Shown in pieces: positions 1 through 64,000 of a DNA stretch of 64,000 nt; the stretch's first letter is position 1, and each line of letters begins with the position of its first letter. Source of the DNA: Pseudanabaena sp. lw0831 (GTDB lineage Bacteria > Cyanobacteriota > Cyanobacteriia > Pseudanabaenales > Pseudanabaenaceae); contig NZ_BBJB01000006.1 of assembly GCF_016584665.1 (NCBI RefSeq), positions 1-64,000 on the forward strand. The letters are read 5' to 3'. Under the pieces are notes generated by a model. It did no database searches. It saw only the letters and a program-made list of their open reading frames with translations, and was not told the origin of the DNA. The position numbers and the translations under genes are program-made.

Positions 1-33
1 TTATTTCCTAAGTAAACCTTTTATTGCTATAAA

Positions 34-62
34 ACCGATTTTTAAAATGAGAATTGCTGTGG
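34..62. repeat. Solo tail of a dispersed palindromic repeat
   Basis: The stretch AAAACCGATTTTTAAAATG followed by AGAATTGCTG closely matches the right end of the compound palindrome at 1949-1981 (AAAACCGATTTTTATAACG then GGAATTGCTG). No matching left arm is seen, so it looks like a remnant or half copy. The rest of 1-154 shows no gene. Confidence 0.5.
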
Positions 63-154
63 CTAGACAGCAGTTGCATTAAAATGTAAAGATTTAGGCT
101 AAGATGTGAAGGTTTGTTACAGATTTTTGATAGTCCTACCAAAGTTAGTGAACC

Positions 155-1846
155 GTGCCAGCTTTATCGTCTGAACCAAATTATCGCTGGAGTCGTGACA
201 ACTACTCTGAACTTGCCCGTAGCATCGACATTTGGCGAACAGTCCTGACATTTTCGTGGATGGTTTGGATCGATGGCAAAAAATGGAGCTATGTCGGCGG
301 CAAGAATGAAGCCAAAGCCAAAAAGCGTACTCGCAAAAGAGCCATTTGGCTACGCGAGTCAATGCTGCAACTGGGACCAACTTTTATTAAAGTCGGTCAA
401 CTTCTATCTACCCGCGCTGACATTTTGCCTGCCGAGTCCGTAGAGGAGCTATCAAAATTACAAGATAAAGTTCCCGCCTTCACGGCAACTAAAGCACAAC
501 AAATCATTGAGTCAGATTTAGGTAAGCCGATCGCCGAAATGTTTGGTTACTTCGATCCCATCCCCCTTGCAGCAGCGAGTCTCGGACAAGTGCATAAGGC
601 ACAATTGCATACTGGTGAAGAAATCGTTGTTAAGGTACAGAGACCGGGTTTATTAAAATTATTTGCGATCGATTTAGGGATTCTTAAGCGAATCGCGCAG
701 TACTTCCAAAATCATCCTAAGCATGGACGGGGACGCGATTGGGTTGGCATTTATGAAGAATGCAGCAAAATTCTTTACGAAGAAGCAGATTACTTAAACG
801 AAGGGAAAAATGCGGATACCTTTCGACGTAACTTCCGTAGCGATCGCCGCATCATGGTTCCTCGTGTGTATTGGCGTTACGCCTCACGGCGGGTGCTGAC
901 GCTGGAGTATATGCCGGGAATCAAGGTTAGCAATTATGAGGCACTGGAAGCTGCTGGCATCGATCGCAAAGCGATCGCTAGAATTGGAGCCGAATCATAT
1001 CTAGAACAGTTACTAAATCATGGATTTTTTCACGCCGATCCCCACCCTGGAAACTTAGCGGTGACTGGTAATGGCGAATTAATTTTCTATGATTTCGGGA
1101 TGATGGGGCAGATCCAATCGATTACCCGTGAAAAACTATTAAAGACTTTCTTTGGGATCGCCCAAAAAGACGCGGAAGCAGTGATTAATTCACTAATCGA
1201 GCTAGGCGCTTTAGAAGTTACAGGTGATACTGGTCCAATTAGGCGATCGGTGCAATATATGCTCGACAATTTCATGGGGCAACCCTTAGAAAAACAATCG
1301 GTAGCGGCGATCAGTGATGATTTGTACGATATTGCTTATGACCAACCATTTCGATTCCCCGCTACATTTACCTTTGTTCTAAGAGCAATTTCCACGCTCG
1401 AAGGTTTAGGTAAAGGACTCGATCCCAACTTTAACTTTATGGAAGTCGCGAAACCTTACGCAACAAATCTTATGGAAAATGGTAGTTCTAAAGAATCAGG
1501 AAATTTGTCCACCGCTTTCTTTGGTGAGCTAGGTAGACAAGCTGCACAAGTTAGTAACACTGCGATCGCATTGCCTCGTCGCATTGATGATACTCTCGCC
1601 AAACTAGATCGCGGCGATATTCGGGTCAGAGTCAAATCTCAAGAAACCGATCGCCTATTACGACGCTTAAGTAATGTCGGTATCGGCGGAATTTATGCGC
1701 TATTGGGTGCAACTTGTTTATTATGCGCCACACTTTTATTTATTAATAGTTTGCAGATTCCTGCCGTGATAGCTGCGATCGTGGCAGGGCTTTTTGTCTT
1801 AGTTTTATTACGATTGCTGTCAAAAATTGATCGTCCCGAACGATAG
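155..1846 (+). CDS. ABC1/UbiB (AarF)-family atypical protein kinase
   Basis: A 563-residue ABC1/ADCK/UbiB-family protein. The family consists of atypical kinases or ATPases linked to quinone and prenyl-lipid metabolism; in cyanobacteria they are usually membrane-associated. The diagnostic KxGQ motif is present in FIKVGQLLSTRADILP, followed by the alanine-rich loop AAASLGQVHKAQ that replaces a normal glycine loop. The catalytic core is FFHADPHPGNLA and the metal-binding site YDFGMMG. Two hydrophobic helices near the C-terminus (about residues 505-555) should anchor it in a membrane. The start is GTG; the length is usual for the family. Downstream lies a compound palindrome rather than a co-oriented operon partner. 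The family call is secure; the specific substrate or pathway is not readable. Confidence 0.9.
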   Translation: MPALSSEPNYRWSRDNYSELARSIDIWRTVLTFSWMVWIDGKKWSYVGGKNEAKAKKRTRKRAIWLRESMLQLGPTFIKVGQLLSTRADILPAESVEELSKLQDKVPAFTATKAQQIIESDLGKPIAEMFGYFDPIPLAAASLGQVHKAQLHTGEEIVVKVQRPGLLKLFAIDLGILKRIAQYFQNHPKHGRGRDWVGIYEECSKILYEEADYLNEGKNADTFRRNFRSDRRIMVPRVYWRYASRRVLTLEYMPGIKVSNYEALEAAGIDRKAIARIGAESYLEQLLNHGFFHADPHPGNLAVTGNGELIFYDFGMMGQIQSITREKLLKTFFGIAQKDAEAVINSLIELGALEVTGDTGPIRRSVQYMLDNFMGQPLEKQSVAAISDDLYDIAYDQPFRFPATFTFVLRAISTLEGLGKGLDPNFNFMEVAKPYATNLMENGSSKESGNLSTAFFGELGRQAAQVSNTAIALPRRIDDTLAKLDRGDIRVRVKSQETDRLLRRLSNVGIGGIYALLGATCLLCATLLFINSLQIPAVIAAIVAGLFVLVLLRLLSKIDRPER

Positions 1847-1866
1847 TCAGCAATTATCATTAAATG

Positions 1867-1921
1867 AAACCGATTTTGGGTTTTACAGCGCCTAAGGCGC
1901 TGTAAAACCCAAAATCGGTTT
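1867..1921. repeat. Perfect 26-bp palindrome (first half of a chain)
   Basis: Arms 1867-1892 and 1896-1921 are perfect inverted repeats around the 3-nt loop TAA; the inner stem is ACAGCGCC/GGCGCTGT. The right arm end (AAAATCGGTTTT) doubles as the left arm of the next palindrome. It may also terminate the kinase transcript, although no clear T-run follows. Confidence 0.85.
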
Positions 1922-1965
1922 TGATGAAAGTCCGCCGAAGGCGGACTTTCATCAAAACCGATTTT
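1911..1965. repeat. Second chained palindrome with GTCCGCC/GGCGGAC core
   Basis: The left arm, from AAAATCGGTTTT through GATGAAAGTCCGCC, pairs around GAA with GGCGGACTTTCATC and AAAACCGATTTT. The left outer part is shared with the preceding palindrome. Related cores recur at 34343-34397 and, diverged, at 63634-63688. Outside it, AGCAATT near 1849 and AATTGCT near 1974 form outermost short inverted ends. Confidence 0.85.
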
Positions 1966-2081
1966 TATAACGGGAATTGCTGAACGATAATCAATATTTT
2001 AGTTTTTTGCCTGTGAGGGGTAAACTAAAGATTGCTGTAGCAAAACTGGTCAATTCAATACGTCGAGCCGAACCACATAAC

Positions 2082-2828
2082 ATGAAGCGTCTATTTGCGG
2101 GAGCAACCGATACTGGCTGCGTCAGATCAGCCAACCAAGATTCATACCATATCGACCCTGAGGGACGATTTTTTGTAGTTGCTGATGGAATGGGAGGACA
2201 TGCAGGCGGCGAGGTAGCAAGTCAGATTGCTGTCGATTCCATTCGCGCATGTTTAGAAGCATTTTGGGATGTTGAAACAGACACCCAAAAATTGATGCAA
2301 GACGCTATTAGTAAGGCTAATCAAGCAATTATTAACGATCAAGCTGCTAATCCTGTGCGGTCGGATATGGGCACAACTATTGTCGTATTACTCTTTCGCG
2401 ATGATCAGCCTTGGTACTCTCATATTGGTGATTCGCGGTTATATCGATTACGCGGTGCAAAGCTTGATCAAATCAGTGAAGACCATACATGGATTGCTAG
2501 AGCGATTCAAACAGGAGTCGTCAATCCTGAAGAAGCTAAAAGCCATCCTTGGCGACATATGTTGTTGCAATGTCTTGGACGCGAAGATGTTAAATCAACA
2601 GCGGCTCGTGAAATCGAATGGCAACAAGGCGATCGCTTCTTGATCTGTAGTGATGGTTTGACTGAAGAACTCAGTGATGATCGAATTGCACACCATCTCA
2701 AGGGCATTCGCAACTGTCAGCAAGCAGCTCAAACACTGATCGAGTCAGCCAAGTTACGCGGCGGTCGAGACAATATCACTATTGTGATTGTCTCTAACGA
2801 ATTAAATCAAAACTCTCAAGAAGACTAA
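2082..2828 (+). CDS. PP2C-family serine/threonine protein phosphatase
   Basis: A soluble PPM/PP2C-type phosphatase of about 248 residues that dephosphorylates Ser/Thr residues with two metal ions. The family motifs are in order: VRSANQDS near the N-terminus, VVADGMGGHAGG (metal-binding Asp and Gly), SHIGDSRLYRLR, RFLICSDGLTEELSDD and GGRDNITIVIV. The compact domain lacks extra modules, like bacterial PrpC/Stp enzymes. An in-frame TTG at 1977 would add 35 residues translated from the palindrome tail, with no family match; the ATG at 2082 starting MKRLFAGATD is preferred. It follows the ABC1 kinase on the same strand, but the long palindromes between them argue against one transcript. The target proteins are unknown. 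Confidence 0.92.
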   Translation: MKRLFAGATDTGCVRSANQDSYHIDPEGRFFVVADGMGGHAGGEVASQIAVDSIRACLEAFWDVETDTQKLMQDAISKANQAIINDQAANPVRSDMGTTIVVLLFRDDQPWYSHIGDSRLYRLRGAKLDQISEDHTWIARAIQTGVVNPEEAKSHPWRHMLLQCLGREDVKSTAAREIEWQQGDRFLICSDGLTEELSDDRIAHHLKGIRNCQQAAQTLIESAKLRGGRDNITIVIVSNELNQNSQED

Positions 2829-2850
2829 TATTAAGATAAAGATAAAGAAA

Positions 2851-2891
2851 CAGTTTTTAGTGGCGCGGCGGAGCCGCGCCACTAAAAACTG
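2851..2891. terminator. 19-bp perfect hairpin after the phosphatase gene
   Basis: Arms 2851-2869 and 2873-2891 (GTGGCGCGGC / GCCGCGCCAC, outer CAGTTTTTA / TAAAAACTG) surround GGA. The inner GGC-GGA-GCC resembles the GCNAAGC-type cores found elsewhere in the window. It probably acts as a terminator, but the A/T runs are inside the stem rather than after it. Confidence 0.7.
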
Positions 2892-2919
2892 ACGCATCCC
2901 TAAAAGCTCTGTAAAGCAT

Positions 2920-3504
2920 ATGAATAGCATTCGGAGAATAGTCTTTTTAATTTTGATGACCCTAGCGTTAGTCGCAACCATAGGCATGTCAGATGTAAGG
3001 TTTTTTGCGGACTCTGAAACAAAATCAAGCCTAGCTGATGAGGCTTGGGGACAGGCAGGCTCGATCGCCTATCAAGCGGCGGCGAGAACAATGCGTTCTA
3101 AAAATGGCGAAGGCGTACCTTTAGAAAATGTTCAGAAGCGTTATTTAAGGCGATATTTTCTTAACTATATTGATCGCGTGCAGATCATTTACAACGCCCA
3201 AATGATGGATCGTTGGATACTTGGCAATGTCGCCGTCCATTTTGGCCAAGTCGAGACGATCGCCCAAACCTATTGCGATCGTATTTATCTCCGAGATGAT
3301 TACAAGTCCGAAGATGCCAAACAATTATCAGTTTTAGCTCATGAAATGGTACATGTCCGTCAATGCTTTCAAAATGGGGGGCTAGACCAATTTGGCTATC
3401 AATATTTTGTGGAATATAAACGAGCCAAGCAAAAGTACGAAAATAATCTCATGGAAAGAGAAGCCTATGATATACAATCTCGCTTCGCAAAAAACAATCA
3501 ATAG
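2920..3504 (+). CDS. Secreted or membrane-anchored zinc-metallopeptidase-like protein (DUF4157-like)
   Basis: A 194-residue protein with an N-terminal hydrophobic segment (about residues 5-24) that should act as a signal peptide or anchor. The C-terminal half holds VLAHEMVHVRQC, an HExxH zinc motif, followed by LMEREAYDIQSRF, where the glutamate could be the third ligand. This layout resembles the DUF4157/eCIS-core peptidase-like fold. The middle part, FGQVETIAQTYCDRIYL, matches that fold's usual lead-in. Neither a proteolytic substrate nor a partner is visible, and the neighbours (phosphatase, recR) give no functional hint. The stop codon lies inside the left arm of a palindrome. Zinc-peptidase-like fold likely; real proteolysis uncertain. 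Confidence 0.75.
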   Translation: MNSIRRIVFLILMTLALVATIGMSDVRFFADSETKSSLADEAWGQAGSIAYQAAARTMRSKNGEGVPLENVQKRYLRRYFLNYIDRVQIIYNAQMMDRWILGNVAVHFGQVETIAQTYCDRIYLRDDYKSEDAKQLSVLAHEMVHVRQCFQNGGLDQFGYQYFVEYKRAKQKYENNLMEREAYDIQSRFAKNNQ

Positions 3505-3534
3505 GGGCAGCGCGAAGAGCTGCCCCTATTGATT
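3496..3534. terminator. Palindrome whose arm contains the upstream stop codon
   Basis: Arms 3496-3511 (AATCAATAGGGGCAGC) and 3519-3534 are a perfect 16-bp inverted repeat around GCGAAGA. The TAG stop of the preceding gene (3502-3504) lies inside the left arm, so the palindrome extends into coding sequence. Confidence 0.8.
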
Positions 3535-3549
3535 AGTAATTAACCGCAC

Positions 3550-3596
3550 GAAGGCATGAAGTAACGTTAAAATTGTTAACGTTACTTCATGCCTTC
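3550..3596. repeat. 21-bp perfect palindrome directly before the recR start
   Basis: Arms 3550-3570 (GAAGGCATGAAGTAACGTTAA) and 3576-3596 enclose AATTG. It ends 7 nt before the preferred TTG start of recR, so it sits in the leader. It could attenuate or protect the mRNA; no T-run follows. Confidence 0.75.
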
Positions 3597-3602
3597 GCTG
3601 TT

Positions 3603-4199
3603 TTGTATACTCGACCCCTAGCCAATCTCATCGAACAATTGCAGCGCTTGCCAGGTGTTGGGGCAAAAACTGCTCAACGCCTATCGCTTCATATTCTCAA
3701 ACGCCCAACAGAAGAGGTTGAAGCTCTTGCTCACGCATTAATTCAGGCAAAGCAGCAGGTTGGTAGTTGCACTATATGCGGACATCTTTCGGCAGAACCA
3801 ATTTGTGAAATTTGCGCCCATTCTAGCCGCGATAATTCCGTGATTTGCGTAGTTGCTGACTCCCGCGATCTGATTGCCCTTGAAAGAACTCGCGAATATC
3901 GTGGGAAATATCACGTTCTTGGGGGACTAATTTCGCCCATGGATGGGATTAGCCCCGATCAACTGAATATCCAAAGCTTAGTGCGGCGGGTCAGTAGTAA
4001 CAAGGTCTCTGAGGTGATTATGGCGATCGCGCCCAGTGTCGAGGGTGAAACTACCACGTTATATGTGGGCGGATTATTGAGACCTTTTACAAAAGTTACG
4101 CGAATTGCCTTTGGCATTCCGATGGGTGGTGATTTAGAATATGCAGATGAGGTAACACTTGCTAAAGCGATCGAGGGCCGACGCGAATTAGATTTTTAG
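3603..4199 (+). CDS. recR: Recombination mediator RecR
   Basis: RecR acts with RecF/RecO to load RecA on gapped DNA. About 198 residues, normal for the family. In order: an N-terminal helix-hairpin-helix ([20 protein letters not shown]), a four-cysteine zinc finger ([16 protein letters not shown]), and a Toprim domain ([38 protein letters not shown]). The TTG at 3603 gives the usual family start, (M)[12 protein letters not shown] more upstream TTG at 3573 would lie within the hairpin. There is no strong Shine-Dalgarno sequence. Housekeeping gene, high confidence in function, moderate in the exact start. Confidence 0.95.
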
Positions 4200-4305
4200 C
4201 TGTTAGCTAACAGCCAATAGCTAAACATGGCATTTTCTAGCACTTTTATGTTGCATATTGTTCCATCAAGCAGATAATATTTTGCTGATTCGCAACGCAT
4301 TAATA

Positions 4306-4857
4306 ATGATGATTAACCAATTCCCTAGCAGAAGTTCTATGACAGCTTTAACTGGGTTAATTGGCTCTGGATGCATGATTTTTGGAGTGCCATGCTTACC
4401 ACCAATCATCTCCAGTCCTGCACCTAGAGAGCCACAGGCTATTTTAGTGTTGGGTGGCTCTCCCACCCGCGAAAAATTTGCTGCTCAGTTTGCTTTACAA
4501 CATCCACAGCTCCCGATTTTTGTATCATCAGGTAGCCCAGAGGAATATGCTGAATATGTGTTTGAGCAGGCTGGGGTAAAACGCGATCGCATTCACTTAG
4601 ATTATCGTGCCGTCGATACGGTCACTAATTTTACGGTAATGGTGACAGAGCTTCAGAAACGCAAAATTACGGATGTGTATGTACTGACTTCGGAGTTTCA
4701 CATGCCCCGCGCTCTTGTGATTGGCAAAATTATTTTAGGTAGTCGCGGCATTGAGATGCACCCCATATCGATTCCTTCTAGCATCAAATCTGAAGATCCT
4801 GCTAAATCTCTGCGCGATGGTTTGCGATCGGTGGTTTGGCTAGTCACTGGCTCATAA
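4306..4857 (+). CDS. YdcF/SanA-like DUF218 envelope protein
   Basis: A DUF218-family protein of about 183 residues. An N-terminal hydrophobic stretch (LTGLIGSGCMIFGVPCLPP) suggests a signal peptide or anchor. The domain shows AILVLGGSPTREKFAAQFAL, HPQLPIFVSSGSPEEYAEYVFEQAGV, HLDYRAVDTVTNF and VYVLTSEFHMPRAL, matching the family's conserved G-G-x-R, E-x-A-x-N/D-T and H-x-x-R positions. Family members are linked to envelope integrity in enterobacteria, without a settled reaction. An upstream TTG (4258) is in frame; the two ATGs at 4306 and 4309 are more likely. Confidence 0.8.
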   Translation: MMINQFPSRSSMTALTGLIGSGCMIFGVPCLPPIISSPAPREPQAILVLGGSPTREKFAAQFALQHPQLPIFVSSGSPEEYAEYVFEQAGVKRDRIHLDYRAVDTVTNFTVMVTELQKRKITDVYVLTSEFHMPRALVIGKIILGSRGIEMHPISIPSSIKSEDPAKSLRDGLRSVVWLVTGS

Positions 4858-4984
4858 TATCGCTGTCGCCTTGAGAATTACAGCGCTTTGCGCTGGACAT
4901 AAAACCCAAAAGATGATGGACGGCATTTAGTGTCGCCTGTCATCTTTTGGGTTTTATGTCCTAAAAAGAATGGCGACAGCGATA
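4858..4984. mobile_element. 127-bp MITE-like palindromic element with 13-bp terminal inverted repeats
   Basis: TATCGCTGTCGCC (4858-4870) and GGCGACAGCGATA (4972-4984) are perfect terminal inverted repeats. Inside, arms 4895-4916 and 4940-4961 (starting GGACATAAAACCCAAAAG) form a second perfect 22-bp inverted repeat. It carries no ORF. The TA at each end is what IS630/mariner-type MITEs leave. Mobility is inferred from structure only. Confidence 0.6.
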
Positions 4985-5025
4985 AGTACCTCATTACAAA
5001 GCTCTAGAAAATTAAAAAAATTCTA

Positions 5026-5054
5026 TTGATCGAAATTCCCTTTCGGTGTTATCT
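5026..5054 (+). promoter_or_regulatory. Sigma-70-type promoter of tRNA-Phe
   Basis: TTGATC (5026-5031) and TTATCT (5049-5054) are separated by 17 nt, a good -35/-10 pair placed about 27 nt before the mature tRNA 5' end. Confidence 0.6.
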
Positions 5055-5080
5055 TAGTAAAGCGCTAAAAAACGCACAGC

Positions 5081-5153
5081 GCCGGGATAGCTCAGTTGGT
5101 AGAGCAGTGGACTGAAAATCCACGTGTCACGAGTTCAAATCTCGTTCCTGGCA
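5081..5153 (+). tRNA. tRNA-Phe (GAA)
   Basis: A 73-nt cloverleaf. The acceptor stem GCCGGGA pairs with TTCCTGGC (one G-T wobble), the D arm contains CTCAGTTGGTAGAG, the anticodon arm GTGGACTGAAAATCCAC has GAA at 34-36, and the T arm contains GAGTTCAAATCTC. CCA is not encoded, as is common in cyanobacteria. Confidence 0.97.
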
Positions 5154-5161
5154 TATGTCTT

Positions 5162-5193
5162 AATAAAGGGTTCGCTAAGCGAACCCTTTATTT
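5162..5193 (+). terminator. Rho-independent terminator after tRNA-Phe
   Basis: AATAAAGGGTTCGC and its complement enclose TAA (core GCTAAGC) and run into TTTTT. It is one of the palindromes with a GCNAAGC core. Confidence 0.8.
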
Positions 5194-5244
5194 TTGGTAG
5201 CAAATCGCTGTAAGATTCCAAAAGCTAAGTCATCACGTAATTGA

Positions 5245-5778
5245 TTGGAGAATGTAACCTTGAAAGGAATTTTGATTAGCTTTGGCATTATGGCAGTTGC
5301 TGTTCTAGTCATTGTAGTTGCTCAAATTACAGGCGGACAGCCAGCAGTTGCTAGCACTGGTGCGCCATCTACAGGTGTACCAAATCAAACAGAAGTAAAA
5401 ATAGCAGCAGCACCTTTAATTAGTATGAGTGATTCTGAAATCAAAGAAACTGGCACTGGTCTCAAATATAAAGTGATCACTGCGGGTACAGGTGCAACTC
5501 CTAAGAAGGGCGATACCGTAATCGTGCATTACACGGGTACGCTCGAAGATGGAACTAAGTTCGATAGTTCTCGCGATCGCAATAGTCCTTTTTCGTTCAA
5601 GCTTGGCGTTGGTCAAGTGATCAAGGGCTGGGATGAAGGTTTATCGATTATGCGCGTTGGCGATCGCTACACCTTGATTATTCCTCCCGATCTCGGTTAT
5701 GGCGCTCGTGGAGCAGGCGGAGTCATTCCTCCTAATGCGACATTGATGTTTGATGTCGAGCTATTGCGTATTTCTTAG
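5245..5778 (+). CDS. Membrane-anchored or exported FKBP-type peptidyl-prolyl isomerase
   Basis: An FKBP-type cis-trans prolyl isomerase of about 172-177 residues that assists protein folding, probably at the thylakoid or periplasmic face. An N-terminal hydrophobic helix ([19 protein letters not shown]) is followed by a linker. The FKBP domain spans about residues 65-177: [50 protein letters not shown] and [14 protein letters not shown], with the usual active-site Y, F/D, W and Y residues. A GGAGAA about 9 nt before a TTG codon five residues inside this ORF suggests the true start may be there (MKGILISFG). Only the tRNA gene lies upstream; no operon partner. Confidence 0.93.
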
Positions 5779-5791
5779 ATAATTCAATCTT

Positions 5792-5821
5792 AAAAAGCAC
5801 TGCCTTCGGGTGGTGCTTTTT
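5792..5821 (+). terminator. Terminator of the FKBP gene
   Basis: AAAAAGCAC and GTGCTTTTT form a GC-containing stem around a TTCG-type loop, ending in a T-run, 13 nt after the stop codon. Confidence 0.8.
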
Positions 5822-5841
5822 GGTTTATTAGGATCAATGCT

Positions 5842-8388
5842 ATGCATAGAAAGTTGAGTGCGATCGCCTTAATCACTATTTTGTCGAGCTTGCCTCTGCA
5901 AGTATTGATATGCGATCGCCTGGTGGCGCAAGAGCAGAGCGATCGCAAGACTAAAGCGGTTCAATTACTCAACCAAGGACTTCGGCAATATCGTGGGGGG
6001 GAGTATGAGGAAGCCTTGCAATCATGGCAAAGCGCTTTACAGATTTATCAAGAAATCAAAGACCGCGCTGGCGAAAGCAAGGTATTGAATAATCTTGGCA
6101 TTGCTTACTACAGTCTCGGACAATTTGCGAAGGCAGTCCCTTTATTTCAACAACGCTTGACGATCTCGCGTGAATTAAACGATCGTCAGGCTGAAGCCTA
6201 TGCCCTTGATAGTTTAGGACTGAATTATATTCAATTAGGGCAGTACGAACAAGCGATCGCTGTTTATCAACCTGCTGTAGAAATCCTGCGCCAACTCAAT
6301 GACCGTAAAAATGAAGGCAATGCCCTCGGAAATCTTGGTATTGCTTATCGTGAATTGGGGCAATATGCCAAAGCGATCGCCTTCCATCAGCAACAATTGG
6401 CAATTACCCGCGAGATTAGAGATCGTGCTGGCGAAGGAAGAGCGCTAGGCGGACTTGGTATTGCTTATCGCGAATTGGGGCAATATGAAAAAGCGATCGC
6501 ATTCTATCAACAGGATTTAGCGATCGCCCGCGAATTGCAAGATCTTAGCGGACAGGCGAGGGCGCTGAATAATTTGGGTACTGCTTATAGCAACTTGGAG
6601 AAGTATTCGCAAGCAATTGTTTTATACAAACAAGGCTTAGAAATATTTCGCGCGCTTAAGGATCGCAATGGGGAAGGTCGAACCCTCGGCAATATCGGCA
6701 ACGACTATCGGCAGCTAGGACAATACGAGCAGGCGATCGCTTTTCTTCAGCAGCAATTAACCATAGCCCGTAACATTAAAGATATTGCCACTGAGGGGAA
6801 AGCTTCTGCTGGTCTGGGCATTGCCTATAATCGGTTAAGAAAATATGAAAAAGCATTCGTCTTTTACCAGCAAGATTTAGCAATCGCCCGTCAACTTAAA
6901 GATCGTAATAGCGAAGGAAGAGCGCTGAATAATTTGGGGGTTTTACTTGGGGATTTAGAACGCCCCGAACTTGCAATCCTTTATTACAAACAATCGGTCA
7001 ACATTCAAGAATCGATTCGCCAAGATATTCGCGGACTGAGTAAAGACGAACAGCGTTCTTTTTTGGGAACGGTGGCAGGTACATATCGTAGCCTTGCGGA
7101 TTTATTGCTCAAGCAAGGACGAGTAATGGAAGCTCTGCAAATCATCGATTTATTAAAAATCCAAGAACTGGAAGATTATCTCCAAAATGTCAAAGGGAAC
7201 GATCGCACGGCACAAGGAATGCGAATTTTAGAGCCTGAGTCAAAAATGAGTCGCCAGTTATCAACGGTAAGCTTTGAGGGAATTCCCTTGCTGAACCGCG
7301 AGCTAACCCAAAAGATCCAGCAGCTCGCTCCATCGGAAATTAATAAGGCTCCCGAATACTTACAAAAGCTACCGCAAGGGGTGGTTCTCATCTATCCATT
7401 AGTGTTGCTAGATCGTCTAGAAATCGTCGTTTTTGCGGCTAATTCTATGCCCACTGCGCGGACTGTGGCGATCGCTAAACCTCAACTAGAAGAGCTGATC
7501 GCAGATTTTCGTACTGACTTGCAAGATCCTAGCTCCGACGACATCAAGACTTCGGCGAAGAAGCTATACGATCTGCTCATTAAACCGATTGAATCCGATC
7601 TTAAGCAAGCCAATGCTACGACTATTCTCTATGCTCCTGATGGATTATTGCGCTATATACCCCTCGCTACACTCTACGATGGCAAGCAATGGTTAGTGGA
7701 ACGATATCGCATCAATAATCTAATTTCCTACAGTTTGCTGGATCGCGATCGCCAATCACTGAATGACTTAACCATCTTAGCGGGAGCATTTGGCGGCAAA
7801 GCTGGAGAGAGTAAATTTGGTTTAAGTGGACTGCCATCATCTATTACAGAAGTTGAGAACATTGCATCAACTTTTCCTAGGGCTAGTAAATATATCGAAC
7901 AGAATTTTACGAGTCAGACGATGCGGGATAAAGCAGCAGGTAATACGATCGTCCATTTGGCAACCCATGCCGAATTTAAAAATGGTAGTCCTTTTGAATC
8001 CTATCTGTTATTTGGTGATGGCAGTAAGCTCACATTAGCAGAAGTCAATGATTTAAAGCTGAAAGATACACATCTCGTAGTTTTGAGTGCTTGCCAGACA
8101 GGATTAGGTAGTTTAGGAACTGGTACAGAGATTTTAGGCTTTGGCTATCAAGTCCATCGGGCAGGTGCAAAAGCATCGATTGCTTCACTGTGGAAGGTTT
8201 CTGATGGTGGTACACAAATACTGATGTCTGCTTTTTATAACAATTTGCGAAAGGCAAATAGTGATACATCTATAGCTTTACGGGAAGCTCAGTTAAGCAT
8301 GATTAAGCGCAATATTAAAGAAGGCGCTGTGAATTATAATCATCCTTATTTTTGGTCGGCTTTTGTTCTGATTAGTAATAGCTTGTAA
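5842..8388 (+). CDS. Secreted TPR-CHAT caspase-like protease
   Basis: 848 residues. A signal peptide (about 1-30) precedes some nine to ten Kinesin-light-chain-type TPRs (about residues 38-395), each about 40 residues with a recurring GEGRALNNLGIAY-like repeat unit. A CHAT domain (caspase HetF associated with TPRs) fills about 530-848. The caspase-type dyad is visible: His709 in VHLATHAEF and Cys751 in VVLSACQTGLG, with GFGYQVHRAGAKASIASLW after it. TPRs presumably bind a partner or regulate the peptidase. The predicted export means it should act outside the cytoplasm. Such proteins are abundant in filamentous cyanobacteria, mostly uncharacterised; HetF is the known relative. Nearby are other peptidases and an NLR-like module, but no direct operon link. 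Confidence 0.9.
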   Translation: MHRKLSAIALITILSSLPLQVLICDRLVAQEQSDRKTKAVQLLNQGLRQYRGGEYEEALQSWQSALQIYQEIKDRAGESKVLNNLGIAYYSLGQFAKAVPLFQQRLTISRELNDRQAEAYALDSLGLNYIQLGQYEQAIAVYQPAVEILRQLNDRKNEGNALGNLGIAYRELGQYAKAIAFHQQQLAITREIRDRAGEGRALGGLGIAYRELGQYEKAIAFYQQDLAIARELQDLSGQARALNNLGTAYSNLEKYSQAIVLYKQGLEIFRALKDRNGEGRTLGNIGNDYRQLGQYEQAIAFLQQQLTIARNIKDIATEGKASAGLGIAYNRLRKYEKAFVFYQQDLAIARQLKDRNSEGRALNNLGVLLGDLERPELAILYYKQSVNIQESIRQDIRGLSKDEQRSFLGTVAGTYRSLADLLLKQGRVMEALQIIDLLKIQELEDYLQNVKGNDRTAQGMRILEPESKMSRQLSTVSFEGIPLLNRELTQKIQQLAPSEINKAPEYLQKLPQGVVLIYPLVLLDRLEIVVFAANSMPTARTVAIAKPQLEELIADFRTDLQDPSSDDIKTSAKKLYDLLIKPIESDLKQANATTILYAPDGLLRYIPLATLYDGKQWLVERYRINNLISYSLLDRDRQSLNDLTILAGAFGGKAGESKFGLSGLPSSITEVENIASTFPRASKYIEQNFTSQTMRDKAAGNTIVHLATHAEFKNGSPFESYLLFGDGSKLTLAEVNDLKLKDTHLVVLSACQTGLGSLGTGTEILGFGYQVHRAGAKASIASLWKVSDGGTQILMSAFYNNLRKANSDTSIALREAQLSMIKRNIKEGAVNYNHPYFWSAFVLISNSL

Positions 8389-8425
8389 ATCACCTAATTC
8401 TGACTATAACTACTTCTTTCTCAAT

Positions 8426-8470
8426 GAATAATTAGTGTTGCGCGGCAAAGCCGCGCAACACTAATTATTC
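8426..8470. terminator. 21-bp perfect hairpin with GCAAAGC core between convergent genes
   Basis: GAATAATTAGTGTTGCGCGGC (8426-8446, arm) pairs perfectly with 8450-8470 around AAA. It lies between convergent genes and probably terminates both. A near-identical copy (one arm change) lies at 60205-60253. Confidence 0.8.
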
Positions 8471-8482
8471 ACTTTACAACAC

Positions 8483-9346
8483 CTATTCTTTCGGTGGGAA
8501 GGGAGTATATTGCCAGATTCCATCAAATGTTGTCAGAGTGGTTTGTTGATTGGGATTTAGCTTTTGTTCGCGATCAAGATTAATCTGACCCACTACTTTA
8601 ACGATTTTCCCATCATAGGTTTTGACTTCTTCGGGCGATCGCAACGACTGCTTAAGGTAAGTTGGGTAAATTGGAATTTCCGTTCCATCTTCTAGCACAA
8701 TATTCGCCGTTGTATAGGTTCCTTTAAAGTCTAGGCTGGACGTGATTGCAGGGGCTGGTCTACTGTGCGACACATAGCGCCCGATCACTTGAACACGGCG
8801 ATTGTCAAACTGAGCCAAATCAGATTTTGTTTTAACAACATCTAACTCTTCTTGCAGCACTTGAAAATAAGTATTAAAGCGATGACCAGTCGTCGCTACG
8901 GCGGGTACGAACTTGAATGCTTCTTGAGGAACTCCCGTAAATCCTCCAGTTTCGTAGCCTACATATTTAAACGATCGCCCTAAAACAGGTTTGGCAACTT
9001 GAGCCGTCACAAATAAATTAAATTCGATGGTTACTGGCTGAGCGAGAGGGCGATCGTTTACAACTTCGACGCTTAACACCTCTCTTGGGCTAGCTTTTGC
9101 ACCCAATTCTCCTTGTCGAACGACACCTGCGATCGTGATGATTTTACCGAGGGGTTGCCCCAAATGACCAAGCAGAGGCTTCTGTTCAAGAGCGGTGACG
9201 GTGAAATGATTTGATGCTTTCGTCATTAGATTTGTAGGAGCTATATTACCTTCTTGGCAAGGCTGGGGGGCGGCGATCGCTTGCATTGCTTGTCCTGCAA
9301 ACCAGAATATAGGCAAACTGAGGAAACTCAGATGTAATTTTTTCAT
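8483..9346 (-). CDS. Secreted protein of unknown function
   Basis: 287 residues, not recognised. An N-terminal hydrophobic segment ending near ...AGQAMQAIAAP looks like a cleavable signal peptide. The mature part is rich in beta-strand-like alternation, with two stretches of similar type (GKIITIAGVVRQGEL about residue 68, and DGKIVKVVGQINLDRE near the end; also RVQVIGRYVSH). These resemble OB-fold-like strand patterns and suggest repeated small beta-domains. No catalytic motif is evident. It faces the TPR-CHAT gene across a shared hairpin and is divergent from the YugP-type protease gene at 9467. Function cannot be assigned. Confidence 0.65.
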   Translation of the reverse strand: MKKLHLSFLSLPIFWFAGQAMQAIAAPQPCQEGNIAPTNLMTKASNHFTVTALEQKPLLGHLGQPLGKIITIAGVVRQGELGAKASPREVLSVEVVNDRPLAQPVTIEFNLFVTAQVAKPVLGRSFKYVGYETGGFTGVPQEAFKFVPAVATTGHRFNTYFQVLQEELDVVKTKSDLAQFDNRRVQVIGRYVSHSRPAPAITSSLDFKGTYTTANIVLEDGTEIPIYPTYLKQSLRSPEEVKTYDGKIVKVVGQINLDREQKLNPNQQTTLTTFDGIWQYTPFPPKE

Positions 9347-9466
9347 GGCAAATTTAGTTGGTTGAAACTTACAGCAATTTCCAATTCAGTAGTGTTTTCA
9401 CTACCGCCAGAGACTATAGCAACAAGGGCATAATCATACATAGAAATGTCTGAAGGAGAAAAGTAA

Positions 9467-10156
9467 ATGTTTTTTCACCCATCCTATTTGATCCTCATCC
9501 CAGGGATGATCTTGATGTTTTGGGCGCAGCAGAGAGTCAAAGCAACTTACGAAAAATATGCAGATATGCGATCGAGCCTTGGAATGACAGGCGCACAGGT
9601 TGCTAAGACCATCCTGCAACGCATGGGTATTCATGATGTGACTGTAGAGCAAGTAGCAGGAGAACTGACCGATCATTACGATCCTTCTGCGAAGGCAGTG
9701 CGCTTATCGGAATCAGTGTATGGATCATCATCACTAGCTGCTGCCGCGATCGCAGCCCATGAATGTGGTCACGTTTTGCAAGATGTACGCGGTTATCAAT
9801 TTATGAATATCCGTGCATCCCTTGTGCCAGTAGCAAATATCGGCGCTAACTTTGGCCCCTTGATGGTGATGGCTGGGCTGTTCCTGACATCCCTCGGCAG
9901 TCTGAGTGTAGTTTTCATCAATATTGGTATTGCCTTATTTGCTAGCGCGATCCTATTTCACATTGTGACTTTACCTGTGGAGTTTGATGCTTCTAGCCGA
10001 GCTTTAAAGCTAATTGATGAGCTAGGTATTCTCCAAGGTGACGAAAATATCGGCGCTCGCAATGTACTTAACGCTGCTGCATGGACATATGTAGCAACTG
10101 CAATTTATGCCGCACTTCAACTTGTGCAGTTGTTGTTAATGCGAGGCGATCGCTAA
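9467..10156 (+). CDS. YugP-type integral membrane zinc metallopeptidase
   Basis: 229 residues, the normal size of the YugP family (putative membrane zinc proteases). An N-terminal helix (YLILIPGMILMFWAQ), then the soluble part with a metallopeptidase motif AAHECGHVLQDVRGY (HExxH), then two to three membrane helices (about 120-170) and a C-terminal one (AATWTYVATAIYAALQLVQLLLM region). VEFDASSRALKLI is the conserved loop that may supply another zinc ligand. The GAAGGAGAA sequence starting 15 nt before the ATG is a good ribosome binding site. Substrates are unknown. Confidence 0.9.
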   Translation: MFFHPSYLILIPGMILMFWAQQRVKATYEKYADMRSSLGMTGAQVAKTILQRMGIHDVTVEQVAGELTDHYDPSAKAVRLSESVYGSSSLAAAAIAAHECGHVLQDVRGYQFMNIRASLVPVANIGANFGPLMVMAGLFLTSLGSLSVVFINIGIALFASAILFHIVTLPVEFDASSRALKLIDELGILQGDENIGARNVLNAAAWTYVATAIYAALQLVQLLLMRGDR

Positions 10157-10162
10157 TTAACG

Positions 10163-10235
10163 TAATCCCAATTCTCAAAATGGCGTTGCCATTTTGAGAA
10201 TCCAAGAAGCTTACTGGATTTGATTTTTAATTATC
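10163..10235. repeat. Dispersed repeat of the TCTCAAAATGGC type
   Basis: CCAATTCTCAAAATGGC, GTT, then GCCATTTTGAGAATCC forms a hairpin, followed by AAGCTTACTGGATTTGATTTT. Related copies, including the trailing TTACTGG part, occur at 27229-27342 and 34202-34274. It may terminate the protease gene as well. Confidence 0.65.
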
Positions 10236-10332
10236 ACTATTGACCGATCGCTATATGCTTCTATCATGCGATCGCGCAATTAGTTCATGATTTCATCAAT
10301 CAGTTGATGGTGCATAAAGAGGGCGATTGCTA

Positions 10333-10617
10333 TTAAGCGGCGATTGATTGGATGTTTTGATATTCGGATTCTTTAATCTGGCTAATCTCCCAATTATTTT
10401 GAAGATTTAACCAAAATTGGGGACTGGCTCCCAATGCACGAGACAACTTCATGGCTAGTAGTGCGTTAATATCTTTCTTTCCATCACAAATATCGTGAAT
10501 GATGCTGGATGGTATTTCTATATGGTTAGCTAAGGCTTCAGAGGAGATATTAATTTCTTCTAGCTCATCCTGTAAAACTTTTCCAGGGTGAATAGGCGTT
10601 AGGTGTAGTTGCTGCAT
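10333..10617 (-). CDS. higA: HigA-type XRE antitoxin
   Basis: 94 residues, VapI/HigA-family helix-turn-helix antitoxin. It starts with the typical LTPIHPGKVLQDELEEINIS and continues SSEALANHIEIPSSIIHDICDGKKDINALLAMKLSRALGASPQFWLNLQ, the canonical HTH followed by the family's FWLNLQ signature. It is the second gene of a toxin-first operon on the minus strand, typical for higBA, and should neutralise the toxin at 10666-10965 and repress the operon. Confidence 0.93.
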   Translation of the reverse strand: MQQLHLTPIHPGKVLQDELEEINISSEALANHIEIPSSIIHDICDGKKDINALLAMKLSRALGASPQFWLNLQNNWEISQIKESEYQNIQSIAA

Positions 10618-10665
10618 GATTGGTTATGTTACAAGTCTAATGGTTTAACAAATAATTTATGGCTA

Positions 10666-10965
10666 TCAATCATGATAGTCAATGATCTCTACATCATAAG
10701 CATTCTCTTGTAGCCATCGGAAGCAAATGCGATATTGATCGTTGATACGAATACTGTATTGTCCTTCTCTATCTCCCTGCAAGGTTTCTAGGCGATTTCC
10801 ACGGAGTTCGCGTAAGTCTTCGAGTGAGGTTGCCGCAGAAATTCGAGCAAGCTTAATTTGAGCCTTTTGATGTAATGTTTTTGGCAAAAGTTTTAAGCTG
10901 TTTTTTGTTACACGACCATAGTTTATGTCTTCGGTCGCTTTATTCCGAAAGTTATAAATCGCCAC
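10666..10965 (-). CDS. higB: HigB/RelE-type mRNA-interferase toxin
   Basis: 99 residues of the HigB-like 'proteic killer' family of RelE-fold ribosome-dependent mRNA interferases. The core LEDLRELRGNRLETLQGDREGQYSIRINDQYRICFRW contains the family's conserved Arg-rich strands and the closing YDVEIIDYHD. The order toxin then antitoxin on the minus strand, 48 nt apart, supports a functional higBA pair. Both ORFs are intact. Confidence 0.93.
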   Translation of the reverse strand: MAIYNFRNKATEDINYGRVTKNSLKLLPKTLHQKAQIKLARISAATSLEDLRELRGNRLETLQGDREGQYSIRINDQYRICFRWLQENAYDVEIIDYHD

Positions 10966-11116
10966 TTACGCTAACACTGTTGTAAATCATTGCCATTCAA
11001 TCATATGTTGGCATAGCGATCGCCATTACAATCATCTGCATCTTCAATCTATAGTAAAGTTAATAATCATCTGACGATGTACAATCTGATCAGCAATTGT
11101 AATCAAGGGTGATTTT

Positions 11117-11527
11117 ATGGAACCGATAACTGCGATCGCTGCGGCGGAAATTGTCAAAATTGCTTTTCAGGAGTTTGCGAAGTCTGGGGCTGGGGAATTG
11201 GCTAAGAAATCTGTTGGTGGTGCGATCGACTTAGTAAAAAATCTGCGCGACAAAATTAAAGCCAAATTTCAAGGCAATGAACGTGCCGAAAAAGCCTTAG
11301 CTGAGGTGGAACAAAATGGTGATTCAACGGCACTAGACAAAGTTAAAAAATATCTAGACCTTGAGTTGGATGAAGATGAGGCTTTTGCGACGGAAGTAAG
11401 GCAAATTGCTCAACAAATTATCAATATCCAAAATCAAAACAATTCAATTAGGGAATATAACAACTACGGGCGCGATCAGATCAACATCGAAAATATCCAA
11501 GGTAATCCGAAAATTGGCGGGTCTTAA
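11117..11527 (+). CDS. Small helical Bell-like putative NLR effector with C-terminal amyloid-type motif
   Basis: 136 residues. Residues 1-105 are predicted alpha-helical: an amphipathic and glycine-containing N-terminal helix (EPITAIAAAEIVKIAF) and GGAIDLVKNLRDKIKAKF, a charged middle, then EDEAFATEVRQIAQQI. The layout recalls the bacterial 'Bell' domain, the HeLo/MLKL-like membrane-active domain reported with bacterial NLR amyloid motifs; this is a resemblance by eye. After an Asn/Gln-rich linker (NIQNQNNSIREYNN), residues 113-131 read EYNNYGRDQINIENIQGNP. Residues 4-22 of the next protein read QYDNRGRDQFNIEQVQGNV: 12 of 19 identical. The stop codon is 2 nt before the next ATG, so the genes are translationally coupled. 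Inferred role: executor triggered by the NACHT protein. Confidence 0.75.
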   Translation: MEPITAIAAAEIVKIAFQEFAKSGAGELAKKSVGGAIDLVKNLRDKIKAKFQGNERAEKALAEVEQNGDSTALDKVKKYLDLELDEDEAFATEVRQIAQQIINIQNQNNSIREYNNYGRDQINIENIQGNPKIGGS

Positions 11528-11529
11528 CC

Positions 11530-13395
11530 ATGTCTCGGCAATATGACAACCGTGGGCGAGATCAATTCAATATCGAACAGGTTCAGGGAAATGTAATAGT
11601 TCAGAACCAGCCTATTCGTTCGCGCAACGAGCTATTACTCTTACAAGCAATAGAACAAGAAGTTGACTCCAGACTCGCGCAGTCGCTACACAACCATGTA
11701 TTCGTGACTTTGGACAAGGAATCTCATCCAGAACAAGTAAAACACTTGTGGGATACAGAAATTAAGATTGGAGCAAAGCCTCCACAACCTATCCCGCCAA
11801 AGACAAGCATTATAGAGACATTTGAGCAAACAGAAATTGCTGGACGGTTGCTAATTTTGGGCGCTCCAGGTTCTGGTAAGACAACAACGATGCTAGACCT
11901 CGCTAAAGCGCTCGTTGCCCAAGCGGAGCAAGATTCAGTTCGACCAATCCCAGTACTTTTTAACCTGTCGAGTTGGACAGATCCGCGTCAGTTAATGCCT
12001 GACTGGTTGGTAGAGGAACTTAAATCAAAGTATGGGGCAGGTAAAGCTCTTGCTGGGCAATGGCTGCAAGAGAAACTAATTTTACCAATGTTAGATGGTT
12101 TAGATGAAGTCAAAATAGAGCATCAGGAATCTTGTGTAGCTGCAATAAATCTCTGGTTACAAGGAGATTTGCGTCCGCCATCTGTAGTGGTGTGCAGCCG
12201 TCAAGAGGAGTATGCCAACTATCAGACACGATTAAATCTCAATGGTGCGATTTTGCTGCAATCGCTGACAGAGGAGCAAATTCAAGAGTATTTATTAGGG
12301 GTGAATCGGACAGAACTATGGCAGTTACTACAACAAGATACAGAGTTACTGGAATTAGTCAGAACTCCGTTGCTATTGAGCATAACAATTTTGTCCTATG
12401 CAAAACTTTCTTTGCAGCAATGGCAGGCATTAAATTCGACAAAGCAACGAATAAATCTGTTACTGGATGCTTACATTACAACAATGTTCGAGAGGAGATT
12501 TAACAGTAGGGCTTATAGGGAAAGCAAAGTCCCGTCAGATAGACAAACACAGAAATGGTTGAGAGTTCTATCCCTGCAAATGCAAAGAGAGTCACAGACA
12601 GAGTTTCTGATCGAAAGGATGCAACCATCTGTGTGGTTATTCGGTAAACAGCAAGGAATGTATAGGCTAAGTATTGGGCTAACTATTGGGCTAACTATTG
12701 GGCTGATTGGGTGGCCGATTGGGTGGCTGACTGAGGGGCTGATTTTTGGTCTGATTTTGGGTCTCAGCAGCAGTAAAATTAACTTAGTGGAGACAATCAA
12801 ATTGTCTTTTAAAAAAGTGATTTTTGGGCTGATTCTGGGGCTGATTCTGGGGCTGATTCTGGGGCTAAGTATTGGGCTGACTCAGGGGCGTGAGTTCAAC
12901 ATGCAGGTGGTGCTGATTATTGGGCTAAGTATTGGGTTGATTCTGGGGCTGATTCTGGGGGTCAATATTGGGCTGATTTCTTCGGAACTGGATGTTAAGA
13001 CTAGTCCAAATCAAGGGATACGCAAAACAGCACGCAATGCACTTCTTATTACACTGATTAGTGTGCTGATTAGTGTGCTGATTAGTGTGCTGTTCAGTGT
13101 GCTGATGTCTTCTTTTCTGGATTCCGATGATTCCTTTCAGATAGTTTTGAGTGGGATGAAGTGGGTGCTGATTTTTGGGCTGATTTTTGGGCTGATTTTT
13201 GGGCTGATTTTTGGGAAAGCTTGTCTACAACATCTTTCTTTACGACTCATCCTTTACCACAATGGGACTATTCCATGGAATTACGCTCGTTTCCTTAACT
13301 ACTGCACTGAATTACTTTTTCTCCAGCGCGTGGGAGGACGCTATCGCTTTATCCATAAGCTATTACAAGATTACTTTGCGGAAATGGAGATCTAA
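11530..13395 (+). CDS. NACHT-family STAND ATPase with N-terminal signalling motif and repeat-rich membrane region
   Basis: 621 residues. A short N-terminal motif (4-22) matches the C-terminus of the upstream protein. The NACHT NTPase follows: Walker A GAPGSGKT (111-118), Walker B LPMLDGLDEV (185-194) and a sensor-like VVVCSRQEEY (219-228). Helical NACHT-associated region to about 375. Residues about 379-565 are highly hydrophobic repeats (IGLTIGLTIGL, FGLILGLILGL, ISVLISVLISVLFSVL, IFGLIFGLIFGL), probably several membrane helices. The C-terminus, ELLFLQRVGGRYRFIHKLLQDYFAE, is the usual end of cyanobacterial NACHT proteins. Known NACHT/NLR proteins in bacteria act in antiphage defence or self-recognition. 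No leucine-rich, WD40 or TPR sensor is present; the membrane segment takes its place. Confidence 0.88.
   Translation: MSRQYDNRGRDQFNIEQVQGNVIVQNQPIRSRNELLLLQAIEQEVDSRLAQSLHNHVFVTLDKESHPEQVKHLWDTEIKIGAKPPQPIPPKTSIIETFEQTEIAGRLLILGAPGSGKTTTMLDLAKALVAQAEQDSVRPIPVLFNLSSWTDPRQLMPDWLVEELKSKYGAGKALAGQWLQEKLILPMLDGLDEVKIEHQESCVAAINLWLQGDLRPPSVVVCSRQEEYANYQTRLNLNGAILLQSLTEEQIQEYLLGVNRTELWQLLQQDTELLELVRTPLLLSITILSYAKLSLQQWQALNSTKQRINLLLDAYITTMFERRFNSRAYRESKVPSDRQTQKWLRVLSLQMQRESQTEFLIERMQPSVWLFGKQQGMYRLSIGLTIGLTIGLIGWPIGWLTEGLIFGLILGLSSSKINLVETIKLSFKKVIFGLILGLILGLILGLSIGLTQGREFNMQVVLIIGLSIGLILGLILGVNIGLISSELDVKTSPNQGIRKTARNALLITLISVLISVLISVLFSVLMSSFLDSDDSFQIVLSGMKWVLIFGLIFGLIFGLIFGKACLQHLSLRLILYHNGTIPWNYARFLNYCTELLFLQRVGGRYRFIHKLLQDYFAEMEI
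12672..13215 (+). repeat. In-gene tandem DNA repeats encoding GL/ISVL membrane repeats
   Basis: Short direct repeats within the NACHT gene: GGGCTAACTATT (about 12675), GGGCTGATTCTG three to four times (about 12828-12864), CTGATTAGTGTG (about 13056-13092) and GGGCTGATTTTT three to four times (about 13175-13214). Units are 12 nt, so copy-number changes stay in frame and vary the membrane helices. Confidence 0.8.
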
Positions 13396-13585
13396 AGAAA
13401 GGTCACTGCGAAAAAGCCTCTAATTCATTTCACGGCAAACTCTATATACTTTTTGGCATAGCGCATAAATTAGAAGAGAAAATAAGTAAGATGATTAGCG
13501 CAATCTAAAAAACTAAAAGTTTATTTCGGTAAACTGAATTAGAAACTTAATATGACATTTAAAATTACACTAAGAGGATACCCAA

Positions 13586-13849
13586 ATGACAGTTAGAGAA
13601 CAACTTAGCAAAGAACTTGAACAAGCCCCCGACTCATTAGTTGAAGAAATCCTTGACTTCTGCCTATTTCTCAAACAACGTGAGCAAGCCAAAGTTAATA
13701 ATCAAGCAACTGAAACAAAAACAAACGGAATTCTCGACCTATTAAATCGCGTCAAAGAAATTCAAGCCCAAGTTCCCACCGAAGAATGGGACAAACTTCC
13801 CCATGATGGATCAATCAACCATGACCATTATCTCTATGATTCTCCATAA
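13586..13849 (+). CDS. DUF2281-like putative antitoxin, no toxin adjacent
   Basis: 87 residues. The first part, VREQLSKELEQAPDSLVEEILDFCLFLKQRE, is the helical pattern seen in cyanobacterial DUF2281-like and VapB-like small proteins. The C-terminus (EEWDKLPHDGSINHDHYLYDSP) has the D-G-S-x-N-x-D-H-Y-L-Y-x-x-P ending commonly found in these families. AAGAGGA precedes the ATG by 10 nt. No partner toxin ORF follows within the next 90 nt before the MuiA-like gene, so it may be an orphan antitoxin or a stand-alone small protein. Confidence 0.6.
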   Translation: MTVREQLSKELEQAPDSLVEEILDFCLFLKQREQAKVNNQATETKTNGILDLLNRVKEIQAQVPTEEWDKLPHDGSINHDHYLYDSP

Positions 13850-13938
13850 ATGACAACTAAATTGGCAATTGAAATTATTTTTAGGGGTATATAATAAATT
13901 CAAGAAAACAAGACAAGATTTGTATAAAGCATAAATTT

Positions 13939-16254
13939 ATGTCGATCGCTCAGCTTGCCTCCAAAATCGAAAAAGTTAAAGTTTACTCCGAAGGCTCCAC
14001 TGTGAGGCGTTTGGCAAATTTGTCAGCGATCGCATGGCAAAATGAAAATACTGAAAATGTCGAAGTCGAGATCGTGGGATTACCGCTGGCTCTGGATGAT
14101 GCGAGTGTCAGGGTGCGGGTGGACAATGGCGAAACTGGGGCAGATGAGAATGTAATTGTTACAGATGTGCGGGTTGGTTTGAGTGTCCCCTCACCTGTGG
14201 AAGTTCCGATATCAGATTTAGATGAATTAATACGGTCAGCAAAAGCTGAGGTCGATCGCTTAAATGATCTCCAAGGTGTAATTGCTCTAGAAATGTCGGC
14301 TTTGAATGTGTTGAATGTTCCCGATCGCCCTATAGGAGAAGAGGGCAAAGCCCCACCAACCTCACCAACAGGAGCAAGAGTAGCTTTAGCAAATTTCAAG
14401 GATGAGCAGAAGCAACTACGCATTAAAGAAAAGCGCGAACTTGATATGCAATTGCGAAAAGCCATAGAAAACCTGCGCGATCTGCAACAACAGCAAATCC
14501 TTGCTTCAAATGCGAATGTTGCCAAAGAAAATGAGTTACGCAAAACCATTGTCGCTCGTTTGCAAATTAGCGATCGCATTGCCTCATCTTTAGCCATACC
14601 TGACAATCTGCAACTGATTGTGGAATATTTTGTGCAGGGTGCAAAATGGACACCCACTTATGTCTGTCGGCTGAATAGTGCCACTAATACGGCGGCGATC
14701 GCCTTGCGGGCTTTGATTTGTCAGCGTACTGGTGAGGATTGGTCGGGTGTGCAGATAGAGCTTTCGACTGCTACGCCGACTGGTTGGTGTGAGTTACCAG
14801 AGTTACCGTCTCTGAGGTTAGGGCGATCGCAAGCATTTGCGTCCAAAAAGGCTTGGCGAAACCCACCCAAAGGAGCAGAGATTCTGTTTGAAGATTATGA
14901 TCTTCAGAGACAGATCGCCTATAGCGCCATTAGTACTACTTCAGTTTCGCAAAGTTTTCAAATTCTAGCACTAGAGCCATTATCATCAGTAACCCAATCG
15001 ATTCTGAACCAGAAGCTTGAAAATTTAAAAATAGATACCTTTGCCGATCTTAGTCAAAATCTGCTGGGTCGTGGAGTCAACTCGGTTGAGTTAGCAAGTG
15101 AAACCACCTCGTTTGACGAACAGAGCCAATATTTTGGTGGTATGTCATTAGAAATTGATGCAGAGTTGGCAGAACTTAAATCTATGATGCAATCTAACGC
15201 TAGTAGAAGTGCATCATCACAGGCTCTAGAAAGAATGGGGGCAAGAGTTATGATGAGTGAAGCACGATCGCCGCAACCAGCTATGAGTAAGGCTATGGCT
15301 CCTGCACAAAGGTCTACGCTTCTCGATCGTCCAGGGGCAGTAATGCGAGAATCTATCTTCGATCCTGTTCAAGAGATTACGAACTATGGACTGATGCGAT
15401 TGGCTGATCCTAGTAATACCTCACAACGCGGCAAACTTAGTTTGCCTGATGTGCAGACAATTTATTTGGAATCCCTGAAGCGATCTCAAATGACAGTTAA
15501 TTTCGATTTGTCCTTAGTGTTGCAACAGGCATTAAGTCTAGCTGCTTGTCAGAATACCCATTTACCTGCGGGTGCGATCAATGTGCGGCAGATGGTAGGC
15601 TCTTTTGACTTTGCTTATCTTGGGACTGGAAGAGTGGATATTCCATCCGATGGACAGTTTCATTCAGTTGCATTACTCGAAGAAAATGCGGAGATCGATC
15701 TGCGTTATATCGTCGTCCCCCGTGAAGACACCAATGTTTTTCGGATAGCGCAACTTCGCAACCCGCTGCGATCGCCATTATTAGCAGGCTCTACGGATGT
15801 CTATGTTGATGGTGAATATATTCTCTCAACTCGCATTAACACCGTGCCACCCAAAGGACAAATGGAACTAGGCTTAGGCGTAGAGCAATCGATTAAAGTG
15901 GCGCGAAATACCTCCTTTAAAGAAGTGCGATCGGGTATGAGTCTGGTCGCCTTTAACGAATTGCGTCACAGTATTCATATTGCGATCGCAAATCGACTAG
16001 GGCGAGATGCCAGAATTGAAGTACGCGAACGTATTCCTGTGCCACAAGCTGATGTAAAAGTAGATGTGACTGTTACACAGGTTGCCCCAGCATGGGAGAA
16101 ATACGAACAGCAAGAGCGCAATGCTGTGATTAAAGGTGGCTATCGTTGGCAAATCAACGTTCCCGCAGGTGGTGAAACGGAATTAACCGCCGACTATACA
16201 ATTAAGACTTTTGTGGATAACGAATTAGTTAACGGTAATCGGAGAGAGGCATAG
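13939..16254 (+). CDS. MuiA/DUF4139-family protein, long form
   Basis: 771 residues, belonging to the mucoidy inhibitor A (MuiA)/DUF4139 family. It has an N-terminal strand-rich domain (YSEGSTVRRLANLS, VEIVGLPLALDDASVRVRVD), a long coiled-coil (about 95-215), and a DUF4139 domain starting at about residue 230 (VEYFVQGAKWTPTYVCRLN; GEDWSGVQIELSTATPTG). A poorly conserved insert (about 330-520, with MMSEARSPQPAMSKAMAPAQ) splits that domain. It ends with typical beta segments (RWQINVPAGGETELTADYTIKT). The molecular role of the family is unsettled; it affects exopolysaccharide mucoidy in enterobacteria. No signal peptide is visible. It overlaps no gene and ends 3 nt before its paralogue, so the two are co-transcribed. 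Confidence 0.85.
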   Translation: MSIAQLASKIEKVKVYSEGSTVRRLANLSAIAWQNENTENVEVEIVGLPLALDDASVRVRVDNGETGADENVIVTDVRVGLSVPSPVEVPISDLDELIRSAKAEVDRLNDLQGVIALEMSALNVLNVPDRPIGEEGKAPPTSPTGARVALANFKDEQKQLRIKEKRELDMQLRKAIENLRDLQQQQILASNANVAKENELRKTIVARLQISDRIASSLAIPDNLQLIVEYFVQGAKWTPTYVCRLNSATNTAAIALRALICQRTGEDWSGVQIELSTATPTGWCELPELPSLRLGRSQAFASKKAWRNPPKGAEILFEDYDLQRQIAYSAISTTSVSQSFQILALEPLSSVTQSILNQKLENLKIDTFADLSQNLLGRGVNSVELASETTSFDEQSQYFGGMSLEIDAELAELKSMMQSNASRSASSQALERMGARVMMSEARSPQPAMSKAMAPAQRSTLLDRPGAVMRESIFDPVQEITNYGLMRLADPSNTSQRGKLSLPDVQTIYLESLKRSQMTVNFDLSLVLQQALSLAACQNTHLPAGAINVRQMVGSFDFAYLGTGRVDIPSDGQFHSVALLEENAEIDLRYIVVPREDTNVFRIAQLRNPLRSPLLAGSTDVYVDGEYILSTRINTVPPKGQMELGLGVEQSIKVARNTSFKEVRSGMSLVAFNELRHSIHIAIANRLGRDARIEVRERIPVPQADVKVDVTVTQVAPAWEKYEQQERNAVIKGGYRWQINVPAGGETELTADYTIKTFVDNELVNGNRREA

Positions 16255-16257
16255 AAC

Positions 16258-17841
16258 ATGATATCAACCGAAATTCAGACCCTAGATCTAAATGCTCCTG
16301 TTACTACCGTGACACTACTCGAAGATCGCGCTCAAGTTCAACGCATGGCGAAGGTAACTTTAACATCAGGACTTTGGCGAGTTCATGTTGCTAAAGTTGC
16401 GCCCATTCTCTCTGATAAGTCCCTTCGTGCCGAATTTAGCGATCGCATATCTGGTGCAAGAGTAAACGATGTACGTGTTCGCCGACGGATGTTAATTAAG
16501 GAATCCGATCGCTCAGGTTTGTTAGAAGAGTTAATGCTTGAATGGCGATCGCAATTCGATCAATACAATGTCCTCACTGAAGATCGCCAACAACTCGAAG
16601 ACCAGTTTCAACAAATCGGCATAATTTTGGGGAAAGCTTTGCAAGAGCTCCCCATTGACGCTGCTTGGGGACAAGTCGATCCCATGGCATGGCGATCGCA
16701 ATTACAGCCACTATTTCAAAAAATGCGGGAAGCTCGTAGCGAAATCCTCAATACTTACCATGCACAGGCGAAGTTGAAATCTGCGATCGAGCGGCTGGTG
16801 AGCCGTATTCAAGCTGAAGCTAGACCCGATCAGATTTTCACAGCGCATCTCGAAGCGGATTTAGCGATCGCGGAAACTGGTGAATATGAACTAGCTTTTG
16901 ATTATGTCGTTCCCAATGCCTTCTGGCGACCCTATCATCAAGCCCAGTTACAGATGAGAGATAAGCAAACGGGAGAAAATTCGCAATTAACCTTCCGTAC
17001 CGATGGTTGCGTTTGGCAAAACACAGGCGAAGACTGGCTAAATGTGGATTTAGTCTTTTCCACCGCTCGTGCGTCCCTTGGCACTGAGCCACCTTTACTT
17101 ACCGATGATTGGCTGAATATCCGCGAAAAAGCTAAGAAGATTGCCGTAGAAATGCGCGATCAAACGGTTAAAACGACGGGGCTAGGTGGAGGAGCAATAC
17201 CAGATGCGATCGATTTACCTGGGGTTGATGATGGCGGAGAAGTGAGAACTCTCCGCGCCCCTAAAAAAGCGAATATTCCCTCCAATGGCAATCCCTATCG
17301 TGTGCCATTATTTCAATTTCAATCCTTAGCTAAGATTGAGTATGTGCTTATACCCGAAATAGCTTTGCAAGTCGTTCTCAAAAGTGAACACACTAATAAT
17401 TCCACATTGCCAATTTTAGCTGGCCCCGTCGATCTAGTGCGGTCTACAGAATATGTCGGGCGAACAACTGTATCTTTTATCGCTCCCCAAGAAAAATTTG
17501 CCCTTGGTTGGGGAACTGATGCAAATATGCGTGTCCAGCGCACCCAGTCACAAAAACGAGAAAAGAATCATCTCACCCAATGGAATACAATTACCAACAC
17601 TGTAAGTATCTTTCTCTCAAATATTGGCGATGAAGCTAGAAAAATCACCATGACTGAGCGAATGCCTGTCTCAGAATTGGAGAAGGTAAAAATTGAAGTA
17701 GTGCAGGATGAAACCAGCGATCGCATCCAACCCGATCTCAACGGTTTTTGCAATTGGAATTTGCATCTCCCACCTTATTCCCAAGCCAAAGTTATCCTAG
17801 TCTACAAAATTGCTGCTGCTCCTGATGTCGAAGGTTTATAA
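16258..17841 (+). CDS. MuiA/DUF4139-family protein, short form
   Basis: 527 residues, a paralogue of the upstream gene and closer to the standard MuiA size. N-terminal VTTVTLLEDRAQVQRMAKVTL matches the family's opening strand motif; a coiled-coil region follows (about 85-200), then DUF4139 (YELAFDYVVPNAFWRPYHQAQL; CVWQNTGEDWLNVDLVFSTA; terminal NLHLPPYSQAKVILVYKI). ATG 3 nt after the upstream stop. The tandem pair suggests two subunits of one complex; this is an inference. Its stop is 2 nt from the stop of the convergent kdpD-like gene, with no room for a terminator. Confidence 0.88.
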   Translation: MISTEIQTLDLNAPVTTVTLLEDRAQVQRMAKVTLTSGLWRVHVAKVAPILSDKSLRAEFSDRISGARVNDVRVRRRMLIKESDRSGLLEELMLEWRSQFDQYNVLTEDRQQLEDQFQQIGIILGKALQELPIDAAWGQVDPMAWRSQLQPLFQKMREARSEILNTYHAQAKLKSAIERLVSRIQAEARPDQIFTAHLEADLAIAETGEYELAFDYVVPNAFWRPYHQAQLQMRDKQTGENSQLTFRTDGCVWQNTGEDWLNVDLVFSTARASLGTEPPLLTDDWLNIREKAKKIAVEMRDQTVKTTGLGGGAIPDAIDLPGVDDGGEVRTLRAPKKANIPSNGNPYRVPLFQFQSLAKIEYVLIPEIALQVVLKSEHTNNSTLPILAGPVDLVRSTEYVGRTTVSFIAPQEKFALGWGTDANMRVQRTQSQKREKNHLTQWNTITNTVSIFLSNIGDEARKITMTERMPVSELEKVKIEVVQDETSDRIQPDLNGFCNWNLHLPPYSQAKVILVYKIAAAPDVEGL

Positions 17842-17843
17842 AT

Positions 17844-18956
17844 TCAAGGATTATCGACAGATCCTGCTTTACTAGTTGAAATAATGTGAATATCCACATT
17901 TTTGAGTACTCGTAAAATCCTTTGCGTGAGCGATCCCTTAAACAAGATTTGCCAGCGTGACTTCTGGCTTTCACCCATCACAATTTGCGTAACTCGATAA
18001 TTTTTTGCCGTATCCACGATCGCATCTAAAGGCTGACTATTTCGCACTCGAATAAAAGTGCCTGCAAACTCTTTGCACAGACGCTCACAGGTTTCAATAT
18101 GTAGACTTTCGGTTTTGGTTAAAAAGCGATCGGGATCATCAACAAATAGAACATAAAGTTGCGCGTGCATATAGCTTGATATCCTTGCTCCTCGGCGTAG
18201 CAATTGAAGAGAATTAGGATAAGTGGAAACACAAACCAAAACTCGTTCGTGAATATTGCAAATGAGATTTGTAGAATAACCTGACTGTTCATGGGCTTCT
18301 AGATCATCCTCGATGTTATCCGCAATTTCCCGCAGGGCTAATTCTCGCAAAGCAATCAAATGGCGACGCTGAAAAAAGTTGTTCAGAGATTGATCGATCT
18401 TCTCAGGTGCGTATATTTTGCCGTCACGCAGACGTTCCTGAAGAGTTTCAGGCGTAACATCAACCACCACCAGTTCATCGGCAGCTTCTAAAACGTGATC
18501 GGGAATGCGTTCGCGCACGATCACTCCCGTAATTTTTGCTACGGTATCATTAAGGCTCTCAATATGTTGAATATTTACAGTGGAATAGACATCAATTCCT
18601 GCTTCGAGCAAGATTTCCACATCTTGATAGCGTTTTTCGCGCTCTGCATTTGGGACGTTGGTATGAGCTAATTCGTCTACTAGAGCTAATTGTGGCTGTC
18701 GCTTGATGATCGCATTAGTATCCATCTCCGTGAGAGTTACTGATTCCATCTTAATCTGTTGGCGTGGGATTAGTTCTAAGCCGATTGCTTTTTCCACAGT
18801 TTCTACGCGATTATGGGTTTCTAATAAACCAATAACCACATCAATTCCTTCAGAACGTAGGCGATGCCCTTCCTCTAGCATCCGATAGGTTTTACCGACA
18901 CCTGGACTCATGCCGATAAATATTTTATGCTTACCGCGCCGATGAGCTTTAATCAT
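17844..18956 (-). CDS. kdpD: Short KdpD (KdpD N-terminal domain plus Usp domain, no histidine kinase)
   Basis: 370 residues. The first about 210 are the KdpD sensor domain with an intact Walker A GMSPGVGKT (15-23) and Walker B-like LALVDELAHTNVPN. A universal-stress-protein domain follows (ERVLVCVSTYPNSLQLLRRGARI; IVMGESQKSRWQILFKGSLTQRIL). The four membrane helices and histidine kinase of full-length KdpD are missing, as in the short KdpD described from Anabaena kdp operons, so this is a normal cyanobacterial form and not a truncation. It probably senses K+ or osmotic state, with an unknown output partner. Its ATG overlaps the stop of the 208-residue ORF upstream (ATGA-type overlap), so translation is coupled. 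Confidence 0.88.
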   Translation of the reverse strand: MIKAHRRGKHKIFIGMSPGVGKTYRMLEEGHRLRSEGIDVVIGLLETHNRVETVEKAIGLELIPRQQIKMESVTLTEMDTNAIIKRQPQLALVDELAHTNVPNAEREKRYQDVEILLEAGIDVYSTVNIQHIESLNDTVAKITGVIVRERIPDHVLEAADELVVVDVTPETLQERLRDGKIYAPEKIDQSLNNFFQRRHLIALRELALREIADNIEDDLEAHEQSGYSTNLICNIHERVLVCVSTYPNSLQLLRRGARISSYMHAQLYVLFVDDPDRFLTKTESLHIETCERLCKEFAGTFIRVRNSQPLDAIVDTAKNYRVTQIVMGESQKSRWQILFKGSLTQRILRVLKNVDIHIISTSKAGSVDNP

Positions 18957-19579
18957 AGTGTCGCGATCGCTAATTTAGATTGCTCAAACATATAGCCAAT
19001 TGCTGTAAAAAGCAGTTTTAGATTTTGGATGGTGTGGATGGTAATTTCTTTTACAAAATAGTTGGTGTCAAGTATAGCAAATTCCCAAATTATGCCGTTA
19101 GATACAATTCCAAAAACAGGGGCGAAATTTGTTTCGTTTTTAGATGTCTGATTAGCTCTACGCGCAGCCATCATGTCAGAAATGCAATCAATCCAAGCGT
19201 CTTCAAAGCTCTCACGTTTGACCCCAATAATGATGAGTCTAGGTTTCTCTAAAAAGATGTTGCCCATAGGCGATCGCTTGGCAATCAAATAATCTGGAAC
19301 TACGAAACGATTATCTCCATAATTAAGTGGTTGATGGCTCCATAAAAGCAAATCTTTTTTGTATAGTTTCCAGACTTCTCTGAGTGTGGGATAGATTAAG
19401 GACTCACAGAGAGCAGATTCCGAGTTTCTATACACGCTTTCACTCAGCGTCAATTTGATCTCAGCTTCAAAGTATTCTAAAACTGGTATTTCCATCATTT
19501 GAATAAAGTTTTGTTCAGAGTAGTTGATATCGAACTCTCCCAGTACTTCATCAACTCTTTTATAGTTTGTGTATGACAT
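18953..19579 (-). CDS. Uncharacterised protein with nuclease-like (PD-(D/E)XK-type) features inside the kdp operon
   Basis: 208 residues, not confidently recognised. It has an acidic alpha-helical N-terminus (VYRNSESALCESLIYPTLREVWK) and then FVVPDYLIAKRS... PRLIIIGVKRESFEDAWIDC. A strand carrying an aspartate, then V-K followed by a helix, is the layout of a PD-(D/E)XK fold, but the canonical E-x-K is replaced by G-V-K, so it may be inactive. The next part, NFAPVFGIVSNGIIWEFAIL, resembles the end of such cyanobacterial proteins and the N-terminal part of type I restriction R subunits. It lies between kdpC and short kdpD, on the same strand, with coupled translation to kdpD. The role in potassium uptake, if any, is unknown. 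Confidence 0.6.
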   Translation of the reverse strand: MSYTNYKRVDEVLGEFDINYSEQNFIQMMEIPVLEYFEAEIKLTLSESVYRNSESALCESLIYPTLREVWKLYKKDLLLWSHQPLNYGDNRFVVPDYLIAKRSPMGNIFLEKPRLIIIGVKRESFEDAWIDCISDMMAARRANQTSKNETNFAPVFGIVSNGIIWEFAILDTNYFVKEITIHTIQNLKLLFTAIGYMFEQSKLAIATL

Positions 19580-19705
19580 ATTTTTGGATGGTTTGAGTGG
19601 CTATACCTTGCTTTTAGTGGTACTGAGTGAACAATAGCTGAGCGAAGTCGAAGCGACAGCTATCTACTTCGCCACAATTTGTATGGTTGGTATAGCTTAT
19701 CGAAA

Positions 19706-20332
19706 TCACAAAGAATCTAAAGCTAAATTTAACTTCAAGACATTTACACCATCTTCGCCAAAGATGCCTAGAAAACGCCCATCAGTATTTTGTTGAATGA
19801 GTGATTCTAGCTTGCTAGGTTCAACTTTGCGGGCTAGGGCTACTCTTTGGATTTGAGCTTTTGCGGCTTCAGGCGCAATGTGTGGATCGAGACTTGAGCC
19901 AGAGGTATAGACTAGATCCGCGACTGGAGGTATCCCCGCTTCTTGAAGACGGTTTAATTCTCCTTTAATTTGTTTGGTTGGATCGGGATCTTTAGTGCCC
20001 TTAATTCGATCTAAGAGTGCAGGATTGCTCGGTGCGAGATTGCTTGCGCCTGAAACGCCTGTCTTGAGAATGCCAGCATCATCTTTCTTGGGATCGGCGG
20101 TACTGTAGCTAGAGGTGCTGGGGCGGCTGTTGAAATATTTGTCGCTGGTAAATGGTTGTCCGATCAGCGCCGAACCGACTACTTGTCCTTGAGCATTACG
20201 GATCAAACTTCCTTTAGCTTGATTTGAGAGAAATGGTAATTGCGCGATCGCTAGCGCTCCCGCAGGATAAATCACGGCGACTAGTACCCAAAGAACTAGG
20301 GTAGCGCGGATGGCTTTGATGATTTCGTTCAT
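19706..20332 (-). CDS. kdpC: Potassium-transporting ATPase subunit KdpC
   Basis: 208 residues. KdpC is the single-pass subunit that stabilises the KdpFABC K+ pump. N-terminal helix ATLVLWVLVAVIYPAGALAIAQ, then the conserved motifs GSLIRNAQGQVVGSALIGQPF, YFNSRPSTSSYST, GASNLAPSNP, PPVADLVYTSGSSLDPHI and RVALARKVEPSKLESLIQQ. All family signatures are intact. It sits after kdpB and the small KdpF/G-like gene. Confidence 0.97.
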   Translation of the reverse strand: MNEIIKAIRATLVLWVLVAVIYPAGALAIAQLPFLSNQAKGSLIRNAQGQVVGSALIGQPFTSDKYFNSRPSTSSYSTADPKKDDAGILKTGVSGASNLAPSNPALLDRIKGTKDPDPTKQIKGELNRLQEAGIPPVADLVYTSGSSLDPHIAPEAAKAQIQRVALARKVEPSKLESLIQQNTDGRFLGIFGEDGVNVLKLNLALDSL

Positions 20333-20364
20333 AGATTTTGGTTAATTAGTAATTCGTAATTAAT

Positions 20365-20628
20365 TTAAAATTTCTCTGGTTGAAACATGACGACAAATAG
20401 ATAAATCGAGAAGCCGACTGTGACGATTCCTAGTAGTCCTAATGCGTAAGCCTGCGTGCGCGTAAAGCTATCAGCATTGGCTGCATAGACGGCGGGAGCA
20501 ACAATCAAATTAAAGCAGAGCAAGAGAAATAGATATTTTGGATATTTCTTTTTGATTGAGAGTTGCCAAAGCCCTTTCAGGTCTTCGATAGAAAAATCGC
20601 TGAAAACATTGGGGAGAGTTTTTTTCAT
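20365..20628 (-). CDS. Small KdpF/KdpG-like subunit of the Kdp ATPase
   Basis: About 87 residues from the preferred ATG at 20628 (an ATT/ATG-in-frame start further upstream at 20658 adds ten residues). Two hydrophobic helices are visible: YLFLLLCFNLIVAPAVYAA and YALGLLGIVTVGFSIYLFVVMFQPEKF. The C-terminal helix with the F-x-P-E-x-F ending matches KdpF. The N-terminal extension is typical of cyanobacteria, where the position between kdpB and kdpC is occupied by a gene named kdpG in Anabaena. It likely stabilises the KdpABC complex. Confidence 0.8.
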   Translation of the reverse strand: MKKTLPNVFSDFSIEDLKGLWQLSIKKKYPKYLFLLLCFNLIVAPAVYAANADSFTRTQAYALGLLGIVTVGFSIYLFVVMFQPEKF

Positions 20629-20756
20629 GGTGATTGGGAAATAAAAAGTCAGAATCACAGATTAGACGGATTCAAGGATTGCGCGGATTTTTAGATACAG
20701 ATTTTTAGAGAGGATCAAGAAAATCCGTGAAATCCAATCATCCGTTTAATCCGCGA

Positions 20757-22862
20757 TCAAATGATGGGTAGCAAAATATCAATGAATTTAATTGCAATAA
20801 ATGGAGCAATTACGCCACCCAAACCGTAAAGCAGAATATTGCGCTGCAAGAGTTGATCGGCAGTGAGAGGTCGGAATTTTACGCCTTTGAGAGCAAGTGG
20901 AATTAAAGCAGGAATGATTAAGGCATTATAAATTAGTGCCGAGAGAATTGCCGATTGGGGACTTTTGAGACCCATCACATTCAATGCACCAATACCTGCG
21001 GCGGCGAAGATCGTGGGAATGATCGCGAAGTATTTGGCGATGTCGTTAGCGATGGAGAAAGTAGTCAACGCGCCTCGTGTAATCAGTAATTGCTTACCGA
21101 TCGCGACTAAATCAATCAACTTAGTCGGATCGCTATCCAAATCCACCATATTTGCGGCTTCTTTAGCGGCTTGTGTGCCTGAGTTCATCGCGACACCGAC
21201 ATTTGCTTGAGCCAATGCAGGAGCGTCATTCGTGCCGTCACCAGTCATTGCAACTAATTTACCTTGAGCCTGTTCACTGCGAATTACTTCGATTTTATCT
21301 TCGGGAGTTGCCTCGGCAATAAAATCATCGACACCTGCTTCTTCAGCAATTACAGAAGCCGTAATTTGGTTGTCACCCGTAAGCATAATCGTGCGAACAC
21401 CCATCCGCCTTAGTTGGTCGAATCGTTCGCGTAATCCTGGCTTGACAATATCTTTGAGATAGATCACACCATGCAAATCACCTCCTAAACTCAAGCCCAA
21501 TGGGGTTCCGCCCAGCTTAGAGACTTTCTCATAGGCGGCTTCAAATTCTGGGGGGATTTCACCCGATCGCGATCGCACAAAGCCTCTGATTGAATCAATA
21601 GCTCCTTTCCGAACTTCAACATTATCAGGTAAATCAGTGCCACTCATGCGAGTACGGGCGGAGAAGTCAACGCCTTTGGCTTGATCGCGATCGAATTTAA
21701 TCACGGCTCCTGATTGTTCAGCTAACTGCACGATAGAGCGACCTTCAGGAGTTTCATCAAAGATACTGGCGGCAAGTGCAACAGTGGCGGTTTCAGCGAG
21801 GCTATGACCATTGACAGGAATAAACTCTTCGGCTAAGCGATTGCCGAGAGTAATCGTGCCAGTTTTGTCGAGAACCAGTGTGTTGATGTCACCACAAGCT
21901 TCAACGGCGCGACCAGAGGTGGCAATCACATTAAACTGTGCGACCCGATCCATACCCGCAATGCCGATCGCACTCAATAAACCGCCAATCGTAGTGGGAA
22001 TTAGCGCCACTAATAAGGAGATTAAAATCGCGATGGTTGTGGGAGTATTTACATAATTAGCGATCGGGGTCATCGTAGCCACGACGATTAAAAACACCTG
22101 TGTTAGTACGGTCAGCAGAACCGTCAAAGCAATTTCGTTAGGTGTTTTCGAGCGTTCGGCTCCTTCCACAAGGGCGATCATGCGATCGATAAATCCTTGC
22201 CCAGGATCAGCCGAAATCTTAATCGTCAATTCATCGGAAACTACGCGAGTACCACCTGTAACCGAACTGGAAATATCCGTTCCTGGTTGTTTGAGGACTG
22301 GAGCCGATTCTCCTGTAATTGCGGATTCATCGACTGAAGCTATGCCAGCAATTACTTCACCATCGGAAGGAACTAGTTCGCCGATTTTCACTTTTACCAA
22401 GTCACCACGGCGCAATTCTGTGGAACTGGTTTCTTGAATTGAACCATCAGGCAAGACTTTACGAGCGATCGTATCAGATCGAGTAGTGCGTAATGAGTCC
22501 GCTTGAGCTTTACCGCGTCCCTCAGCGATCGCCTCGGCAAAGTTGGCGAATAATACTGTAAAAAAGAGAATTACAGTAATCGAACCATTGAGAATGCGTT
22601 CTTGATTGGCATTAGCTTGAACAGTGCCAAATAGATTGGGATCGATAGTAACGAGTAAAGTGACAATCGTACCGACCCAAACCATAAACATGACAGGATT
22701 ACGGACAGCAATGCGGGGATCGAGTTTGACAAAGGCATCCCGAACTGCTCGTTGAAACATTCCATCCATTGACACTTTAGGGGTGTGTCTGCGGGACTCG
22801 CGAGTGCTGCCAAGTTCGCGTTTCTTTTGAGATGACAAATTACTGGTTGTATTGTTGTTCAT
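20757..22862 (-). CDS. kdpB: Potassium-transporting P-type ATPase subunit KdpB
   Basis: 701 residues, the catalytic subunit of the K+ pump. Phosphorylation site Asp332 in [12 protein letters not shown]; actuator TGES in [10 protein letters not shown]; hinge [10 protein letters not shown] and [12 protein letters not shown] of the P-domain; at least six membrane helices. Length and motifs are normal. N-terminal cytoplasmic extension (about 60 residues) resembles cyanobacterial forms. 14 nt separate it from kdpA. Confidence 0.98.
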
Positions 22863-22876
22863 AAATTTAATAGATT

Positions 22877-24586
22877 TTAGCCGCCTCTAGCGATCAGAAA
22901 TGCTTCGGCAATTGGACCTAATGCAAGCACGGGAAAGAAAGTTAATGAACCCATCACCAAAATCACGCCTGCGGTGACAGAGGTAAATAGAACTGTATCG
23001 GTGCGAAGCGTACCTGTGGTCATGGCAACTGGTTGCTTGCGGGACATTCCATCGGCTAATAACAGCAAAGCCGTAATTGGTATGAAACGACCACCTAACA
23101 AACTAACGCAGGTACTGAGATTCCACCAGAGTCCTGTTGCGGCGGGTTGGCTATCGGCTAAACCTTCAAAGCCAGAACCATTATTTGCCGCAGCCGAGGC
23201 ATATTCATAAACTACTTGAGAAATTCCATGAAACCCAGGGTTACTAATCCCTGCTAATTGATCTGGGAATGCTAAAGCGATCGCCGCAGGGATGAGAATC
23301 ACAATTGGGTGAATAAGCAGAATCAAGAAACTGGTTAAGACCACTTCATTCTTCTCGATCTTGCGACCTAGAAATTCTGGAGTTCTGCCAACCATCAGCC
23401 CAGTTACAAATACTGCCAAAATCGAGTAGGCAAATAGATAAGCGGTTCCTGTGCCTTGTCCACCCCAAATAATTTGCAGAAAGAGATTGGATAGAGTTAT
23501 AAAACCACCGTTTGGCATAAACGAGTCGTGGAGAGAGTTAACGGCTCCCGTCATCGTTCCAGTTGTTGTCACTGCAAACAGAGCCGACTGCGCCCAACCA
23601 AATCTAACTTCTTTACCCTCTAAGTTGGGACTTTGTGAACCAAGTAAAGAATTCACAAGGGGATTACCCTGATATTCGCCTATTCCTGTAACGATAATGA
23701 AAGCAACATAGAGAATAAACACCATGCCAAACAATAACCAAGCTTGTTTGCGGTTATTAGCAATTATTCCATAAGTATGAATTAGCGCTGTAGGAATCGC
23801 AACCATCGCCAAAGTCTGAAGCAGATTAGAGAAACCACTGGGATTCTCAAAGGGATGGGCGGAGTTAATTGCATAAAATCCACCGCCATTTTCACCTAGT
23901 TGTTTGATGAACTCGAAATGGGCGACAGGTCCAAGGGCGATCGCCTGACTGATATTCGGATCTTCTAAAGTCGGGACAACCACTGGTCCCGCTAAAGTCT
24001 CAGGAACACCTGCGGCAATAAAGGCGATCGTGCCGATAATACTGATTGGTAACAGAATCCGAGTAATTGATTTGGTTAGATCAACGTAGAAATTGCCTAG
24101 CGATCGCCCTGTTAAACCGCGAATAAAGGCGATTCCCACGGCAAGCCCTGTTGCTGCGGAGGTAAAAAACATGAAACCAAGTCCCAGCGTCTGCGAAGCA
24201 TAGCTAAGCGTGGTTTCACCTGAATAATGCTGTTGATCGGTATTCGTAATAAATGAAATCGTGGTATGGAGCGCTGTATCCCAAGTTGGGGCGCTCAGAG
24301 CCGTTGGGTTGAACGGTAAAGCTCCCTGAAACATGATCAGCGAGAATACCAGTATTGACATGGCTAAACTACTGTACAAGACAGCACGAGCATATTGCCA
24401 TCCTGTCATCTGCGTTTCAGGCTTAACTCCACTGAGGTTAAAAAGCAACCTCTCGAATGGGTTTAAAACTGAGTCCAATATTGTCTTTTGTCCTAGAAAC
24501 ACTCGTGCAATGTAGCCGCCAAAGATCGGAGCGATCGCCACAATCAGCACCAGTGTCAGTCCAATTTGTATCCATCCCTGTAGCAT
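22877..24586 (-). CDS. kdpA: Potassium-transporting ATPase subunit KdpA
   Basis: 569 residues, the K+-binding and translocating subunit of the Kdp ATPase. About ten membrane helices with four pore-loop-like repeats, including [47 protein letters not shown] and [13 protein letters not shown]. The selectivity motifs (NGGGF, GTMTG, NNGSGF) are intact. It is the first gene of the operon kdpA-B-F/G-C-ORF-kdpD. Such high-affinity pumps are induced at low K+. Confidence 0.98.
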
Positions 24587-24944
24587 GGTGGAGATTTTTC
24601 CTTTTGAGTCGATAAAACTATCAGGAAACCATTCCTAACAGTCAAATCATCGATCCATTTCCTCCACTTGACAAGGTATATCTTTGCGTTTAGACCGCTC
24701 TTGCTTACTAGCATCTAGATTCTAAGCTTGGCAAAGATTTAGCCGTTTAGACTGCGTTTAGATGATGTTTAGTTGGCGATCGCCTCTTGTATATTGAAAG
24801 GCAAAAGTTTTAGGCTCTATAGGGGTTTCGGGGAAGTCAAACATGATAAATGGCTCAAAGCTTTTAAGGACAGATATGTCAGACATTGAAGACCTCCGAT
24901 GCTAAAAACATTGCCCATCAAGCACTTCGGGCTTTCGAGGTGTA
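24587..24944. promoter_or_regulatory. Kdp upstream region with a conserved CTCCCCGAAACAC segment
   Basis: 358 nt between kdpA and the methyltransferase gene. It should hold the kdp promoter, but I cannot identify one with certainty. The half next to the methyltransferase contains AAGCACTTCGGGC and an imperfect partner around CCCGAAACACTT, probably the terminator of the methyltransferase gene. The run TTACCTCCCCGAAACAC (running into the methyltransferase stop) recurs at about 56095-56111 upstream of the first vWA gene. Confidence 0.4.
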
Positions 24945-25691
24945 TTACCTCCCCGAAACACTTATTGTGTTAAGTACCCAGCGAAAGGCATAGCGCCATT
25001 TGAGCAAGAAATTAATTAATCCTGCGGATTCAGCGATACTTTTTAATTCAGAGGATTTGAATCCGCGCAAAACTGAAAGTGGTGCATCATTGCGAACCAT
25101 TTGCACTGCTGGCAATAGCCTTGTAAGCGCATAGATTCCATAATAGGCAAATGGATGACGATGTAAATCATTAATCAGAATGCCATGCTTCGAGATTCGC
25201 TGCATTGATCGCACAATTTGGACTGCATTCTCATGGGCAAAGTGATGCAAAAACATCGCGGCGATCGCAATATCAAACTCATGGTCAGCATAGGGTAGAG
25301 CCAAAGCATCTGCAACTTCCACTTTAATTTTTGTTTGCAGATCTGCTGGCAATCGCTTTTTTAAAGCTTCACGGGCATAATCCACAGTGACAGGATTAGC
25401 ATCGATCGCCACAATCTCTACATTAATTGCAGGAGATTGAGCCGCAGCCCAACGCACGATGTATTCAGGGAAATCGCCGATACCAGTGCCAATATCGAGA
25501 ATGCGGGTGATTTGATTTGATTGCGATCGCGCTTTTAGAAAAGGCGAGAGAACTTCCATCGTAGTGGCATATCCGCCAAATAGTTGATTGATCGGACGAA
25601 GTTGTTCCAATGCATCGGTGAGGCGTTCATCCTGAATTGAGAAATCATCCATCAATTCATCTTGATTAGTACGGATTTGGAATGAAGGCAT
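24945..25691 (-). CDS. Class I SAM-dependent methyltransferase linked to type III PKS
   Basis: 248 residues with a Rossmann-type methyltransferase core: motif I ILDIGTGIGDFPEYIV, motif II acidic VEIVAIDANPVTV, EVADALALPYADHEFDIAIAAMFLHHF and the post-core NDLHRHPFAYYGI. Methyltransferases of this type with a type III polyketide synthase often form the first two steps of phenolic or pyrone biosynthesis, where the enzyme O- or C-methylates the product. It is 103 nt downstream of the PKS gene on the same strand, with a long palindrome in between. Specificity is not readable. Confidence 0.8.
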   Translation of the reverse strand: MPSFQIRTNQDELMDDFSIQDERLTDALEQLRPINQLFGGYATTMEVLSPFLKARSQSNQITRILDIGTGIGDFPEYIVRWAAAQSPAINVEIVAIDANPVTVDYAREALKKRLPADLQTKIKVEVADALALPYADHEFDIAIAAMFLHHFAHENAVQIVRSMQRISKHGILINDLHRHPFAYYGIYALTRLLPAVQMVRNDAPLSVLRGFKSSELKSIAESAGLINFLLKWRYAFRWVLNTISVSGR

Positions 25692-25733
25692 ATATGTTCC
25701 TAATTGTGTAGATTGATAATGAAGTAGCTTGGA

Positions 25734-25788
25734 AAAACCCTAAAAACTTTACCGCCTGCTGCGCGAGCGGTAAAGTTTTTAGGGTTTT
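25734..25788. repeat. 22-bp perfect palindrome between PKS and methyltransferase genes
   Basis: AAAACCCTAAAAACTTTACCGC (arm 25734-25755) pairs with 25767-25788 around CTGCTGCGCGA. If it terminates, the methyltransferase needs its own promoter; otherwise it is an intra-operon repeat. Confidence 0.75.
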
Positions 25789-25794
25789 ATACAC

Positions 25795-26910
25795 TTAGAC
25801 TTTTTGAAATAGACAACCTTCAATCGATAGCCCGGGACCAAAGGCTAAGGCAATCCCATTTTGAAACGGAGTATCTGCTCTTGATTGATGCTTATCTAAA
25901 ATCTGTTTGAGGATAAATAGAATCGTTGGCGAACTCATATTGCCATAACGGCGCAAGACCTCAAAGGAATCAGACACCATGCGATCGCTAAGTTCACAAG
26001 CTGATTGAATATTTTCAATAATCTTTCTTCCCCCTGGATGAATTGCCCAAAAATCCAGATCATTGGTCGTGAGATGATGTTGCTTTAAGAAAGCTTGCAA
26101 ATAATCAGGTAGATGCGATACTACTACATCAGGAACCCTCGGTGATAAGCCCATCAAAAAACCAGTATCACCGATTGTCCAATTCATTAGTTCTTCAGTG
26201 TTTTCGATCAGCAAACTATATCCATCGGTATAAGCCAGCTTTCCTTCCGCTTGAGCAAATGGACTCGAAGTCAAAATCGCGGCAGCAGCTCCATCGGAAA
26301 AAATGGCATTGATAATTGTATTCTCTAAGGTGTCAGCGACTTGAAAATGCAATGAACATAGCTCAACGCAAACTAAGAGAACTTTAGCTTGGCGATCGCT
26401 TTGACAGATGGCATGAGCAGTTCTGAGTCCATTAAAAGCTGCATGACAGCCCATAAAGCCAATCATCGTGCGCGAAACACTATAGGAAAGTCCCAAATGC
26501 TTGATTAGGTGAATATCTAAGCCAGGGGCAGAAAAGCCAGTACAACTAACGACGATTAAATGGGTGATGTCTTGAGCATTAAGGTTTTCGGCTTCAGAGA
26601 TCGCTTGTTGTGCTGCTTGCAAAGCAATTTTTGGCGCATAGACTTCATATTTTTGATTACGGCTAAAGGTAGTTGGGGTAGGCGTGAGTTCCCAATTATG
26701 AGGATATAATTCAAAATTTTGGAGATCGCCACCATAGTCTGAAATACAGCTAAAGCGATAATCGATTCCTGAATTTGCATAAATTGCTGGAATTCTTTTT
26801 CTAATGGAAGCTGATAAACTTTCTGTCTTTAACATAAAGTCCGCAGCTTCGGCCTGTGTTAGTTTATAAGGTGGGTTCGCTGTAGCGATCGCTTCTAAAA
26901 CTGTATACAT
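25795..26910 (-). CDS. Type III polyketide synthase (chalcone/stilbene synthase-like)
   Basis: 371 residues, thiolase-fold condensing enzyme that extends an acyl-CoA starter with malonyl-CoA and cyclises the product. The catalytic triad is intact: Cys155 (MIGFMGCHAAFNGLRTA), His291 (FWAIHPGGRKIIE) and Asn324 (RRYGNMSSPTI). Length is normal. Starter and product are not readable; bacterial relatives make alkylresorcinols, alkylpyrones or tetrahydroxynaphthalene-like compounds. It is followed by a methyltransferase, forming a two-gene biosynthetic unit; no oxidoreductase or acyl-activating gene is adjacent. Confidence 0.92.
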   Translation of the reverse strand: MYTVLEAIATANPPYKLTQAEAADFMLKTESLSASIRKRIPAIYANSGIDYRFSCISDYGGDLQNFELYPHNWELTPTPTTFSRNQKYEVYAPKIALQAAQQAISEAENLNAQDITHLIVVSCTGFSAPGLDIHLIKHLGLSYSVSRTMIGFMGCHAAFNGLRTAHAICQSDRQAKVLLVCVELCSLHFQVADTLENTIINAIFSDGAAAAILTSSPFAQAEGKLAYTDGYSLLIENTEELMNWTIGDTGFLMGLSPRVPDVVVSHLPDYLQAFLKQHHLTTNDLDFWAIHPGGRKIIENIQSACELSDRMVSDSFEVLRRYGNMSSPTILFILKQILDKHQSRADTPFQNGIALAFGPGLSIEGCLFQKV

Positions 26911-27033
26911 TTGGTTAAGCCCAATATAACGAATATCAAATTAAACTTTTCACTTTTGCCCTAGGCAAAGCGATGTAATTTGCTTTACAAATACTTTTAT
27001 AGAAACAATCTGAGAGATTAAGAACCCATTCCT

Positions 27034-27138
27034 TATAGCTGTTTACAATCAAACAAAGCTCAATAAATTTTTCAACAGTGTTACTTCGCAACACTGTTGA
27101 AAAATTTACTGGTTCAAGCTTAATCGCAAAGAGCTGGA
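27034..27138. mobile_element. TA-flanked palindromic MITE-like element, copy 1 (diverged)
   Basis: Starts TATAGCTGTTTAC..., carries CAATAAATTTTTCAACAG and ends near GAGCTGGA. Arms 27065-27082 and 27090-27107 form an 18-bp perfect inverted repeat around ACTTCGC. It has the same plan as the copies at 44427, 44980 and 50790, but its right end has lost the terminal GCTGTA. Lies in a 522-nt region (26911-27432) without a credible gene. Confidence 0.65.
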
Positions 27139-27228
27139 AGGAATAAATATACAAATCAATCGTTAGGTGCAATAGCCTGAGCCTTACATTGTATATCTTT
27201 ATCAATATTCCTGTTTGAGACTCCTTAT

Positions 27229-27342
27229 ACCAACCCTCAAAATGGCGTTGCCATTTTGAGGGTTCTAAAGCCTTACTGGGCATGGGTTTCAATCCTCAAA
27301 AATGTAGACGCACTTTTGAGGATTGGTATTACTCCCACAGAT
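27229..27342. repeat. Compound repeat of the CCTCAAAATGGC type
   Basis: TACCAACCCTCAAAATGGC-GTT-GCCATTTTGAGGGTT, then CTAAAGCCTTACTGGGC, then AATCCTCAAAAATG...CACTTTTGAGGATTGGTA. The two ends (TACCAA.CCTCAAAA / TTTTGAGGATTGGTA) are complementary, so the unit is a nested inverted repeat ending in TA. Related units lie at 10163-10235, 34202-34274 and, as a simple palindrome, 45080-45121. Confidence 0.65.
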
Positions 27343-27392
27343 AGAGATGTCAACAATTTCTTTGAAATCGATAGCAAAGAGCAATCCAAAAT

Positions 27393-27424
27393 GATTTTTG
27401 AGAAGTGTGTACTTCTCAAAAATC
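27393..27424 (-). terminator. Hairpin after nadE
   Basis: GATTTTTGAGAAGT and ACTTCTCAAAAATC are perfect 14-bp arms around GTGT, starting 9 nt after the nadE stop on the minus strand; probably a terminator. Confidence 0.6.
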
Positions 27425-27432
27425 TCAAAAGC

Positions 27433-29151
27433 CTATAATGACGTAACTTTACTAGCGATCGGCATTCTCCAGCCTGAACCAAAAGCGCGATCGGTGATTT
27501 TCAAACCTGGGGCAGCTTGGCGGCGTTTAAATTCCGCGATTTTGACCAACCGCACTACGCGATCGACGATCGCTGGATCGTGACCTGTTGCCATAATTTC
27601 TGCGGCAGCGAGATGTTGATTAATCAGCTTGTGCAAAATATCATCAAGGATGTCATAGGGAGGAAGAGAATCTTGATCCAGTTGATCGGGCTTGAGTTCG
27701 GCACTAGGCGGCTTAGTAATAATATTCAGGGGAATCACTTCTGTATTCCCTTGCTTAATTGATAAATGGGAACTAGTACGATTTAGCCATTCACAGATGG
27801 AAAACACTCGTGTTTTTGGTACGTCAGCGATCGCAGCAAGACCACCATTCATATCACCATAAAGCGTGCAGTAGCCCACCGAAACTTCTGATTTGTTGCC
27901 TGTAGAAAGGAGTAAATGTCCAAACTTGTTAGAGATTGCCATCAGCAGACTACCGCGAATCCTCGACTGCAAATTCTCTTCAGTGACATCACTAGTTTGC
28001 CCCGCAAATAGATTGGCAAGACTAGAGTCAAAGGCTTCCATCATTGGTTGAATCGGAATTGTTTGCGTAGAGATTCCTAAATTATGAGAGAGGGCGATCG
28101 CATCGGTAATCGAATGCGCAGAACTGTAGGTCGAAGGCATCAGCACACCCAGTACATTCTCTTTACCAATCGCCTCAGCCGCGATCGCCGCCACCAGAGC
28201 CGAATCGATACCGCCACTCAAACCAATCACCACCTGACGAAATCGACATTTCTGTACATAGTCACGCACACCAAGCACCAGAGCCGCAAAAATTTCCGCA
28301 TCGGCACTTTCGTATTTAGATGGAGTGGGGCTAAGCCCCACTCCATCTAAACGCAAAATCAATAAATCTTCCTCAAAACCATTACTAAGCGCAATTATTT
28401 CGCCATGGCGATTAAAAGCCATACTCCGCCCATCAAAAATCAGATCGTCATTTGCCCCAACCTGATTGGCATAAAGCAATGGCAAGTCATGCATAAGCGC
28501 ACTATGACTCAACATCGCTTCACGCAACTTCTGCTTACCAACCGCATAGGGTGAAGCCGATAAATTGAGCAGCAAATCTAATTCGTGATTCTCAGCTAGT
28601 TCAGCAACAGGATCATCAGCATAACTACGCTTGCCCCAAAATGTCTCGTCATTCCAAATATCTTCGCAAATGGTGACACCTACATTTAGAGATGTTCCCC
28701 CCTTCAGATTTAGCGTAAAAACTTGGCTCCCATTCCCCACCGCAAAATAACGATCTTCATCAAATACGTCATAGGTTGGCAACAATCGCTTGTGGAAAAT
28801 TTGCTGAACTTTGCCACCTTGCAATAGAGCCGCACTATTAAATAGGGGTTTTCCTCCTGCTTGGTTAGCATGAGGGTTTACCGATACAGTACCTACCAGT
28901 ACTGCAACATCAGGCGGAAGTTGAGTAGCAAGATCGGAGATCGCAGTTTCCATATCGCGCACAAATTGATGATTCATCAACAAGTCACGAGGTGGATAGC
29001 CACAAAGTGATAACTCAGGTGTGAGCACTAGCTGCGCCCCTTGCTCAGCTAATCTCTTAACAGCAGCTAATATGCGATCGCAGTTGCCGACCAAGTCACC
29101 AATTACTGGATTAAGTTGTGCGATCCCAAAAATTGCATTACCTAGGCTCAT
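27433..29151 (-). CDS. nadE: Glutamine-dependent NAD+ synthetase
   Basis: 572 residues, catalysing the last step of NAD synthesis: amidation of deamido-NAD with ammonia from glutamine. The N-terminal nitrilase domain has the triad Glu in TPELSLCGYPPRDLL, Lys in HKRLLPTYDVFDEDRYF, and Cys in VTICEDIWND. The C-terminal synthetase domain has the PP-loop GLSGGIDSALVAAIAAEA, LSTGNKSEVSVGYCTLYGD and GLAAIADVPKTRVF. Length and domain order are usual for two-domain bacterial enzymes. The next upstream gene is CPP1-like, separated by a terminator. Confidence 0.97.
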   Translation of the reverse strand: MSLGNAIFGIAQLNPVIGDLVGNCDRILAAVKRLAEQGAQLVLTPELSLCGYPPRDLLMNHQFVRDMETAISDLATQLPPDVAVLVGTVSVNPHANQAGGKPLFNSAALLQGGKVQQIFHKRLLPTYDVFDEDRYFAVGNGSQVFTLNLKGGTSLNVGVTICEDIWNDETFWGKRSYADDPVAELAENHELDLLLNLSASPYAVGKQKLREAMLSHSALMHDLPLLYANQVGANDDLIFDGRSMAFNRHGEIIALSNGFEEDLLILRLDGVGLSPTPSKYESADAEIFAALVLGVRDYVQKCRFRQVVIGLSGGIDSALVAAIAAEAIGKENVLGVLMPSTYSSAHSITDAIALSHNLGISTQTIPIQPMMEAFDSSLANLFAGQTSDVTEENLQSRIRGSLLMAISNKFGHLLLSTGNKSEVSVGYCTLYGDMNGGLAAIADVPKTRVFSICEWLNRTSSHLSIKQGNTEVIPLNIITKPPSAELKPDQLDQDSLPPYDILDDILHKLINQHLAAAEIMATGHDPAIVDRVVRLVKIAEFKRRQAAPGLKITDRAFGSGWRMPIASKVTSL

Positions 29152-29168
29152 GTTTGATTTATCCCTCT

Positions 29169-29207
29169 AAAAATGATGGGGCGGGCAAAGCCCGCCCCAT
29201 CATTTTT
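29169..29207 (-). terminator. 18-bp hairpin with GCAAAGC core after the CPP1-like gene
   Basis: AAAAATGATGGGGCGGGC and its perfect complement enclose AAA. On the minus strand it lies between the CPP1-like gene and nadE. The outer AAAAATGAT/ATCATTTTT make it symmetric, so it could act in both directions. Confidence 0.75.
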
Positions 29208-29222
29208 GTTTTTTGTATAGCT

Positions 29223-29843
29223 CTAGCGCAAGAAACAAGCATGTAGCCACATCACCAACAAGATAATTACTGTCTGGATTGGGCTAGGAAAAAATCCACT
29301 TCCTACCAAGCGAGATATTACTAAAACTTGATTAGTTAAAGTTGCTAATAATACACCGACTGTAATTCCTGATAGGGAGATCAGCAGAGCACGTCCAAAG
29401 CGATTTTCTTTGCGGGTTAGCAAAATAACACTGGCAATTAAACCCAATGATAGCCATGTAGTAGTGACAGCAGGGACAAAAAAGCTAACTGCTCCAAGTC
29501 CCGTAAAAATTCCCAGCGAAATATAAATGTCTTTTTTGCTTGGGCTGTCCAATAGTCTCGACAACCAAGATGGGGCGCGACGCTGTGTATTATTTTGGAG
29601 CGAAGCAGGGATCGCCGCAGATAGACGTTCAGGATAACGAATGCGATCGGGTACGGCAATCTTGCCTTCTTTTCGGGCGCGTAAACGATCCATGAGGATG
29701 GAATCGTAAGCAACCTCGATCATTTCTTGTTGAGACTCATCCCCCTCATTTTCGCGCAATAGGCGATCGCGTGCATCGCGCACTTCTTCAAAGGAGGCTT
29801 CGTCATTGACTCCTAATTTGTCGTAGGGAGTTGGTTCGCTCAT
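29223..29843 (-). CDS. CPP1-like (DUF3353) DnaJ-like membrane protein
   Basis: 206 residues of the CPP1-like family, found in cyanobacteria and chloroplasts. The N-terminal J-like region (TPYDKLGVNDEASFEEVRDARDRLLREN...VAYDSILMDRLRARKEGKI) lacks the HPD tripeptide. Two to four C-terminal helices follow (about 100-205: YISLGIFTGLGAVSFFVPAV, TWLSLGLIASVILLTRK, LISLSGITVGVLLATL, TVIILLVMWLHACFLR). The plant relative CPP1 stabilises protochlorophyllide oxidoreductase, so a holdase role in the thylakoid system is plausible but not shown here. Confidence 0.9.
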   Translation of the reverse strand: MSEPTPYDKLGVNDEASFEEVRDARDRLLRENEGDESQQEMIEVAYDSILMDRLRARKEGKIAVPDRIRYPERLSAAIPASLQNNTQRRAPSWLSRLLDSPSKKDIYISLGIFTGLGAVSFFVPAVTTTWLSLGLIASVILLTRKENRFGRALLISLSGITVGVLLATLTNQVLVISRLVGSGFFPSPIQTVIILLVMWLHACFLR

Positions 29844-29985
29844 TTTTCCAACTATGAATATTTGTAGAGTTCGCTATATATTTGCTGAAAAAAGTAGCTA
29901 AGCAACTGATCAGAAAATATTAGGCAGCTTGATGGCTAAACATAGTATAGCGTCTGATTTAAAATACCTATCTAAACTTTTGAAT

Positions 29986-30026
29986 ATCAATAAGAGTCAG
30001 TCACGAAAGGACGGCCTCTTATTGAT
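29986..30026 (-). terminator. Short inverted repeat overlapping the Uma2 stop codon
   Basis: ATCAATAAGAG and CTCTTATTGAT pair around 19 nt. The stop codon of the Uma2 gene (minus, 30019-30021) lies within the right arm. Confidence 0.45.
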
Positions 30027-30723
30027 TATGGCTATATTTTTGTAAGAGCCATGCCCCAACTTCAGATTGAGATTTCTCGCGGCTGAGTTTTAGGGCGGCT
30101 TCGAGATCAGCGATCGCTAGTCCACCTAATAATTTAGAAGCAGTGATTTGCCGACTGCCACCGTTTTCCAACATTTCTAAGGCAATAATTTTCACTTCTT
30201 GGACATCAACCACCCAATACTCACTAATTCCTAATTGTTCATAAAGTAATCGTTTTTTGCCTAGATCGTCGTTGATCGTGGAGCTAGATATTTCAATCAC
30301 CAAATTTGGTACTGGTGATTCGTCAAGACTGACGATGGAACTGCTGCGAGGTGCGCGGGCTGCGACTTCACCAACGTAGTACGAAATATCTGGCTGGCAT
30401 CCTTGAAAGCCTATTTTGACATAGCTGCAATTGGTCAAACCTCTAGCAGGAATATTTTTTAATGTGCAGTACAAACTAATCGCAAAGATGATGAGCGTAT
30501 TGTCATCAGCATGTTCCGACCCAACGGGCATAGTTTCGATCCTCATTTGCTTAATTTGATTTTTGTCGTAATAGCAGCGAGATTCTGCATACTGAGGATT
30601 TTCGAGAATCTGGACAAACTCGTCCCAAGTTGCACTAATCCACTGATCAGTGATGAGTTGCTGGGATCGTGAATCTGCTAAGTTTTCCTGTTGTTTGATA
30701 GGGGGAGGTGCGATCGCTGTCAT
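30019..30723 (-). CDS. Uma2-family (DUF820) endonuclease-fold protein
   Basis: About 234 residues of the Uma2/DUF820 family, a PD-(D/E)XK nuclease fold hugely expanded in cyanobacteria. It shows KIGFQGCQPDISYYVGE (P-D-x-x-x catalytic strand), VPNLVIEISSSTINDDLGKKRLLYEQLGISEYWVVDV (the V-I-E-I and E-Y-W-V-V-D signatures). On the minus strand, GGGAG lies 8 nt before the ATG at 30723, favouring this start over one seven codons upstream. The cellular function is unknown. Confidence 0.88.
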   Translation of the reverse strand: MTAIAPPPIKQQENLADSRSQQLITDQWISATWDEFVQILENPQYAESRCYYDKNQIKQMRIETMPVGSEHADDNTLIIFAISLYCTLKNIPARGLTNCSYVKIGFQGCQPDISYYVGEVAARAPRSSSIVSLDESPVPNLVIEISSSTINDDLGKKRLLYEQLGISEYWVVDVQEVKIIALEMLENGGSRQITASKLLGGLAIADLEAALKLSREKSQSEVGAWLLQKYSHNQ

Positions 30724-30762
30724 TTCATATTCTCCCAAAAACAATACTTTGCTCTATGTTAT

Positions 30763-30808
30763 CAAAGCAAAAAGACTAAAAGCGGCACTCTTTAGTCTTT
30801 TTGTTTTG
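30763..30808. terminator. Symmetric AT-rich hairpin upstream of Uma2/sbtA
   Basis: CAAAGCAAAAAGACTAAA pairs with TTTAGTCTTTTTGTTTTG (one G-T). It lies between divergent genes, so a terminator role is odd; it may be a repeat relic. Confidence 0.45.
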
Positions 30809-30927
30809 ATACAAGGGTGTGTTTCTCATAACGTATTTCCGATGGCGATCGCCATACAATTCTGTAGACTGTCATGATGTACGAATTGTTTTAAAAAAAT
30901 CCTTTTATTTTTAATGGATCTGTCCAA

Positions 30928-31920
30928 ATGGATTTAGACCTAATTGTTTCTAATGTGCTTAACCCGCCAATCCTGTTCTTTTTTCTGGGCATGTTAGCGG
31001 TGTTGATTAAATCAGATTTAGAAATCCCGCCGCCAATCCCGAAATTATTCTCGCTATATCTACTGCTGGCGATCGGATTTAAGGGTGGTGTCGAACTCGT
31101 CAAAAGTGGAATTAGTCAAGCAGTAATTCTGACCATGCTTGCCGCGATCCTGATGGCTTGCATTGTCCCTGTGTACTCATTCTTTATTCTTAAGATCAAG
31201 CTTGACGCTTACAACGCCGCCGCGATCGCAGCAACTTATGGCTCGATCAGTGCTGTTACCTTTATCACCGCGAGTTCATTTTTGAACCAGTTAGGTATTG
31301 CTTTTGATGGCTATATGGTCGCAGCATTGGCGCTGATGGAGTCTCCTGCAATTATTGTGGGACTGATCCTAGTTAGCCTATTTACTGCCGCAGAAAAAGC
31401 GAACAAAGGAGAAACTAGCGAATTTGCATGGTCAGAAGTATTACGTGAAGCTTTTTTAAACAGCTCGGTATTTTTGCTAGTTGGTAGCTTGATTATTGGT
31501 TGTTTGACTGGTGAAAGAGGCTGGCATGTATTGTCGCCTTTTACTCAAGACATGTTTTATGGTGTGTTGACTTTCTTCCTGATGGATATGGGGCTAGTCG
31601 CCGCCAAAAGAATTAAAGATTTACAAAAAACAGGCATTTTCTTAATCGCTTTTGCGATTTTGATGCCAATCTTGAATTCGGGTGTTGGCATTGCGATCGC
31701 CAAATTAATTTCTATGTCTCAGGGAGACGCGCTGTTGTTTGCAGTGCTATGTGCCAGTGCCTCATATATTGCCGTACCCGCTGCCATGCGTCTGACTGTG
31801 CCAGAAGCTAATCCTAGCCTCTATGTTTCGACGGCTTTGGCTGTTACATTCCCTTTCAATATTATTGTGGGAATTCCTTTATATATGTACGTGATTAATT
31901 TGTTTTGGGTAACTACTTAA
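30928..31920 (+). CDS. sbtA: Sodium-dependent bicarbonate transporter SbtA
   Basis: 330 residues, SbtA/DUF897 family. SbtA imports HCO3- with Na+ at the plasma membrane as part of the CO2-concentrating mechanism. About ten helices in two inverted halves are visible. Conserved segments: NPPILFFFLGMLAVLIKSDL, LLAIGFKGGVELVKSG, AATYGSISAVTFITASSFL and the second-half match LFAVLCASASYIAVPAAMRLTVPEANPSL. It is a little shorter than the well-studied 370-residue form, mostly in the central loop. sbtB follows 82 nt downstream, with a small hairpin between. Confidence 0.95.
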   Translation: MDLDLIVSNVLNPPILFFFLGMLAVLIKSDLEIPPPIPKLFSLYLLLAIGFKGGVELVKSGISQAVILTMLAAILMACIVPVYSFFILKIKLDAYNAAAIAATYGSISAVTFITASSFLNQLGIAFDGYMVAALALMESPAIIVGLILVSLFTAAEKANKGETSEFAWSEVLREAFLNSSVFLLVGSLIIGCLTGERGWHVLSPFTQDMFYGVLTFFLMDMGLVAAKRIKDLQKTGIFLIAFAILMPILNSGVGIAIAKLISMSQGDALLFAVLCASASYIAVPAAMRLTVPEANPSLYVSTALAVTFPFNIIVGIPLYMYVINLFWVTT

Positions 31921-31925
31921 AAGGT

Positions 31926-31950
31926 ACTGACGACGCAAAGCGTCGTCAGT
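31926..31950. terminator. Small GCAAAGC-core hairpin between sbtA and sbtB
   Basis: ACTGACGACGC/GCGTCGTCAGT around AAA, five nt after the sbtA stop. It may attenuate transcription into sbtB. Confidence 0.65.
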
Positions 31951-32002
31951 AATTTTGATGATCGGTAAAAAACTTTAGTAAGAATTTAGTAAAAATAAAA
32001 TC

Positions 32003-32308
32003 ATGCAAGCTGTTAAAAGAATCGAAATTGTATCTGATTCTGTTGAGTCGCACAAGATTATCAAGGTGTTAGAAAAAGTTGGGGTTTTGAACTACACAGT
32101 AATTCGGAATGTCGTGGGTAAAGGAGTCAGTGGTACTAATTCAGGCGATCTTGATATGAGTATGCTGGAGAACGACTATGTGATTGCTTTCTTTTTGGAA
32201 GACAAAACCAAATTGCTGGTCGAGAAACTCAAGCCAGTTACCAAAAAGTTTGGTGGAGTTTGTTATATCTCTGATGCGATGGCAATTAGTTCGGTAACTG
32301 TTAGTTAG
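32003..32308 (+). CDS. sbtB: PII-like carbon-sensing protein SbtB
   Basis: 101 residues of the PII-like SbtB family, which binds adenine nucleotides and SbtA to tune bicarbonate uptake. It begins VKRIEIVSDSVESHKIIKVLEKVGVLNYTVIRNVVGKGVSGT, a ferredoxin-like beta-alpha-beta with the T-loop region, and ends KKFGGVCYISDAMAISSVTVS. The C-terminal CGPEGC redox loop of the Synechocystis protein is absent, so redox-controlled diadenylate activity is not expected. Its position after sbtA fits. Confidence 0.92.
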   Translation: MQAVKRIEIVSDSVESHKIIKVLEKVGVLNYTVIRNVVGKGVSGTNSGDLDMSMLENDYVIAFFLEDKTKLLVEKLKPVTKKFGGVCYISDAMAISSVTVS

Positions 32309-32330
32309 TCCTAAGTGCCTTGGAAAAATC

Positions 32331-32387
32331 AAAACCCAAAGAAGATAATTCGCTAGCTTCGCTGGCGAATTATCTTCTTTGGGTTTT
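32331..32387. terminator. 23-bp palindrome between sbtB and murJ (convergent)
   Basis: AAAACCCAAAGAAGATAATT plus CGC (32331-32353) pairs with 32365-32387. The interior TAGCTTCGCTG contains the GCTTCGC core. It should terminate both convergent genes. Confidence 0.75.
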
Positions 32388-32391
32388 ATAG

Positions 32392-34179
32392 TTAACGCGA
32401 AAAGCGACGCTTGATTTGATTGGTTAAAGCTTTGATCTCAGGGATTTTCATTTGGACAGCGATCGCACCAAAAATAGCGAACCCGACCGCACTAGCGATC
32501 GCTAAACCTCCTAGCTTTGCTCCAAATTTTGCCACAGTGCCGAAACTGTCAAAACTCTGACTGAGTAAATGATAAACGCCCCAGCTTGCTCCACCAGCGA
32601 TCGCACTGGCGATTATCAAACCTAAGATGGTTATGCTCCAACTTTTTAGTGGCATCCCATTCAGGCGGCGATCGAGGAAGTAAATCATTGCAAACATGGA
32701 GAGCACATTCACAGAAACCGTCGCCAAAACAATTCCTGCCGCGCCAAATCTTTGGACTAATAAATAATCAAATAGTCCATTCAAGAAAATGCTAACAACG
32801 CTGATCTTAAAAGGTGTATCGCCATCGCCGAGTGCATAAAATACTCGCACCAACACATCGCGCCCTAAATACACAAACATGCCCACCGCATAAGCCATCA
32901 AAACTACAGATGTTAACTGTGAAGCCTCAGCATCAAAAGCATAGCGCTCATAAACCACCTGAGATATTGGCAAAGCCAATGCTACCATTACCGCACTGAT
33001 CGGCAACATCGTAAGCGCCGTGAGCATTAAGCCTTGACGAATACGTTGTTTCAGTTCTCCCCAATTTTCGGGATCGGTTAGCTTAGAAAGTACTGGAAAC
33101 AAAGGGACTAAGATTACATTCGACAAAATCCCCAGAGGCGTTTGTACTAATAGCCCTGCATAACCCATCGCTGACACCGCTGCCGCCGCATTAGGGATGA
33201 AAGAAGCAAAAAATAAATCTGTCCAGACATTAATTTGCAGCATCCCCGATGAAAAAGTTGCGGGGATCATAATTTTTAAGACTTCTTTGACCTCAGGACG
33301 CTGAAAGTCAAATCGCAGCTTAAATCCGCCCATGCCAGCTTTAAGCTGAACAGGTAGTTGCACCAGCCATTGCAAAACTGCCCCAGCTAGAGTTGCCCAA
33401 GCAAGCACTTCACCGCCCAATACCGCATTTTCTGGCAACAACATTTTGCTGCCCATAGTCCAAAACAAGCCGCCGATGCCAATGAGCACTGTCAAGCTAG
33501 AAAATATAGGGCTGACCGATGGCAACCAGTAAGCATCAGCAGCATTCAGCGCTCCAAACCCGATCCCCACTAGCCCAGCCAAAACTGCCATTGGAGCCAT
33601 GATCCGAAACTGCTCGATCGCAATATCTTTAGTGATCTTCAGGTTCTGAATAGTTTCAGGGGTAATTCCTTTTACGAGTAAATCTGCTTCTGGGACAAAT
33701 AACCCAGGCGCAACCAGATGCATCAATGGTTCGGCAAAAATCACTAGAGCGATACTCACCAGCAATAAAATCCCTGTAACGATGGTGGTGATGCTATCGA
33801 TGATTGCTGCGACTTCTTTACGATCTCGTTTAGCTAAAACACTAATGATCGCACTATGAAAAGGTCCATTAATGCCGCCCAGTAAGATCAGCAAGAAGCC
33901 TGGAATCACGTAGGCAAAGTTATAAGCGCCGTAGGCAGTACCGTTACCAAAAGCGGCTGCGATCGCCACTTGACGCAGTAATCCAAATATTTTGCTCAGT
34001 AACGTGGCGATCGCGACAATCGTAGCGATGTTCAGTAGAGATCGCTTAGCAGACTGTCCAGTGGATTGTGATTCCTGCGTTTTCGTGTTAATTTCTTCTT
34101 CGTTGCCAGACAAAATTGGTGATGCCTCTTTGCAGTTTTGACTTTTTAGGCTTTGAGAAATGTAGCACCAAAATACCAC
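32392..34179 (-). CDS. murJ: Lipid II flippase MurJ (MviN)
   Basis: Up to 595 residues with about 14 membrane helices; the MOP-superfamily flippase that moves lipid II across the membrane for peptidoglycan synthesis. Signatures: LLNIATIVAIATLLSKIFGLLRQVAIAAAFG, NFAYVIPGFLLILLGGINGPFHSAIISVL and FRIMAPMAVLAGLVGIGFGALNA. The first about 45 residues (Cys and Ser/Thr/Gln-rich) are not conserved; the true start may be one of the internal codons nearer SAKRSLLNIATI. Strand and position suggest a single-gene transcript. Confidence 0.93.
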   Translation of the reverse strand: MVFWCYISQSLKSQNCKEASPILSGNEEEINTKTQESQSTGQSAKRSLLNIATIVAIATLLSKIFGLLRQVAIAAAFGNGTAYGAYNFAYVIPGFLLILLGGINGPFHSAIISVLAKRDRKEVAAIIDSITTIVTGILLLVSIALVIFAEPLMHLVAPGLFVPEADLLVKGITPETIQNLKITKDIAIEQFRIMAPMAVLAGLVGIGFGALNAADAYWLPSVSPIFSSLTVLIGIGGLFWTMGSKMLLPENAVLGGEVLAWATLAGAVLQWLVQLPVQLKAGMGGFKLRFDFQRPEVKEVLKIMIPATFSSGMLQINVWTDLFFASFIPNAAAAVSAMGYAGLLVQTPLGILSNVILVPLFPVLSKLTDPENWGELKQRIRQGLMLTALTMLPISAVMVALALPISQVVYERYAFDAEASQLTSVVLMAYAVGMFVYLGRDVLVRVFYALGDGDTPFKISVVSIFLNGLFDYLLVQRFGAAGIVLATVSVNVLSMFAMIYFLDRRLNGMPLKSWSITILGLIIASAIAGGASWGVYHLLSQSFDSFGTVAKFGAKLGGLAIASAVGFAIFGAIAVQMKIPEIKALTNQIKRRFSR

Positions 34180-34201
34180 TCACACGAAAGCTTGCGTAAT
34201 G

Positions 34202-34274
34202 TGCTTTATACAAATCCTCAAAATGGCAGCCCTATTTGGGGATTTTAAATCCATACTGGATTGAGCTTGTATCG
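34202..34274. repeat. Diverged repeat of the CCTCAAAATGGC type
   Basis: TATACAAATCCTCAAAATGGC, then a degenerate right arm (ATTTGGGGATTTT), then AAATCCATACTGGATTGAGC. It matches the unit at 10163-10235 including the downstream TACTGGATT. Confidence 0.5.
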
Positions 34275-34342
34275 ATGTTGTCATAAATCCAAACCGTGAA
34301 TAGCAGCTTTTCGCGCCGCAATTCACTTTAATTCTCACTATA

Positions 34343-34397
34343 AAAATCGTTTTTGATGCAAGTCCGCCGACGGCGGACTTGCATCAAAAACGATTTT
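34343..34397. repeat. 26-bp perfect palindrome with GTCCGCC core
   Basis: Arms 34343-34368 (AAAATCGTTTTTGATGCAAG...) and 34372-34397 flank GAC. The core (GATGCAAGTCCGCC) is nearly the one at 1921-1955. Upstream AATTCTCACTATA also resembles the tail there. 34180-34527 has no credible gene, only these repeats and the ferredoxin terminator. Confidence 0.8.
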
Positions 34398-34468
34398 AGG
34401 GTTTTCATACCTAGAATTGTGATCGCTTTCGGGAATTGGTATTACTTGGTAAAGACTAAAAAACTCCG

Positions 34469-34505
34469 AACGTTGCACATAAAGTACTAGCGATCGGAGC
34501 TTTTA
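34469..34505 (-). terminator. Terminator of the ferredoxin gene
   Basis: On the minus strand, GCTCCGA ... TCGGAG is followed by TTTTTT; about 25 nt after the petF stop. Confidence 0.6.
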
Positions 34506-34527
34506 AAATATTTATGAAAAGAAGCGA

Positions 34528-34827
34528 TTAGTAGAGAGCTTCTTCTTGGTGGGTCAAGATTTCACAATCAGACTGAGCATAGGTTACGCAAAGGAGAGCG
34601 TAGCCAGCTTCAATTTGTTCATCATCCAAGAAGGACTGATCGCCTTGATCGACTTCACCCTTAACGATTTTACCAGCACAAGAAGAGCAAGCACCAGCGC
34701 GGCAAGAGTAAGGAAGATCGATGCCTTGAGCTTCGGCAACATCAAGAATGTACTCATCAGAAGGAACTTCGATAGTTTTATCAAGTCCTTCAGCTTCATT
34801 AATCAGTCTTACTTTGAAGGTAGCCAT
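34528..34827 (-). CDS. petF: Plant-type [2Fe-2S] ferredoxin
   Basis: 99 residues, the photosynthetic ferredoxin that takes electrons from photosystem I. Cluster ligands Cys42, Cys47, Cys50 and Cys80 ([28 protein letters not shown]). Its C-terminal [11 protein letters not shown] is conserved in cyanobacteria. The start is ATG at 34827 ([14 protein letters not shown]); a longer reading adds 11 non-homologous residues. The 519 nt upstream (34828-35346) hold only palindromes and a possible long leader; no gene recognised. Confidence 0.97.
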
Positions 34828-35237
34828 GTATGTAATAAACCTCTTAAAGATTGCAGCCAAAAAAATAAACGAGGTCTTGAAGTTATACCCAATTAAAGGT
34901 AGTCAGCCAAGTTACGTTTATCTCAATCACCCACAAGGGTATCAACACGCATCATATCGTTCTTGGCAACCAAGCGAACAACTAGCTTATTATTTCTACC
35001 ATTGGTTATAGGTGATAGTTATCGATCGCTTTCAAGACCATTTAAATAGCCTAAATCCTATCTAGGCAATAGTTTCAAGCATTTTAGCAGCCTAGGAAAA
35101 TGATGAGTTTTCGTTTGTATTTTGATTTTTTTGATAAGTTTTTCTAATCTCATCCACAGACGTAATCACATACCCATTTTTGATATGAAAATTCAATCAA
35201 TGATTATCTGTTATGGCTATCGCCAAGTGTGAGATAT

Positions 35238-35290
35238 AAAACCGAAAAGAGAGTTGCGGCGCTTCGCACCGTAACTCTCTTTTCGGTTTT
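35238..35290. repeat. 22-bp palindrome with GCTTCGC core (one G-T)
   Basis: AAAACCGAAAAGAGAGTTGC.. pairs with 35269-35290. It is followed within about 10 nt by the hairpin at 35303. Confidence 0.75.
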
Positions 35291-35302
35291 ACATGACTGG
35301 CG

Positions 35303-35359
35303 CATCCTTAAATAAAGAGAAAAGGACGTAATACGTCCCTTTCTCTTTATTTAAGGATG
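35303..35359 (-). terminator. Hairpin overlapping the glyS 3' end
   Basis: CATCCTTAAATAAAGAGAAA... and its complement form arms of about 26 bp (one bulge) around TAATA. The stop codon (35347-35349) and last codons of glyS lie in the right arm. Confidence 0.7.
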
Positions 35360-37473
35360 GTGCTAAAGTCTGCGAGTTTGCGGCTGTAGTTGCGGATAAT
35401 GCCGAGCAGATTGAGACGGTTTTGGCGTACCTGCGGATCTTCTGCCATGACTAACACTTCATCAAAGAATTTCGCTAAAACTGGCGTGATCGCAATAATC
35501 CCTTCCATGAGTTGCTCGTCACTAGGCTGACTGGGCAAAGCGGCGATCGCTTGATATAAATCCTGTTCCGCAGGTTCAGTTAAAGTTGCAGGATTAATAA
35601 TTGCCTTCACATCAACGGTCACACTATCTAAATTACCTTGAACCGCGAGGCGAGAAGCTCTGACAATTGGCTCATAGATGGCGCTGAGTGTCGCATCTTC
35701 GCGAGATTTTTGCAGGAAGTGAGCGCGTTCCTTGATGCGAGTAAGATTGCCCAACCCTTGCAAGGTGTAGGCGAGATCTTCAGTACCTGAGACAGCATTA
35801 ACAAGATCGTATTCAATCCCTTGATCTGCCAAAATTGTCTCGTAGCGTTGCTTAAACCATTTGTAGAGATTCTCCAAAACGGTTTCCGCAGGTTTTGCTA
35901 GCAAATTCTTTTCGGCGTAAATTGCGATCGCTGCTTGCAATAACTTAGGCAAATTGAGGGCAAAATCACTTTCCCAAGCAATCTGAACAACTCCAGCAGC
36001 GGCGCGACGTAACGCAAATGGGTCAGACGAGCCTGTAGGAATAATCCCTAAACCGAAAATACCAACGAGGGTATCAATCCGATCGCTGATCGCCACAATC
36101 TTACCCGCCAAAGAAGTTGGCAATGAGTCACTAGCGCCGCGTGGTTGATAATGCTCACGAATGCCAGTGGCGACTGCAATCGGTTCTTCGCTAGAGAGTG
36201 CGTAATAATAACCCATTTGACCTTGCAGCTCAGGAAATTCCTTGACCATCTGGGTAACGAGATCGGCTTTAGCGAGTTGAGCCGTGCGATCTATGATCGC
36301 CTGATCAGCCTCAGTGGTTTCTAAATTAGCGATAGATGCAATTACAACTTTAGCGATCGCCCGAATTCTGGCTACTTTTTCAGCAACAGAGCCAAGTTGG
36401 GCTTGAAAAGTAACTTTTTCTAAAAGTGGCAAGAAAGTTTCTAAATGCACTGCGCGATCGCTATCGTAGAAAAACTTGCCATCGGAGAGCCGCGCCCTAA
36501 TTACACGCCCATTCCCAGACGCGATCAAACGCGATTTATCGGGATCGCCATTGGAAATAGTGATAAAGCGAGGTAGTAATCGATCGGGATTTTTAAGTGA
36601 ATGTACGGGGAAATAGCGCTGATGGCTAACCATTTCGGTCTTGATTACAGGTTGAGGCAGTTCTAGATATTCCCGTTCAAACTCACCAATTAGCGCTGTG
36701 GGAAATTCCACTAAATAAGTAACTTCTTCAAGTAAATCATCAGGAATTTCGGCTTTACCGCCAAATAACTCCACAATGCTATTAATTTGGGTGACTATAT
36801 GCTTTTGGCGCTCGTTGCCATCTACAACCACAAAAGCTTCACGTAAAGTCGCCACATAATCTATCGCCGTGTCAATAATTACCGATCGCGGATGCAGGAC
36901 TCGATGCCCCTGACTAATGCGATCGCTTTGGACATTTTCTAAAGCGATCGGCAAAAGCTTGGAATTAAATAACGACACCAACCAGCGAATCGGACGGGGA
37001 AATTTGAGATCGCCATTACCCCAACGCATCAAGCGCTTACCTTCTAAACCTGTAATCCAAGTTGGTGCTAATTCCTGCAAAATATCAGCAGTCTCGCGAC
37101 CAACAATTTGCTGATTGGCAAATACAAATGCACCCTTATCAGTTTCTTTAATAAAAATATCTTTCAGATCTAGGCTTTTAGAATTGGCAAAACCTAATAA
37201 AGCCTTGGTTGGTTCGCCTTGCGGATCGCCATTAACAAAGGCTGAACCGATCGCTGGCCCCTTAATTTCTAGATTGCGATCGCTTTGTTGAATTGGTAAG
37301 CCTTCGATTAATACGGCAAGACGGCGCGGCGTACCATAAACATTGACCTTACTCGTAGTTAATTGGTGTTCATCTAAATTTTTGGGGATGCGCTCTTGCC
37401 ATTGGCGCAAAGCGTCAACAATAAAGCTAGCAGGTAGCTCTTCAGTACCAACTTCTAACAGAAAACTTGCCAT
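35347..37473 (-). CDS. glyS: Glycyl-tRNA synthetase beta subunit
   Basis: About 708 residues; the beta subunit of the alpha2-beta2 bacterial GlyRS. N-terminal signature ASFLLEVGTEELPASFIVDA; then EIKGPAIGSAF, GLEGKRLMRWGNGDLKFPRPIRWLVSLF, QGHRVLHP, EKVTFQAQLGSVAEKVARI, KADLVTQMVKEFPELQGQMG, PTGSSDPFALRRAAAG, and a C-terminal anticodon-binding-like domain (FFDEVLVMAEDPQVRQNRLNLL). ATG at 37473 (MASFLLEV) is preferred over an ATG two codons upstream. The alpha subunit gene glyQ is not in the window. Confidence 0.97.
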   Translation of the reverse strand: MASFLLEVGTEELPASFIVDALRQWQERIPKNLDEHQLTTSKVNVYGTPRRLAVLIEGLPIQQSDRNLEIKGPAIGSAFVNGDPQGEPTKALLGFANSKSLDLKDIFIKETDKGAFVFANQQIVGRETADILQELAPTWITGLEGKRLMRWGNGDLKFPRPIRWLVSLFNSKLLPIALENVQSDRISQGHRVLHPRSVIIDTAIDYVATLREAFVVVDGNERQKHIVTQINSIVELFGGKAEIPDDLLEEVTYLVEFPTALIGEFEREYLELPQPVIKTEMVSHQRYFPVHSLKNPDRLLPRFITISNGDPDKSRLIASGNGRVIRARLSDGKFFYDSDRAVHLETFLPLLEKVTFQAQLGSVAEKVARIRAIAKVVIASIANLETTEADQAIIDRTAQLAKADLVTQMVKEFPELQGQMGYYYALSSEEPIAVATGIREHYQPRGASDSLPTSLAGKIVAISDRIDTLVGIFGLGIIPTGSSDPFALRRAAAGVVQIAWESDFALNLPKLLQAAIAIYAEKNLLAKPAETVLENLYKWFKQRYETILADQGIEYDLVNAVSGTEDLAYTLQGLGNLTRIKERAHFLQKSREDATLSAIYEPIVRASRLAVQGNLDSVTVDVKAIINPATLTEPAEQDLYQAIAALPSQPSDEQLMEGIIAITPVLAKFFDEVLVMAEDPQVRQNRLNLLGIIRNYSRKLADFSTILK

Positions 37474-37660
37474 AACCACGAGTTGAGGGACAATCTTCAG
37501 TTTAACGCTTTGACGTGTAAAAAACTAAAACTTAGATAAAGTATGTCGGAGCGAAGCTTCACCGTAGCTTTCTGGGTTTTAATTTTATTGCATAGTCCAC
37601 TTAGCATAAAATAGCAAGAGATTAACTTTTATTGAGCAGGGATATTTTAAGAGGCAAAAC

Positions 37661-38356
37661 ATGGGGCAAACACTCGAAGCTGTAGCGATTGACTATCAAA
37701 CAGAAAACTATCGCGATGCCTACAGTCGAATCAATGCGATCGTCATTGAGGGCGAAGCTGAGGCGTACAGCAACTATCTCCAATTAGGAGAACTAATGCC
37801 CGAATTTACTGAAGATTTTACCAGACTTGCCAAGATGGAGGATCGCCACAAAAAAGGTTTTATCGCCTGTGGTAAGAACCTCAAGGTCACACCTGACATG
37901 GATTTTGCCGAAAAATTCTTTGCGCAACTGCATGGCAATTTTCAAAAAGCATTCGCAACAGGGGATATCGTCACTTGTCTGTTGATCCAATCACTCATCA
38001 TTGAGTGCTTTGCGATCGCCGCCTACAACATCTATATTCCCGTCGCTGATCCTTTTGCGCGCAAGATCACCGAAGGCGTGGTCAAAGACGAATACTTGCA
38101 TCTCAACTTTGGTGAAGAATGGTTGCAAAATCATTTTGATGACTCCAAGGCAACCCTAGAGCAAGCAAATCGTCAAAACTTGCCTATCGTCTGGAAAATG
38201 CTCAACCAAGTCGAAGCCGATGCCAAAGTTCTTGGCATGGAAAAAGAAGCTTTGGTTGAAGACTTCATGATTCAATATGGCGAAAGCCTCGGCAAAATCG
38301 GCTTCAACACCCGCGACATCATGAGAATGTCAGCAATGGGTTTGGTCGCTGCTTAG
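37661..38356 (+). CDS. ado: Aldehyde-deformylating oxygenase (alkane synthase)
   Basis: 231 residues, ferritin-like di-iron enzyme converting fatty aldehydes to alkanes plus formate. Iron-binding segments: [27 protein letters not shown] (ExxH), [16 protein letters not shown] and [15 protein letters not shown] (ExxH type). Length and sequence are standard for cyanobacteria. The start ATG follows AAGAGGC. Acyl-ACP reductase follows 162 nt downstream on the same strand, as in most alkane-producing cyanobacteria. Confidence 0.97.
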
Positions 38357-38495
38357 TAGCAATTAGCTGTTAGCTGTTAGCTTATAGCTAATTGCCAACA
38401 GCTAATCATCTTTCAATTCTCAAAAAAGAAATAATTATTTCTAAAAATTCTAAATAAAAAAGCTAACAGCTAATAGCTAATAGCTAGTAGCTAAT
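38357..38495. repeat. TTAGCTGTTAGC / AGCTAATAGC direct and inverted repeats
   Basis: Between ado and aar, tandem and inverted copies of TAGCTGTTAGC, TAGCTAATTG, CAACAGCTAA and AGCTAATAGCTAATAGCT occur. A similar cluster (TAGCTGTTAGCTAACAGCC) follows recR at 4198-4225. They can form alternative stem-loops in the ado-aar leader. Confidence 0.6.
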
Positions 38496-38518
38496 AAAAA
38501 AACTGGTAACTGCAATCG

Positions 38519-39538
38519 ATGTTTGGTCTTATAGGGCATTTGACAAGTCTTGAACACGCTCAGTCTGTAGCAAGGGAATTAGGCTATCCCGAATACGCCG
38601 ATCAAGGTTTGGAATTTTGGTGTAGCGCCCCGCCCCAAATCGTCGATCGCATCAAAGTTACGAGTGCCACAGGTCAGCAGATCGAAGGGCTATATGTGGA
38701 ATCCTGTTTTTTACCTGAAATGTTAGCAGGTAGTAAAATTAAAACCGCCATTCGCAAGATCCTCAACGCGATGGCGCTTGCTCAAAAAAATGATGTTGAT
38801 ATTACTGCTTTGGGTGGATTTTCATCGATTATTTTTGAGAACTTTAATCTCAGTCAGATGTCGAGTGTGCGAAATATTCAACTAGAATTTGATCGCTTCA
38901 CAACGGGCAACACCCACACCGCTTACATTATTTGTCGTCAGATCGAAGAGGCAAGTCGTAAATTTGGTGTTGACTTAGCCAGAGCTACCGTGACTGTCTG
39001 TGGCGCAACGGGGGACATTGGCAGTGCAGTTTGTCGTTGGCTAGATACACGTACCAACATCAAAGAATTATTGCTAGTTGCACGGAATCGGGAACGCTTA
39101 CAAGAATTGCAAGCCCAACTTGGACGCGGTAAGGTCATGGATATGGAGGATGCTCTGCCGCAATCGGACATTATCGTGTGGGTGGCGAGTATGGCGAAGG
39201 GCATGGCGATCGATCCAGCTACTCTCAAGCGTCCTTGCATTCTCATCGATGGTGGCTATCCTAAAAATATGTCTACGCTGGTGCAAGAAGAAGGAATTCA
39301 TGTGATTGATGGCGGCATCGTTGAGCATAGTCTCGATATTGACTGGAAGATTATGAAGATCGTGAATATGACTGCTCCTGCTCGTCAGCTTTTTGCCTGT
39401 TTTGCGGAAGCGATGCTTTTAGAGTTTGAAGGTTGGCATACTAGCTTCTCTTGGGGACGGAATCAAATCAGCATTGAGAATATGGACAAAATTGGTGAAG
39501 TCTCGATCAAACATGGATTTAGACCACTAATCAACTAA
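38519..39538 (+). CDS. aar: Acyl-ACP reductase (long-chain)
   Basis: 339 residues. Reduces fatty acyl-ACP to the fatty aldehyde used by Ado. N-terminal [35 protein letters not shown]; catalytic-region [19 protein letters not shown], and the Rossmann nucleotide-binding [15 protein letters not shown]. The length is right. Reading is direct; promoter not evident. Confidence 0.97.
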
Positions 39539-39558
39539 AAAATTACCAGTAAAAGACT

Positions 39559-40470
39559 ATGTCCAAGCTAAATTACGTTACTAAAGTTTTTGCTTCCTTA
39601 GCGATCGCAATTTCCATAAACATTGGATATTCTGCAACTTCTAAGCATCATATTCCTGATGCGATCGCTGCCGAAAACACTCCCGTATCTGTGGAAACAA
39701 AACAGTTGATTGAGCGGCTAACGGGGCAATGGCAACTAGCGCCTTCTGTCAGTAATACTGAATCATTGAACTTTATCTTTACGGCTGATGGCAAGTTATA
39801 TATAGTCAGCACAAGCCAGAAGTCAGCACTTGCATTGGAATATCAAGTTAATACGAATAATGGACAGATATATTTAGATGTTTTGCAAGGTGGTTTTGCC
39901 TCCAGAACCATCCTTGACTTTAGCCAAAAAGGTCAACTGATATTGCAGCAACTAGTTATTCCAGCCGTATTCCAGTATTCCAGCCCTTTTTCTGGAGGCT
40001 TTTTCCTGCCCAATGCGCTATTTCTTAATCGCATTTCTAATGACACTAGTTTGCCTAAAGACCTTGAGATTATTCCCCTTCAATCTGGTGTAAGTTCAGC
40101 AAGACAGAGCGAAGCGAAAACTTATGTTGGTTCCATGAATCGCGCACAACAAGCTTTCTTTCTGGAAAAAAATTACTTTGCAGGCAACCTTGAAACACTA
40201 CAGGTAGGCATCCCATCTGAAACTGCAAACTACAAGTATCAAATCATTGTTTTAGACAGCACTAAGGCAGTTCAGAATATTGCGATCGCTAAGAGTGACG
40301 GATTGAAATCTTATACAGGATTGGTCTATCTTGCCAAAACTCCTAATGATCCAGAACCCTACACCACAACCATACTCTGTGAAAGCCTGACAGCTACTCG
40401 TCAGAGTCCTCCCAAATTCATTCTCAAACCATTGCCAGATTGTCCATCTGGGTATGAGAAGATTAATTAA
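39559..40470 (+). CDS. Type IV pilin-like G/H-family protein
   Basis: 303 residues with a signal peptide (about 1-35, FASLAIAISINIGYSAT). The mid-part (about 50-140) is a lipocalin-like or strand-rich region (LTGQWQLAP, FTADGKLYIVS). The C-terminal part, SMNRAQQAFFLEKNYFAGNLETLQVGIPSETANYKYQII..., is the pilin-like G/H domain, ending with a cysteine pair (TTTILCES, KPLPDCPSG). There is no pre-pilin cleavage motif at the N-terminus, so it is probably a periplasmic relative rather than an assembled pilin. Confidence 0.75.
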   Translation: MSKLNYVTKVFASLAIAISINIGYSATSKHHIPDAIAAENTPVSVETKQLIERLTGQWQLAPSVSNTESLNFIFTADGKLYIVSTSQKSALALEYQVNTNNGQIYLDVLQGGFASRTILDFSQKGQLILQQLVIPAVFQYSSPFSGGFFLPNALFLNRISNDTSLPKDLEIIPLQSGVSSARQSEAKTYVGSMNRAQQAFFLEKNYFAGNLETLQVGIPSETANYKYQIIVLDSTKAVQNIAIAKSDGLKSYTGLVYLAKTPNDPEPYTTTILCESLTATRQSPPKFILKPLPDCPSGYEKIN

Positions 40471-40471
40471 T

Positions 40472-40512
40472 CCAAAACAAAAGGTAGTGCTTTGCACTAC
40501 CTTTTGTTTTGG
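40472..40512. terminator. 19-bp perfect hairpin with GCTTTGC core
   Basis: CCAAAACAAAAGGTAGTGC/complement around TTT, directly after the stop; the outer AAAACAAAA/TTTTGTTTT makes it a plausible two-way terminator. Confidence 0.8.
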
Positions 40513-40579
40513 GAGTAAGCATCATGGCGATCGCTATAGTAAATTTATTAAGCTGATAAAGTTTTGATAAATTGCAAAT

Positions 40580-41470
40580 ATGACTCAAAAGATTGCATTT
40601 CTTGGTTTAGGCGTAATGGGTGGGGCAATGGCTGCCAACTTAGTCAAACGGGGATATTCAGTACTAGGTTGGAATCGCACTAAAGATCGCCCCACGATCG
40701 CGACATTTACCAGTGTAGGCGGTACATTAGCTAATTCCTTAGAAGATGCAGTCAGTGAAGCTGAAGTGGTGTTCTCTTGCCTAGGCGATGTCCCTGATGT
40801 CACCGAGGTACTCATTGGTGCGCGTGGGGCGATGCACTTTGCTAGAGCCAATACCTTATTTATCGATACCAGCACGATCGGCAGTGATGCTGCGAAGAAG
40901 ATTGGCAATGCCTTAATGCATGACGGTTTACGCTTCTTGGATGCGCCAGTTTCGGGTGGTGATGTGGGTGCACGCAATGGCACATTAACTTTTATGGTTG
41001 GCGGTAATCCCGAAGATTTACAGGAGTGTTTATACCTATTTGAGGCGATGGGCAGCAATATTAAACATTGCGGGGCGATCGGTAGCGGTCAAGCCGTAAA
41101 GCTCTGCAATCAAACTCTAGTGTCAGTCTATATGCTGGCTCTTTGTGAAACCATGCAGTTTGCCGAGCAAATGGGGCTCGATCCGCGATTAATAGTCGAT
41201 GTTTGTGGTAGTGGGGCAGCGGGATCTTGGGCTTTAACAAATCTTGGAATGAAAGTTGCAACGGGCGATTATCAGGCTGGTTTTGCAATTAAACACATGC
41301 TTAAGGACTTAAGGCTTGTGCAGGAAATTAGCGATCGCCAAAATTTAGATTTTCCTGTAGATCTACCTGCGATCGCTCTCGCCATGAAAAATTTCCAAAA
41401 AGTGAGTCAACTTGATGACGGACAAGGTGCAGAGCAAGGTACACAAGCAATGATCCGTGCTTATCAATGA
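40580..41470 (+). CDS. 3-hydroxyisobutyrate dehydrogenase-like NAD(P)-dependent oxidoreductase
   Basis: 296 residues of the beta-hydroxyacid dehydrogenase family (GlxR/HIBADH/GLYR). N-terminal Rossmann IAFLGLGVMGGAMAANLVKRGYSVLGWNRT; substrate-binding motif FLDAPVSGGDVGARNGTLTFMVGG; catalytic lysine in GQAVKLCNQTLV (G-x-x-x-K-x-x-N); C-terminal FAIKHMLKDLRLV. Likely a succinic semialdehyde, tartronate semialdehyde or similar reductase; the exact substrate is unclear. Confidence 0.9.
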   Translation: MTQKIAFLGLGVMGGAMAANLVKRGYSVLGWNRTKDRPTIATFTSVGGTLANSLEDAVSEAEVVFSCLGDVPDVTEVLIGARGAMHFARANTLFIDTSTIGSDAAKKIGNALMHDGLRFLDAPVSGGDVGARNGTLTFMVGGNPEDLQECLYLFEAMGSNIKHCGAIGSGQAVKLCNQTLVSVYMLALCETMQFAEQMGLDPRLIVDVCGSGAAGSWALTNLGMKVATGDYQAGFAIKHMLKDLRLVQEISDRQNLDFPVDLPAIALAMKNFQKVSQLDDGQGAEQGTQAMIRAYQ

Positions 41471-41485
41471 GGCTTTGCGTATTTT

Positions 41486-41524
41486 CAAAAGTAGTGGCGG
41501 CGCTTCGCGCCGCCACTACTTTTG
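41486..41524. terminator. 18-bp perfect hairpin with GCTTCGC core
   Basis: CAAAAGTAGTGGCGGCGC/complement around TTC, 16 nt after the dehydrogenase stop, ending TTTTGGGG. Confidence 0.8.
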
Positions 41525-41628
41525 GGGTTTAAATCGTAAATTGTTAAAAATCTAGCAAACTCTAGCAAGTATGCTTTGATACAATGCTTACCTAATCCCG
41601 TAATGCTGCCTCCGCTCCTCCAGAAAAA

Positions 41629-42798
41629 ATGCAACTGGCAAAAAGACTTCGTAATATTCAGCCTTCCTTAACTCTAGCGATCGACGCAAAAGCTAAGGCG
41701 ATGAAGGCTAGTGGAATTGATATTTGTAGCTTTAGTGCTGGCGAACCAGACTTTGATACACCCGACCATATCAAGGCTGCTGCCAAACTCGCACTCGATC
41801 AAGGCAAGACTCGCTATACTGCCGCCGCAGGTATACCCGAACTCAAGCAAGCGATCGCTGCTAAGCTCCTGCGCGACAATAACGTAACCTACAAGCCCGA
41901 ACAAATCATCGTCACCAATGGTGGTAAGCACTCGCTATATAACCTGATGATGGCAATCCTTGACGAGGGGGATGAAGTAATTATTCCTGTGCCGTTTTGG
42001 GTGAGCTATCCCGAAATGGCAAAGCTTGCTGAGGCGACACCAGTATTTGTGATTACAACTGAAGAAACTGGCTACAAAATCACTCCTGAACAATTAGAAG
42101 CGGCCATAACACCAAAAACCAAGCTATTTGTTCTCAATTCGCCTTCTAATCCCACGGGTATGGTGTACTCGCCTGCGGAAATTAAGGCTCTAGCCGAAGT
42201 CCTAGACCGACATCCCCATGTTTATATCGTCTCCGATGAGATTTACGAAAAGATTCTCTATGATGGGGCAACCCATCTCAGTATCGCGGCAGTGAGTCAG
42301 TCGATGTACGATCGCACTTTGATCAGTAGCGGTTTTGCCAAGGCTTACTCGATGACAGGTTGGCGGGTTGGCTATTTGGCTGGCGCACCCGAAATCATCA
42401 AGGCGGCTACGCTGATTCAAGGACATAGCACCTCGAATATTTGCACCTTTGCTCAATATGGTGCGGTTACAGCGCTAAATGATTCGCAAGATTGCGTAGA
42501 AACAATGCGTAAAGCTTTTGCCGAACGCCGCGATGTAATGTATGACCTGTTAACTTCCATCAAAGGATTTACTTGTCCTAAACCCGACGGTGCATTCTAT
42601 CTATTCCCTAGCATCAAAGCCTTTGGAATTCCTTCTCTAGAATTTTGTGACAAATTGCTAGAGGATCAGAAAGTTGCTGTAATTCCAGGGATTGCTTTTG
42701 GTCTAGACGATTGTATTCGGCTCTCCTATGCCACTGATTTAGGAACAATTCGCGAAGGATGCGATCGCATTCGCCAATTTGTCGAAAAACATTTCTAA
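41629..42798 (+). CDS. Pyridoxal-phosphate aspartate (prephenate-type) aminotransferase
   Basis: 389 residues, class I aminotransferase subgroup 1b (AspC/AspB type). PLP lysine is Lys238 in [17 protein letters not shown]; other residues: [52 protein letters not shown] and [15 protein letters not shown]. Likely interconverts aspartate and oxaloacetate; cyanobacterial/plant relatives also use prephenate. Monocistronic. Confidence 0.92.
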
Positions 42799-42810
42799 TC
42801 TCTAAATAGA

Positions 42811-42843
42811 AAGAAAAGGCGGCGCAATGCGCCGCCTTTTCTT
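42811..42843 (+). terminator. Terminator of the aminotransferase gene
   Basis: AAGAAAAGGCGGCGC/complement around AAT, followed by TTTGG. Confidence 0.8.
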
Positions 42844-42856
42844 TTGGTAGCTTTAT

Positions 42857-43648
42857 ATGAACAAAATTTACTTTGCCATAACAGCCATTGTTATTTTGAT
42901 CTGTGGATATTTGGGTCTAAATTTTTGGTTGCTGGACAATCGCTCTCAACAACATGTCATCACTGAATCTCTAGGCTTAGATCCCTACGAATTGAAAACT
43001 TATCCTACCAATCCCAATCTGTCAAACCGCGATCTAAGCAAACCTTTAGTCGTGTTTTTTGGGGACTCCCGTGCAGTGGCTTGGCCAGCGATCGCCAATA
43101 TCCCCTTTGAATTTATCAATCGCGGCATTAATGGACAAACTACTGACCAAGTATTAGGAAGATTATCTACTCATGTTGCGTCGTTGTCTCCCCAAATCGT
43201 GGTTGTCCAAGTCGGTGTGAACGACCTGAGAGATTTTGCAGCTTTTCCCAATGAATCGCGGAATGTAATCAATAACTGCAAACAAAATATTCAAAAAATT
43301 GTTGATAGATTAACCCAAGAACTAAAAGCAACCGTCATTCTCACTACGATTTTCCCGACTAGCGAGTTATCTCAATCGTTACGAGCTAATTGGTCAGAGG
43401 AAGCCGATCGCGCAATTATTGAGATTAATCAATTTATCAAATCCCTCAAGAGCGATCGAGTTATTATTCTAGACGCAGCAACACTCTTAGCAGATGAGCG
43501 TGGCAAGGTTCGCCCAATCTATAGCCGTGATATTCTGCATCTCAATAGCCAAGGCTATACAATGCTTAACGATGAGTTATTGAAAATACTCACGAACCAA
43601 ATTGGCGGCAGAAAATTGCAAACAAGCAAACCACTATATTTTTTGTAA
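42857..43648 (+). CDS. SGNH/GDSL-type hydrolase, membrane-anchored
   Basis: 263 residues. N-terminal helix (KIYFAITAIVILICGYLGLNFWLL) then an SGNH-hydrolase domain: block I VVFFGDSRAVAW (Ser71 nucleophile), block II NRGINGQTT, block III VVVQVGVNDLRDF and block V RDILHLNSQGYTML (Asp/His). Family members are lipases, esterases or O-acyl-transfer/deacylating enzymes acting on cell-envelope glycans or lipids. Substrate unknown. The stop codon is inside the following palindrome. Confidence 0.88.
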   Translation: MNKIYFAITAIVILICGYLGLNFWLLDNRSQQHVITESLGLDPYELKTYPTNPNLSNRDLSKPLVVFFGDSRAVAWPAIANIPFEFINRGINGQTTDQVLGRLSTHVASLSPQIVVVQVGVNDLRDFAAFPNESRNVINNCKQNIQKIVDRLTQELKATVILTTIFPTSELSQSLRANWSEEADRAIIEINQFIKSLKSDRVIILDAATLLADERGKVRPIYSRDILHLNSQGYTMLNDELLKILTNQIGGRKLQTSKPLYFL

Positions 43649-43682
43649 GAGCCATGCTTCGCATGGCTCTTACAAAAAATAT
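43636..43682. terminator. 22-bp perfect palindrome containing the hydrolase stop codon
   Basis: ATATTTTTTGTAAGAGCCATGC/complement around TTC. The last codons and TAA (43646-43648) of the SGNH gene form part of the left arm. Confidence 0.85.
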
Positions 43683-43750
43683 GGGTTTGATGTTATGAAA
43701 ATTTATTGTTACCAATTATAGAAATACAAGAGGATTGGATAGTTAAAGGG

Positions 43751-44290
43751 ATGGCTAAATTTTACGATCGCCTGACGACCGAGCTACAGACATTCATCGA
43801 AGCTCAGCATATTTTCTTTGTGGCAAGTGCTCCTAATGATGGGCGCGTGAATCTGTCGCCAAAAGGAATGGATGCTTTACGAGTAGTCAACGAATCCGAA
43901 ATCGCCTATCTCGACCTCACAGGAAGCGGCAACGAAACGGCTGCTCATTTGCTAGAAAATGGCAGAGTCACCATCATGCTATGTAGTTTCACTGAGAAGC
44001 CTCTAATCCTGCGTCTCTATGGTCAAGGCAAACCGATTCGCCCCAGAGATACCGCATGGCAAGAATATATATCACTATTTCCTGCGATCGCGGGTACTCG
44101 CCAAATCGTGAGTGTCAAAGTCGAATCTGTACAAACATCCTGTGGCTTTGCGGTTCCCTTTTATGAATTTTCAGGCGATCGCCATGTCTTAAAAGAATGG
44201 GCAGAAAAAAGGGGTGAAGAGGGAATCTATGAATATTGGCAAAAAAACAATCAGCAAAGTATAGATGGTTTACCAACTGGACTTTTATAG
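43751..44290 (+). CDS. Pyridoxamine 5'-phosphate oxidase-related flavin-binding protein
   Basis: About 179 residues with the split-barrel PNPOx-like fold: HIFFVASAPNDGRVNLSPKGMDALRVV, IAYLDLTGSGNETAAHLLENGRVTIMLCSF and ILRLYGQGKPIRP. This subfamily is common in cyanobacteria and lacks evidence of true PdxH activity. ATG at 43751 has AAAGGG just before it; an upstream TTG reading (43706) adds 15 codons. C-terminal EEGIYEYWQKNNQQSIDGLPTGL is typical. Confidence 0.88.
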   Translation: MAKFYDRLTTELQTFIEAQHIFFVASAPNDGRVNLSPKGMDALRVVNESEIAYLDLTGSGNETAAHLLENGRVTIMLCSFTEKPLILRLYGQGKPIRPRDTAWQEYISLFPAIAGTRQIVSVKVESVQTSCGFAVPFYEFSGDRHVLKEWAEKRGEEGIYEYWQKNNQQSIDGLPTGLL

Positions 44291-44307
44291 TCACAATACT
44301 TTAAAAC

Positions 44308-44352
44308 TCAACAGACGAGAGACGGCGCTAAGCGCCGTCTCTCGTCTATTGA
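44308..44352. terminator. Hairpin with GCTAAGC core after the PNPOx-like gene
   Basis: AGACGAGAGACGGCGC (44313-44328)/complement around TAA; outer CTCAAC/ATTGAG extend it with one mismatch. Confidence 0.75.
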
Positions 44353-44426
44353 GTGAATACAGGTAGCTATAAATTTTTATATGTTTTAAACGGTTACAAC
44401 TTGAGTTTTATTAAAAGACTGAAACT

Positions 44427-44531
44427 TATAGCGCTTTGTGCTCAAACCCGAACCAATAATTTTTTTAAAAGTGTTGCAAAGCAACACTTTTAAAAAAATT
44501 ATTGTGGTTCGTTTGATCGGGAATTGCTGTA
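44427..44531. mobile_element. TA-flanked palindromic MITE-like element, copy 2, abutting the transposase remnant
   Basis: Left end TATAGCGCTTTGTGCTCAAA, right end (read inward) TACAGCAATTCCCGATCAAA; internal CAATAAT plus variable arms and GTTGC-AAA-GCAAC core (GCAAAGC). Same plan as 27034, 44980 and 50790. Confidence 0.7.
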
Positions 44532-44750
44532 CAAGTATGAAGGGAAGCAATTTCAAGTTTAAACTGAATCTGTGGTTGAGCTAAACAATCAGAGATCGCC
44601 GAGGAGAAAAGCAAAAAATCAGAATAATATCTGGTATGCAAAAATTGCTTTTTCAAAAATTTCTATTGCCGCTCAATCAAATTCAAATCGGGAGTGCAGG
44701 AAGGCAAATAAAGTAAATTGTCAACAATGGAAAAAGGCAAAGTTAATCTG
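44532..44750 (-). pseudogene. IS630-type transposase remnant (C-terminal part, nonsense codon)
   Basis: On the minus strand one frame reads ...IVDNLLYLPSCTPDLNLIER, then Q and a stop, then KFLKKQFLHTRYYSDFLLFSSAISD and on to LEIASLHT. LPSCTPDLNLIER matches the end of the DDE domain of IS630/Tc1-mariner transposases (L-P-x-Y-S-P-x-L-N-P-I-E), and K-F-L-K-K-x-x-L-H-x-R-Y-Y is the usual follow-up. The family tryptophan after the E-R-x is replaced by TAG (44663-44665). N-terminal two thirds are missing. It ends directly at the TA-flanked palindrome. Confidence 0.75.
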
Positions 44751-44979
44751 CTTTTGAGCCTGTTCTTATCGCCTTAAATCCCTTGAGACTCTTATTTTCT
44801 CTGTGGGACTACTTTATATTTGCGAGAAACTTTTGCGCTAAGTAAAAGAACAATAAATTTTAAAATCATTTCATTTTTACCGAGCAACCACTTTGTATTA
44901 AGTAATGTAACAGAATATTTTGAAATAACAATCTTGCTAAAGATAGGTATCTATGGTCTTTTTATTGCTAGTGCCCTTG
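44751..44979. other. Gene-free AT-rich stretch
   Basis: I see no gene, RNA fold or transposase fragment here. It belongs to a 1.17-kb gap (44291-45457) otherwise filled by repeats and a dead transposase. Confidence 0.5.
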
Positions 44980-45078
44980 TACAGCGATCTTGAACCCAAG
45001 CCAATAAATTCTTTAAAAATGTTGCTTTGCAACATTTTTAAAGAATTTATTGGCTCATTTGATCCTCAAACTGCTGTA
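44980..45078. mobile_element. TA-flanked palindromic MITE-like element, copy 3
   Basis: Starts TACAGCGATCTTGAACC and ends CTCAAACTGCTGTA. Internal arms CCAATAAATTCTTTAAAAAT/complement with GTTGC-TTT-GCAAC core (GCTTTGC). Perfect inner inverted repeat of about 25 bp. Confidence 0.75.
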
Positions 45079-45079
45079 A

Positions 45080-45121
45080 TACCAATTCTCGAAAGTGTGA
45101 CTACACTTTCGAGAATTGGTA
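45080..45121. repeat. 18-bp perfect palindrome, TACCAATTCTCGAAAGTG type
   Basis: TACCAATTCTCGAAAGTG, TGACTA, CACTTTCGAGAATTGGTA, immediately adjacent to the preceding element. Ends are TA/TA, as in the CCTCAAAATGGC family. Confidence 0.75.
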
Positions 45122-45144
45122 TAGGTTTTGTGGAATAGCGATCG

Positions 45145-45336
45145 CTATTGTGGGTATTGCAAATCGACAAAAGGAAGAATCGTAATGTTGTTTTTTGGCG
45201 AAATCCTGACGATACATCCTTGAGGCTCGACTGCAACTAAAGAGTGCTCTTTGATATAAAAATATGTGCCAAAAATCAACCCAATTAGAATGAAAATACT
45301 GGAAAGAATTGCACGCATCCATCGAATAGTATTCAT
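45145..45336 (-). CDS. Possible small single-pass membrane protein
   Basis: About 63 residues: MNTIRWMRAILSSIFILIGLIFGTYFYIKEH..., a convincing membrane helix followed by a short polar tail (VAVEPQGCIVRISPKNN). No homologue recognised, and no clear ribosome binding site. It sits at the edge of the repeat-rich gap, so chance is possible. Confidence 0.35.
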   Translation of the reverse strand: MNTIRWMRAILSSIFILIGLIFGTYFYIKEHSLVAVEPQGCIVRISPKNNITILPFVDLQYPQ

Positions 45337-45362
45337 AAGTATATGCACATAATTAATTACAC

Positions 45363-45415
45363 ACCCAAACCCGTAAAGTTACGCCCCTGAGGGGCGTAAC
45401 TTTACGGGTTTGGGT
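45363..45415. terminator. 25-bp perfect palindrome after the DUF2805 gene
   Basis: ACCCAAACCCGTAAAGTTAC.. (45363-45387)/complement around TGA. One of the longest in the window; core CCCTGAGGG differs from the GCNAAGC type. Confidence 0.75.
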
Positions 45416-45457
45416 AATTTATTTTGCACAAGGACTTAGAATATTGTTTGAGATAGA

Positions 45458-45730
45458 CTACCTCTTTAATTTGAATTTATCTTGTTGGCTACAGTGAAAT
45501 CTTTGCGCCTCAGAGGTCTTTGCGTGTTTAGTTTTACGACCACTTACCCTTTCTCGCCACATCAAGAAAGATGAGCGTTTCATTGACTTACGCATGATTT
45601 TAATCACATCCACTTCAGAAATGCCAAATTGGTCGTAAATCGTATCAAAGGTGGTGCGATCCTCCCAGTCCATCTCGACAATGCGATCGATGTCTACAGC
45701 CGTGAGCACTTTTATAGCTTGTTTTTCCAT
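45458..45730 (-). CDS. TIGR03643/DUF2805-family small protein
   Basis: 90 residues. DIDRIVEMDWEDRTTFDTIYDQFGISEVDVIKIMRKSMKRSSFLMWRERVSGRKTKH is the near-complete family signature. The segment looks like a helix-turn-helix, so nucleic-acid binding is plausible, but the function is unknown. The last 20 residues are unconserved. Its start is 6 nt downstream of the lepB stop, so the two are probably co-transcribed. Confidence 0.88.
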   Translation of the reverse strand: MEKQAIKVLTAVDIDRIVEMDWEDRTTFDTIYDQFGISEVDVIKIMRKSMKRSSFLMWRERVSGRKTKHAKTSEAQRFHCSQQDKFKLKR

Positions 45731-45736
45731 ATCAAG

Positions 45737-46336
45737 TTAGTCTTTCCGATCAATGTTGCCAAAATGGGCTAGAGGCCAAAATCGAAGGGTAGCTTTGCCA
45801 ATGATGTTTTCCTTTGGCACAAAACCCCAAATATGCCCATCACAACTATTATTGCGATTGTCACCTAAAGCAAAGTAGGAATTAGCAGGCACTGTCGTTA
45901 AAGGCAAATCGTATTCAGGTGCTTTGACTAAATATGGTTCTGATATCGGCTGATCATTGATGTAAGTCACGCCTTCCTTGATCTCCACGCGATCGCCTGG
46001 TAACCCAATCACCCGCTTAATCAACGAACTTTTTTGCTTTTCGGCTGATAGTCCACAACCTTTTATTACTGCTTCAGTTGGCTCAAATACCACAATGTCA
46101 AATCGCTGTGGTGTTTGGAACCGATAGCTCAATTTATCAACAATGACGCGATCGTAATTTTGTAAAGTTGGCTCCATCGATCCAGAAGGCGGTAAATAAT
46201 AAGCCTGAGCAACAGCAACCCGAAAGCCCAATGCTAGAGCAACACTTAATCCTACAGTTTGAGCCGTTTCTTTCCAAAAGCTAGACCTTTTAGATCTTTT
46301 AGGCGGCTGCGATGAATTGCGAGATGTTTGGGGCAT
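45737..46336 (-). CDS. lepB: Signal peptidase I
   Basis: 199 residues. Removes signal peptides of exported proteins. One N-terminal membrane helix (about 25-45), catalytic Ser53 in PPSGSMEPTL, general-base Lys107 in SLIKRVIGLPGDRVEI, and box E ALGDNRNNSCDGHIWGFVP. A basic Ser-rich cytosolic N-terminus precedes the helix. Downstream DUF2805 gene is 6 nt away. Confidence 0.97.
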   Translation of the reverse strand: MPQTSRNSSQPPKRSKRSSFWKETAQTVGLSVALALGFRVAVAQAYYLPPSGSMEPTLQNYDRVIVDKLSYRFQTPQRFDIVVFEPTEAVIKGCGLSAEKQKSSLIKRVIGLPGDRVEIKEGVTYINDQPISEPYLVKAPEYDLPLTTVPANSYFALGDNRNNSCDGHIWGFVPKENIIGKATLRFWPLAHFGNIDRKD

Positions 46337-46361
46337 AAATTTTGAAGCTTAATTGTTAGTT

Positions 46362-46394
46362 AAGTCATAACCGCGCAAAGCGCGGTTATGACTT
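46362..46394 (-). terminator. 15-bp hairpin with GCAAAGC core at the DUF2325-like gene end
   Basis: AAGTCATAACCGCGC/complement around AAA. The arm reaches the first base of the stop triplet at 46394-46396. Confidence 0.75.
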
Positions 46395-47425
46395 TAGTTT
46401 TGTTTCCAGTGACGCGCTAATTGTTTTGCTTTTAGTCCCGATTCGATTACTTCGAGTAGTCTGGTCATACCTGTTGTATTCACAATTTCATAGGTTTTAT
46501 TAGCCCGACGACAAGCCTCGATCGCTCTTTCGGTGAGTGAGTGGCTTGCATAACCCGTCACAATAATAATTAGATCGCCACCTGAAATTTGACTCTCACC
46601 TTGAGCAGCAAGTTGCAAGCCATCTTGTTCGGTATACCACATTAAATTAATTGCCGAATCGCGCAGCCTATTTTTTACGGCTGTTTGTAAGCGATCGTGT
46701 CCACCAAATACCAAAACCTTGCCACTGAGATCGGTATATAGTGCAGGACGTTTTTCCGACTTGCGATGTCTTGCTGTAGGTTGGACATCGGGGGCGCGAT
46801 CAACACGGGAGCGATTTTCGAGAGCTTTGTTGTAAATAAAGGTGAGAGTTTGTTCGTGGCTGCCACGCAATCGAGCAACAGGACCTTCTTCACTGTGGGA
46901 ATTTATTTGATTGATCAACGCCTCGACGACTTCTTCGAGTGCACCAATCGCTTTTAAGTCATTGGCATATCCCCGAACTGCGATCGAAGCGTCGGTAGCG
47001 CTAAAGAAATCGCGTTGTTCTTCGATCATCTCCAATAGATCGGCCTTTAATTCCAGTCGCCATTGAGCCGTTTGTTCAGTTATTCGTTCATCTAGTAGTC
47101 TTTCTTCACTCAAGATCAATTGGCGATCTGCTAGCTGGGCTGCTAGAGTAGGGGCTTCAGCGATTTCCTGTCGGATATCGGCAGCCTTTTTTTCTAGCCT
47201 TTGCTTAGTCTCGCTGTCTTGATGTGTTCCTTCGCGGCTATATTCTTGGAGCATCTGCTCGACTTTGGCAAGTAGCGGTTTCAATCTTGCTTCAATTTGA
47301 GCTACTGCTTCTTGGATTTGGCGATCGCGCTGTTGTTGCAGTCGATTTTGCTCTAACTCTACCTTTGCCATCGTCAGCAAGTCGCTAACCGAAGCTTCCA
47401 GTTCATCTAATTCAGAAATATGCAT
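46394..47425 (-). CDS. Coiled-coil protein with DUF2325-like C-terminal domain
   Basis: 343 residues. Residues 1-140 form a long charged coiled coil (ELEASVSDLLTMAKVELEQNRLQQQ...). The C-terminal about 100 residues, LSGKVLVFGGHDRLQTAVKNRL...GDLIIIVTGYASHSLTERAIEACRRANKTYEIVN, fit a DUF2325-like Rossmann-type fold (V-x-G-G-x-x-x...D-x-V-I-x-x-T...S-H). Function unknown. The family call is moderate; the fold may also be read as a toprim-like small domain. Confidence 0.65.
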   Translation of the reverse strand: MHISELDELEASVSDLLTMAKVELEQNRLQQQRDRQIQEAVAQIEARLKPLLAKVEQMLQEYSREGTHQDSETKQRLEKKAADIRQEIAEAPTLAAQLADRQLILSEERLLDERITEQTAQWRLELKADLLEMIEEQRDFFSATDASIAVRGYANDLKAIGALEEVVEALINQINSHSEEGPVARLRGSHEQTLTFIYNKALENRSRVDRAPDVQPTARHRKSEKRPALYTDLSGKVLVFGGHDRLQTAVKNRLRDSAINLMWYTEQDGLQLAAQGESQISGGDLIIIVTGYASHSLTERAIEACRRANKTYEIVNTTGMTRLLEVIESGLKAKQLARHWKQN

Positions 47426-47568
47426 ATTTACTTAATATCTGCCTATATTTGCTTAATTTTAATCAGTCGAGAATAAGTCGTGAGAAATGACGTGAATAAG
47501 TAATTATAAGAAGTTATCGTCACTAATCTCCAATGTAACCTCTCGCTTGCCTAAGTGTGTATAGTTTT

Positions 47569-48225
47569 ATGCCTCAAACTGATATCAACCCTGCTCCATA
47601 CATTGATTACGCCCTATTAGATCCCGTCGCCAGTGATGAACAGGTAGATCGTGTTTGCGAAGAAGCCGATCGCTTAGGATTTGCTAGCGTCTGCGTTTAC
47701 CCTTGCAATGTCAGGCGCGTAACAGAACGACTACTCAAAACTAAGGTGGAAATTTGCACAGTGATTGGTTTTCCCAGCGGCGCGACCACCTCAAACGTTA
47801 AGCTTTATGAAGCTATGGAAGCTGTGGAAAATGGTGCAACGGAATTAGATGTCGTGATTAATTTTGGTTGGTTAAAAACTGGTCAAACTAATTTATTACA
47901 TCAGGACATTGCTCAAATCTGTGAGGAGTCAGGTAAACCCGTCAAGGCTATTTTAGAATTGAGCTTGCTCACAACCGATGAGCAGGAACTCGCTGCCGAG
48001 GTTTGTATGGATGCGGGAGTAGCTTTTTTGAAAACTGGCACAGGCTGGGCTGGGGCTGCCACGATTGAAATGGTGAAATTTCTCAAGGAAATTTCACGGG
48101 GGAAGGTTGGCGTTAAAGCTTCAGGGGGGATTCGTACTAGAGAGCAAGCGATCGCTTTAATCGATGCAGGTGCAACTCGCCTCGGTACATCTCACGGCGT
48201 AGCGATCGCCCGCGAAAAAGATTAA
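47569..48225 (+). CDS. deoC: Deoxyribose-phosphate aldolase
   Basis: About 218 residues, TIM-barrel aldolase cleaving deoxyribose-5-phosphate into acetaldehyde and glyceraldehyde-3-phosphate. Motifs: [53 protein letters not shown], Schiff-base lysine in [11 protein letters not shown] and the second lysine in [13 protein letters not shown]. An in-frame GTG four codons upstream (47557) is also possible. Confidence 0.96.
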
Positions 48226-48260
48226 TTAAAAAAGACATGCGGGGCATGTCTTTTTTAATT
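48224..48260 (+). terminator. Terminator of deoC overlapping the stop
   Basis: AATTAAAAAAGACATGC/complement around GGG. It begins at the last two bases of the TAA stop. Confidence 0.8.
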
Positions 48261-48292
48261 TTTAAGAAATAGCGATCGCCCGCAAAAACTAA

Positions 48293-48329
48293 ACAAGAGT
48301 TATGAGCGCTGCGCGCTCATAACTCTTGT
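48293..48329. repeat. 17-bp perfect palindrome
   Basis: ACAAGAGTTATGAGCGC/complement around TGC, second palindrome in tandem after deoC, before the gene at 48424. Confidence 0.75.
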
Positions 48330-48423
48330 GACGACAGCTATAAATCCTAAGAGATTTGGGTATAATTTCGACCTCACCAATCAAAAAGCATAAAATAGCA
48401 ATATAAACATCAAAAACTAAGCT

Positions 48424-48933
48424 GTGATACCAACTCTTGATGTCAAACATGCTTATTCGATGTGTCTGGGAATGCTAATTGCCCTGACAGGTGTTTCCCT
48501 ATGGCAACGTTTTGCCCCACAGCCAGTCCGTGATATTCCCGAAAATACGGAAGCGGCTAAGGTAATCGTTCCGCCGTTGCCTGCAACTTTTACGCGCCCC
48601 AGCCTCAATGATGGCGAAAATATCGGTAGCCTTCGGGTTGGCAATCGTACAGATCGCTCTGTGCGGATTGTCTTATTTTCGCGTATTACCTCTCAAAATG
48701 TTTGGCAAGCGATCGAGCCACTAAATTGGGACTTTGCCCCAAATGAGGGCGGCAAAGAAGGATTTTTGCTGTCTTTGCCAAATTATAAAATTGCGATCGG
48801 TAAAGGTGATGTAATTTTCGCCTTTGCTACCGATGGTTCCCGCACTTACTGGGGACCAAATATTGTTGGCGAAACTGACGCTCCGTTTTGGGACAGCCAA
48901 AACAAAGAATGGAGCATGGTATTGCAACCGTAA
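48424..48933 (+). CDS. Uncharacterised membrane-anchored cyanobacterial protein
   Basis: 169 residues with a GTG start. One hydrophobic segment (SMCLGMLIALTGVSLWQ) near the N-terminus suggests an anchor; the rest (about 60-169) is a beta-rich domain (IGSLRVGNRTDRSVRIVLFSR; FAFATDGSRTYWGPNIVGET). No motif of known function is seen. It is flanked by palindromes on both sides and is probably transcribed alone. Confidence 0.6.
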   Translation: MIPTLDVKHAYSMCLGMLIALTGVSLWQRFAPQPVRDIPENTEAAKVIVPPLPATFTRPSLNDGENIGSLRVGNRTDRSVRIVLFSRITSQNVWQAIEPLNWDFAPNEGGKEGFLLSLPNYKIAIGKGDVIFAFATDGSRTYWGPNIVGETDAPFWDSQNKEWSMVLQP

Positions 48934-48941
48934 AAGAATCT

Positions 48942-48965
48942 CTCGCAATGCGAGAAATTCTTCAT
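48942..48965 (+). terminator. Small hairpin after the 48424 gene
   Basis: GAATCTCTCGC-AAT-GCGAGAAATTC, 8 nt after the stop, first of two tandem hairpins. Confidence 0.6.
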
Positions 48966-49022
48966 AAAACCAAAACGATGAGAGTCGGCGCTTCGCGCCG
49001 ACTCTCATCGTTTTGGTTTTAT
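48964..49022. terminator. 28-bp perfect palindrome with GCTTCGC core (longest arms seen)
   Basis: ATAAAACCAAAACGATGAGA.. (48964-48991) pairs without mismatch with 48995-49022 around TTC. It lies between convergent genes. Confidence 0.85.
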
Positions 49023-49040
49023 AACTGTTGCTAGATATTT

Positions 49041-50153
49041 TTAGCTATCAGTTGGATCTTTGCGCTTAATTAATGGTTTTGGAACAGGTGGACGATCTTC
49101 AGAAGAAAATCTTGGACGAGGTGGATATATAGAACCCTCGCCTCCATCACTCGCATAGGAAGGCTTAAATGGGCGATCGCTATAGGGGCGATCGTTGTAC
49201 TTCCTTGGCGCAAACTTGCCACCGCTAGGACGACCCTTAAATTGAGATCCCCGCTTACCTTTATAGGGAATAATCCCAATAAATTCACCATCAATAATTG
49301 TCAAAACATCCCCTTGCCGTTGGACATTCACACTCCAGAACTGCCCCACAGCATCGGTTGGCAGCAGCCCCGTGAGGCGGACTTTAAACTTAGTGTACTC
49401 TTTGGTAACCTTATCTTTTTGCTTGTCAAACTTTTGCTCAGTACGGCGTACCTTAACGATTACAGAGTTATCCTCAATCGACTGACTTGAGATCTCACCC
49501 CGCACCGAAAAATAACCATCTTGAACATTAGGATCGATTGGTAGATCGGTCTTTCCAAGCTCAACAGGAGCCCACACGCCAGATATCTGTACATGTAACT
49601 TACCAGCTTTGTCATTTGTGCGCGGATAGACTACCCACAAATATTCGAGATCGCCTTCTAAGCGTTTTTTAACAATGGAAATAATTTTCCCCAGTAATAC
49701 GGCATCAACTTGAGAACCATCTGTCGTCAGGATATATCCTTTCGCAAAGTTGTCTTCATTAGCAATATATTTGCCGTTGATTACGCCGATCGCTCTGTAC
49801 TGAAATGGCTCTGTTGGTTCTGGAATTGGCTGCAAACAGATTTTATTTTCTTGAGACTCTTCAGCTCGATTATCTGTGACAGTTTGAATATTCCCACCCC
49901 GATTTAAGTTAGGTAGTTTTAACCTTGCTGCAGCAGGGATAATTTTAGGAACAGATGACACAGATTTAACTGGTTCCTCTCTCTGCTGTAATGATTCCTG
50001 CTCTTCAGACGGAGTAGACTCTGGAGCCTTGGGAGCGATAACTTTGACAACTTCTAATTTAGGCAAGTCTTTAATCGGAGGTTTAGGTGTAACAGATTTT
50101 GGTAATTTACTATTTGAGTCATCGGATTGGCTGGACTTATTGATTTTACTCAT
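49041..50153 (-). CDS. Uncharacterised cyanobacterial protein with disordered ends, possibly RNA-binding
   Basis: 370 residues. The first 115 are Pro/Ser/Lys-rich and probably disordered. A central folded part (about 115-290: YRAIGVINGKYIANEDNFAKGYILTTDG, AVLLGKIISIVKKRLEGDLEYLWVVYPRT, SVRGEISSQSIEDNSVIVKVRRTEQ) has an all-beta pattern, perhaps two small OB-like domains. The C-terminus is Arg/Gly/Pro-rich (RGSQFKGRPSGGKFAPRKYN, PRPRFSSEDRPP), typical of RNA-binding tails. Function inferred only. Its start is 800 nt from gnd, in a gene-free region. Confidence 0.6.
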   Translation of the reverse strand: MSKINKSSQSDDSNSKLPKSVTPKPPIKDLPKLEVVKVIAPKAPESTPSEEQESLQQREEPVKSVSSVPKIIPAAARLKLPNLNRGGNIQTVTDNRAEESQENKICLQPIPEPTEPFQYRAIGVINGKYIANEDNFAKGYILTTDGSQVDAVLLGKIISIVKKRLEGDLEYLWVVYPRTNDKAGKLHVQISGVWAPVELGKTDLPIDPNVQDGYFSVRGEISSQSIEDNSVIVKVRRTEQKFDKQKDKVTKEYTKFKVRLTGLLPTDAVGQFWSVNVQRQGDVLTIIDGEFIGIIPYKGKRGSQFKGRPSGGKFAPRKYNDRPYSDRPFKPSYASDGGEGSIYPPRPRFSSEDRPPVPKPLIKRKDPTDS

Positions 50154-50640
50154 CTGAACCTCCAGAAAAATAAGCTGTCTAATTGCGGACTAGACCTTAC
50201 TAAGCAATTGCTAGAAAAAATATGTGATAAAAATTAACATCGAATTCATTTATCTTATACAATTTGTATAAGAAAGAATTTTAGTTGATACTTATCTCAG
50301 TTAAGACTGAGATAACCCCATATTTAAAACCTACCTAAACTAAGTTCCGCAAAAAAATAAAATATTTAGGTAGTCTAACCAATCCCCTTGCTAATTGGCT
50401 TTATGGCTTTATTTTGGTTAGCAATAACTACCAAATCTAGCATTAGTTAAGATTTAGATTTAGATATCTTAGCTAGAACAAGCATACACCGTTCTCAGTC
50501 AGTCCTGTTAATACTTAACTAAGAACTTCACAGAATTTCACGGAGATCTCGCGTAAACAGTAGGGGAAAACTGCGCAAAATGTCCTCTTAGTCTGTTCTG
50601 TCCTCTTTGTCTGTTCTATAGATATCGTCATTCTAGAACA
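50154..50640. promoter_or_regulatory. AT-rich upstream region with two short dyads
   Basis: 487 nt without a credible gene. Two perfect short inverted repeats lie in it: TCTTATACAA-T-TTGTATAAGA (50253-50273) and TTATCTCAG-TTAAGA-CTGAGATAA (50292-50315). They could be operator sites of the minus-strand gene at 50153. A near-duplicated segment TCCTCTTAGTCTGTTCT / TCCTCTTTGTCTGTTCT lies at about 50581-50617. Confidence 0.35.
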
Positions 50641-50694
50641 TAAAAAACAAAAATGAGAGGCGGCACTTTGCGCCACCTCTCATTTTTGTTTTTA
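50641..50694. repeat. Palindrome between the 49041 gene and gnd
   Basis: AAAAACAAAAATGAGAGGCGG.. pairs with CCACCTCTCATTTTTGTTTTT with one mismatch; its centre CACTTTGCG is a degenerate GCTTNGC core. Confidence 0.65.
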
Positions 50695-50789
50695 TGATAC
50701 GTAAATAGCACTTTTGTGGCTGATGGTATTAAGGATTTACAAAGGATTTGCGATCCCCACTAAATCAGCGATTACGATACTTTTGTGCA

Positions 50790-50894
50790 TACAGCAGTTT
50801 TCGATCAAACGAACTACAATAAACTTTTTGAAAGTGTTGCAAAGCAACACTTTCAAAAAGTTTATTGGTTTAGTGTTGAGCGTAAAGCACTGTA
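50790..50894. mobile_element. TA-flanked palindromic MITE-like element, copy 4
   Basis: Starts TACAGCAGTTTTCGATCAAA, ends AAAGCACTGTA. Arms ACAATAAACTTTTTGAAAGTG/complement with GTTGC-AAA-GCAAC core. It lies 59 nt upstream of the gnd reading frame, so it may affect the leader. Confidence 0.75.
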
Positions 50895-50952
50895 AGTTAG
50901 GCAATTTGCCTATATTCTGGGTCTGTATTTTGGGAATGAAGCATATTCGTTC

Positions 50953-52395
50953 ATGGATAGTGAGGATTTTATGACGTCTGACAAGCAAAATTTTGGATTG
51001 ATTGGTTTGGCGGTGATGGGTGAAAACCTTGCTCTAAACATCGAGCGTAATGGGTTTTCGATGAGTGTTTATAACCGTAGTCGCGACAAGACGGATAAGT
51101 TTCTTGCCACCCGCGCTGCTGGCAAGAATTTTAAGGGCACATTCACGATCGCTGATTTTGTCGCATCTCTAGAGCGACCCCGCAAGATGCTGATTATGGT
51201 TAAGGCTGGCGCTCCCGTTGATGCCGTAATTCAAGAGCTAATCCCATTTTTGGACGAAGGCGACATCATTATTGATGGCGGTAACTCGCTGTTTGGCGAT
51301 ACCGAACGCCGCACCGTAGAGCTAGAGGCGATCAATCTTAAATTTATCGGCATGGGTGTAAGTGGTGGCGAAGAAGGCGCTCTCAATGGGCCCAGCATGA
51401 TGCCTGGTGGTCAAAAGTCTGCCTATGCAGAGATTGAGCCAATCGTGACCAAGATCGCTGCTCAAGTCGATGATGGTGCTTGCGTGACCTACATTGGCAA
51501 GGGCAGTGCGGGGCATTACGTAAAAATGGTGCATAACGGCATTGAATATGGCGATATGCAGCTGATTGCTGAGGCTTACGATTTGCTCAGTACTGGCTTG
51601 GGACTGAGTGCGAGTGAGTTGCATGAAACCTTTACCGCATGGAAAAGTTCAGAGCTTGATTCTTATCTAATCGATATCACAGCGGATATTTTCACAAAAA
51701 ATGATGAGCTCACTGGGGATGCATTAGTCAACAAGATTGTGGATGCGGCTGGTCAAAAGGGAACAGGCAAATGGACTGTGGAAAGTGCCTTTGATCTTGG
51801 CGTACCGATCCCCACGATGATCGCGGCGGTGACTGCGCGGGTGATGTCTTCTTATAAGGAACAACGGGTGGCGGCCTCGAAGGTTCTAATCAGTTCAACT
51901 TCTGGTAAATATGAAGGCGATCGCCAAGAATTTATTGATGCGGTACGTGATGCCCTTTACTGCTCCAAAATTTGTTCCTACGCTCAAGGTATGGCGCTTT
52001 TGGGTGCAGCCTCTCGCGAGTTTGGCTATGACTTAAATCTTGGCGAAATTGCGCGTATTTGGAAAGGTGGCTGCATCATCCGTGCTGCTTTCCTTGACAA
52101 GATCAAGCTAGCTTTTCAGCGCAATCCTCAATTGCCTAATTTGTTAGTTGATCCTGACTTTACGCAAACTATTCTGACCAAAGAAGCTGCTTGGCGTAAG
52201 GTCGTCATGGCTGCGGCACAGTTGGGTATTCCGATCCCCGCGTTTAGTGCATCTCTCGATTATTTCGATAGCTACCGACGCGATCGCTTGCCTCAAAACT
52301 TGACACAGGCTCAGCGCGATTACTTCGGTGCTCATACCTATGAGCGCACCGACAAGCCCAGAGGCGAGTTTTTCCACACCGAGTGGATGAAGTAA
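50953..52395 (+). CDS. gnd: 6-phosphogluconate dehydrogenase (NADP)
   Basis: 480 residues, oxidative pentose phosphate pathway. Rossmann [51 protein letters not shown]; catalytic Lys in [39 protein letters not shown]-terminal [26 protein letters not shown]. Start may be ATG at 50953 or the ATG at 50971 (MTSDKQNFG). Confidence 0.97.
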
Positions 52396-52408
52396 AATTT
52401 ACTTGAAT

Positions 52409-52439
52409 ATAAAAAAGGGCGCTTTGCGCCCTTTTTTAT
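52409..52439. terminator. Shared hairpin of gnd and the HAD gene (GCTTTGC core)
   Basis: ATAAAAAAGGGCGC/complement around TTT, followed by T-rich sequence on both strands. The minus-strand stop TAA (52436-52438) is inside the arm. Confidence 0.8.
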
Positions 52440-52903
52440 TTCCTAAATGAGCCTAAATACTGGACAAGTTGCTTAGCTGCATTTTGATCAAATCCGATAT
52501 AAGGGTCAGTTGCGACAACTGGTGAGTCTGGAGCATAGTGTTCGGGAATATCATCAACTGCTACCCAATGAGAATCTTCTGCTTGATTTTGGCAGAGATA
52601 TTCTATAACTTCCTGATGACGGAGAAACTGGAAATTATGGATAATCTTAGCTTCTAAAAGAGGGGTTGCCCCAACTATACGCGCCCTGATATCTAGCGAA
52701 AATAATGGCGGAATCACCTCAAATGGAAAAATTTCGCGCCATGAAGAACTAATCACCACTTTTGCCTGCTCAAAGCTCCGAAGAACATTTTCAAATTCAT
52801 TCAGGCAATAGGTGTCGAATTTCATATATTCTTCCTGTGAAACAGGCTTGTCAAACTTTTTTTCTGGAACAAGCACTCCATCAATATCTAAGAAAATAAA
52901 CAT
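52436..52903 (-). CDS. HAD-like domain protein of the 'Swiss Army Knife' RNA-repair type
   Basis: 155 residues. N-terminal FIFLDIDGVLVPEKKF carries the HAD D-x-D-G motif I, VVISSSWREIFP is motif II (Ser), and VAVDDIPEH near the end is the acidic motif IV. The short one-domain form matches the HAD domain found in multi-domain RNA-repair proteins; others are stand-alone phosphatases of unknown substrate. No RNA ligase is adjacent, although kptA lies 7 kb away. Confidence 0.75.
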   Translation of the reverse strand: MFIFLDIDGVLVPEKKFDKPVSQEEYMKFDTYCLNEFENVLRSFEQAKVVISSSWREIFPFEVIPPLFSLDIRARIVGATPLLEAKIIHNFQFLRHQEVIEYLCQNQAEDSHWVAVDDIPEHYAPDSPVVATDPYIGFDQNAAKQLVQYLGSFRK

Positions 52904-52955
52904 TATTATCCGATAATAGATTCATCAACATACATCATACTTATCTGTAGAATTG

Positions 52956-53060
52956 GCAAACCAAATAGCGGACAAAATATTAGTAATTGGGGAGATGAGT
53001 GAGTGGTACATCGGTCGATGGCATCGATGCAGCTCTAGTGGAAATTTGCGATCTCTTTGC
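52956..53060 (+). pseudogene. Broken duplicate of the anmK 5' end
   Basis: This segment matches the first 60-70 nt of anmK plus its codons at 53872-53960. Both read TACATCGG or GACATCGG, then TCGATGGCAT and GATGCAGC, then TAGTGGAAATT. The anmK N-terminal SGTSVDGIDAALVEI can be read here, but a small insertion near GAGTGAGTGGTAC shifts the frame and homology is lost after about 53060. It is a relic of a duplication or an insertion that displaced the gene start. Confidence 0.75.
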
Positions 53061-53107
53061 AGACCAGTAAAATAGTTAACAAGTTTAAAATCTATAAGGT
53101 GTAAATT

Positions 53108-53329
53108 ATGACCCAAGCATTACACTCTGCTATTGAGTCAATCAATGCTCTGAGCTTAAAAGAAAAACATCAACTCTTGCTAATTCTGGATGAGGCGATC
53201 GCACAAGTAGAAGAAAATGACTGGATAGAAAACGATAAGACAGCATCAGAAATGCAAAAGGTACGTGAAGAGTATAAAAGTGGTGAATACATCGCATTTA
53301 GCGAGTATATTGCTCAAAAACAGCTATAA
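53108..53329 (+). CDS. Small antitoxin-like (addiction-module type) protein
   Basis: 73 residues. SAIESINALSLKEKHQLLLILDEAIAQVEEND resembles the helical N-terminus of small cyanobacterial antitoxins; the C-terminus (EMQKVREEYKSGEYIAFSEYIAQKQ) is typical of the D-x-x-x-x-x-Y-x-x-G-x-Y partner-binding type. No toxin ORF follows. It lies between the broken anmK copy and the intact anmK. Confidence 0.5.
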   Translation: MTQALHSAIESINALSLKEKHQLLLILDEAIAQVEENDWIENDKTASEMQKVREEYKSGEYIAFSEYIAQKQL

Positions 53330-53444
53330 CCTATGCAATTATCTTCACGAAGTCTATACACTCTCCTCAAACAAATCACCTTAAGATAAGGCTATTTTGG
53401 CGATCGCAGAGAGTTAAAATGAAAATAAATAAGATAGTAAAACA

Positions 53445-53822
53445 ATGACTGAAAGATGGACAGATGAACGATTAGACCGATTTGCCGACAAAGTAGATCG
53501 GATAGCTGACAAGATAGACCAGCAAGGCGAACAAATAGGTAGGCTCATAGAGGCTTTTTACCTCGAACTGCCAACAGTCAAAGCTGAGATAAACAGCGTC
53601 AGAGAGGAGGCAAGGGAGCAGCGTGAAACTCTCCATGCCGAACTTGTTGAAATAAAGGAGATTATTAAACAGCAAGCCATTAAATCACAAGCTCAAAGCG
53701 AATCTCTTCACACCGAATTACTAGAAATCAAAGAAATCACCAGACAGCAAGCCATTGTTGCTCAGACTCAAGCTGAAAGTATCAGGCTGATGATTGAGAT
53801 GCTCAATCGGAAACAGGCTTAG
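53445..53822 (+). CDS. Small coiled-coil protein
   Basis: 125 residues, nearly all heptad-like helix: DRFADKVDRIADKIDQQGEQIGRLIEAF, then repeated LHAELVEIKEIIKQQAI and LHTELLEIKEITRQQAI units (about 17 residues, two copies). Seen in cyanobacteria as hypothetical proteins of variable length, sometimes near mobile DNA. No function known. It sits in the same insert-like segment. Confidence 0.55.
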   Translation: MTERWTDERLDRFADKVDRIADKIDQQGEQIGRLIEAFYLELPTVKAEINSVREEAREQRETLHAELVEIKEIIKQQAIKSQAQSESLHTELLEIKEITRQQAIVAQTQAESIRLMIEMLNRKQA

Positions 53823-53866
53823 TAAATCAATAAAGGCGATCACAATTATCTTTTTAGTTAAAATTC

Positions 53867-55009
53867 ATGATTAATGCACCAAATAACAAAATATTAGCGA
53901 TCGGATTGATGAGTGGGACATCGGTCGATGGCATTGATGCAGCCTTAGTGGAAATTAGCGATCGCAACAACTATCTCGCAACCAATTTAATCTCAGGGCA
54001 TACTTACGCATACCCCGCCGATCTCAGAGCTGAAATATTAGCGGTTTGTGCAGGGGAAACGCGATCGCTACAGCAAATATGTGAACTTGACGATCGCATT
54101 GCCGAGAGTTTTGCTCAAGCTGCGATCGCCATTATGGAAAAGGGCGATCGGCAGCCCGACTTGATTGGTTCTCACGGTCAAACTGTATTTCATCGTCCTC
54201 CTGTTGGGGAGCAAATGGGCTACACGGTGCAGCTTGGGCGGGGTGCAGTAATTGCTGAATTGACGGGGATCAAGACTGTCAGCGATTTTCGGGTTGCCGA
54301 TATTGAGGCTGGAGGTCAGGGCGCTCCACTCGTATCGATGTTAGATGTTTTGCTGCTTTCAGATCCTACTAAATATCGCGTCTGCCAAAATATTGGCGGG
54401 ATCAGTAACCTAACTTATTTGCCTCCCAACTCAATGGAGAATCAAGATCAAGTTTTTGGTTTTGATAATGGTACTGGCAATGTATTGATGGATATGGCAA
54501 CTCAAAAATTATTTGGTGAGCCTTTCGATCGTGCTGGTGCGATCGCTCGACAAGGTAAGCCAGATTTAGATTTAATCAATAAATGGTTAGAGCAAGAATT
54601 TTTTGTAATTGCACCACCGAAATCTACAGGTCGCGAGCTATTTAGTCCCGACTATTTAGAAGCGCGTTTAGTCGAATGTCAAGATTTGAGTAATTACGAT
54701 ATTTTGGCTACGCTTACCGAATTTACAGTTAGGGCGATCGCTAAAAGTTATCGTGATTTTCTGCCTGTATTTCCCGATGAAGTTTTGATTGGTGGCGGCG
54801 GTGGGCGCAACGGTTATTTGATGGAGCGCTTACAGGATTTATTAGCTCCCGCGATCGTTAAGCGCACCGATGACTTTGGGATGAGTGGTGATAGTAAAGA
54901 GGCGATCGCCTTTGCCGTGTTGGGATATTTGCGTCTCAAAGAACGTGCGGGCAATTTACCTAGTGTCACAGGTGCAAAGCGATCGGTCTTATTAGGCAAA
55001 ATTTCATAA
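53867..55009 (+). CDS. anmK: Anhydro-N-acetylmuramic acid kinase
   Basis: 380 residues, peptidoglycan recycling: converts anhMurNAc to MurNAc-6-phosphate. ASKHA-type ATP-binding GLMSGTSVDGIDAALVEI, the SHGQTVFHRPP loop, VSDFRVADIEAGGQGAPLV, CQNIGGISNLTYLPP, AFDNGTGNVLMD-like FGFDNGTGNVLMDM, and C-terminal LIGGGGGRNGYLMERL. Length normal. Its ATG follows shortly after the coiled-coil gene. Confidence 0.96.
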   Translation: MINAPNNKILAIGLMSGTSVDGIDAALVEISDRNNYLATNLISGHTYAYPADLRAEILAVCAGETRSLQQICELDDRIAESFAQAAIAIMEKGDRQPDLIGSHGQTVFHRPPVGEQMGYTVQLGRGAVIAELTGIKTVSDFRVADIEAGGQGAPLVSMLDVLLLSDPTKYRVCQNIGGISNLTYLPPNSMENQDQVFGFDNGTGNVLMDMATQKLFGEPFDRAGAIARQGKPDLDLINKWLEQEFFVIAPPKSTGRELFSPDYLEARLVECQDLSNYDILATLTEFTVRAIAKSYRDFLPVFPDEVLIGGGGGRNGYLMERLQDLLAPAIVKRTDDFGMSGDSKEAIAFAVLGYLRLKERAGNLPSVTGAKRSVLLGKIS

Positions 55010-55040
55010 AAAAAGGATGCGCGACGCGCATCCTTTTTTT
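55008..55040. terminator. 15-bp hairpin between anmK and rpsB
   Basis: AAAAAAAGGATGCGC/complement around GAC, with A and T runs at both ends; a two-way terminator. The anmK stop (55007-55009) touches the arm. Confidence 0.85.
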
Positions 55041-55074
55041 ATGTGTTTACAGAGCTTTGCACTGTAAAGAAGCA

Positions 55075-55857
55075 TTAAGCAGCAGCTTCTTCTTCATCCC
55101 CAGTAATGATCGCTTCATCTTCAACATAAGCTTCAGCATCTTCAGCAGATACTTCATACTCGATGTCTTCGATGTCGCCATGACGACCTTCGTAGATTGC
55201 ATCTGCAAGTTTGCCAACGATCAACTTGATCGAGCGAATTGCGTCATCATTTGCGGGAATCCCAATATCAACGCTATCGGGATCGCAGTTGGTGTCAAGC
55301 AAAGACACAATGGGAATCTTCAACTTTTGGCATTCTTGGACAGCGTTGTACTCACGCTTGTGGTCAACCACGATCACGATGTCGGGTGGCTTACGCATAA
55401 GCTTGATGCCGCCAAGGTACTTGCGTAGCTTTTCCATTTCACGGCGTAGAGTCGATGCTTCTTTCTTAGGAAGGCGATCGAGTGCACCGCTTTCGTCGCG
55501 ACGTTCGAGATCCTTGAGGCGATCGACACGAGTTTTGATGGTTGTCCAGTTGGTGAGCATTCCACCCAACCAGCGTTGGTTGATGTAGTAGCTACCACAA
55601 CGGGCTGCTTCTTGAGCAATTAGACCAGCAGCTTGACGCTTTGTACCCACAAACAATACTTTCTTGCCTTGTTCAGATGCTTGACGCAAATAAACATAAG
55701 CTTCTTCGAGATATTGAGCAGTTTGAACTAAGTCAATGATGTGAACGCCATTACGCTCAGTAAAGATGTATGGCTCCATCTTGGGGTTCCAACGACGGGT
55801 TTGATGCCCGAAGTGAACTCCAGACTCTAGCAACTGGGCTAGGGTTACGACTCCCAT
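55075..55857 (-). CDS. rpsB: 30S ribosomal protein S2
   Basis: 260 residues. Motifs include [84 protein letters not shown] and [27 protein letters not shown]. The acidic C-terminal tail ([31 protein letters not shown]) is cyanobacterial. A strong AGGAG lies 9 nt before the ATG. tsf, normally the next gene, does not follow: anmK is convergent after a terminator. Confidence 0.98.
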
Positions 55858-56206
55858 TTAATTTTTCTCCTATTGTTCGGGTTTATCCTTGCGCCTGAGA
55901 TGGAATCTAGTAGTTACGAGTAACTCTAAACACCCGAAACCTCAAGCGTGTGTTTTTTTAACAGCTTGTCTAGGATAACGCATAACTGGTAAAAATAGGC
56001 GATCGCATCTTCATCTCAAACAAACCCGAAGAAGTTAAAAAAAGAGCGCAAAGGAAGGCTTAATCGTCGTGCTTTGCGGCACTCTCTTCTTTCCTTACCT
56101 CCCCGAAACACCTATTGAGCCTAATACTTTCGGTTTTTAGTTAAATCGCCACTAGTTAAAGCCATATACGTTAATATTTTGATGTGAAATATCAGAGAGT
56201 CCGAGT
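55858..56206. promoter_or_regulatory. Divergent region between rpsB and the vWA gene
   Basis: 349 nt. It should hold the rpsB promoter (minus) and that of the vWA gene (plus); no clear -10/-35 pair is certain. CTTACCTCCCCGAAACACCT at about 56094-56113 matches the segment near 24940. The rpsB leader is about 100-150 nt and could carry autoregulatory structure. Confidence 0.35.
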
Positions 56207-57214
56207 ATGCAGTTAAAAAGTGTCGTTCAGCCCTTTGGTGAAGTCAATGTTTATCCCCAAAACAATGGAGATATTGACATCGTTGCAACTATTCTGATGG
56301 TTCCAGACATTGAAGGCGCAAGAGTTGGCTTAGCCTTAGACGGTTCTGCCTCGATGAAAAAAATGTATGGCATCAGTGGTGTCGTCAGTAGCTTTTTTGC
56401 CAGTGCCGCTGTTACTCACAATGTCGTCGAGCCAGTAACAAGGGTGATGGTCAAGTATCTCGCCAATTTTGCAGCTACTGGTAAAGTTGACTTGATCAAT
56501 TGGGCTTGTGGCGCAGCAGGTGAACTGATCGAAGACTTGGGCAGCTTTAGCGGTGAAGAGATCGAGCAAATTGCGATCAAAGGTCCCAAAATTCCTTGGG
56601 GAACAGGGACGAAACTATTACCGACTTTACGATATTTCATTAATAAATATAAAGACGCACCTGCGATCGGGGTCAAGCAACCTGCGGCAATTTGTCTAAT
56701 CATCACCGATGGCATTATCGAAGATCTCGAAGATGTGAAGGAATATTGCTTTAAATATGCTCTAGAGATTGCCGATCAAACCAAACCATTTATCAAACTT
56801 TTGCTAATCGGCGTTGGCAAAGAGATTGATGAAAAACAACTAGAAGAACTAGACAATATGTTTGAAGGCAGCTTTGTAAAAGATGCCGCAGGTCGTGAGA
56901 TTGACCTATGGGATTATCAAGTTGCTGATGATATCCAGATTCTCGAACAGATTTTTAAAGAATTTGTGTCAGCGGAAACGATTGTGACGCATTATGGACG
57001 CATTCTCAATCAGTCGGGAACGGTTTGTGAAGAGTATAACTTCGGTGTCCCTGCCCTGATGCGTTTCAAGTTGCCTGCGGGTTCAACGGCTTTTACCCTA
57101 GAGTTTTCTGGCGGCAATGTTACTCAAGACATTACGGAAGCTTTGCCTCCAGAGTTAGAGGCTCCTCTGATTACGGAGTCTGAACAATGGAAAGACGTTA
57201 TAGACTTCGTGTAA
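56207..57214 (+). CDS. Stand-alone vWA-domain protein (TerY-like)
   Basis: 335 residues. MIDAS motif D45-x-S47-x-S49 in GLALDGSASMKK, and later T/D positions in AICLIITDGIIEDLEDVKEY. The N-terminal lead (VVQPFGEVNVYPQ) is shared with the next gene's product. No signal peptide or membrane helix; cytoplasmic. TerY-like vWA proteins act in metal or stress-linked complexes, but a partner is not visible except the adjacent paralogue. C-terminal about 80 residues (SAETIVTHYGRILNQSGTVCEEYNFGVPA...) form a small beta domain also present in the paralogue. Confidence 0.8.
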   Translation: MQLKSVVQPFGEVNVYPQNNGDIDIVATILMVPDIEGARVGLALDGSASMKKMYGISGVVSSFFASAAVTHNVVEPVTRVMVKYLANFAATGKVDLINWACGAAGELIEDLGSFSGEEIEQIAIKGPKIPWGTGTKLLPTLRYFINKYKDAPAIGVKQPAAICLIITDGIIEDLEDVKEYCFKYALEIADQTKPFIKLLLIGVGKEIDEKQLEELDNMFEGSFVKDAAGREIDLWDYQVADDIQILEQIFKEFVSAETIVTHYGRILNQSGTVCEEYNFGVPALMRFKLPAGSTAFTLEFSGGNVTQDITEALPPELEAPLITESEQWKDVIDFV

Positions 57215-57223
57215 ATAATTAAG

Positions 57224-57280
57224 AACTAAATAATAATTATCAAATCTTGCAAAGCAAGATTTGATAATTATTATTTGGTT
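57224..57280. repeat. 27-bp palindrome with GCAAAGC core between the two vWA genes
   Basis: AACTAAATAATAATTATC..CTTGC pairs with its complement (one G-T) around AAA. It separates the two vWA genes, so the second may have its own promoter. Confidence 0.8.
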
Positions 57281-57322
57281 TTAGATAAATTAGCAATTAA
57301 AAAACAAGAGAAATAGAATGCC

Positions 57323-59605
57323 ATGCTACATGAGAATAATTCCGAACCTATTGAATTAGAACGTGCAGACAATGGTGAAATTAAAAATAAAATTAAAAAT
57401 GAAGGCAAGAACGAAGTAAGACTTGAATCAAAAAGCTTCCAAATGCCAGCCAATCTAGTGGCAGCAGAGTTTGGCGAGGTGAATGTTTGGCGGAATATGT
57501 CAGGGATAAATTCGGGAATAGCTGAATGTCGAGTGGAATTCTCGATCTCAATGGAGCCACAGGGAAAATTTGCCGAGGGTTGGCGGACTGGGCTTGCCCT
57601 AGATGCTAGCGCCTCAATGAAACGATCCTATGGGCGCAAGGTTGAGGCAAGGGTCGATCCTGAACTGTTGGTTGATTATATTAAGCAAGGTCGATTGCGT
57701 TCTTATTTAGAGGACGGAGAACCGATTCGGAAGATTGAACGTGGTGCCTTTGCAGAAATCCAAGAGCGAGGCTATGAGATTAACTATACTGCAAACGTCT
57801 TGCAGCCATTAGTTCAAGATTTTACAGCTTATCTGGCTGGCAGTTTAGATGGCACTGGGAAGACTTCGTTAATTTATTGGGGTTGTGGTAGTGGCGATGA
57901 GATTCAAGTATTGGGTGAATTTGATCATGCTAGTTGTCAGCAGTTAGAGATCGCTGGTCCCGCCACTTTCCAACTTGGTAAGACAACCAAGCTATTACCA
58001 GCGATCGCCTATTTCGTAGACCAATATAGCCAAGCACCACAGGGGATTTATATATTCTTGACCGATGGCAGGATTGATGACTTAGATCAGGTCAAGAGCT
58101 ATACCAAGGAGCTAGCATTAGAGATTGCGGTCGGGAAACGAAACTATTTGAAATTGGTTTTGATTGGGATTGGTAATGATGTCGATCGCTATCAGTTGCA
58201 GGAGCTAGATGATTTTGAGACTGGCTTAGATATTGATATTTGGGATTACAAAATAGCTAATGAAATGACTAGTCTCTCGCAAATTTTTGCAGAAGTGGTC
58301 AATGAACATCAAGTTATTGCTGATAGCGGCTCCATTTACGACGATCAAGGAAATTGCGTCAAATCCTATACCAATGGGTTACCCGCCAAAGTTGATTTTT
58401 TAATGCGCGATGATTCTCAATGGTTTGAGCTAGAAGTGGGTAATCAACGCATTCGTCAAGCTGTGATTTTAGGTACTGCTATGGCGATCGCCCCTTTAGC
58501 AAAGAAAAAACTATTCGATTTTGAGACTCAGCCGCAGGAAAGCGATCAGGCTGTTGCCCTAGTAGATGATCAGCTAGATCGGGAAATCGATAGCAATCAG
58601 ATGAACCAGCCAAGCAGCCTCTGGAAAATATTAGCGGCTTTGTTGATTGGTGCGGCTTTTATCGGGACGGCGATCGCCTTTGGCATTTTAATCCAGCGAT
58701 CGGATAATAATAAATTACAAAATCAGGCAGTGCCTGAAGCGATCAAAGAATCCGTACTTGAGTCGAAGACAGATTCTACGAATAAAGCCAATAAGAACTT
58801 ACCAGATAGTTCAACTAAATCGAATCCCCAGAATTCGCAAAAACCAACAAATCCAGTAGCCAATCCATCACCCAACAAGGAAACTAATCATAAGTTGAAT
58901 GATATTGCTGACAAGCAATCTGGAAATAAATCCAACATAGTTGCGATCGCTAATCCTCAAAAACTAACTGGAGATATGGCGCTCGCTACTCTAGTAAAGT
59001 ATGGTATTGTTCCCAAGTCAAAAGTGGGTGCGCAATCCTCTGCTGTCTCTCAGACTAACGATCAGGGCTATAGTTCTATCAACACCTCGGCAAAAACGAA
59101 TAAGGATAATCCTCCTAAAAATGCTGGTGCTGGTGATTTAAATAATTCCAACAATGTTGCGAAATCCGATCGCAAAATTGCGCTTACAAACGATCCAAAT
59201 TCTTCAAACCAGAATAAAACTAGCGATCGCAGCATTAATAAATCAATTTTGCCAATTACGAATCCAGACGTAGAAATAGTAGTTTTTTTCCCATCTGATG
59301 AATCGCAACTTATATCTGGTGAAGAAACCAAAATTGAGGATTTCTGGACAAAAATTCAAGGAAGACGAGGAATCATTCAAGTCATTGGTCATACCGACAG
59401 GATGGGAGACTATGACTATAATCTTGACCTCTCACAAGCAAGAGCAAATGAGGTGGTGAGATTACTGCGCGATCGCGGCTTGGATGGTAATTATAAAGTC
59501 ACGTTTGAAGCTTTATCGTGGTTGCAACCTCTGCGTAAAGAAATTACGGCAAAGGATAATGCGTTTAATCGTCGTGTGGTTATTCAATTCAAAGAGCAGC
59601 GTTAA
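57323..59605 (+). CDS. vWA domain fused to a membrane helix and an OmpA-type peptidoglycan-binding domain
   Basis: 760 residues. Residues 43-390 form a vWA domain paralogous to the upstream protein (FGEVNVWRNMSG, MIDAS D94-x-S96-x-S98 in GLALDASASMKR, and IYIFLTDGRIDDLDQVKSY). It has an about 60-residue insertion after the MIDAS. A membrane helix (about 435-455: ILAALLIGAAFIGTAIAFGILI) is followed by a Ser/Asn/Lys-rich linker (about 460-640, disordered) and an OmpA-family C-terminal domain (about 648-760: VVFFPSDESQLIS; VIGHTDRMGDYDYNLDLSQARANEVVRLLRDRG). Inferred topology: cytoplasmic vWA, periplasmic peptidoglycan contact. With its paralogue it looks like a two-gene module. Confidence 0.85.
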   Translation: MLHENNSEPIELERADNGEIKNKIKNEGKNEVRLESKSFQMPANLVAAEFGEVNVWRNMSGINSGIAECRVEFSISMEPQGKFAEGWRTGLALDASASMKRSYGRKVEARVDPELLVDYIKQGRLRSYLEDGEPIRKIERGAFAEIQERGYEINYTANVLQPLVQDFTAYLAGSLDGTGKTSLIYWGCGSGDEIQVLGEFDHASCQQLEIAGPATFQLGKTTKLLPAIAYFVDQYSQAPQGIYIFLTDGRIDDLDQVKSYTKELALEIAVGKRNYLKLVLIGIGNDVDRYQLQELDDFETGLDIDIWDYKIANEMTSLSQIFAEVVNEHQVIADSGSIYDDQGNCVKSYTNGLPAKVDFLMRDDSQWFELEVGNQRIRQAVILGTAMAIAPLAKKKLFDFETQPQESDQAVALVDDQLDREIDSNQMNQPSSLWKILAALLIGAAFIGTAIAFGILIQRSDNNKLQNQAVPEAIKESVLESKTDSTNKANKNLPDSSTKSNPQNSQKPTNPVANPSPNKETNHKLNDIADKQSGNKSNIVAIANPQKLTGDMALATLVKYGIVPKSKVGAQSSAVSQTNDQGYSSINTSAKTNKDNPPKNAGAGDLNNSNNVAKSDRKIALTNDPNSSNQNKTSDRSINKSILPITNPDVEIVVFFPSDESQLISGEETKIEDFWTKIQGRRGIIQVIGHTDRMGDYDYNLDLSQARANEVVRLLRDRGLDGNYKVTFEALSWLQPLRKEITAKDNAFNRRVVIQFKEQR

Positions 59606-59607
59606 GC

Positions 59608-59648
59608 AATAATTGTGGTGCGCGGCAAAGCCGCGCACCACAATTATT
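59608..59648. terminator. 19-bp perfect palindrome containing the kptA stop (GCAAAGC core)
   Basis: AATAATTGTGGTGCGCGGC/complement around AAA. Convergent position; the kptA stop TAA (59644-59646) is in the right arm. Confidence 0.85.
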
Positions 59649-60192
59649 CAATGGGAAATTTAAGATATTGTGGCGGTACAAACTCCGTTAGCCAGACTAA
59701 ATTTTCTGAGCAAAAGAATACAAATCCATCTTGCAGCATTGCCGATGTATCAATTTTTAAAACTACTGGCTTTCCATGTCTCTGACCGACATTAATAGCA
59801 GTAGTTTCATCACTTGACATATGCACATGTTGACGATTTCCTGCAACCAATCCTTGTTGACGAATTGACTCAATAAATCTTGTTGCCGTACCATGAAATA
59901 GCAGTTCAGGAGGATGCTTAGACGTTAAACCTAACTCAATATCAATAGAATGTCCTTGATTAGCTCGAATCTTAGACTTTTCAGAATTAAACGAAAATCG
60001 TTTTTTGTTATTTGTCTCAACTATTTCCTCTAAAACACTTTTCGAGATATCTGTACCATTTTGTTTTGCTAACTCGATGAAGCGATCGACCTCTGCCCAG
60101 CCATTTTCATCAAGTTTTAACCCAATTACCTCTGGCTGATGTCGCAAGACAAGGCTAACAAATTTGCTGAGTTTAACTAAATTTTTATTCAT
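59644..60192 (-). CDS. kptA: RNA 2'-phosphotransferase (KptA/Tpt1)
   Basis: 182 residues. Transfers an internal RNA 2'-phosphate to NAD+. N-terminal winged helix KFVSLVLRHQPEVIGLKLDENGWAEVDRFIELAK; catalytic part IRANQGHSI (R-x-x-Q-G-H), LFHGTATRFIESIRQQGLV (H-G-T), QHVHMSSD and VVLKIDTSAML. All the known NAD-contact residues appear present. Why a cyanobacterium without yeast-type tRNA ligase keeps it is unknown; ligation-type RNA repair or ADP-ribosylation has been proposed. Confidence 0.96.
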   Translation of the reverse strand: MNKNLVKLSKFVSLVLRHQPEVIGLKLDENGWAEVDRFIELAKQNGTDISKSVLEEIVETNNKKRFSFNSEKSKIRANQGHSIDIELGLTSKHPPELLFHGTATRFIESIRQQGLVAGNRQHVHMSSDETTAINVGQRHGKPVVLKIDTSAMLQDGFVFFCSENLVWLTEFVPPQYLKFPIE

Positions 60193-60204
60193 ACTCCCTT
60201 CCTA

Positions 60205-60253
60205 GTGAATAATTAGTGGTGCGCGGCGAAGCCACGCACCACTAATTATTCAC
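60205..60253. terminator. Hairpin with GCGAAGC core upstream of kptA
   Basis: GTGAATAATTAGTGGTGCGC.. pairs with complement around GAA (one mismatch). Its arm is nearly identical to that at 8426-8446, showing it is a dispersed repeat. Lies between divergent kptA and the gene at 60381. Confidence 0.8.
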
Positions 60254-60380
60254 TTAAACCTGTAGTTAAAAAAAATTCAAATGCTTGTGTAGTCGTTTAC
60301 AATGATAATGGTTAGCTTTTTTACCTTATTGAGGTATGCTCTAACCTTAAAAAATTATGTAACCCTGAGGACATAAGCGA

Positions 60381-60695
60381 ATGCTACATCGCAAAATATA
60401 TCAACTTTGTGAAGCCAAGAGCGATGTTTGGATTTACCTGAGGGATCAGGGACGTTGGCTAGAAAGAGCCAAGATATTGGATATTGAAGGAGACGTGGTA
60501 ACAATTCGTTACGAGACTGAGGATGAAGACGAAGTTTGCTCTTGGGAAGAAATGGTCAGATTAGAGAGTATTGGTGCTGTTACTCAGAGACTATCTTCTT
60601 TCCCCAAAACAGGAATGTCCTCCCACGATATTCCTGTATCTGATGATTGCCCTGAAGCCGAACAAATCCGCCCCCGTATTGATCCTGACAAATAA
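60381..60695 (+). CDS. Small conserved cyanobacterial protein (DUF6679-like)
   Basis: 104 residues. KIYQLCEAKSDVWIYLRDQGRWLERAKILDIEGDVVTIRYETEDEDEVCSWEEMVRLESIGAVTQRL is highly characteristic of a small conserved cyanobacterial family that I believe is DUF6679; the folded part (1-75) looks like an SH3-like barrel. The C-terminal 30 residues are variable. GAGG lies 10 nt before the ATG. The function is unknown. Confidence 0.75.
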   Translation: MLHRKIYQLCEAKSDVWIYLRDQGRWLERAKILDIEGDVVTIRYETEDEDEVCSWEEMVRLESIGAVTQRLSSFPKTGMSSHDIPVSDDCPEAEQIRPRIDPDK

Positions 60696-60793
60696 TCAAA
60701 TCAACAAAAGGGACGCAAAACGCCTCCTTTGTTATGAGCAAAGAGTGGACGCAAAGCGCCCACTCTTTTTTATGCATACATGAGATTACAACG

Positions 60794-62626
60794 ATGCAAC
60801 CTGCCGATCTAACTACACTTGTAGCTTTGACCCATGAGCTAAACATAGCTTGTGTGCCTGCGAGGTTAGAGCAGGTACATCAAAGCGATCGCCATACGAT
60901 TCATTTACAATTACGAACTTTAGAAAAAAAGCAATGGCTCTTGTTATCTTGGCATCCGCAAGCAGCGAGATTGCATCTCAGTGCGCCACCACCGAAACAA
61001 CCAGATACTTTCACTTTTAGCCAACAAATTTTGCATCAAGTTGCAGGGTTTGCCCTTGTCTCAGTAAAACTTACTAGCCCTTGGGAGCGCGTAATTGATT
61101 TGCAATTTGCTAAACGCCCCGATGACGAGGTGCAATGGCATCTGTATTTAGAAGTAATGGGCAAATATAGCAATGCAATTTTAGTGAATGCTAATGGCGA
61201 AATTGTCACCGCAGCCCACCAAGTCAGCAGCAAGCAGTCGCGAGTACGCCCGATCCAAACAGGCGATCGCTATGAATTACCGCCAGCATTACTCGAAGCT
61301 ATTCCCAGTTTGAGTGAATCCTTTGATTCATGGCGCGATCGCCTAATCCTGATTCCAAAGGAAATTAAGCGCAATTTATTAAGTAATTATCGCGGTGTTA
61401 GTTCTTCGTTAGTACGTTCGCTAGTAGCGATCGCAGATATTAATGGTGATAAAAATGTTGCTGATTTAAATCTCTCTGAATGGGAGGTATTATTTCGAGC
61501 TTGGCAAATGTGGCTAACTTGTATTGAGAAAAAAGAATTTTATCCGCATTTAGAAGGAAAGGGATACGCCCTCACCCCTAGCCCCTCTCCCAAAGAGGGA
61601 GAGGGGGATAAGAAAGATTTTCTTCTTGCCCCCCTTCTCCCAAGGGGAGAGAAGGGGCTGGGAGATGAGGGAAACCCCTCGCTTTCAGTTAATGATTTTT
61701 GCGATCGCTACTATTCCCAGCAAACAGGACAAGTTGCCTTTCAGCAGTTGCACCAACAAATTAGCCAAGCGATTCAAAATCAGTTAACCAAGTTAACCAT
61801 TAAAGAGAATGAATTTCTTGATCGCTTAAAACTCTCGACTCAAGCCGATGATTTTAAAGATAAAGCAGATTTGTTAATGGCGCATTTGCATCTCTGGGAA
61901 ATCGGTATGAAAGAGATTAAACTTACTGATTTTCATTCAGAAGCACCAGTGATTATTCCTCTCGATCCCACTCTAAATGCGGCTCAGAATGCACAATCTT
62001 TTTATAAAAAGCACCAAAAACAAAAACGGGCTGCCCTTGCGATCGCGCCATTACTAGAATCAGTTCAACAGGAAATCGCCTATCTCGAACAGGTTTCTAC
62101 CGCTGTTAGTTTATTAGAACAAAGTGAACTTCCTGCCTTACGAGAAATCAGGGCAGAACTAGCTCAGCAGGGTTATCTCAAAGTCACCGCCGAATATGCA
62201 CCGCGCACTAAGACCAATAATAAAGGCGGCAAAAACAAGAACAATAGAACCAAACAAGAAGAGATTCCTGACTGTCATCGCTTCACGACTCCCAATGGTT
62301 TTGAGGTCTGGGTTGGTAGAAACAACTATCAAAATGATTTAATTTCTTTCCGTATCGCAGGAGAATACGATCTTTGGCTTCACGCTCAAGAAATCTCTGG
62401 TAGTCATGTGTTGTTGCGTCTGCCTGCGGGTGCGATCGCAGACGACCAAGATCTACAAATTGCCGCCAATTATGCCGCCTATTACAGTCGCGCTAGGCAA
62501 AGCGATCAAGTTCCTGTGGTCTGCACCATTCCCAAATATTTATTCAAGCCCAAAGGTGCAAAACCGGGGATGGTAGTCTATACCCACGAAAAAATAATCT
62601 GGGGACAACCAACTGACTTGAGGTAA
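60794..62626 (+). CDS. rqcH: RqcH/NFACT-family ribosome quality-control protein with an in-frame repeat insertion
   Basis: About 610 residues. RqcH binds stalled 50S subunits and adds alanine tails. NFACT-N about 1-250 (LTTLVALTHELNIACVPARLEQ; SPWERVIDLQF, with E-R in place of the usual D-R); helical coiled region about 300-470 (LIQNQLTKLTIKENEFLD, SVQQEIAYLEQVST); NFACT-R C-terminal domain about 495-610 (RFTTPNGFEVWVGRNNYQNDLISFRIAGEYDLWLHAQEISGSHVLLRLPAG). ATG at 60794 (MQPADLTT) is preferred over an earlier start that would read through palindromic leader. Residues about 260-292 are a palindromic-element insertion. Confidence 0.9.
   Translation: MQPADLTTLVALTHELNIACVPARLEQVHQSDRHTIHLQLRTLEKKQWLLLSWHPQAARLHLSAPPPKQPDTFTFSQQILHQVAGFALVSVKLTSPWERVIDLQFAKRPDDEVQWHLYLEVMGKYSNAILVNANGEIVTAAHQVSSKQSRVRPIQTGDRYELPPALLEAIPSLSESFDSWRDRLILIPKEIKRNLLSNYRGVSSSLVRSLVAIADINGDKNVADLNLSEWEVLFRAWQMWLTCIEKKEFYPHLEGKGYALTPSPSPKEGEGDKKDFLLAPLLPRGEKGLGDEGNPSLSVNDFCDRYYSQQTGQVAFQQLHQQISQAIQNQLTKLTIKENEFLDRLKLSTQADDFKDKADLLMAHLHLWEIGMKEIKLTDFHSEAPVIIPLDPTLNAAQNAQSFYKKHQKQKRAALAIAPLLESVQQEIAYLEQVSTAVSLLEQSELPALREIRAELAQQGYLKVTAEYAPRTKTNNKGGKNKNNRTKQEEIPDCHRFTTPNGFEVWVGRNNYQNDLISFRIAGEYDLWLHAQEISGSHVLLRLPAGAIADDQDLQIAANYAAYYSRARQSDQVPVVCTIPKYLFKPKGAKPGMVVYTHEKIIWGQPTDLR
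61570..61668. repeat. Palindromic repeat element inserted in frame within rqcH
   Basis: CTCACCCCTAGCCCCTCTCC, CAAAGAGGGAGAGGGG, then CCCCTTCTCCCAAGGGGAGA, GAAGGGGCTGGGAGATGAGG: two small hairpins whose outer ends (CTCACCCCTAGCCCC / GGGGCTGGGAGATGAG) are also inverted. It encodes LTPSPSPKEGEG...APLLPRGEKGLGDEG, a peptide seen widely where such elements enter genes. The host ORF stays open. Confidence 0.8.
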
Positions 62627-62699
62627 GAATGAAGGCTTCGTAGCGGCGTTTCAATCTTACGATATGATTGTTTTACATCAATTTTTACTGAAAGCCATC

Positions 62700-63596
62700 A
62701 TGTTGAGTTCGACTAAAGAACTTCTAGAAACTGCGAGACGCAATTCCTATTCGATCGGGGCATTTAACATCTATAACTTAGAAGGCGTAAAGGCTGTAGT
62801 AAATGCTGCCGAAATCAGTCGCAGTCCTGCGATGTTGCAATTACATCCTAGCGCTCTCATCTATGGCAAACTCCCTTTAGTAAAAATGTGCATCGAAGCC
62901 GCGAAATCAGCGAATGTCCCGATCTCTATTCATCTCGATCATAGTACTTCCGCTAGTGATATTCGCTTAGCCCTAGATGCAGGAGTGCGATCGATCATGG
63001 CAGATGGCTCTCCCATGTCTTATGACAAGAATTTGGAATTTACAAGAGATATGACGACCCTCTCCCATAAGTTCCATGCAGTTGTGGAAGCAGAAATTGG
63101 TAGAATTAGCGGAACTGAAGATGGTCTAACGATTGCAGAAAAAGAAGCGAAAATGACCGATCCGATTCAAGCCTTTGAGTTTGTGAATTTAACCAAAGTT
63201 GATGCGATCGCTGTCACAATTGGCAATGTACATGGTGAATACAAAAGCCCACCCCGCCTAGACTTTGCGCGTCTCGAAAAAATTCGTAGCCTTGTTGATA
63301 TTCCTTTGGTTTTGCATGGGGCATCTGGGTTGCCTGCCGAGATGATCCAGCGATCTATTCAATTGGGTGTCTGTAAATTTAATGTGAATACAGAAGTGCG
63401 TCAAGCTTATATGCAAGCACTCAAGTTAGAAATCTGTGGCGATAGTCCTAAGGATTTGTTAGAGATTGCGGGTGAGGCGATCGCGGCGATGCAAGAAGTG
63501 ATCGTCGAGAAGCTCAATCTCTTTGGCTCTGTAGGTAAAGCCCATTTACATGAAACACCCTATGCCGAAATGTTGTCCAGTCAAGCCTATGGTTAG
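62700..63596 (+). CDS. Class II (ketose-bisphosphate) aldolase of the GatY/KbaY type
   Basis: About 298 residues. Zn-dependent aldolase: AFNIYNLEGVKAVV, zinc ligand His in SIHLDHSTSASDIRLALDAGVRSIMADGS, EAEIGRISGTEDG, VTIGNVHGEYKSPPRLDF, and VLHGASGLPAEMIQRSIQLGVCKFNVNTEVRQAY. Length fits the tagatose/fructose-1,6-bisphosphate subgroup. In cyanobacteria the main Calvin-cycle enzyme is a longer class II form, so this shorter paralogue probably has another sugar phosphate. ATG at 62700 gives the standard family start. Confidence 0.9.
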   Translation: MLSSTKELLETARRNSYSIGAFNIYNLEGVKAVVNAAEISRSPAMLQLHPSALIYGKLPLVKMCIEAAKSANVPISIHLDHSTSASDIRLALDAGVRSIMADGSPMSYDKNLEFTRDMTTLSHKFHAVVEAEIGRISGTEDGLTIAEKEAKMTDPIQAFEFVNLTKVDAIAVTIGNVHGEYKSPPRLDFARLEKIRSLVDIPLVLHGASGLPAEMIQRSIQLGVCKFNVNTEVRQAYMQALKLEICGDSPKDLLEIAGEAIAAMQEVIVEKLNLFGSVGKAHLHETPYAEMLSSQAYG

Positions 63597-63643
63597 AACC
63601 AATTTTTTGTGGCGCGGCGAAGCCGCGCCACAAAAAATTGGTT
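63597..63643. terminator. 22-bp perfect palindrome with GCGAAGC core (first of a chain)
   Basis: AACCAATTTTTTGTGGCGCG.. / complement around GAA. The right arm's end is also the left arm of the next palindrome. It begins right after the aldolase stop. Confidence 0.85.
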
Positions 63644-63688
63644 TTGACGAAAGTCAGCCATAGGCGCACTTTCGTCAAAACCAATTTT
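63634..63688. repeat. Second chained palindrome sharing an arm with the first
   Basis: AAAATTGGTTTTGACGAAAGT (63634-63654) pairs with 63668-63688 (ACTTTCGTCAAAACCAATTTT), enclosing a diverged core. Structure parallels 1867-1965. Confidence 0.8.
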
Positions 63689-63788
63689 TATATAGTGCTA
63701 GGATTTATAATAGATTGAATAAGTAGTGACATAGCTACTTGTTTAATTTTGTGTATCTCTCCAAATACTTCGCCTAAACGCATACGTT

Positions 63789-64000
63789 ATGACTGCAACC
63801 GCCCCTACTAAGACCAAGACACAATACGAAGCCGTAATTGGTTTAGAAACCCACTGTCAGTTGACCACAAACTCAAAAATCTTTTGCAACTGCTCAACCC
63901 AGTTTGGCGCACCACCAAATACGAATGTTTGTCCTGTCTGTCTGGGTATGCCCGGGGTATTGCCTGTACTTAACGAAAAAGTGTTGGAATATGCAGTCAA
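63789..64000 (+). CDS. gatB: Asp/Glu-tRNA amidotransferase subunit B, 5' part
   Basis: 70 residues are readable before the window ends. [20 protein letters not shown], then [20 protein letters not shown], then [20 protein letters not shown] and [10 protein letters not shown] match GatB's N-terminus: E-x-H-x-Q-L-x-T-x-S-K, the zinc Cys pairs (FCNCS and CPVC) and G-x-P-G-x-L-P-V-x-N. GatCAB makes Gln-tRNA(Gln) from misacylated Glu-tRNA(Gln). Only the 5' third is present. Confidence 0.96.

Follow-up and report, generated by a model that had tools for sequence, protein, structure and literature searches.

Gene layout and vWA modules of the locus

The stretch of Pseudanabaena sp. lw0831 DNA that was analysed (64,000 nt, hereafter the window) carries two adjacent + strand genes, A and B, which are separated by 108 bases. 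The recomputed open reading frames match the two ORFs at 56207-59605 reported by the first-pass annotation. The features of the locus are listed below, with the supporting evidence in brackets.

56207..57214, + strand: gene A, vWA protein, predicted soluble, 335 aa (ORF call, homologues; AlphaFold2)
56339..56353, + strand: first MIDAS motif of A, DGSAS, residues 45-49 (invariance across 32 sequences)
56609-56611 and 56708-56710, + strand: remainder of the A MIDAS, T135 and D168, respectively (conserved residues)
57228..57276, no strand assigned: hairpin in the A-B gap with a perfect 23-bp stem (many others in the 64,000-nt window)
57323..59605, + strand: gene B, vWA, membrane helix, linker and OmpA domain, 760 aa (ORF call; AlphaFold2)
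57455..58477, + strand: predicted cytoplasmic module of B, vWA with flanking beta-strands, residues 45-385 (AlphaFold2; dN/dS 0.070)
57602..57616, + strand: first MIDAS motif of B, DASAS, residues 94-98 (invariance across 31 sequences)
57986-57988 and 58064-58066, + strand: remainder of the B MIDAS, T222 and D248, respectively (conserved residues)
58622..58714, + strand: membrane helix of B, residues 434-464, core ALLIGAAFIGTAIAFGILI, mean hydropathy 2.45 (AlphaFold2, sequence)
58715..59248, + strand: linker of B, residues 465-642, N/S/K-rich, disordered (AlphaFold2; dN/dS)
59249..59602, + strand: OmpA-like peptidoglycan-binding domain of B, residues 643-760, Pfam match 655-750 (Pfam, Foldseek, dN/dS 0.080)

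The hairpin between the two genes is possibly a terminator or an attenuator. Its interpretation as a pair-specific regulatory element was rejected, because 36 perfect-stem hairpins of 13-28 bp occur within positions 1867-63643 of the window (e.g., 57228-57276 and 48964-49022). Among them, 35 are intergenic and many are located near ORF ends; a mononucleotide shuffle (n = 1) gave 0. The A-B gap of some relatives also holds perfect stems (18-30 bp) of quite unlike sequence, and that of other relatives holds none.

According to sequence comparison, A and B are homologous, with 40% identity across 227 residues (E 1e-40). The common FGEVNV sequence noticed earlier is located at residues 10-15 of A and 50-55 of B, and the MIDAS proposed for both proteins proved complete, consisting of DGSAS (45-49), T135, and D168 in A and of DASAS (94-98), T222, and D248 in B. 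Residues D45, S47, S49, T135, and D168 of A are invariant in 32 A/B/H-type sequences; in the 31 sequences compared for B, D94, S96, S98, and D248 are invariant and T222 is nearly so. In the AlphaFold2 model of A (mean pLDDT 81.7), the vWA domain lies between strands contributed by residues 10-29 and 259-308, and the model of B shows the same vWA core followed by the helix, a disordered stretch, and a terminal OmpA fold. Both proteins possess the DxSxS motif, the separate T and D residues, and the fold of a vWA domain with a MIDAS. The similar C-terminal subdomain described by the first-pass annotation is indeed shared, being made of beta-strands in both models, and the strands from both chain ends that flank the vWA domain probably form one beta-sandwich. 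The nearest folds to A in Foldseek include copine BON1 and RGLG vWA proteins.

Membrane helix, linker, and OmpA domain of B

The helix of B, previously placed at residues 430-460, is real and slightly longer in the model (434-464). A signal sequence was considered and rejected, because the helix comes after about 430 folded residues and is missing from the soluble B homologues. The charge bias flanking the helix is weak, so the topology is deduced chiefly from the OmpA domain and from the lack of a signal sequence; by this reasoning the vWA module would be inside the cell and the OmpA domain on the wall side of the inner membrane. The long disordered linker also described earlier spans about residues 464-642 with pLDDT below 50 in the AlphaFold2 model. 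Among the fused B sequences, linker identity is 0.32 and its dN/dS is 0.53, and its length, measured in 20 of them with a slightly different boundary, ranges from 91 to 262 residues.

The OmpA domain matches PF00691 with 46.1 bits against a cut-off of 27.2, as the first-pass annotation would have it, and its fold matches peptidoglycan-binding domains, among them the peptidoglycan-peptide-bound structure 3td5 (Foldseek, TM 0.78 by target). A chance match was rejected by the Pfam score together with the Foldseek fold matches. D692 and R707 of B occupy the diaminopimelate-binding positions and are retained by the fused relatives in the alignment displayed; their spacing of 15 equals that of the ligand-binding D271 and R286 in Acinetobacter OmpA. 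B has the Pfam match, the fold, and the diaminopimelate-binding D and R of an OmpA domain, and this domain is predicted to bind peptidoglycan. The NCBIfam MotB/TssL models and the PADLOC ZorB models also match this part of B.

Conservation within Pseudanabaena and origin of the fusion

B was found in 26/26 Pseudanabaena genomes and A in 24/26, and the pair described by the first-pass annotation is conserved in the genus (24/26 genomes). Genome G007, which is 99% complete, contains B but no A, showing that B is able to persist by itself; in G006, B is located near a contig end, so that the presence of A cannot be judged there. The OmpA fusion is present in 23/26 genomes, while B of G007, G011, and G018 ends soon after the helix, and tblastn of the C-terminal part of B found no OmpA remnant in the loci covering these three genomes. 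In the tree, these short forms occupy two separate positions inside the genus (L064 with L040, and L065), which points to at least two apparent losses of OmpA with retention of the helix, although some forks are weak. The median dN/dS is 0.036 for A (residues 1-316) and 0.070, 0.183, 0.527, and 0.080 for the vWA module, helix, linker, and OmpA domain of B, respectively, values that are rough as dS is near saturation (about 1.5) in most segments. These ratios indicate strong purifying selection on the vWA and OmpA domains and very little on the linker.

The pattern bears on a transmembrane relay, in which cytoplasmic MIDAS binding would alter the engagement of OmpA with the wall, or the state of the wall would be reported inward, in a MotB- or YfiB-like manner. 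Such a relay would suit a protein whose topology resembles that of TM-OmpA proteins (MotB, long TssL), whose OmpA part is matched by the ZorB and MotB/TssL models, and whose OmpA domain is strongly constrained. However, the linker of variable length is disordered and evolves almost freely, which argues against conformational coupling, and three genus genomes retain the helix without OmpA. Moreover, reading of the ORF lists revealed no MotA/ZorA/TolQ-like gene immediately next to the pair, the exception being a MotA/ExbB-looking ORF start in L038, which is some kilobases from the pair and is not at that position in other loci. We therefore regard a relay as unlikely. The first-pass annotation had proposed that B either transmits a cytoplasmic binding event to the envelope or anchors an assembly; anchoring fits better and is favoured over mechanical transmission, because OmpA was apparently lost twice with the helix kept and the linker is long and floppy. 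Anchoring in a structural sense, with B mainly tethering the inner membrane to the wall and A regulating its clustering, e.g., at poles or division sites, is what the helix and the conserved D692/R707 of the OmpA domain might suggest. That three genomes dispense with OmpA, whereas none lacks the MIDAS-bearing vWA module, makes such a role very improbable in our judgement.

B sequences form a single group distinct from A (100/100 support), and both an A and a B are encoded in one Gemmataceae genome, implying that the A/B duplication is older than the genus. This phylogeny makes A and B old sister families, and their pairing extends to other cyanobacteria and to one planctomycete. Beyond Pseudanabaena and its close relatives, however, the family is seldom encountered: a phylum sample gave 6/386 genomes with it, genus members included, and non-cyanobacterial relatives are under-sampled. 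Adjacent A and B genes, the latter encoding a soluble protein as judged from its sequence, occur in Symploca, Arthrospira, Desmonostoc, Nostoc, and the Gemmataceae genome, while B of UBA999 and SM2_2_1 has a hydrophobic helix at its end and a short tail, the helix of UBA999 being weak (hydropathy 1.33). A plasmid or phage origin was rejected: A had no match in plasmids or phages, and the B alignment had none in viral contigs.

Downstream of the pair in Arthrospira, Pfam recognises a TerY-type vWA protein, a PP2C_2 phosphatase, and a protein kinase, and in Symploca, Nostoc, and G522 the pair is followed by ORFs in a similar order, of which those for the vWA protein and the kinase have matching starts. 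The TerY-P-like triad was not seen at the Desmonostoc locus, and the ORF downstream of the Gemmataceae pair had no Pfam match. A CAP-domain protein (PF00188, Pfam-tested in L068 only) is encoded downstream of B at L068:12535-13059, and L069, L071, and L129 have resembling ORF starts downstream of B; where a TerY-type vWA gene follows, the CAP-domain ORF precedes it. Two loci, L041 (G042) and L042 (G001), contain two and three further tandem vWA relatives beside DnaK/Hsp70-like ORF starts, and the tree, which includes three of these relatives, unites them in a single group (100/100). A second A-type gene without an adjoining B is present in L072 (Nostoc KVJ20 contig_132), and three tandem A/B-type vWA genes lie in L074, a Myxococcota contig.

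TerY-P has been reported as a stand-alone anti-phage system (PMC11090510; PMC7699616), and A and B might accordingly belong to a phosphorylation-dependent anti-phage or stress system, acting with kinases and phosphatases whose genes lie at other genomic sites. The triads adjoining relatives in Arthrospira, Symploca, Nostoc, and G522 are in line with this, as is the patchy occurrence beyond Pseudanabaena and its near relatives (3/218 genomes, family of G555), which would be expected for accessory defence genes. We nevertheless find this explanation doubtful. The triad PP2C gave no hit at E 1e-10 across the 26 genus genomes, and the kinase gave only short generic matches in the Pseudanabaena sp. 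lw0831 genome. In addition, the near-universal presence in Pseudanabaena and the strong constraint are core-like rather than accessory, and PADLOC gives no defence family for A and only OmpA-domain matches for B.

A trace of how B acquired its OmpA domain was found in Nostoc KVJ20, where the end of B is followed, after 10 bases, by an ORF of 202 residues that encodes a single helix and an OmpA domain. Its OmpA domain is the closest unfused relative of B OmpA found: it scores about 65 bits against B OmpA, the best other cyanobacterial OmpA among 194 genomes reaching 38, and it groups with B OmpA (94/97) at only 32% identity. Because this separate helix-OmpA ORF directly follows B, the fused B seems to have arisen by the joining of two adjacent genes, with a single Nostoc locus as the base of this reading. 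As a tentative scenario, which we regard as less likely than not, a rare accessory vWA/TerY-P cassette may have been domesticated at the base of Pseudanabaena, losing its kinase and phosphatase, joining the membrane-OmpA gene of the cassette to that of one vWA subunit, and becoming a core, wall-pinned intracellular scaffold.

Proposed role and comparison with known systems

The explanation we prefer, with middling confidence, is that B is a fixed docking platform attached to membrane and wall and facing the cytoplasm, to which A binds via MIDAS faces, the assembly being held at the envelope. In this scheme, A and B would descend from intracellular vWA families encoded beside a TerY-P-like phosphorylation triad. 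B would span the inner membrane, since the helix occurs in all the genus and OmpA in most species, the vWA module lying in the cytoplasm and the OmpA domain being attached to peptidoglycan. A would be the soluble partner docking on B by MIDAS faces, further acidic or phosphorylated partners perhaps also binding B in this way, and the assembly would thereby be retained at the envelope. The A-B binding, the metal binding, and the platform role are all predicted from sequence. Taken as a whole, the locus looks like a genus-wide, wall-anchored offshoot of a TerY-P-type cassette.

A cell-wall anchor thus appears to keep a MIDAS vWA module at the cytoplasmic face of the inner membrane, and the origin of B can be traced from a soluble B, through a separate membrane-OmpA gene in one relative, to the genus fusion and the apparent OmpA loss in some species. 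The pair also offers a simple system to ask what TerF-like and TerY-P-associated vWA proteins bind and where in the cell. Full-text literature searches returned nothing relevant on a vWA-OmpA architecture or on a bacterial TerF/copine link.

Compared with known vWA families, A scores 15.5 bits against the 29.4-bit cut-off of the vWA-TerF-like model PF10138 and B has no match, while 9/32 members of the A set match it at E<=0.01 (best 2e-4) and 3/31 of the B set also have matches (best 5e-5). The Copine model (PF07002) is matched by 1/32 A-set members, and copine BON1 is among the top Foldseek folds of A. Unlike PF10138 and PF07002 proteins, B has an additional membrane helix and OmpA domain; A has no further Pfam domain. 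TerF consists of a TerD domain fused to vWA, and a TerD domain had no match in A or B, so neither is a TerF. On these similarities, A and B belong to a TerF-like/copine-like vWA group and not to TerY. The TerY link raised by the first-pass annotation holds only indirectly, as A and B themselves are not TerY vWA proteins but their relatives adjoin a TerY-type vWA, PP2C_2, and kinase; the locus itself differs from TerY-P in that no triad was recognised there in the ORF list of the window, and the triad PP2C is undetected in the genus.

The best profile match of A by sequence is Sulfolobus vWA2, a paralogue of ArnB, which is not significant (E 0.16). ArnB acts in a phosphorylation-dependent complex in Sulfolobus acidocaldarius, and vWA2 of this archaeon consists of a vWA domain and a beta-sandwich to which N-terminal strands contribute (PMC6509490). 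The likeness to A and B would lie in this combination and in two paralogous vWA genes near each other. In contrast, the model of A has no C-terminal four-helix bundle, and a wall anchor is not known to be described for ArnB or vWA2 (PMC6509490). By analogy, and with a non-significant sequence match, ArnB is the nearest functional precedent found for A and B. On the envelope side, B resembles MotB, ZorB, and long TssL, in which one helix is followed by a periplasmic OmpA domain, but, unlike them, is predicted to carry a large MIDAS vWA module in the cytoplasm.
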